Source: a virus
DNA: 28,484 nt
Strand: one strand, 5' to 3'
Virus record (IMG/VR): IMGVR_UViG_3300017748_000089
Span: 1 to 28,484 of that record
In this document: positions 1 through 28,484 of the stretch, one piece after another
How the letters are laid out: each line of letters opens with the position of its first letter
Position numbering within the stretch: the first letter of the stretch is position 1
Notes under the pieces: generated by a model
The model's database searches: none
The model's input: the letters and a program-made list of their open reading frames with translations, nothing else
Told to the model about the DNA's origin: nothing
Program-made: the position numbers and the translations under genes

Positions 1-3000
1 CATTAAGTCTTTAACTCTATTTCTATAATAAGAAGCACCACCAAAAGCTATAGCAAAACTATCTGCGTATTTAGTAGGTGCATAACCTTTTTCAAGTATA
101 TAACTAAGTACAGCTTTAGCTTTATTCTTAGATGTTTTAGCAGCGTTAGCTATTTCAGACTCTGATATGTTAAGCTTTAGTCCGTTACGTCTGTCTTTTA
201 AATAATCAGAATTAATTAATTGTTTAAAATCTTTCCAGAACTGAGGTTGATTAGCAAAAGCTTTACCAGCTTGGTAAGGATTATTAAAACTCCAATTAAC
301 AAAGTTAGCTGCTGATATAGTTTGTAGTAATGCTGATCTAGCGTTTATAAACATAGTAACACCAGTAGAGTTGTTTATATAATCAAGAACTTGATTACTC
401 AATCTATTTCCTCCTGCTACTCTGTTGCTACCTTTTTTCATTCTAGATAAAGAATTTTCTACAGCTTCTCTATATTTTTTACCGTAAGCAGCTTCTAGCT
501 TATTTAAATTATCCTTACTAAATACAACATCTATATTTTCTTTCCAAGTCTCTAAATACTTACCTCGCTTAGTAGTGTTAAGTATATCTACTAGATCTGT
601 TGTTATAGTTCCATTAGCCCAGCCTTCGCCTGGTTTAGAGTAACCATCTCCTTTAGTTATAGATAATATTTCATCAGCAAATACTTTTAACTTAGGATCT
701 TTTTCTACTATATCAGAAAGTTCTTTTAAGTCTGTTTTAGAAAGTCCTGGTATTTTCTCTCCAACTTTATTCCACAAATAAACTCTTACCGCTTGCTCAT
801 TAGTAAATCCTGACTCTGTTTCTTTCTTTAAATCTTTAGGTACATCTAATTGTTTCTTCAAAGCTTTAAAATCAGACATAAGGTTTACTCTCGATGTAGA
901 TAAGTTAGTCATAGCCCTAGTGTATGGATCAAGTAAGGCATCTTGATAAAACTTCATAGCTTTTTCACCTTTCTTACCTTTAGGTAATGTGGTATATAGT
1001 AAACCTAAAAAGTCTTCAGCTGATGGAGGGATAAAAAATCTTTGACCTTTTTTCTTACCACCTCTCACTTGAGCTTTAACATCTGAAAATACTTTTACTG
1101 CATCTATACCTGTTGATTGTTCTAGTATCTCGTTAAATGTAGTGTTCATTTTCTCGCTAGTATTTAATCTAGCTTTTTGAACTTTTGATTTAACATCTAT
1201 AACGTTTAGTGCTTTTTCAACTGGAGCTACTTGCTTTTTTCTAGGTTTAGTTATTTCAAAATCATAACTGCTTTTATCTGGTGTTATAAAATCATTGCTT
1301 TCCCATATGTCTGTTTCCCAGCCTAGTTTTTTAGCAACTCTATCCATTAACGTAGTGTATAGCTTAACTCTACTTGTTTCTGATTTAAGAGAAGAAAACT
1401 CAAGTCTTTTTATTTTAGGTGTTTTACCTACTATATCTAACAAGCCATTATAAACAGTTCTAATAACTTTAACAGCATCACCTGTTCCAGTCATATCTAT
1501 TCTACCACCTAAGTTAAATTCTACATCAAAACTTCCTTTGCTGTCTCTAGCATCTAAATTGAAATTATATTTTTTCTTACCTATATTAAAAGTAGTTTTT
1601 ATATTACCAGCTTTATCTGTTTTCCAATCTAACTCTTTTGTTTTCTTTTCACTAAAATTAATTTTATTTTCTTTAGCTAACTGAACTTTAGATTTAACAT
1701 CAAGTTGTGACATTGCTGTTTTAACTGCTTTAACATTTTGAGGTGCATCATCTGCAAAATAGAAATCATTATAACCTTCAGCGGCTTTGTCTATTATCCA
1801 GTTAGCTTTAGCTTCGCCAGTAGAATTACCTAATCCAGTTATATTTTCTAAAGGTATTTCTACACCCATAGCTTTCATGAATTCAAATATAGCCTGTTGA
1901 GATTCTGGTGCACGAGCAGTTAATATAAACAAATCTCTTTCACCTGGTGCTTCTTTAAGTTTCTTTATTAAATCAAACAATGGACCTTTTTTACCTTCAA
2001 CAACTCTATTAAAGTCTGTAAAATCCATTTCATAACCTTGATCTATAAGCTCCATACCTTTTTCAGCAAACTCTTCTGCTGTAAGTTCTATTCTTTCACC
2101 TTCTCTTTCTGCAAATACTTTACTGTTTGTTCTAGCTACAGTGTCGTCAAAATCAAATATTCTAATCTTTTTCTTAGGCATGTTAGGACGATCAGCCATC
2201 TGCAAAGCTTTGTCTATAGTTCTAGCTTTTTCGACTAGCTCTTCAGTAGTCATCTTCTCGCTAGTGTTCATGACACCTGGCTCGTCTATTTCTGTTTTAG
2301 TTTCTTTAAATGCAAGATCAGCTTGTTTAGTTCCTCTAGCTTTAATTATATAATCTAATGTCTTTTTAGCATCTTTAAGCGTTACAGCTTTTTTACCTTT
2401 TAATACACCAGCTTTAGTTAAGTTTAGCTCATATATTAATTTGTTTTGAGCCTCTATAATAGCAGGGTTTTCAGATAAAAAATCAGAAACTTCTAAATCA
2501 TATTTTTTAGCATCTGAAATAAGTTTTCCATTTTTATCTAAAGTCATTTGTTTATTAGGGTTTATATAACCTCTATCTGACTTATACTCGTTATATTTCC
2601 TCATGTCAAAAGGATCAATTACATCTTTGTAGCTAATTTCTCCTTTAGCAGCTTGATCCATTTGTTTTTTAGATAAAGGATGTAGTTCAGTAGCTGAGCT
2701 CCAATCTTCTATAATATTACCTTCTTTGTCTAAGTTTCTTTTAGGGTGATCTAAAATGTTTTTACTTTCTTTAGATATAGATGCTTGATAGTATTGTTCA
2801 TGCATAAAATCTTTTAGCTCGTTCCAAACTTTTCTAGGTGCCCGTAAACCGTTTATTATAGCTAGAGAAAACTCTCCAAAAGGTAAACCGTGTTCTTCGT
2901 AATTAAAATCTTGTCCTAACTCTCTACTTTTCATAGTAGCAAAATTTCTTAGCACGTGTGAATTAGATTTAGGATGCCAAAGCATATAAGAAATTAATGG

Positions 3001-6000
3001 CATGTTATCAGGGTTTAACTCTAATAAATCTCTAAATATATCTAAAACTAAACTCTTACCCTCTTTAATGTCTAACATATTCTCTATGTTCTTTTTTAAG
3101 GTGTTAGTTTTTTGTCCAGCAATTGCTTTTTCCATTTTAGCTAACTGCTCCCTACTATATTTGTTATATTTTTTAGGATTAGATTTAACCACGTCTAACA
3201 TTTGCTTTTGAAGATCTGAAGTTTGCATAGTCATACCAGCTTCAATAGCTTCTAATGTCGGCTTCATTGTTTCTATAGCTTCAATTTCAGCTTCTTTAGT
3301 AAGTTTATCTATAGTTTTTTGTGATGGATTTTTAACTGTGCTTAACTTTCTTTTTAAAAAAGTTTTAGTATAGTTTTTAACACCAGTTTGGTAATCACCT
3401 ACTAATGGAAATTTATCTTTAACTGCTTTCAAAAAGTCAGCTCTAGAACTAAAAATACCTGAGCCAAACATTCTAATTTTATTTTTAGATTTTTTTGCTA
3501 AGTCCACAAAGAAATTACCTCCAACATCTAAAAAATCTCCTTTTGATTTTTTAATTATATTATCAATTGTTGATTTTTCACCTAAAATTTCAGGTATAGA
3601 TTTATACCCTTCCTTACTTACTACTTCCGCTATCTTTTTAGCAGACATAGATATAGGACTAGCTCCAGCTTTAATGTCAGCTACTAGTTTTTTCTCAGCT
3701 GCAGTTTCTACAGGCATTTTAGACCTTGTAGCTTCATTAGCTATCTTCATAGCTTCTACCATTGCCATACCTTTAGCTAGCTGACCATTAACAGTTCTAT
3801 CGTATGTTTTTAAATCTTTACCTATTAATAAGTCTCCTTGGACTTTAGATATAGTTTCTGGTGTAGCATTTTTAAACTCAGGTTTTAATCTGTATACAGG
3901 TGTCTGGCTAGTCAATCCCTTAGATCGTTTGCCTGTTGGCTCATAAAAGTATTTAATTATTCTATTAGGTAAACCAATACCTCTACCTACAACTTCTCTT
4001 GATACATCTATAGATTCTCCTTGTTTATTGACAATAGCTTCTTCACTAGTGACATTTGTTTCAGGTAAAGTTTTTATAAACCTTTTCATATTACTTTTAT
4101 CTGAAAAGAATTTTTGTATGTTACCAAACTCAGAATCGCTTATAACACCTTTTTCACCTGGCTTAGCTACATTGCCTGTTTCTAAATTAATAAGTTTTTT
4201 AGCAAAAGTTAAATTTTTTCTAGGATCAGATATTTTATCTGCAGGTACTTCAAATATTAATTCACCAATTTCACCAACTTGTTTCTTTGGCGCGCCACCT
4301 ACACCTGGCTTCATGTCTTGTAGCTCTATAGTTTCAACTACTTCTAATATTTCTTTTTTCTTTCTGTTAGCTTCTTTACCTTCAAAAGTACTTATTTGTC
4401 TTTCAGTTTCTTTAACAGCAGACTCTTTGCCTTCAACTATAGTTTCAGGCGTACTTGTGTCAGCTACTTGTCTAGCTGTTTCAGAATCGATACTAGTAGT
4501 CTTAGCTTTATCTCCTATTTCACCTTCATAAAATGCTTGACGTTTAGGTCTTATATTACTATTAATCCATGTTGAAAGCTTAGTACTACCATCATATCTC
4601 TCTAGTATACTAACAAATTCTTTATTGATAAAAGATATAGCGTTTTCAGGTGGTATATCTCCTTTAGCTATGTCATAACCTAAAGCTTTTAAACCAATAT
4701 TGTTATATTGTTTTATTAAATCTTCTATGCCTTTAGTATCTATAGTTCCATTTTTATATTCTTTAGCAAGATCATTTGCTTTTTTCTCTGACAACTGAAC
4801 AGGAGTTTCACCATCTTTAACTAGCTCAGCATATTTCTCTTGAGCTTCTTTAACTTTAGCTTTACCTTCTGGAGTTTTTTCTATACCAGTAAAAAAGTAA
4901 TCAGCTACATCTGCACCGTTTTTAAGTTCTGTTATTACATCTGCGCTTACTTCTTTAAATTTAATATTCTTAACTAAATCATTTAAAGCTCCTTCATTTT
5001 GTAATTCTAAAAATTCATTTATAAATTCTTTTTCAATCTGAATATTTCTTTTACCACTTTTAATAAGTTCGTTATATCCAGGTCTTAATTTCATTTCAGC
5101 TTCAACTCTATTAAATACACCTAACTCCTTAAGCCTCTTTTTAAATTGATCTATGTATTCTATATCTTGTTTAATTATAGTCTCTCTAGCAGCTTCTATA
5201 TCACCTTCAGCGCCTGCTAATTCCCTAGCTCTTTGTTCTACAGCTCTAGAATCAAATCTATTTTCAAAAACAGGGTGAAATACTTCATGCTTAAGTGTTG
5301 ATCCTTTAAAACCTTTTATAACATAGTTTTTACCTCCAGAAGTAAACTGAAATTTACCACTTTTAGGCATCATTGCATCTTTGTTTATTACAAAAAGAGG
5401 TTTACCATTTTTAACAGTTTGAAAACCGTAGCCAGTAGATTCAGCAGATTGTTGCTCACCAGCTTCTTGTTTTAGCTTTATAAACTCATCTTGACCAACT
5501 TCTTTAACTTCCGTTCCTTCTGCTTTTACTTTTTCAGCATAGTCTAAAGTTTCATCTATTCTTTCTCTAGCTTGACCTTCACCTATGTCAATTAATTCTT
5601 TTTGTTTATTTTGCTCAGTTAATATCTCAGTTTCAAGTCTTTCTTTTTGTCTATCGTAATTAACTTTACTTATCTCTTTGTTTTTAAGTAACACATCTAG
5701 ATCTCTTAAAGCCCCTTCATTTCTTTGTACTTTTAAACCACTCTCTATAAACTTCTTGCCTTGAGCACTACTAGCATCTCCAAAAAAGTCTCCAGCTTCT
5801 CCATACATAACTTGAGAAGCTTTGAGTATTTCATTAGCAGCTTTTGGACTAAATCCAATTTTTTGTAATTCTAATGTAGGAACTACATCCCCATTTGCAA
5901 AACCAGCTTTAGACAAATTAGCAACATCAGCTGCTGATACTTCTCCAGTTGCTTCAATAGACTTTAAACTAAATACTAAATCATCATAAGTAGTATTCCA

Positions 6001-8556
6001 GTTTTCTACTCCTTCATTTTTAGCTTTTACAGCTTGCTCATCTATAGCTTTTTTTAAGTTTAATTTTTTACCTAAATTTTTTATAGCATTTATTTGTTGA
6101 TCTGCTTCTTTAGCTGTAAATTCAGGGTTATTAATTACTTCTGCAGATTTTAATTCTACTGCTTCTGCTATTTCTTCTTCACTCCAACTACCTTCTTTTT
6201 TAGTTTTTAAACCTAAATCTAAAGCAATAGTGTTCCATTCTCTATAATTTCTTCCTAATGTAAATATGTCGTTTTTAAAGTTCTTAACAGCTTTATCCAT
6301 AAAACTGCTAGGATGTGAAGCAGACATAAATAATAAAGCTCCGTAAGTTTCAATAAAGCTATCAGTATCAGTGATGTGATGCCATAGCTCACTCATGTCC
6401 ATTTCGCTTTGACCAGTAGCTATATCATAAATACCTGAAGTTAATTCTCCACCTTTTATTGCAGTGGCACCTAATATAGGTGTTGTTCCAAATTTAACAG
6501 CACCACCAATTGTACTAAAACCAAACTTGTTGTTAAGCTTTATAACTTCTCTTAAACCAGGATACCTAACAGCAAGCTTAGGTATAGACAACTTCATAGC
6601 ATCTCCAAAAGCTTTAAATCCTAAATGACCTATTTGAGAACCAAGTGCAAACGGTATAACAGCCATTTTTTCAGAACCAAAAATATTGCTACCTATAGTA
6701 TTACTACCTACTAAACCAACAGACTCTTGAAGAGTTCCAGCAGTTAACTGGCCAAAAACATTAGCAGCTCCTTTACCTATTCCAGGTACTTTAGCCATAT
6801 TATAAGCAACTAAATCTCCAATGCCAGTAGTTATTCGTGAAACGTTTTTAACGCCACCTAACATACCCATAGTTAAACCTATTTCCATACCCATCTTAGT
6901 AAAGCCAGGTATAATGCTAGCTAGTTTTTCTCCAGAAAAATAACTTTCTTCTATTTGTTTAACATATTTTTTACCACGTTCACCTAAAAACTTTTCGACA
7001 CTTTCATCTACTTCAAAACCTAATTCATCTTCAAATACGTCATATGCTAATACATTTTGCATTTCATTAATACCTAATGTATTTCCTCCAAAAGCTACTA
7101 CAGTTTCTTCACTTAATATATCTCCAGTGCTTTCTCTATCTATTTTAGTTAAATCAACATTTAACCCCATTGCTAGTTGCAATGTTTTAAATTCTTTTAA
7201 TGTTTTATTATAGTCCCTAACTAACGGGCTATCACCCATAGGTAAGTAGGTTAAACCAGTAGGAGCTAACCCAGTGTTGTTCATTGATTCTAAATCTTTA
7301 AAATCTTCTCTTACACTACCTCCTTCATCAAACATGTTTATTAAACTAGCAAAACCACCTGCTGCTCCAAGTCCTGGTATGTTTCTTATTGCTTCTGCAC
7401 CTCTTTGAGCTAGATTGCCTTGGCCTACTACATCTTCATAACCTTTTTTATAAAGTTTAGTACCTAAAGTAACTAATTTGCTTTCTATTCTATCGTAAGT
7501 TTCGTTAAGCTTATCAGAATCTAAATTACCATACTTTGCTATTGCTCTTTTATCTTGTTCAACAGCTTCTACTTTCTGCTCGTCACTTAGCCTAGACTTA
7601 TCTATAAACTTACCATCTTCATCTATTAAGCCTTCTACTCTATTTGTGTTTAATATTTCTTTTAAAACATTATCTTTTTCTTCTTTAGATACCGCACTCT
7701 TTAACTTGTTATAAAGACTTTCTCCAGCGTATTTTTTTATTCTATTTTCTATGCCTTCTGATCTATGGTTGTTAAAATATTTTACTATGTCTTCTTTAAT
7801 TTGTTCATTAGATAGACCAGCTCCTTTACCATCAGGGCCAAGCACTATTTGATCTTGAACATATTGATCTCTTTTTTTATTTATATCACCTATTTCTTTA
7901 TATTCTAAAACATTAAAAACTTCAGCAGCTCTAGGACTTGAACCATCTTCGTTAGCAAAAGATTTATTTATTCTTTCATTTATTTGTCCAATAACCCAAT
8001 TTTTTTGATTATCAGGCACGTCATCAATACCTTCTATAGCTTTAGCCCCTTCAACACCTAAGCCGTTTAATATTTGTATTTGTTCTATAGAATAGTTATT
8101 TGTAGGATCTAAACTAATTGAATTTTCTATATTTGCTAAATCTTCTTCTTTATTATTATCTACCCAAGCTTTAAAACCTATTTCATTTTGCATTATTGCA
8201 GAAGTCATCGGCGCTTGCGCAAGATTAAAGTTGGAATTTAACTTATCTATTTCTATTTTGTTTCTATCTGCAAAAGTAGTTGGCGCAGGTGCTTCCGTCT
8301 GTACAATACCTAAATCTAACTTTTCATTAATATCAACATTTGCAAGTTGAAGATCAGTAGGAGTTAAAGGCTTTTTTTCTTCTACTTCAATAGTCTCTTC
8401 TACTTCACCGCCTTCAACAGTTACGTTATTACCGGGGTCAGCTATATATGATTTTACATCTTTATAACCTTTAGCTTGTCTAACTTCTTCTAGCATCTCT
8501 AGAGTAACTTCTACTACTGTTCCGTCTTCTTGTGTAAAAAAGTAAGTTTCGTCCAT
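1..8556 (-). CDS. Giant multidomain (polyvalent-type) virion/ejection protein, C-terminus outside window
   Basis: The frame is open from the ATG at 8556 to base 1, giving 2852 codons and no stop, so the C-terminus lies outside the window. Visible from the N-terminus: an acidic stretch (residues 1-60); charged helical sequence; a Gly/hydrophobic region (about 540-755) that could contact membrane; HEVFH at 1090-1094, the HExxH zinc-binding motif of zincin peptidases, with E1181 in a NEFLE context as a possible third ligand; a stretch at about 1270-1385 resembling sigma-70 region 2 (ILERYDGSTKLSTWINSNI); a HAD phosphatase motif set (DFDDT at 2135-2139, LTAR around T2213, ADD ending at 2270); a conserved-looking domain at 2305-2440; and a C-terminal region with NARSALLQ at 2738 and an SFAIAFGGA-type motif near the edge. 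Mosaics of enzyme domains in giant phage proteins are known as polyvalent proteins, thought to enter the cell with the DNA. It starts 1 nt after the internal protein gene, consistent with an ejected protein. Enzyme activities are inferred from motifs only. Confidence 0.88.
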   Translation of the reverse strand, partial: MDETYFFTQEDGTVVEVTLEMLEEVRQAKGYKDVKSYIADPGNNVTVEGGEVEETIEVEEKKPLTPTDLQLANVDINEKLDLGIVQTEAPAPTTFADRNKIEIDKLNSNFNLAQAPMTSAIMQNEIGFKAWVDNNKEEDLANIENSISLDPTNNYSIEQIQILNGLGVEGAKAIEGIDDVPDNQKNWVIGQINERINKSFANEDGSSPRAAEVFNVLEYKEIGDINKKRDQYVQDQIVLGPDGKGAGLSNEQIKEDIVKYFNNHRSEGIENRIKKYAGESLYNKLKSAVSKEEKDNVLKEILNTNRVEGLIDEDGKFIDKSRLSDEQKVEAVEQDKRAIAKYGNLDSDKLNETYDRIESKLVTLGTKLYKKGYEDVVGQGNLAQRGAEAIRNIPGLGAAGGFASLINMFDEGGSVREDFKDLESMNNTGLAPTGLTYLPMGDSPLVRDYNKTLKEFKTLQLAMGLNVDLTKIDRESTGDILSEETVVAFGGNTLGINEMQNVLAYDVFEDELGFEVDESVEKFLGERGKKYVKQIEESYFSGEKLASIIPGFTKMGMEIGLTMGMLGGVKNVSRITTGIGDLVAYNMAKVPGIGKGAANVFGQLTAGTLQESVGLVGSNTIGSNIFGSEKMAVIPFALGSQIGHLGFKAFGDAMKLSIPKLAVRYPGLREVIKLNNKFGFSTIGGAVKFGTTPILGATAIKGGELTSGIYDIATGQSEMDMSELWHHITDTDSFIETYGALLFMSASHPSSFMDKAVKNFKNDIFTLGRNYREWNTIALDLGLKTKKEGSWSEEEIAEAVELKSAEVINNPEFTAKEADQQINAIKNLGKKLNLKKAIDEQAVKAKNEGVENWNTTYDDLVFSLKSIEATGEVSAADVANLSKAGFANGDVVPTLELQKIGFSPKAANEILKASQVMYGEAGDFFGDASSAQGKKFIESGLKVQRNEGALRDLDVLLKNKEISKVNYDRQKERLETEILTEQNKQKELIDIGEGQARERIDETLDYAEKVKAEGTEVKEVGQDEFIKLKQEAGEQQSAESTGYGFQTVKNGKPLFVINKDAMMPKSGKFQFTSGGKNYVIKGFKGSTLKHEVFHPVFENRFDSRAVEQRARELAGAEGDIEAARETIIKQDIEYIDQFKKRLKELGVFNRVEAEMKLRPGYNELIKSGKRNIQIEKEFINEFLELQNEGALNDLVKNIKFKEVSADVITELKNGADVADYFFTGIEKTPEGKAKVKEAQEKYAELVKDGETPVQLSEKKANDLAKEYKNGTIDTKGIEDLIKQYNNIGLKALGYDIAKGDIPPENAISFINKEFVSILERYDGSTKLSTWINSNIRPKRQAFYEGEIGDKAKTTSIDSETARQVADTSTPETIVEGKESAVKETERQISTFEGKEANRKKKEILEVVETIELQDMKPGVGGAPKKQVGEIGELIFEVPADKISDPRKNLTFAKKLINLETGNVAKPGEKGVISDSEFGNIQKFFSDKSNMKRFIKTLPETNVTSEEAIVNKQGESIDVSREVVGRGIGLPNRIIKYFYEPTGKRSKGLTSQTPVYRLKPEFKNATPETISKVQGDLLIGKDLKTYDRTVNGQLAKGMAMVEAMKIANEATRSKMPVETAAEKKLVADIKAGASPISMSAKKIAEVVSKEGYKSIPEILGEKSTIDNIIKKSKGDFLDVGGNFFVDLAKKSKNKIRMFGSGIFSSRADFLKAVKDKFPLVGDYQTGVKNYTKTFLKRKLSTVKNPSQKTIDKLTKEAEIEAIETMKPTLEAIEAGMTMQTSDLQKQMLDVVKSNPKKYNKYSREQLAKMEKAIAGQKTNTLKKNIENMLDIKEGKSLVLDIFRDLLELNPDNMPLISYMLWHPKSNSHVLRNFATMKSRELGQDFNYEEHGLPFGEFSLAIINGLRAPRKVWNELKDFMHEQYYQASISKESKNILDHPKRNLDKEGNIIEDWSSATELHPLSKKQMDQAAKGEISYKDVIDPFDMRKYNEYKSDRGYINPNKQMTLDKNGKLISDAKKYDLEVSDFLSENPAIIEAQNKLIYELNLTKAGVLKGKKAVTLKDAKKTLDYIIKARGTKQADLAFKETKTEIDEPGVMNTSEKMTTEELVEKARTIDKALQMADRPNMPKKKIRIFDFDDTVARTNSKVFAEREGERIELTAEEFAEKGMELIDQGYEMDFTDFNRVVEGKKGPLFDLIKKLKEAPGERDLFILTARAPESQQAIFEFMKAMGVEIPLENITGLGNSTGEAKANWIIDKAAEGYNDFYFADDAPQNVKAVKTAMSQLDVKSKVQLAKENKINFSEKKTKELDWKTDKAGNIKTTFNIGKKKYNFNLDARDSKGSFDVEFNLGGRIDMTGTGDAVKVIRTVYNGLLDIVGKTPKIKRLEFSSLKSETSRVKLYTTLMDRVAKKLGWETDIWESNDFITPDKSSYDFEITKPRKKQVAPVEKALNVIDVKSKVQKARLNTSEKMNTTFNEILEQSTGIDAVKVFSDVKAQVRGGKKKGQRFFIPPSAEDFLGLLYTTLPKGKKGEKAMKFYQDALLDPYTRAMTNLSTSRVNLMSDFKALKKQLDVPKDLKKETESGFTNEQAVRVYLWNKVGEKIPGLSKTDLKELSDIVEKDPKLKVFADEILSITKGDGYSKPGEGWANGTITTDLVDILNTTKRGKYLETWKENIDVVFSKDNLNKLEAAYGKKYREAVENSLSRMKKGSNRVAGGNRLSNQVLDYINNSTGVTMFINARSALLQTISAANFVNWSFNNPYQAGKAFANQPQFWKDFKQLINSDYLKDRRNGLKLNISESEIANAAKTSKNKAKAVLSYILEKGYAPTKYADSFAIAFGGASYYRNRVKDLM

Positions 8557-8557
8557 A

Positions 8558-10306
8558 TTACATCATTGGATTGTATGGTAAATAATCTGAAGATTCTTTT
8601 CTTAGTTTTGAATTATTAGCGTTTTCGTATAAGCTAAATTCAACACCAATAGTTCTAAATAAGTTTTTCTTACTATCAGGTGTTAGTTTACCATCTTTAA
8701 ATTTAATTTTATTATTATCAGCTATCATATCATAACCACCTTTATATTGACCACTTTCATCTATATTAATAACAAATATTCCATTAGTATTTTTCTTTAA
8801 GTCTTCAGGAACAGGTATGTTAGCATTTTTAAATGTATCTACAAGAGTTTGATAATCCATTATATTTTGCTTATCACCAATACTTACATCATAGTTTTCA
8901 GCTACTAAATCTTTATTTTCTCTATAAAAATCTATTAAATCTTCTTCACCACTAAAAGCGCCTCCATCAGCATAGGCTTTTTTCAAAGCATTTTCAGCTG
9001 GTTGGTAATAATCGTTAAAATTATCAGCAAAACTTTGTTTATAAGAATCTGTATAGCTAGTAGTTTTCTTGCCATCCTTATCTACTTTATACTTGTTAGT
9101 TATCTCTTGTTCTGATAAAGTAGTTTCAACTGGTTGACCAAAGAAATCATTAGCTAATGTAGCTATACCTTCAGCAGCAGCTTCTCTAAATTTGTTTTGT
9201 ATATCTATGTATTCTTCAGGGCTTACTATTTTATCACCATCTTTATCAGCGGCCGCTATAGCAGCCGGGTTTGATTTTAAATTCTCTATAGCTTGCTTGA
9301 CAGAAGCTTTATCATTTATATCACCTTGAGTAAAAGTACTCCATGGTTGATCAAATTCTTTACCTTTAATTTTACCTAACCCATTTAACTGAGTCCATGT
9401 TTTTGACATATTAGATTTATAAGTACTTTGAATAAGCATGTCTTTGTGGTTATCCATTAATTTACTTTTATAATCAACAACTCCAGATACTACTGTTTTT
9501 GTTTCTGAATTATTTTTAGGATTAAATACAGTTTTTGTAGATTTAACTGGAATTAAATCTTTAAAGTCTTTTAATTCATTTTGTAATTCAGCTCTATATG
9601 TTTTACCTGTAATATCTTGCTCTCCGCTTATAACATAGCTAGCTAAGTTATTTCCTTTTTGAGTGAAAGTTTCATTAGCTGCAAATATATCTCTGCTTAT
9701 AGACTTACCGTTATCGTCGGTGTAACTAAACTCCACGTGGCCTGTCTTGGCGTTTGTAGATACATTAAAGTCTTTAATAAATCCCGCACTTAAATCAGAG
9801 TCAAATTTTATTACATCAGGATTATTCAAAGCTTCATCTGATAACCTACCTGTCATAGAGTTATTATTCATTGCTGTTCTATGTCTTTCAAATATTGTTT
9901 GACTTTTAGAAGCATTTACACTATACGTAGCTACAGCTTTTAAATTAGACAAACTCATTTGTCTGTATTTTTGATAAGCTTCTACATCTTCAGCAGTTGC
10001 ACCTGGCTTAGATGCTGCAGCTTTTAAATCACCTATCATAGTAGCTTCTTGTCTTATATAAGCATTTAAAGCGGCTTTAGTATCAGCCGGAGCTGAATCT
10101 ACTTGGTCAGAATACTTATCCATTAAAGCATCTGAAGTTTGCATACCTATAGCTATAGCTTTTTGTGATTGCTCTTTTTTCATAGCAGCTGCTTTTTGCA
10201 TTTTGCCTATAGTATTTAAACTACCTTGAGTTGCTTGCTGAACTGCTCCAACCGCTTGTTGAGTGAATTGTTGCTGTGGTTTTAAATTTACTTGTCTTTG
10301 ACTCAT
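8558..10306 (-). CDS. Internal virion protein with EF-hand-like loop
   Basis: A 582-residue protein starting at the ATG at 10306 (MSQRQVNL), preceded by the A-rich leader AAAAAACAATAAT typical of this window. An upstream TTG in the same frame (10381) would add 25 residues, but those overlap another reading frame and look non-coding. The N-terminal about 150 residues are Gln/Ala/Lys-rich and helical; the rest is charged, soluble, and has no signal peptide or membrane span. Residues 354-365 (DKDGDKIVSPEE) match an EF-hand calcium loop: D at 1, 3 and 5, hydrophobic at 8, E at 12, flanked by helices. The position between the gp14-like protein and the giant protein, with 1 nt to the latter, suggests an internal core or ejection protein comparable in place to T7 gp15. 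That role comes from gene order, not from recognised homology. Confidence 0.8.
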   Translation of the reverse strand: MSQRQVNLKPQQQFTQQAVGAVQQATQGSLNTIGKMQKAAAMKKEQSQKAIAIGMQTSDALMDKYSDQVDSAPADTKAALNAYIRQEATMIGDLKAAASKPGATAEDVEAYQKYRQMSLSNLKAVATYSVNASKSQTIFERHRTAMNNNSMTGRLSDEALNNPDVIKFDSDLSAGFIKDFNVSTNAKTGHVEFSYTDDNGKSISRDIFAANETFTQKGNNLASYVISGEQDITGKTYRAELQNELKDFKDLIPVKSTKTVFNPKNNSETKTVVSGVVDYKSKLMDNHKDMLIQSTYKSNMSKTWTQLNGLGKIKGKEFDQPWSTFTQGDINDKASVKQAIENLKSNPAAIAAADKDGDKIVSPEEYIDIQNKFREAAAEGIATLANDFFGQPVETTLSEQEITNKYKVDKDGKKTTSYTDSYKQSFADNFNDYYQPAENALKKAYADGGAFSGEEDLIDFYRENKDLVAENYDVSIGDKQNIMDYQTLVDTFKNANIPVPEDLKKNTNGIFVINIDESGQYKGGYDMIADNNKIKFKDGKLTPDSKKNLFRTIGVEFSLYENANNSKLRKESSDYLPYNPMM

Positions 10307-10319
10307 ATTATTGTTTTTT

Positions 10320-10511
10320 TCATGGTGGCCATGTTGTGGAACCACTATTAAATAGACTTGTTGAAGTGTTAACAGGAACAACTACAGCTGTACTACTTGG
10401 AACTACCGGATTTAGCACTGGTACACTTTGTTGAGTAGGATCTATAATTATAGGTTTCATACCCGTTAAAGGATCTGTAGTTGGGCTATTAGAGGGGGCT
10501 ACCCCGCTTGA
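10320..10511 (-). CDS. -1 frame extension of the gp14-like gene, or a separate 46-aa small ORF
   Basis: The gap between the gp14-like stop (10499) and the next ATG (10306) is 192 nt, far larger than other gaps here. It is covered by an open frame ending at a TGA at 10320-10322. It can be read two ways. As an independent ORF it starts at the ATG at 10460 (MKPIIIDPTQQ) and encodes 46 Pro/Val/Thr-rich residues, but it lacks the A-rich leader that other genes have. As a -1 extension it continues the upstream gene from the slippery heptamer at 10511-10517 and adds 63 residues, giving a 280-residue product. I favour the extension. A natural indel or an assembly error in the G/T run would look the same. 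The function of the tail is unknown. Confidence 0.5.
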   Translation of the reverse strand, partial: SSGVAPSNSPTTDPLTGMKPIIIDPTQQSVPVLNPVVPSSTAVVVPVNTSTSLFNSGSTTWPP

Positions 10512-10517
10512 AAACCC
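10495..10517 (-). promoter_or_regulatory. Candidate -1 ribosomal frameshift signal
   Basis: On the minus strand, in the zero frame, codons read ACG GGT TTT CAA GCG GGG TAG. The heptamer G GGT TTT (10511-10517) fits X XXY YYZ exactly. After a 5-nt spacer (CAAGC) comes GGGG-TAG-CCCC (10495-10505), a short 4-bp GC hairpin with a 3-nt loop that encloses the zero-frame stop. Slippage by -1 reads on as TCA AGC GGG GTA and remains open for 63 codons. The hairpin is small for a stimulator, so efficiency could be low. Confidence 0.45.
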
Positions 10518-11161
10518 GTACCTGCGGAAGCTGAAAGAACACTAGTAGCTCCTGTTACACCAGCCATTAAAGCTGCATCTGCAGCATCTTCTAAGCCCAT
10601 TTGTCTTGATCTTAAAAAATCAGATTCACCATAAGCCCTATCAAGCTGTGCTTGAACTCTTGCATCTTCACCTGCTGCTGCTCTTTCTTCAGCTGATATA
10701 GCTTGTGATTCTAAGTTGATTAACTGTTGTTGTTTCTGTTGTTCTCCTTGGGCTTTAAGTTTTTGATTATCTGCTTCTTGTTTTTCTATACTAGCTGAAA
10801 CTCCTTGTTTAGATTTAGCTGCAGCCATAGCTAAAGCAGTTGCTCCACCAGAACCCATTCCAGTAGCTTGAATAGTTTCTAAAGTGTTAGCTAAAGAAAT
10901 ATCAGCTTCTTCAGCTTGCATTTCAGCTGCTTGAGTAGCAACGCCTAGATTAGCATATGGATTACTAACCATAGACTTCATAGCTCTAATTTTACCTGAA
11001 GCATCGTAAACATCTTCTCTATTATCTAGTAGGTCATTTATAACACCTTGCGCAGCTTGAATATCATTATTCATATCTTCCGCTTTGTTGTCATTCATAA
11101 TTTTAGTTATTCCTCCTATTACTAAAGGTGCTGCGACTGCAGCTACTATTGCAAAACTCAT
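10499..11161 (-). CDS. T7 gp14-like internal virion protein
   Basis: The 220-residue zero-frame product begins MSFAIVAAVAAPLVIGGI, a hydrophobic N-terminal segment that could insert in the host envelope. It is followed by an Ala/Gln/Glu-rich helical body containing SMVSNPYANLGVATQAAE, GSGGATALAMAAAKSKQG and a Q/K-rich coiled coil (about 125-165). Short proteins with a hydrophobic N-terminus, Ala-rich helices and SNPYANLGV-like motifs are, to my knowledge, typical of phage internal/ejection proteins annotated by analogy to T7 gp14. The ATG overlaps the stop of the upstream cupin gene in an ATGA arrangement (11158-11161), indicating translational coupling. The C-terminus may be extended by frameshifting (see the entry at 10495-10517). 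Confidence 0.75.
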   Translation of the reverse strand: MSFAIVAAVAAPLVIGGITKIMNDNKAEDMNNDIQAAQGVINDLLDNREDVYDASGKIRAMKSMVSNPYANLGVATQAAEMQAEEADISLANTLETIQATGMGSGGATALAMAAAKSKQGVSASIEKQEADNQKLKAQGEQQKQQQLINLESQAISAEERAAAGEDARVQAQLDRAYGESDFLRSRQMGLEDAADAALMAGVTGATSVLSASAGTGFQAG

Positions 11162-11586
11162 ATTTTATTATTTATATAGTTATTAAAATCTTTTTTTGTT
11201 ATAGAAACTATTTCTTTTTCTAGTTCTTCTATATTTTCAGTATTGCTAGGATTTTTATGAACATTTACAAATATTGAATCTTCATTAGCATATATAGCTC
11301 TTTGTGTTCCTGCATCTGAAACAACATAACAAGGTGCTTGATAATCTTGTACTTCTTTATTATCAGATATTGTTAAGTGACCAGTTAATAAAAACCAAAC
11401 ATGTTTATGGTTGTGAACAGCGCCTATAACCATTGTTCCTTTTTTCATCTCCATTTGCCTTATATAAAGTTGGTCAGCAAACGAGTGTTTTAAGGGTACA
11501 ATATTATCATGTATTATATCTGTACCATCTCCAACTACCTTGTCAGAGCTTTTTATTAACTCTTTAGTTATTTTATTTATTTTCAT
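11158..11586 (-). CDS. Small cupin-fold protein
   Basis: This is a 142-residue soluble protein. Residues 55-70 (GAVHNHKHVWFLLTGH) resemble cupin motif 1, with three alternating histidines (58, 60, 62) followed by a hydrophobic strand and a Gly turn. Residues 85-111 carry the second half: a Pro (P85), AGTQR at 92-96, then ANEDSIFVNVHKN. The usual metal-binding Glu of motif 1 and the His of motif 2 (R96 here) are missing, so any metal site would be atypical. An acidic helix closes the protein (about 116-130). The gene lies between a tail gene (5 nt gap) and the gp14-like gene (4 nt overlap), so it is expressed with virion proteins. Small cupins of this kind occur in marine phage structural clusters as I remember them; whether it is enzymatic, a folding aid or a virion part is unknown. 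Confidence 0.75.
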   Translation of the reverse strand: MKINKITKELIKSSDKVVGDGTDIIHDNIVPLKHSFADQLYIRQMEMKKGTMVIGAVHNHKHVWFLLTGHLTISDNKEVQDYQAPCYVVSDAGTQRAIYANEDSIFVNVHKNPSNTENIEELEKEIVSITKKDFNNYINNKI

Positions 11587-11591
11587 TTAAT

Positions 11592-13289
11592 TTAAGATGA
11601 TCTTACTACTTCACTGCTTAAGCTCCATATTTCTTTAGCTCCACCAATATTTGTAACTTGGTCTGTAGAAAATGAAACCTTAGCAAAATAACCTTTTATA
11701 CCTGTCATTTGATTTCCAAATCTAACTTCTCCTGCAGCTGCTACACTGTCATTAACTAAGCTTGCTACATATTTATTTTCTTTTCTATTAAAACCAGCAT
11801 AACTTTCTTGGCCAGTTCTAGGGTCAGTATATCTACCAGCTTCATAACTAGGTATTGATACAGTTTGATCTATGTTGTTTGTGGTGTAGCCAATTGGACT
11901 AGTTATAGGAAATGTTCTATTTTGCTTATTACTACCACTAGTTACTACACTTACATTCCAACCATTATCACCTTCATAACTTATAGTTTTAAAATTTTTC
12001 ATCAAAGACGGTGAAGTATTAAATACAAACTCAACATTACCTATACCTTGATTGCCATAAAAATTCATATAATTACCACCTGAATAGTGCTCATATATAT
12101 TATTACTTGTAATAGAGTAAAATTTACCATTAACACTTGTTATAAAGTTAGGTTTGTAAGTGTAAAAACTTACCCAACCCTTAATAGTTTCATCAAAAGT
12201 TAAAGTGCTATAATTGTTTTGGTCGATATGACCAGGTGTTTGTTGTAAAGACAAAGTATAATTTCTACTATAATTATCATAACCACCTATTATTAAACTT
12301 TTATAAGAATACTGAAAAAAGCCTCTAGGTTCATTACCAGAGTTTCCTGTTATAACAATATTTCTATCTAAAGTAATTGTCATTTCATTAGCGCTTGACG
12401 TGTCAACCACGTTGACAACTACGCCTAACGTTTCAACAACGCTATTTATAGTTCTTTGAAACAAACTACCTTTTAAAACTTTTTCAGATTTATCACAAAT
12501 AACATTAAAACTCTTTACAGCATTTGTAAAAGTTTGACCAGCAGAAAACGTCCAAGCTAGTCTTATTATTTTGCTTGAGTCGTTGATTAATTGCAAATTA
12601 TCTCTAAAATAATCTTTCATACCGTATTGAGATATTTCAGTTATGCCGTCTCTTGATAATCTTAAAACAACGCCTCTATTTTTGTCTGTATAATATTTTC
12701 TTGTGCCAAATTGAGCAAATGACTGTGGATCTTTTGATATACCATATTCTCCAGCGTATGGCACGTACTGGCCCAGTGTTGGTATCCCAGCTCTTTCTGC
12801 TGCACCTTGATCTCCTGTGTATATAGTATTTTTATTTATTAATAAGTATCCAGATTTTAATTCTTGAAGAATTATTAAATTAGTATCTTCAGCATATAGT
12901 TTTTGTATACTTCCATTGCCAGGATTTAAATCTTTAGATATAGGAGAAGCTAATGAAAAAACATTTGTATCATTATTGCCTGTTTTAGAATTAAATATTC
13001 CAGAAAATATTACGCTAGCACCTCTTCTTTCTTGCACAGGATCTTCTTCGTTTATAAAAGCTTTAACTCCTAGAGAAACACTAGTATTGTTGTAACCTCC
13101 TTTTATTCTAGACTCTTCAATTAACCAATTGCTAGTAGCGCTAGTAGTTTTAGCATTACCAGGAAAAGTTGGATAACCAGTAGGATTCCAAGGTCTACCA
13201 GGCCATATAGGTCTAGCTGGGCTTTGGCTATTTAATACTTTTTTTACCCAAAAAGAATTAAAGTATTTTATGTTAACTGTAGCTGGCAT
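11592..13289 (-). CDS. Tail structural protein
   Basis: The protein has 565 residues and starts MPATVNIKYFNSFWVKK, 1 nt after the stop of the 1389-aa tail gene. A Pro-rich N-terminal segment (about 22-45) precedes a Ser/Thr/Asn-rich, beta-rich body with no signal peptide or membrane span. Motifs I associate with a family of uncultured marine phage tail proteins are present: WLIEESRIKGGYNNT, VFSGIFNSKTGNNDTNVFS-like sequence, LYAEDTNLIILQE and ISQYGMKDYFRDN. Close coupling to the upstream gene suggests that the two products assemble together in the tail hub or distal tail. No catalytic motif is visible. Receptor binding or a nozzle role is possible but not shown. Confidence 0.75.
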   Translation of the reverse strand: MPATVNIKYFNSFWVKKVLNSQSPARPIWPGRPWNPTGYPTFPGNAKTTSATSNWLIEESRIKGGYNNTSVSLGVKAFINEEDPVQERRGASVIFSGIFNSKTGNNDTNVFSLASPISKDLNPGNGSIQKLYAEDTNLIILQELKSGYLLINKNTIYTGDQGAAERAGIPTLGQYVPYAGEYGISKDPQSFAQFGTRKYYTDKNRGVVLRLSRDGITEISQYGMKDYFRDNLQLINDSSKIIRLAWTFSAGQTFTNAVKSFNVICDKSEKVLKGSLFQRTINSVVETLGVVVNVVDTSSANEMTITLDRNIVITGNSGNEPRGFFQYSYKSLIIGGYDNYSRNYTLSLQQTPGHIDQNNYSTLTFDETIKGWVSFYTYKPNFITSVNGKFYSITSNNIYEHYSGGNYMNFYGNQGIGNVEFVFNTSPSLMKNFKTISYEGDNGWNVSVVTSGSNKQNRTFPITSPIGYTTNNIDQTVSIPSYEAGRYTDPRTGQESYAGFNRKENKYVASLVNDSVAAAGEVRFGNQMTGIKGYFAKVSFSTDQVTNIGGAKEIWSLSSEVVRSS

Positions 13290-13290
13290 A

Positions 13291-16200
13291 TTAAATTGTT
13301 TGTTCTATTTGTAATTTAACTAAGTAATCAGTGGATAATCCTCCTCCGTCAGTAAGTCTAAAGTTGTAATCAACTTGATAAAAAATACCTGCTGTTCCTA
13401 CAGGTACGCCAATATCACTCATTGGAGCTGGAAATGCATACCATTTAGTTTTGTTAACGTTAGTAACAACTCCAAAAACAGCAGTACCATAATCACTAGG
13501 CTGCAGATTATAAACACCATTTTGATCCCATTTGCCACCAAGGCTATTATTTGACGAAATTGCGTTTGGATTATTAGTAGGATCAAAATACATTTCTTGA
13601 CCACTCACCAAACTAAGTGTGCTAGGCTCTGGATATTCTGCTCCAATACTAAAAAACCCGTATGCATTGGGATTAACTAAGTCAGGAGCAGTAGGTACAA
13701 AAGGATAGTGAGTTGGCATTACATATCCATTACGGTTTATAGTTCCAAAAGGTCTAAGTGAACTCCCTCCCGTAACTCCATTAACCCCATTATTGCTTGT
13801 AAAAGTTGCTGCATCTTGTGCGTTAACAATTCTAAGCTTAGCGTCTATAAGTTCCCATTGCAAACCTTCGTGATCTCTACCGGTATCAATACTTCCATTT
13901 TTAACGTTTGTAAACTCATAAATATACGGATTAGAATTACTAAGTTGATTTTTGTTAATTAAAACAGTTGTAAAACCAACACCTAAAGGATCTGCATCTT
14001 CCCATATAGGAGCTATATTATCACAAGAACCTTGAAAAGTTTTAGTAACCGTGTAGCCATTAGTTTGTATTGCAACCTGAAAAGTAAAAGTAAAACTAGG
14101 AGCATCATTTGTTACTACAAATGTGTTATTTGTCTTTAATCTAAAACTACCATTTCCAACAGACTCTAAAATAAAATCAGAAATTCTATCAGCATTATTA
14201 CCGTCTGTAACAAATAATAAAGTACCAACACTATTAACATTAACTATGGATTGATTAGCGCTGTCTCTTGGAAAAAATGCATTTGTAATAGCAGTACCTG
14301 AGGCCATTCCTTCATTTTGAGAATAGTTTATTTGAGTTAATCCAATAGGAACTATATCAGTTGTTGTAAGTATTTCATTGTTTAATTCAGATATTAAGCC
14401 AGATGAAGTTGTTTCCCAATAAATATTTAAATTAGAAAAAACAGGTAGTGTTTCGGCAATAGAAAGCTGTGTTGAGAAATTATTTGAAATTCTAGTACCT
14501 AAAACATTGTTAGTACTAACTGTGCCTATAAAAGGATTATTTTTAGCATTGTATATAGGTAAAGGTGGTAAAAAACTTAATACATCATCTGCTGAAACAG
14601 TCACTGATTGAGAAAGCAAAACTGCTCCATCTTCGTTGCTTGTGAACTTATAATAAGCTAACACATAAACTTCATCGCTTTCTTCTAATCCAGCAACGGC
14701 AACACCAGCAGAGTCTACAGCTGTAACTAAAGAGCCAAAAGGTACATTATCTTCGTTAGTCCATTCTTGAAATATTATAGTTTGATTAGAACTTTGATTA
14801 GTTGCTATTTCTTTTTGAGTAACACCTGGATTAGCAATTCCTAAATCTGACATAGTGCCTATTTGAATTACTTTATCAAGAGAAGAACCAGGATAATATT
14901 GCTTATTAACTGTAGAAAAATTATTAACTCTAAAAGACAATAACTCATTTGATCTAAAAGCAACTTGAGCTGGACCAACATCTGATAAGTCTTTTGGTAT
15001 TTTATTAACGTTATCTGAAAATATAGAAATCTTTGCTTGGGTCGGGTTGTCAGTAGTGCTAGTATCTAAAGTTCCATTTAACACGCCAGGTAAGTAAGCA
15101 TTGTAGTATTCTTGTTCTTGTTGTTTTACTACTATTTTATAACTATACCAGCCTAAATGATTTGGTTGAGCCAGAGGGTTATATAAAAAATTAGCAGTTC
15201 CACTTCCTCCAGTTATTGTTATAATATCTCCATTTAAATATCCAGAGCCTTCATTTGATATTTCTAACTGAACTATATTACCAGCTCCATTGTTTTGAGT
15301 TATATTAACTGTTAAACCTGATCCAGTGCCTCCAGTAGTTGCTACATTATTAGCTAAACCATACGAAGCTCCTGGAAACAAATTTGCTATTTCATCTTGA
15401 TCCATGCCTGCGTAAAGGCCTGGATAGCCTGGTTTACTATAAGAATTGGGTATAGTTGAATTAAACAAAACTATTAAATTATCCCCTGGCCAAGTTGAAG
15501 AAGATGTTATGATATTGGTTTCAAAACCTTCTTCCTTAAAAGGAGCATATATAGTAGAACCTCCAAAATTAACACCACCGAAAGTTTTAGGTAATTGATC
15601 TACAGATGATAATATAACATCTGACTGCCTACCATATCTGTCTGCCAAAACTATACCAACTTGATAAGTTCTATTTTGTTTTAATGTATGATTTTGATAT
15701 TCTTGTTGAGTTTTTTCTTCAGAGCCTTGTATTTTGTCTCCTATTCCTACTTTATAATCTAATGTATCTAAAGAAGTATGTCTATTTAAATAATTTCCAT
15801 ATATAATTCTATTACCACTTATAGCTTGAGATTGTGCTTTAATTGGCACAGAATCACTAACTCTTGTAGTTTCAGCAGTAGAAAGAACTTTATAAGGTGC
15901 TCTAGACTGGTAAGTGTAAATTATTTTTTTAGTAGTGTTTTGAATAAATTGTTGAAAAGGTATTTCAGCAACAACTTTTATTACATTTTCTTGAGATTCT
16001 TTATAAAGTATTTCAATAGAAGATACATGTAAATCTCTATTCAATGTAGAATAAGAACTTGTAGGACATGGTATTACTAAATCTATTTCGTTTATTGAAT
16101 TAGTAAAAAATTCTAAGTCAGTAGCATCTAATGCTTTTTGTTCATCACCTACTTGAATATATCCATCTTGTCTAGGTACAAAACATTCTTGAGTGAAAGG

Positions 16201-17460
16201 AGCAGATAAAGAATATTCATTATCAACAAATTTATATCTATAACTAAACCTAACAAATCTATTTCTTAAATATTCGCAATCTCCAGGCCAATCAGAAACG
16301 TAACTCGGATTAGGTGCTGAAAAAGTTAAAGTATCACCTATCTCCCAGTCTGTAGGAACAGTATCAGGAGCGCCTCCAGAATTTATAGGATATTGAATAT
16401 TAAACGCACTACCTCCTAGTTGAGCATTAAATTTAGCTGGACCTGTTTGAGGAGCGTCTATGTTTTCTATTTTCCAAGTAGTTGCTGGTGATGGTGTTAA
16501 ACCAGAATCAATGTTAATTGTTGTTGATCCAGAAAAACCTGTTATATTGCCAGCAATACTAGGTGGTAAATATTCACTACAACGATCTCTCATTGTAGAT
16601 TCAGTTTTAACAGTTAAAGTTAATGTAGCTCCTCCAGTCTTAGGCGCTAGTTGAACTACATCTCCACTTGTATAATCTACGCCAAAAGTATTTATTGAGA
16701 CTCCTGTTACAGATCCATCACTACTAACACTAGTTATATCTACAGTCAACCCAAAACCCGTACCACCTACGCAAGGTAATCCAATGTTGTTACCACTATT
16801 AAATAAAGAAAAATAACCAGATGGAGCGGTTGGATCTCCACTACCTCCATCGTTAGTTATAGCTATACTTTCAATAATATCATCTATCAGACTTATGCCT
16901 TCAAAAGGATAGTATTTAGCTACAGATATTTGATCTTCATTTGTGTAATAATTAGGAACAGTGTCAAAATTAGGATTAGCTGTTTCTACATTTATTTTTC
17001 TAGGTTGATTTCTGTTGTCTGTAAAAAAAAGTAAACTTTCTATTAAATCAACACTAACAATTGGATGAGTTAAAGAAAAATTTAAAAAATTACCAGAAAC
17101 TAAAAGGTTAGATGTATTATTAGAAAAATTAAAAGACCATATTTGACAAATAGAGCTAGAAGTAGCAAAATAACTTAATGTGTCACTAGAAGAGTCTGTA
17201 TAATCTGTTATAAATATGTAAATAATATTATTTGATTGATCTACTAAATTACCGTTTATGTTTACTCTAGAGTTATTAGTATATCCAAAATCAGTTAAAG
17301 AAACATTACCTAGTATTGTTTCTACAGTTCCTACACTATCTCCTTCAGAAGCGCTAATGCTTATATTAGTAGCATTTCTATACTCTCCACTTGGAATCAA
17401 CCTGTCGTCTAAATCTTTATTCATTTTAGACTTTATAAAATTAGTTGTAATTTTAGTCAT
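13291..17460 (-). CDS. Large tail protein (stabilization/tail-hub type) with two GxGYxxGD beta modules
   Basis: This 1389-residue protein has a recognisable N-terminus: FIKSKMNKDLDDRLIPSGEY (residues 8-27), then VGTVETILGN, a signature I know from large tail or 'stabilization' proteins of marine and crAss-like phages. The remainder is Ser/Thr/Asn/Gly-rich beta sequence. Two copies of a small beta module are embedded at about 226-286 (ending FGVDYTSGDVVQL, a degenerate copy) and 697-760 (GSGYLNGDIITITGG). The DRYGRQSDV segment near residue 614 is another familiar element of the family. There is no signal peptide or membrane span. The start at 17460 is 2 nt after the connector gene, and the stop is 1 nt before the next tail gene, so translation is probably coupled. 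It may be the main tail-hub, nozzle or adhesin scaffold. Confidence 0.8.
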   Translation of the reverse strand: MTKITTNFIKSKMNKDLDDRLIPSGEYRNATNISISASEGDSVGTVETILGNVSLTDFGYTNNSRVNINGNLVDQSNNIIYIFITDYTDSSSDTLSYFATSSSICQIWSFNFSNNTSNLLVSGNFLNFSLTHPIVSVDLIESLLFFTDNRNQPRKINVETANPNFDTVPNYYTNEDQISVAKYYPFEGISLIDDIIESIAITNDGGSGDPTAPSGYFSLFNSGNNIGLPCVGGTGFGLTVDITSVSSDGSVTGVSINTFGVDYTSGDVVQLAPKTGGATLTLTVKTESTMRDRCSEYLPPSIAGNITGFSGSTTINIDSGLTPSPATTWKIENIDAPQTGPAKFNAQLGGSAFNIQYPINSGGAPDTVPTDWEIGDTLTFSAPNPSYVSDWPGDCEYLRNRFVRFSYRYKFVDNEYSLSAPFTQECFVPRQDGYIQVGDEQKALDATDLEFFTNSINEIDLVIPCPTSSYSTLNRDLHVSSIEILYKESQENVIKVVAEIPFQQFIQNTTKKIIYTYQSRAPYKVLSTAETTRVSDSVPIKAQSQAISGNRIIYGNYLNRHTSLDTLDYKVGIGDKIQGSEEKTQQEYQNHTLKQNRTYQVGIVLADRYGRQSDVILSSVDQLPKTFGGVNFGGSTIYAPFKEEGFETNIITSSSTWPGDNLIVLFNSTIPNSYSKPGYPGLYAGMDQDEIANLFPGASYGLANNVATTGGTGSGLTVNITQNNGAGNIVQLEISNEGSGYLNGDIITITGGSGTANFLYNPLAQPNHLGWYSYKIVVKQQEQEYYNAYLPGVLNGTLDTSTTDNPTQAKISIFSDNVNKIPKDLSDVGPAQVAFRSNELLSFRVNNFSTVNKQYYPGSSLDKVIQIGTMSDLGIANPGVTQKEIATNQSSNQTIIFQEWTNEDNVPFGSLVTAVDSAGVAVAGLEESDEVYVLAYYKFTSNEDGAVLLSQSVTVSADDVLSFLPPLPIYNAKNNPFIGTVSTNNVLGTRISNNFSTQLSIAETLPVFSNLNIYWETTSSGLISELNNEILTTTDIVPIGLTQINYSQNEGMASGTAITNAFFPRDSANQSIVNVNSVGTLLFVTDGNNADRISDFILESVGNGSFRLKTNNTFVVTNDAPSFTFTFQVAIQTNGYTVTKTFQGSCDNIAPIWEDADPLGVGFTTVLINKNQLSNSNPYIYEFTNVKNGSIDTGRDHEGLQWELIDAKLRIVNAQDAATFTSNNGVNGVTGGSSLRPFGTINRNGYVMPTHYPFVPTAPDLVNPNAYGFFSIGAEYPEPSTLSLVSGQEMYFDPTNNPNAISSNNSLGGKWDQNGVYNLQPSDYGTAVFGVVTNVNKTKWYAFPAPMSDIGVPVGTAGIFYQVDYNFRLTDGGGLSTDYLVKLQIEQTI

Positions 17461-17462
17461 AG

Positions 17463-18692
17463 TTAATGTTTAATCCATTTAGATTTACCACGCATCACTT
17501 GTGTAAACTCTGATAGTTTAATGTTTGATAATCTTAATTTAGCGTTTCTCAGCTTTGTAGCTCTGTCTTTTTTATATCTTTGAACAATGTATTCTGGGAT
17601 GTTAACTCTTGTAGAGGTTATAGAATACAGTATATGAGAATATAATGCATCCTCGGCCATCTTAGGCACCTTAGTGTCGTCACCATAAGCTAAACCGTCT
17701 GATATATATTCTAAAGTTATTAATTTACCTTGTAAGTCACTACTAAATGCAAAAGCTCCTCTTCTGTCATCTATTGTAAACCACCCGTTTTGTTGTGATA
17801 TTTCTGGTTGCATACCATATCTTTGACCGTAAGCAGTTTTCCACCAATTCCAATTATATACATTTGCATCGGTAGATTCAAAATTAGTACCTGTTAAATT
17901 TCTTTGATTTGCATTTCTCCAGTTTTCATTAGTAATAGACTGTTGAGATTCTAAGTTATTACCAAAGTCATCTTGTGTTGGTATACCTTGATTGTCTTGA
18001 ATTAAAGGAGCAGTTGGATTTGTAGTAAGAGTAGTTGGATATATAATATGTTTTATACCCATACTATCTATGTGTGATAACTGTACGTAGTTAACGTAGT
18101 CTTGAGGAAGTGGTAATGATAAATTAGCTGGAATAGTTAGCTCTTGTATGTTAACGGATTTTAAAGTGTCATAGCTAAACTCTTGTAAACCTCTTTTTGC
18201 ATGAAATATAATCTCTGATCTTCTTGCTCTTTTTATAACTCTATCAGTTCCTACATAAGACAACATGAAATTAGCTACTATATCTTTTAAGCTGTTATAT
18301 TGGTAGCTTTGATAGTTATCCCATATTGTGTTTTGTTGCAGTCTTATTGTAAGCAAAGAGCCAGCTTGTATAGGAGCTGCATAATTGACAGTTACAGTTT
18401 GAGCAGCTGTAGCTGGGTCATTAGAATTAGTTAAAGTAGTAGTCACAGAATCACTAGTATAACCACCAACAGTTGGAACCATTAAAACGTTATCTATGTA
18501 TACATCATAATTATTAATAGCTTGAGGAGTAGCTGCAACAGGGGCGTCTGTCCATATTAAAGGAGTTAATTCAGTAGGCCAAGGATAAGTTGCTCCAGTA
18601 GCGCCTAATACATAAGTTTTTTCACCTGTGTAATATTCAGAATTATTTTGAGTAACAAGCCCTGGGCTTTCGTAATTAGTTGATGTTGCCAT
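17463..18692 (-). CDS. Neck/connector virion protein with an extra N-terminal beta domain
   Basis: A 409-residue protein. From about residue 133 it matches a family I recall from marine phage genomes: SLKDIVANFMLSYVGTDRVI, then RRSEIIFHAKRGLQEFSYDT, LPLPQDYVNYVQL, GQRYGMQPE, GWFTIDDRRGAFAFSS, ITLEYISDGL, and a Lys/Arg-rich end KLRLSNIKLSEFTQVMRGKS. The core is mixed alpha/beta with a basic C-terminus, and its place between head and tail genes suggests a ring or adaptor component of the neck. The first about 130 residues form a separate Thr/Ala/Pro-rich beta segment that is not part of the family core as I remember it. The leader is A-rich (AAAAGATAAAATATG), and the gene starts 3 nt after the previous stop. 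Confidence 0.72.
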   Translation of the reverse strand: MATSTNYESPGLVTQNNSEYYTGEKTYVLGATGATYPWPTELTPLIWTDAPVAATPQAINNYDVYIDNVLMVPTVGGYTSDSVTTTLTNSNDPATAAQTVTVNYAAPIQAGSLLTIRLQQNTIWDNYQSYQYNSLKDIVANFMLSYVGTDRVIKRARRSEIIFHAKRGLQEFSYDTLKSVNIQELTIPANLSLPLPQDYVNYVQLSHIDSMGIKHIIYPTTLTTNPTAPLIQDNQGIPTQDDFGNNLESQQSITNENWRNANQRNLTGTNFESTDANVYNWNWWKTAYGQRYGMQPEISQQNGWFTIDDRRGAFAFSSDLQGKLITLEYISDGLAYGDDTKVPKMAEDALYSHILYSITSTRVNIPEYIVQRYKKDRATKLRNAKLRLSNIKLSEFTQVMRGKSKWIKH

Positions 18693-18695
18693 ATT

Positions 18696-19790
18696 TTATC
18701 TTTTTTCGTTAGCTTCGTCTTGAACTAGCTCTTGTTGAGCCGCTTGTATTATTTGGGGATCTCTTATTATTATTCCAGAATATTTTAATATTTCTAAAAT
18801 AACAGTTGTTTGATTTGATGCATCTACTTCAAATTGAATACTACCTTGTGTTGTAGGATTAGTGCCAGCTAATTGATTAGCTGTTATAGCAGTAAGAATT
18901 ATATTTTGACTTAAATTTCCAAAAGCACCAGCAGCTACTGTTAATGTATCACCTACTGCATAACCACTACTTTTGTCTAAAGTTGAGTTTATTGAAAAAA
19001 CAATATTTGAAGAAGTAACTGCAACATTACCACTTCCACTTACTTGAGCATTTAAAACAGCTCCTGAGCCACTACCGCTAGTAGTTGTTGGTATATTTTG
19101 ATATGTTAAACTTTGAGCGTTTACAGTAGTTCCCCCAGGAATAGTTGATGGATTAAAAGATGATCCTATTAATAACATGCTAGGAGAATAGGTTCTACTA
19201 TCATATATATATTGGCCTAAATTACCTATACTATAGCCCCATGTAACATCTTTTGGTTTTCTTATGTAGCTAAATTTAACATCACTAATGCTAGTAGCTC
19301 TTTCTGGGTTAAATGTAGTTACTTTTGGATACACCTCAACTTTGTCATTTTTTAATATACCTATTGGAAAACTTTTACTAGGTTGAGTAAGTGTAGACAT
19401 TAGTTGTTGCTTGTATTCTTTTCTACCAACTAATTCTATTTGAGGAGTTCCTGGCACAGCGTTGAAGTATACAGATCCTAGTCTATAAACTTCATTTTTA
19501 TTATTAGAATCTTGAGGAAAATCATACACTCCATTTGCGTGACTAGATGCAGATTTATATTCTTCAAAAACTTGTATCTCTTCTTCTATGTGAGCTATTC
19601 TACTAGCAAATTCTTCATCTGTTTTAGGCATTCGTAAATACTGGTTAAGATCTTGAAAAAATCCTTCAAATATTTCTAGTTGTACTTGTGTAGCAACTTT
19701 ATTAAATTCATCTGGTGTCATATACCCTCTTTGTTCTTTATTGAGAATACTTAACACTGTAGTATAAACTGTATTTACGTTTAATTCCAT
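18696..19790 (-). CDS. Neck/head-completion-type virion protein with one GxGYxxGD module
   Basis: The product is 364 residues. The N-terminal about 100 residues are helical (MELNVNTVYTTVLSILNKEQ, then TPDEFNKVATQVQLEIFEGFF), a pattern I associate with conserved neck or adaptor proteins of marine phages. The middle is beta-rich (RLGSVYFNAVPGTPQIELVG, IRKPKDVTWGY). Residues about 229-300 are a Gly/Ser-rich insert with SSGYAVGDTLTVAAG, the same module found in the large tail protein and in a capsid-region protein. The C-terminal ending (IIIRDPQIIQAAQQELVQDE) is helical and looks like the continuation of the original fold, so the module appears to be inserted near the end. The start codon lies 18 nt after a terminator-like hairpin. 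The exact neck role is inferred from gene order. Confidence 0.7.
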   Translation of the reverse strand: MELNVNTVYTTVLSILNKEQRGYMTPDEFNKVATQVQLEIFEGFFQDLNQYLRMPKTDEEFASRIAHIEEEIQVFEEYKSASSHANGVYDFPQDSNNKNEVYRLGSVYFNAVPGTPQIELVGRKEYKQQLMSTLTQPSKSFPIGILKNDKVEVYPKVTTFNPERATSISDVKFSYIRKPKDVTWGYSIGNLGQYIYDSRTYSPSMLLIGSSFNPSTIPGGTTVNAQSLTYQNIPTTTSGSGSGAVLNAQVSGSGNVAVTSSNIVFSINSTLDKSSGYAVGDTLTVAAGAFGNLSQNIILTAITANQLAGTNPTTQGSIQFEVDASNQTTVILEILKYSGIIIRDPQIIQAAQQELVQDEANEKR

Positions 19791-19808
19791 ATTTGTTTAT
19801 TTAAAAAA

Positions 19809-19830
19809 AAGGGTGGCGTAAACCACCCTT
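19809..19830 (-). terminator. Rho-independent terminator/attenuator
   Basis: On the minus strand, AAGGGTGG-TTTACG-CCACCCTT forms a perfect 8-bp stem with a 6-nt loop, immediately followed by a run of Ts. It starts 15 nt after the stop of the 253-aa gene and ends 18 nt before the next ATG, so there is no room for a promoter between them. It is the strongest of the three hairpins in the window and probably reduces, rather than abolishes, expression of the neck and tail genes. Confidence 0.85.
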
Positions 19831-19845
19831 ATTTATAATCACTTG

Positions 19846-20607
19846 TTATTTTAGTTTTTTCTGTATAGACTTATATACTTCAAGTCCTTCATCAGTTTTA
19901 AACCAAGCAGCTAACGCTGAATAAGCGTTTTCTTCAAATGGAGTAGTCATTAGCTTTTTACCATTGCTTTTCCATTTAACAGTTCTACCATCATTAGCTA
20001 TTTCTATAATACTAGCTTCAGTTGCTTTTATAGCAAAGTTCCTAAGTTCTACATTTTCGTCATTAGCTAACTCTATAAGAAGTTTAGGATTTCTTTTAGC
20101 AAATAATAAAAGATCTCTTTTAAGTTCTTTAGAACTCATTGTAGTAACACTAGAACCAACTTCAACTCTTAGTATAGCTTCAGCTTTATCTACATCCATT
20201 TCATAGGCAGTATTCATAGCTGCTATTTCCATTTCTAAATAATCATATTGATCTTCTGCTTCTACAACTTGGTCATACTCTTCAAATATTAAATTGTTGT
20301 GAGGATGCTTGCTTAAAAACTCTTGTAAATTCTTTTTTTCTTTAGGTACATATAAAACACCATCTTCAAATACAATATGTTTTAATGTAACTGAACCTTG
20401 TTGTTCGTCTACAAATATTGATTTTTGATTAGTAGCATATCTTAATTCTCTTTCATAACCTTTTTCTGGATCAAACCATACTAAAGAGTATCTATTTGAA
20501 TGTCTACTAGGTAGTGTATAAGTTAAAGGTTGTTTACCTTTTAAATAGTAAGTTCTATTTTTATACTCCCACTTTACTTCAGGAGTCTTTTTTTCTTTTG
20601 TTTCCAT
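19846..20607 (-). CDS. Conserved hypothetical phage protein
   Basis: A 253-residue charged, soluble protein without signal peptide or membrane span. The N-terminal half is beta-rich (YKNRTYYLKGKQPLTYTLPS, RYATNQKSIFVDEQQG, HIVFEDGVLYVP); residues about 95-150 are acidic and helical; the C-terminal half is helical (FAKRNPKLLIELANDENVEL, then TPFEENAYSALAAWFKTDEG). I recall close relatives as uncharacterised proteins in marine phage genomes, always without assigned function. It lies alone between two terminator-like hairpins in the head region, so its dose is probably set separately from its neighbours. A capsid-associated or assembly role would fit the position but is not shown. The leader is a TATTA repeat shared with the scaffold gene. 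Confidence 0.7.
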   Translation of the reverse strand: METKEKKTPEVKWEYKNRTYYLKGKQPLTYTLPSRHSNRYSLVWFDPEKGYERELRYATNQKSIFVDEQQGSVTLKHIVFEDGVLYVPKEKKNLQEFLSKHPHNNLIFEEYDQVVEAEDQYDYLEMEIAAMNTAYEMDVDKAEAILRVEVGSSVTTMSSKELKRDLLLFAKRNPKLLIELANDENVELRNFAIKATEASIIEIANDGRTVKWKSNGKKLMTTPFEENAYSALAAWFKTDEGLEVYKSIQKKLK

Positions 20608-20626
20608 AATATAATATAATATAATA
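20608..20626 (-). promoter_or_regulatory. TATTA-repeat leader shared with the scaffold gene
   Basis: Directly before the ATG at 20607 the minus strand carries repeated TATTA units (TTATTATATTATATTATATT). The scaffold gene ATG at 24462 has nearly the same leader, with one repeat unit fewer. There is no Shine-Dalgarno sequence. It could be an unstructured AT-rich translation enhancer; a promoter role is less likely because it abuts the start codon. Confidence 0.45.
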
Positions 20627-20633
20627 ATTAAAA

Positions 20634-20657
20634 AAGATCCTGCCGAAACAGGATCTT
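20634..20657 (-). terminator. Rho-independent terminator/attenuator
   Basis: On the minus strand, AAGATCCTG-TTTCGG-CAGGATCTT makes a perfect 9-bp stem with a 6-nt loop, followed by TTTTAATTATT. It begins 9 nt after the stop of the 213-aa gene and lies 26 nt before the next ATG. This placement suggests partial termination after the decoration-type gene pair. Confidence 0.8.
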
Positions 20658-20666
20658 ATTATTGTT

Positions 20667-21308
20667 TTAAGCGTAGTCAACGTCTTCAACTACAGTACCA
20701 CCAAAAAATGATACTACAGGAACACTGTTTTCAGCTTGTGAAGCTTCATTAATAGCGTCACATAAATCAGCTACCAAGTCATACTCTGTATTAGCAGGAG
20801 TTTGATTAGCAGCTAAAGTAACTGTCCATTTAAGAAAAGCATTTGCTGTGTCGTCATAATTGTTTGTTACAATAGTAGCAACTGTAGCACTTGAATTATC
20901 AACAGCCAATATACTATCAATTGGAATTAATTGATATTCATTAGTTGCAGATCCTTCAACAGCAAGTAAGTCAGCAGGAATAACTGTAAAAGTCATTACA
21001 GCTGATGCACTACCTTTACCAGTAGCAGCAGGTATAATAGCAACAGTGATTACATCACCTACTTTATAACCATCACCAATAGCAGCGCAAGTTAATGTTA
21101 CGTCAGTAATAGCCGTTCCACTAGAAGCCATACTAAACGTAGCGTTAGTACCTCCAGCAGGAGATACTGTAGTAGCAGCTGCAGCTGAAGCTGTTCCAGC
21201 CACAATAGTACCACCACCAGATAATCTACTACCTGCAATAGTTACGCTTGTGCTTGCAAATGTTCTACCAGGATTTAATGATAGAGGTATTTTTATATAA
21301 TTTGCCAT
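20667..21308 (-). CDS. Probable capsid decoration/head-fibre-type protein, paralogue with inserted beta module
   Basis: The 213-residue product is Ala/Thr/Val/Gly-rich with no signal peptide. It begins MANYIKIPL and ends with an acidic helix plus strand (DLCDAINEASQAENSVPVVS). Both ends align by eye with the preceding 122-aa gene (MANFIRVPL; DLIVEANQAPSSSPV), as does the strand YQLIPIDSI (YALVKVDDV there), so the two are tandem paralogues. Between the shared ends this copy carries residues about 50-109, a beta module with GDGYKVGDVITV that also occurs in the neck and large tail proteins. Location directly after the major capsid gene, small size and composition suggest a capsid surface or vertex protein; no homologue of known structure is recognised. 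A terminator-like hairpin follows the stop. Confidence 0.65.
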   Translation of the reverse strand: MANYIKIPLSLNPGRTFASTSVTIAGSRLSGGGTIVAGTASAAAATTVSPAGGTNATFSMASSGTAITDVTLTCAAIGDGYKVGDVITVAIIPAATGKGSASAVMTFTVIPADLLAVEGSATNEYQLIPIDSILAVDNSSATVATIVTNNYDDTANAFLKWTVTLAANQTPANTEYDLVADLCDAINEASQAENSVPVVSFFGGTVVEDVDYA

Positions 21309-21317
21309 AATTTTTAT

Positions 21318-21686
21318 TTATAATGGGGCTAATGAACTAAAAGCAAAACCGTCTACTTGATATTTAGGTAGATCAGAATAGCTAGCTGAACCAGCTCCTA
21401 TTAAATTAAACACTGGACTAGACGAAGGAGCTTGATTTGCCTCAACAATTAAGTCTTTGAGGTTTTCAATATCCTGCGCTGTTACTACAGTTTCACCTCC
21501 AAAGTACTCTATAATAGGTACTTGAACTTGGGTTGATTCCGCTAATTGTGTAGTATATAAACGTATATGCTCACCTGATCCTGAGATCGCGCAATCATAA
21601 ACGTCATCCACTTTTACTAAAGCATACCTAGGACTTCCTCCAGCTGGAGTAGTGTCTTTTAAAGGTACTCTTATAAAATTTGCCAT
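21318..21686 (-). CDS. Small probable capsid-associated protein, paralogue of the next gene
   Basis: A 122-residue protein beginning MANFIRVPLKDTTPAGG. It contains YALVKVDDVYDCAISG, VPIIEYFGGETVV and the helix-strand DLIVEANQAPSSSPVFNLIG, then a short Ser/Leu-rich tail. The first 9 residues, the central strand and the C-terminal helix match the 213-aa gene lying 9 nt downstream, so this appears to be the short form of a duplicated gene. Even the leader (ATAAAAATTATGGCAAATT) is conserved between the two. It follows the major capsid gene across a hairpin at 21714-21735. A decoration or cement function is plausible from position and size only. Confidence 0.62.
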   Translation of the reverse strand: MANFIRVPLKDTTPAGGSPRYALVKVDDVYDCAISGSGEHIRLYTTQLAESTQVQVPIIEYFGGETVVTAQDIENLKDLIVEANQAPSSSPVFNLIGAGSASYSDLPKYQVDGFAFSSLAPL

Positions 21687-21713
21687 AATTTTTATTATTT
21701 AAAGATTAATAAA

Positions 21714-21735
21714 GAGAGTGACAAAAGCCACTCTC
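21714..21735 (-). terminator. Hairpin after the major capsid gene, weak terminator/attenuator
   Basis: On the minus strand, GAGAGTG-GCTTTTGT-CACTCTC forms a 7-bp stem with an 8-nt loop, then TTTATTAATC. It starts 12 nt after the capsid stop. The T tract is short and interrupted, so termination would be incomplete; it may equally stabilise the 3' end of capsid mRNA. Confidence 0.6.
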
Positions 21736-21747
21736 ATTATATACTAT

Positions 21748-23289
21748 TTAAGCTCCTTTAAACAATACAAAATTGTTTGCAGCTTGTGTTACTAAACATC
21801 TTTCAGATAAGAAACTTACAGTCATCGCATCTAAAGTGTCAGTGTAAGCACCACCTACAGAACCTGTAATCCAAGACTTATATCTTCGATCTTCAGTTTC
21901 AGAAGCTCTATATCTTACATGTAAGAAAGGACGTCTGATGTTTTGACCTAACATTTGGTCATAAACTGTAGTTGTTCCAGCAGGAACCATTACACCATCA
22001 ATTTCCTTATCCATACCTCTAGTTGAAGCATCATTTAGATATTTCCAATCAGTTTTGTAGAAGTCATAAGAACCTCTTCTAAAACCTGAAAATCCAAAGT
22101 TTAATGCCATGTCTCCGTCGTTATCGAATAAACCATAACCAGCAGACTGAGTAGAAGCATAACTTGATCCAGCCATAGCACCAACCATATCATCAAAGTC
22201 AAGAGCCGTAGATCTTGATAAGAATAACATGTTTTCTTCAATAGCACCTTGCTTGTCTAAGTTTTTAAGGATTTCATCAAAATCACCTAAAGCACCTGAA
22301 CCAGGAGCAGCAGCTCCAGCAAAACCAGAATATACATTACCTCTTGCTTCAATAGCAGCGAATAAACCTTCAGAACCTTTAACATCTTGAGTCGTGTTAG
22401 CAGCAGCTCCAGCAGTACCACCAAAATCAAAAGGTACATTAGAAACAGTAGGATCACTAGGCCTCATAAACTCAGCTTCAACCATACTCATTTCTAAGTA
22501 ATCATCAAATCTTAATCTTGTTTCAGATTCAGACTTTAGATACCATAAGTATCCAGATTGTCCTTCTTCTGTAGAAACTTCAACCCAACCAATCTGAGCA
22601 GTGTCAGAACCGTTAATTTTAAAGTTATCTTTTAAGATCATTGGAGAATTAGAAAACTGAGTAAAAGATGGCTCAATAGAACCTTCCATACCAACTGTTC
22701 CTTTTCCAAAGTCAGAACCGTAAACAAATACATTACAGTTTCCAGCTCCTAAAAGTCCAGTAGGTACACCGTCAGCGGCAGTAGCAGTGTTAAAACTTCC
22801 ACCATAAACAGCTAAACTACAAGTAGTTTTAGCAGTATTAACAGCTTGTACAAGAGCTTTAGCAACGATTAATCCAGTAGCAACGTCAGACATTAAAACT
22901 GTTTGACCAACTCTAATAGCATGTTGAGTTAAAGCAACTCCAGGAGAAGCAGTATTAGCTAGGTTTGGAGTAAGTGTAGCATTTACAGATGAATCATTAT
23001 TTACATTAACTACATCACTTGATTTATAAGCTACGTGTAATCTATTTTGTTCAGACCAAATAACTTGATCAGATGTCATAGGCATTTCAGCGCCTACCAT
23101 TCTCAAGAAACCACCAATTGTTCGGTTTCCGTATCTTTCTACTTCTGCTTCGTAAAGCTCAGGTAGATATTGTTGTGCGAAGTCGTTACCAGATCCATTA
23201 GAAAAGTCAAGATAATTTTCTCTTAACGTCATTCTTTTTTGAGCAGGCACGATGCTTGCGGGAAAACTCCCGCCAGTTACAAAACTCAT
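21748..23289 (-). CDS. Major capsid protein
   Basis: The 513-residue product begins MSFVTGGSFPASIVPAQKRM and carries the conserved N-terminal segment LPELYEAEVERYGNRTIGGF, followed by LRMVGAEMPMTSDQVIWSEQ, which I recognise from major capsid proteins of uncultured marine phages. The remainder is mixed alpha/beta and Ala/Gly-rich. Its length fits an HK97-fold capsid protein, and its place between a scaffold-like gene and small capsid-type genes supports the assignment. The start at 23289 has a clear A-rich, Shine-Dalgarno-free leader (TAAAATAAATAAATATG), as expected for a highly expressed Bacteroidota-type gene. The HK97 fold is inferred from family knowledge; I did not see a protease gene or cleavage site in the window. 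Confidence 0.88.
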   Translation of the reverse strand: MSFVTGGSFPASIVPAQKRMTLRENYLDFSNGSGNDFAQQYLPELYEAEVERYGNRTIGGFLRMVGAEMPMTSDQVIWSEQNRLHVAYKSSDVVNVNNDSSVNATLTPNLANTASPGVALTQHAIRVGQTVLMSDVATGLIVAKALVQAVNTAKTTCSLAVYGGSFNTATAADGVPTGLLGAGNCNVFVYGSDFGKGTVGMEGSIEPSFTQFSNSPMILKDNFKINGSDTAQIGWVEVSTEEGQSGYLWYLKSESETRLRFDDYLEMSMVEAEFMRPSDPTVSNVPFDFGGTAGAAANTTQDVKGSEGLFAAIEARGNVYSGFAGAAAPGSGALGDFDEILKNLDKQGAIEENMLFLSRSTALDFDDMVGAMAGSSYASTQSAGYGLFDNDGDMALNFGFSGFRRGSYDFYKTDWKYLNDASTRGMDKEIDGVMVPAGTTTVYDQMLGQNIRRPFLHVRYRASETEDRRYKSWITGSVGGAYTDTLDAMTVSFLSERCLVTQAANNFVLFKGA

Positions 23290-23304
23290 ATTTATTTATT
23301 TTAG

Positions 23305-24462
23305 TTATTGTTGTTTTTTACTTTTAATTTTCAACCTAGAACTATCAACACCACTTATTGCTTTTACTTTAAATCCATTTATAAATACATCACCTGAAGC
23401 TTGTGGCCTAGGATCATTATTTATATTTTTAGATTTAGCTATTACATCTTTAACAGCATCGGCTTTACCTTGCTCATAAAAATGATTAGCTATTGTATCA
23501 ACGTTTTCAGCAGCATAAAAAGCCTTGTGATAACCAACAGCATCAATAACTTCTCCCTTGTCATTTAAGAACTTCTTAACGAACTTGTTTAAGTCAGACT
23601 GTTTCTCGGCAGTTGCGGAAGGATTAGAGATATTATAATTAAACTTTTTTTCACCAACTTTAATTTCAAAACCTTTGAAGTCTCCATTGAAAAGCTCATT
23701 AGTAGTATCTTTAAATTGTTCCCTACGCTCTGCAGCTATTTGTTGTTCTTTGTTGTATCTATTGAAAAAATCCATAGCTTTTTGCTGTTCTTGAGTTACG
23801 CCCGGTCTCAACTTGATCTCGTCGTAATATTTACTCTTTGAACTTTCTAAAAAGTTTTTGGCTTTTGCAATTTCTTCTTTGAAGAGTAATTGTCTTTTTC
23901 TGACAACTCTTTCTTCATCCACTTCTTCATCATAAGAAAAATTATCTTCCATAAGGAAACTAATCTCTTCTTGATTTAAATGTGGTTTAGTATTTTTGTA
24001 GTATTCATTAAGTATTTGTTTTTCGTCGTACTTTGAATAATCTTTATTTAATGAAACATAATCTTCTACAGTTCCACCTGTCTCTTCCATAAATGAAACT
24101 AGTTTTTCGATGTTTTCTGGCAACTGCTTACCAATAACTTTTTCATCTCTTACTGCTTCTTTTAATTGTTGCTTTGTTTCTACTACTTCTTTTTCTTTTA
24201 TTTCTGTTATAGTAGCAACTTCTTCAACTTTATCCTCTTTTATTTCTTCTTTAATTTCAGCTTTTACTTCTTCAACTTTTTCAGTTGGTATTTCTACTTT
24301 AGTAGTAGCTTGTTCTTGAAGATCTTTTTTAGGATCTTTGCTTAAATCAATATGAGTTATATTGTTTGGCATTTTATCAACAAGTTTTTTTGGCTTGCTT
24401 TTTAATTTTAAACCTTGTTTAGTATCATCTACTATAGGCTTTTCTTTTGTTTCTTCTGACAT
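23305..24462 (-). CDS. Capsid scaffolding-type protein
   Basis: A 385-residue, highly charged Lys/Glu-rich protein with no signal peptide or membrane span. Residues about 50-110 are nearly pure Glu/Lys/Val/Ile/Thr repeats (VEEVKAEIKEEIKEDKVEEV), followed by long helical, coiled-coil-prone segments (KRQLLFKEEIAKAKNFLESS) and a basic C-terminus (SSRLKIKSKKQQ). Composition, length, and position between portal and major capsid genes are what is usual for phage scaffolding proteins, and the basic tail would suit capsid binding. No catalytic triad is visible, so a fused maturation protease is unlikely. The MCP starts 15 nt downstream. Primary sequence of scaffolds is poorly conserved, so the assignment depends on context. 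Confidence 0.75.
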   Translation of the reverse strand: MSEETKEKPIVDDTKQGLKLKSKPKKLVDKMPNNITHIDLSKDPKKDLQEQATTKVEIPTEKVEEVKAEIKEEIKEDKVEEVATITEIKEKEVVETKQQLKEAVRDEKVIGKQLPENIEKLVSFMEETGGTVEDYVSLNKDYSKYDEKQILNEYYKNTKPHLNQEEISFLMEDNFSYDEEVDEERVVRKRQLLFKEEIAKAKNFLESSKSKYYDEIKLRPGVTQEQQKAMDFFNRYNKEQQIAAERREQFKDTTNELFNGDFKGFEIKVGEKKFNYNISNPSATAEKQSDLNKFVKKFLNDKGEVIDAVGYHKAFYAAENVDTIANHFYEQGKADAVKDVIAKSKNINNDPRPQASGDVFINGFKVKAISGVDSSRLKIKSKKQQ

Positions 24463-24482
24463 AATATAATATAATAATTAAT
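24463..24482 (-). promoter_or_regulatory. TATTA-repeat leader of the scaffold gene
   Basis: Just upstream of the ATG at 24462, the minus strand reads TTAATTATTATATTATATT, almost identical to the leader of the gene at 20607. No other gene in the window has it. It lies in a 25-nt gap after the portal stop and contains no Shine-Dalgarno motif. Confidence 0.4.
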
Positions 24483-24487
24483 AATTG

Positions 24488-26893
24488 TTACATAGGCATA
24501 TTGTCTGCGCCTAAGCTCTGTGGGTTACTTTGATTTTCAAAGTCTGTTGGTAATAACTCTTGCTGTCTTTGTTGTATCATAGCGCTTTGCTGAGTTGCTT
24601 GTAATTTAGTTCTATTATCTTTACGATCTTCAATAAATTGCTCTCTTTCCTTAACTCTAGATACATCCATTTGCTTCAACTGCATGTCAAACTGATACCT
24701 TATTTCTAAAGCTTTCATGTCTAATTGAGCCTTCATCTCCATCTTTTGTATTTCAAATTGAGATTTAGCTTGTTCTATTTGTACAGTACTTTCAGTTAAT
24801 GCTTGCTGTTTTTGCATTTCAGCTAAAATAGCTTTCTCAGCAGTTTGTTGATTAGCTTGTGCTTGAGCTTGTATATTCGCTTGAGCAGCTGCTTGATCAG
24901 CTTCAGCTTTTTTCTTTCTTCTAAACTTAAGCATTTGATTAGCTAGTTTTAGATTTCTAACTTCTCTAATATCTATTGCATCTGCTAGGTCTATTTGACC
25001 AGACTTTAAAGCTATTTGTATGTTTTGTTCAAGCTCAGCTTTTTCTTCTTCATCTGGTTCTAACTTTATAAATATACCAAAATCATGAATTTGTAAATTC
25101 ATTAACTCTGTTAAAGTCCCAGTGTTAAAAGATGATATACTATTTTTTAAAGCTTCTTTTGTAAATGGAAATTGTAATGAATCAGCAACTCTTAAAGATA
25201 TATTTTCACAAGCTCTAGCGGTTAAGTAAAGACTAGACTGTAAGATGTGTCTAGTAGCAGTATTAGAATTAGCAGCTGCTAGTTTTTGTAAACCTACTAA
25301 TGAGTTTTTGTCTGGATTACTCCCATCTCTAGCTTCATTAAGTCCTGTCACGTCTCTAATGAGTTGTAAATAATACTGATAAGTTTGTATTAAAGAGTTT
25401 ATTTTTCCACCACCAGATCCAGTCTGTAATTCTTGTATAGGAACTTTACCTGGATTCATATTACCTTCTTGAGTCATAGATCTACCTACTACAGAGCCAG
25501 TTTGAAAATACATATTTAATGCCTCAGCTGGATTATAGTTAGTTCCGTTTCCAAGATCAACCTCTGCTAAGCCGTCCATATCTAAGAAAACACCATCTGG
25601 AACTACTCTAGCTAATACTTGTTGTATCTTTAAATGAGTTAATTGTATCATGTCAGCAAAACCTGTTATTCTACTAACTAAAGATTCTATACGTCCTTTA
25701 TACATTCTAGGAGCAGTTATAGCGTAACTAAAATTAACTTTAGTAGTATCTGCAACTGGTCTTGTCATATGTTCTGCCATTCTCCAGTCTAACATCATTG
25801 GATGTCCTAGTATTTTTGCTCCACTGTAAAGTGTTTCTATAGTTCTTGAAACTCTTTCAAAACCATCATTTGGTGGTGGTGCAAATGTATCAGGTTTTTC
25901 TAATACTTTTTCTAATCCAGCATCAGTATATTTTATTTTATAAACTTGATCTGAATAACTTTTGTATTCAAAATATAAAACTTGAATAGTTTGATCGTCT
26001 TGCTTGCCGTTCCAGTTTCTTAAATATTCTTGATTACCAGGGTATTTTTGTATAGTTTCTAATTCTTCGTCTGTTAGTTGAGGAAACTGTTTTTTAATAT
26101 CAGCTAAATAAACTGATTTAACTTCACCTACATAATATAAATCTTCAAAATTAGGATCATCAGAATATGAATAAACTAAATGTGCTGGATCAACATAGTC
26201 TACTACAACACCTTGTGATCTGTTCCAAGAAGTTTTAACAGATCCTATGCCTAAAACAGTTAAATCATAATTAAACCTTTGTCTAACTAAGTCATATCTA
26301 TTTTTATCTAATATTTGATTTATAACTTCTTCTTCAGCAACTTCAACAGATTGTTTAAAATCCATTTGTAAGTGTACTTCTAATTCTTCTTTATCTCTAG
26401 GAGCATTAATAGGATCTTGTGAAAAAGCATCAACACCTAACATTTTTTGAGCTTCTTCTAAATATTCTTTAGCTTCTATGTCAACCATTAAATTTCTAGC
26501 GTAGTCAGTTCTTATCTTTGAACATACTGGATCTTGAGCATAAGCGTTTATATCATAACTTCTTTGAGACATTCCATTAACAACAATATCAACAAACTTA
26601 GAAACTACAGGCACAGGTTTCCAGTCTAAATTCAAATAAGATAAGTCTCCGTTAATAGCTAGTTCATCTTTGTATTTCTGAACTGGCTGTTCACCTCTTG
26701 CATAGAGTCTTAGTAAGTTGTAATTATTAAAGTTAACAGCGTAGCCAGGAGCATTAGTTCCGTATCTATAACCTCTGAACCACTCACCTTCTATTGCTCT
26801 ACCAACCGCTAGACCATATTCCATAGTAGCTTTTTCCGCGTCTGGTACTACCTGATCTGGAAAAGAACTTGTTTGATTGTAAGAAATTTGCAT
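24488..26893 (-). CDS. Portal protein with Gln-rich coiled-coil tail
   Basis: The 801-residue product lies between terminase and scaffold, the usual portal position. The main domain (about 1-640) contains SFGIGSVKTSW-like sequence (LGIGSVKTSWNRSQGVVVDY), DPAHLVYSYSDDPNFEDLYY, a wing-like region, and QTYQYYLQLIRDVTGLNEAR followed by GLQKLAAANSNTATRHI, a pattern I know from portals of marine and crAss-like phages. Residues about 665-770 form a Gln/Ala/Lys/Glu-rich coiled coil (QAAAQANIQAQAQANQQTAE, KSQFEIQKMEMKAQLDMKAL), the long helical barrel expected at the portal crown. The ATG at 26893 follows TAAAATAAATAA, 4 nt after the terminase stop. There is no frame disruption. Confidence 0.88.
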   Translation of the reverse strand: MQISYNQTSSFPDQVVPDAEKATMEYGLAVGRAIEGEWFRGYRYGTNAPGYAVNFNNYNLLRLYARGEQPVQKYKDELAINGDLSYLNLDWKPVPVVSKFVDIVVNGMSQRSYDINAYAQDPVCSKIRTDYARNLMVDIEAKEYLEEAQKMLGVDAFSQDPINAPRDKEELEVHLQMDFKQSVEVAEEEVINQILDKNRYDLVRQRFNYDLTVLGIGSVKTSWNRSQGVVVDYVDPAHLVYSYSDDPNFEDLYYVGEVKSVYLADIKKQFPQLTDEELETIQKYPGNQEYLRNWNGKQDDQTIQVLYFEYKSYSDQVYKIKYTDAGLEKVLEKPDTFAPPPNDGFERVSRTIETLYSGAKILGHPMMLDWRMAEHMTRPVADTTKVNFSYAITAPRMYKGRIESLVSRITGFADMIQLTHLKIQQVLARVVPDGVFLDMDGLAEVDLGNGTNYNPAEALNMYFQTGSVVGRSMTQEGNMNPGKVPIQELQTGSGGGKINSLIQTYQYYLQLIRDVTGLNEARDGSNPDKNSLVGLQKLAAANSNTATRHILQSSLYLTARACENISLRVADSLQFPFTKEALKNSISSFNTGTLTELMNLQIHDFGIFIKLEPDEEEKAELEQNIQIALKSGQIDLADAIDIREVRNLKLANQMLKFRRKKKAEADQAAAQANIQAQAQANQQTAEKAILAEMQKQQALTESTVQIEQAKSQFEIQKMEMKAQLDMKALEIRYQFDMQLKQMDVSRVKEREQFIEDRKDNRTKLQATQQSAMIQQRQQELLPTDFENQSNPQSLGADNMPM

Positions 26894-26897
26894 TTAT

Positions 26898-28484
26898 TTA
26901 TTTTATTATTTTTGAAATAATTCCGTCATTATCGTATCTTTTTATACCTATAGATATAGGCTGATGCTTTCTTTGTGGATTTGGTCTATACATGTTCTTA
27001 TTGCAAGCCATAATAGCTAAGCCAGAACTAATAGATGCATCATGCTTTGTCCTATTATTTATATCAAACTGACTCCAGTCTTCTAAAGTTTTTTGAAAAT
27101 ACATATTACCATAACCTTGGCTTGTTTCACCAATATAGGTTTCTATATAACTTTCAATTGCGGCAGCATGTGCTTGTTTAATGTCTTCACTTGAATTAGG
27201 TATTCCACCTATTTCTTTTTCTGTAGTTGATAGCTTGTTCCAAATCTTATCAGGACGATTAATTGAAAACCCTCTATAACCCCTTCTTTTAAAATAATAC
27301 AAAAGTCTTGGTTTGTTATTTTCAGCAAGTATAGGCATGCCATAAAAAACACAAGCCATAAGTACATCTTCAAAAAACATTTCGGCTGTTTGTGGTCGTG
27401 CTATATATTCTAAAAAAAACTGATTAGGTGGCGCATCTTCCATGCTAAACTTAGTTAATCCATGTAACGCTCCATTAGAACCTTTACCATCTACAGTACC
27501 ACTAATATCGTAACTATCACAACCAAAAGCTCCCACGTGTTCATTACCAGGGTATTTTAATCCATTTTTAATAACTATATTATTTTGTAAGCTATTAGGT
27601 GGTGCCCATGATATTAAAAATCTTCCATCTTTATTAGGATAAAACATCACTTTAGTATCTTTTACACCATTAATCCATTGAAAACTTCCTTGAGTTACAG
27701 ATACTTCATTATTTAATTCACTATTATAATCTATCTGTTGATATATTTTTGTTAAATTAAATAAAGTATTTTTAGCCTCATCTCTGAAAGCGTGCTGTTC
27801 AGTTCTTGGGAACTGTCTGTAATATTCATTTAAACTGTCTTGATCAGACTTTAAGCCATCGACTTCGTTTTGCCAATGTTCGATAACGCCTGTTGTAATT
27901 TCATAACCGTCAACTCCTTTGATTGGATTTTCTTTTCTAATGAAAACAGGTGATCCGTAAGAATCCATGAATCCTTCGTAGTTCCATTCCATAGGGATGA
28001 ACATAGAATAGAGTCCAGAAGAAGTTTGTCCGTTTCTATTTCTTTTTGTAACGTCTGAATTATAGTATAATTTTTTGAAATTGTTTCCACCTTTATCTAA
28101 TGCGTTTGAAGTTGAGCCCATCATACATTTACCTACAATTCTAGAACCAAGACGTAGTGTAGTTTTTGTAACTCTCCAGTTGTTTAATATGTTATCAGGC
28201 CTTTCCCATTTGCCACTTTCGTCATGAGCTAATAGTTTTAGCTTTTCACCATCATAAGAGTTATCGCCTGTATTTTTCCAGTCAATAGTCGTATCAAGTC
28301 CGTCTAATTCTCTGAGCTGTTCGTTCGACTCAAGTTTTCTTCTAGTAAGCTTTGATGCTGGAACACGATATGCCAATTCAGTTTTTGGCCGGTCCATACC
28401 ATCTTGAATGGGTTTAAAAAAGAACGGGTAGTTAACTGATATGGGTACAACTTTATCCGTAAACATTTTTTTGGCATCTGCTCC
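26898..28484 (-). CDS. terL: Terminase large subunit, C-terminal part (N-terminus outside window)
   Basis: The reading frame is open to base 28484, so the first ATG in the window (28466) is internal and the Walker A region lies beyond the edge. Numbering from that Met, LLAHDESGKWE (78-88) fits Walker B with the catalytic Glu at 83, and KCMMGSTSNALDKGG fits the coupling motif after it. The nuclease domain shows a strand ending in Asp (FGCDSYDISGTVDGKG), then FEDVLMACVFYGMPILAENN typical of the RNase H-like fold, and TKHDASISSGLAIMA, which would supply the late acidic residue. It packages DNA into the prohead as an ATPase and headful/site nuclease. The portal gene follows after 4 nt. Confidence 0.88.
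   Translation of the reverse strand, partial: GADAKKMFTDKVVPISVNYPFFFKPIQDGMDRPKTELAYRVPASKLTRRKLESNEQLRELDGLDTTIDWKNTGDNSYDGEKLKLLAHDESGKWERPDNILNNWRVTKTTLRLGSRIVGKCMMGSTSNALDKGGNNFKKLYYNSDVTKRNRNGQTSSGLYSMFIPMEWNYEGFMDSYGSPVFIRKENPIKGVDGYEITTGVIEHWQNEVDGLKSDQDSLNEYYRQFPRTEQHAFRDEAKNTLFNLTKIYQQIDYNSELNNEVSVTQGSFQWINGVKDTKVMFYPNKDGRFLISWAPPNSLQNNIVIKNGLKYPGNEHVGAFGCDSYDISGTVDGKGSNGALHGLTKFSMEDAPPNQFFLEYIARPQTAEMFFEDVLMACVFYGMPILAENNKPRLLYYFKRRGYRGFSINRPDKIWNKLSTTEKEIGGIPNSSEDIKQAHAAAIESYIETYIGETSQGYGNMYFQKTLEDWSQFDINNRTKHDASISSGLAIMACNKNMYRPNPQRKHQPISIGIKRYDNDGIISKIIK

Follow-up and report, generated by a model that had tools for sequence, protein, structure and literature searches.

Phages T7 and T3 produce a minor long form of the major capsid protein (gene 10A/10B) by −1 frameshifting (PMC4283147; PMC5009743). 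The locus described here resembles that system in that a podovirus virion protein would carry an optional C-terminal extension reached by a −1 slip near the stop codon. It differs in that the gene lies at the gp14 position after the tail genes and has other extensions, and in that tails pass from lineage to lineage and the slip sites are of several kinds. The Ig-like extensions of phage proteins (T3, A2 and Listeria phages) are decoded by −1 or +1 frameshifting or in frame, and were spread by non-homologous recombination (PMC5009743). Both −1 and +1 arrangements were also seen here, and the cassettes move; however, the tails are 16–63 aa, too short to qualify as Ig-like domains, and their carrier appears to be a small helical ejection-type protein. 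In lambda G/GT, the slip site is GGGAAAG. The −1 shift at an X_XXY_YYZ heptamer and GGGAAAG itself are common to both systems, but the gene studied here is not in a tail-chaperone position, its product is probably a virion protein, and family members may have or lack the extension. The initial annotation had called frameshifting unfamiliar for such proteins, and in agreement with this the open-licence literature yielded no case of frameshifting in a protein that is ejected or internal to the virion. The kind of frameshifting is known; the protein class and the cassettes appear to be new.

We analysed a viral DNA of 28,484 nt (the window), in which programmed −1 frameshifting had been proposed for a gp14-like gene. 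The features of the locus are as follows:

10499..11161, minus strand: gp14-like zero-frame gene, encoding a probable ejection protein of 220 aa; stop codon TAG at 10501-10499
10517-10511, minus strand: slippery heptamer G_GGT_TTT, in register; its first codon, GGT, is 5 codons before the stop
10506..10510, minus strand: 5-nt spacer CAAGC between the heptamer and the hairpin
10495..10505, minus strand: candidate stimulatory hairpin GGGG-TAG-CCCC, pairing across the zero-frame stop
10320..10511, minus strand: −1 frame extension of 63 codons plus TGA, from TCA at 10511 to the TGA at 10322-10320
8558..10306, minus strand: next gene, 582 aa, beginning MSQRQVN, gp15-like by gene order; ATG at 10306

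When the minus strand was re-read, the heptamer GGGTTTT, the 5-nt spacer and the GGGG/CCCC hairpin were found as the initial annotation had placed them, and its figures for the open −1 frame (63 codons) and the gap (192 nt) were confirmed. The zero-frame gene ends with GCA GGT ACG GGT TTT CAA GCG GGG TAG. The extension (SSGVAPSNSP...TTWPP) terminates 13 nt before the next ATG. Adding its 63 codons to the 217 upstream of the slip gives the predicted frameshift product of 280 aa, with the predicted junction peptide ...GTGFSSGVAPSNSP...

The closest relative, L001, came from a separate assembly and was 99.83% identical to the window over 7.7 kb, with all features kept. The two sequences differ by 13 SNPs; the only one that falls in the extension (GTG/GTA at 10416) leaves the amino acid of the −1 frame unchanged. 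Two further relatives from another metagenome, L002 and L004, are about 80% identical to the window. In both, GGTACGGGTTT and GGGGTAGCCCCCTCTAATAGCCC are unchanged and the heptamer at the corresponding place is GGGTTTC; the remainder of the extension has strongly diverged from that of the window in sequence and in length. A closed −1 frame in homologues, which would speak against frameshifting, was looked for, and L002 and L004 were found to keep it open. The next relative, the sister L003, has neither a slip site near the stop nor an extension, and its gap is 15 nt.

To define the family, we collected 184 distinct gp14-like gene ends by five protein scans of public viral contigs, using different members as queries; a DNA-pattern scan of viral contigs yielded no further locus beyond these. 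An in-register X_XXY_YYZ heptamer 2–5 codons before the stop, together with a gap-filling −1 extension of 16–63 aa, was present at 29 of the 184 ends. The initial annotation had suggested a comparison of homologues, and by this count the heptamer and −1 extension recur in 26 further distinct sequences beyond the close relatives. The heptamers are mostly GGGAAAG, with GGGAAAT/C/A, AAAAAAG, GGGTTTT/C and one TTTGGGG, and the zero-frame stop mostly follows directly (GGGAAAG_TAG). GGGAAAG and AAAAAAG have been described as shift-prone in E. coli (PMC5009743). An additional case beyond the 29, L402, is a Bacteroidetes MAG contig with the site GGGAAAT_TAG.

The heptamer was strongly associated with a long gap (Fisher p = 6e-20). 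Where the gap was at least 50 nt, 29 of 39 loci had an in-register X_XXY_YYZ in the last six codons, and the counts for the two other registers were 3 and 1; where it was below 35 nt, 5 of 140 loci had an in-register heptamer. As a control, we used other ORF ends from the same loci, with the count tightened against A-rich heptamers and against extensions lying inside the next gene. A strong heptamer with a gap-filling −1 extension was found at 29/182 gp14 ends and at 0/517 control ends; a strong heptamer in the last five codons occurred at 25/517 control ends and a gap-filling −1 extension alone at 5/517. The next ATG comes 4–31 nt after the −1 stop at 26 of these 29 loci, with a median of about 14; the median at shift-free loci is 12. 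Most relatives (140/184) have a short gap and no extension. Since the long form is missing from these and from the sister L003, the family can dispense with it.

Ten long-gap loci lack such a heptamer. Two of them, L051 and L288, have T_TTT_TAA/TAG at the gene end, and L277 and L278 have G-rich sites. In L304, L369 and L370 the extension is in the +1 frame at GCC TTT GGG TAA C, which resembles an RF2-type site, and the long gaps of L049, L102 and L246 are of other or ambiguous cause. L277 and L278 have near-identical gp14 bodies and different junctions; that of L278 reads TGA and then an out-of-register GGGGGAAAGTAG, which may reflect a recent indel beside a slip site.

Windows of 22 nt were then folded at every offset relative to the heptamer in the family loci. 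A sharp energy minimum was obtained 0 to +3 nt after the heptamer (mean −6.5 kcal/mol, compared with −0.4 to −2.9 elsewhere), with a modest regional mean z of −0.9. The stems vary by lineage (AACCCC/GGGGTT in L120, AGGGGC/GCCCCT in L126, GGGCC/GGCCC in L138), as expected if position and stability, and not sequence, are under selection. The window hairpin has a short stem of 4 bp and is no more stable than dinucleotide shuffles (z +0.3); it carries weight because it is unchanged in L002 and L004 and because the family-wide stability peak is at the same position.

The capsid and portal proteins of the window matched those of Flavobacteriia phages (Flavobacterium phage elemo, Cellulophaga phages and Maribacter phage Panino) and of the spring-water podovirus ctfjg026; the portal additionally matched a Tenacibaculum phage. 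Several related contigs, L402 among them, are in Bacteroidota MAGs. The gene order, with tail genes, the gp14-like gene, the 582-aa gene and a gene of more than 2852 aa, is the T7 gp14-gp15-gp16 arrangement. Searches of isolate-phage DNA and proteins with the window gene and the L120 gene gave no match, and neither PHROGs and Pfam nor a PDB sequence search matched the window protein. A structure predicted from 85 homologues was dominated by long helices. The fold argument is weak, because the model is poor (pLDDT 58) and Foldseek found no match to it in the PDB. A gp14 homologue of phage Peru-2 has been described as a two-helix protein (PMC13320782). The gp14-like label given by the initial annotation thus stands on gene order and helical make-up, without a match to any solved structure; it denotes position and a probable role, not established homology to T7 gp14.

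A frameshifted gene upstream of long virion genes, with GGGAAAG as the commonest heptamer, could also be a tail assembly chaperone of the lambda G/GT kind, whose frameshift product would be a non-virion chaperone. We consider this improbable. The isolates nearest by capsid and portal carry podovirus names (elemo 'FspP', ctfjg026), and podoviruses have no long tail or tape measure. Most relatives have no second frame, and members with a longer C-terminus matched a PHROG annotated 'DNA ejection protein' and had weak similarity to the S74 chaperone. The syntenic gene of Cellulophaga phage phi40:1, gp099, encodes a virion protein by mass spectrometry, according to its record note. Its PHROG (13764, virion structural protein), which also includes elemo gp20, is like the window gene in position and size, with weak profile similarity; however, both isolates are without a frameshift and their next gene follows within about 3 nt. 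For the window protein, virion location is assigned by synteny, the homologue being very remote (hhalign probability 79 for the elemo counterpart). We infer a small helical ejection protein, internal to the virion, both forms of which would be present there.

Coding signal in the second frame was examined by dN/dS. Five alignable extension pairs (L120/L121, L125/L391, L022/L031, L031/L172 and L085/L104) gave values of 0.12–0.36. Two pairs showed no purifying selection (1.4 for L002/L004 and 1.2 for L005/L253), both so poorly alignable that dN/dS is uninformative. Coding selection on the second frame is clear for those five pairs only. The −1 frame could be a small gene in its own right, starting independently and translated by coupling or reinitiation near the stop. 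The window frame does contain one internal ATG (TGMKP), and a start-like codon was found within the first 15 codons in 8 of the 29 extensions; the other 21 had none. A separate gene would also leave unaccounted for both the in-register bias (29/39 against 3 and 1) and the hairpin after the heptamer, and we hold it to be slightly less probable than a chaperone.

Less likely again is transcriptional rather than ribosomal slippage as the source of the second frame. A few sites are indeed runs (AAAAAAG; TTTTTA in L051 and L288), but most, that of the window included, are GGGAAAG-like or GGGTTTT, with runs of at most about 5 and a hairpin behind them. Runs of this length are short by comparison with known transcriptional slippage. 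Least likely of all is an indel, decayed gene or assembly error that broke a once single frame in the window copy: although homopolymers (GGGG, CCCCC, TTTT) lie at the junction, the identical arrangement occurs in another assembly (L001) and another sample (L002/L004), the 29 distinct loci come from many datasets with differing heptamers, and a search for fused-frame homologues found none of these extensions in frame. The recurrence excludes this explanation.

Programmed −1 ribosomal frameshifting, giving forms of 220 and 280 aa as first proposed and now backed by homologues, is very probable, because of the site, its register, the position-conserved hairpin, the gap-filling frame, purifying selection in several extension families, recurrence and cassette exchange. 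The comparative case is about as strong as sequence alone permits. Most ribosomes would stop at the TAG and release the 220-aa protein. A fraction, pausing at the hairpin just past G_GGT_TTT, would move back by one nucleotide and translate a further 63 codons, giving the 280-aa form with an unchanged body and a C-terminal tail. Both forms would enter the virion, where the tail of the minor form may provide a changeable contact with the host envelope or with a partner in the virion. We infer slippage in the host, and its efficiency.

The initial annotation had asked whether the heptamer and the −1 frame are conserved in homologues. Site and frame do recur; the extension itself is a variable, swappable cassette and is not family-wide. 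The L125 and L391 extensions are 93–95% identical in DNA, and the flanking sequence is mostly 40–70% identical, with unrelated gene bodies; L255 and L288 follow the same pattern, with like extensions and unlike flanks. Conversely, the bodies of L125 and L126 are alike but their extensions differ, and outside the cassette L072 and L070 share about 97% identity; of these two, L072 has the site and extension and L070 has neither. On a quick gene tree, the 'shift' label changed 21 times. The extensions were not found elsewhere in the fetched DNA, and some relatives have other, unrelated in-frame tails or no tail. The extensions behave as exchangeable cassettes, judging from these comparisons.

That tails are swapped while bodies stay nearly constant points to variability in whatever the tail contacts, most probably a part of the host; alternatively, tails that can be dispensed with may turn over neutrally. 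We propose, tentatively and at somewhat less than an even chance, that the slip site serves as a docking port. Bacteroidota phages would swap short C-terminal cassettes behind the slip site of an ejection gene, so that a minority of the injected subunits carries a diversifying tail fitted to the host envelope, the periplasm or a virion partner, and the abundant form stays constant.

Few phage proteins are known to be extended by frameshifting, and programmed frameshifting at this locus would add a new virion-protein class to them, in a phage group that is widespread and largely uncultured. Some 30 naturally occurring versions of the site, the hairpin and the tail are available, and the swapping of cassettes provides a natural experiment on the reason why a virion protein is also made in a minor long form. 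Usual ORF annotation would overlook such sites, since all it shows in each of these genomes is a short gene with an unexplained gap behind it.

Three further observations were made in these genomes. An in-frame Peptidase_S74-like (endosialidase chaperone) C-terminus, just under the Pfam cut-off, was present at L168:1998-3032, L089:1899-2846 and L267:1938-2921. In the window, two genes at 11592-17460 divide PHROG 14478 (a 1474-aa virion structural protein) between them: its N-terminal part matches a 1389-aa gene and its positions 920-1103 a 565-aa gene. Maribacter phage Panino (L399) has 15 tRNA genes and an annotated tmRNA at 3462-6225, near its structural genes.
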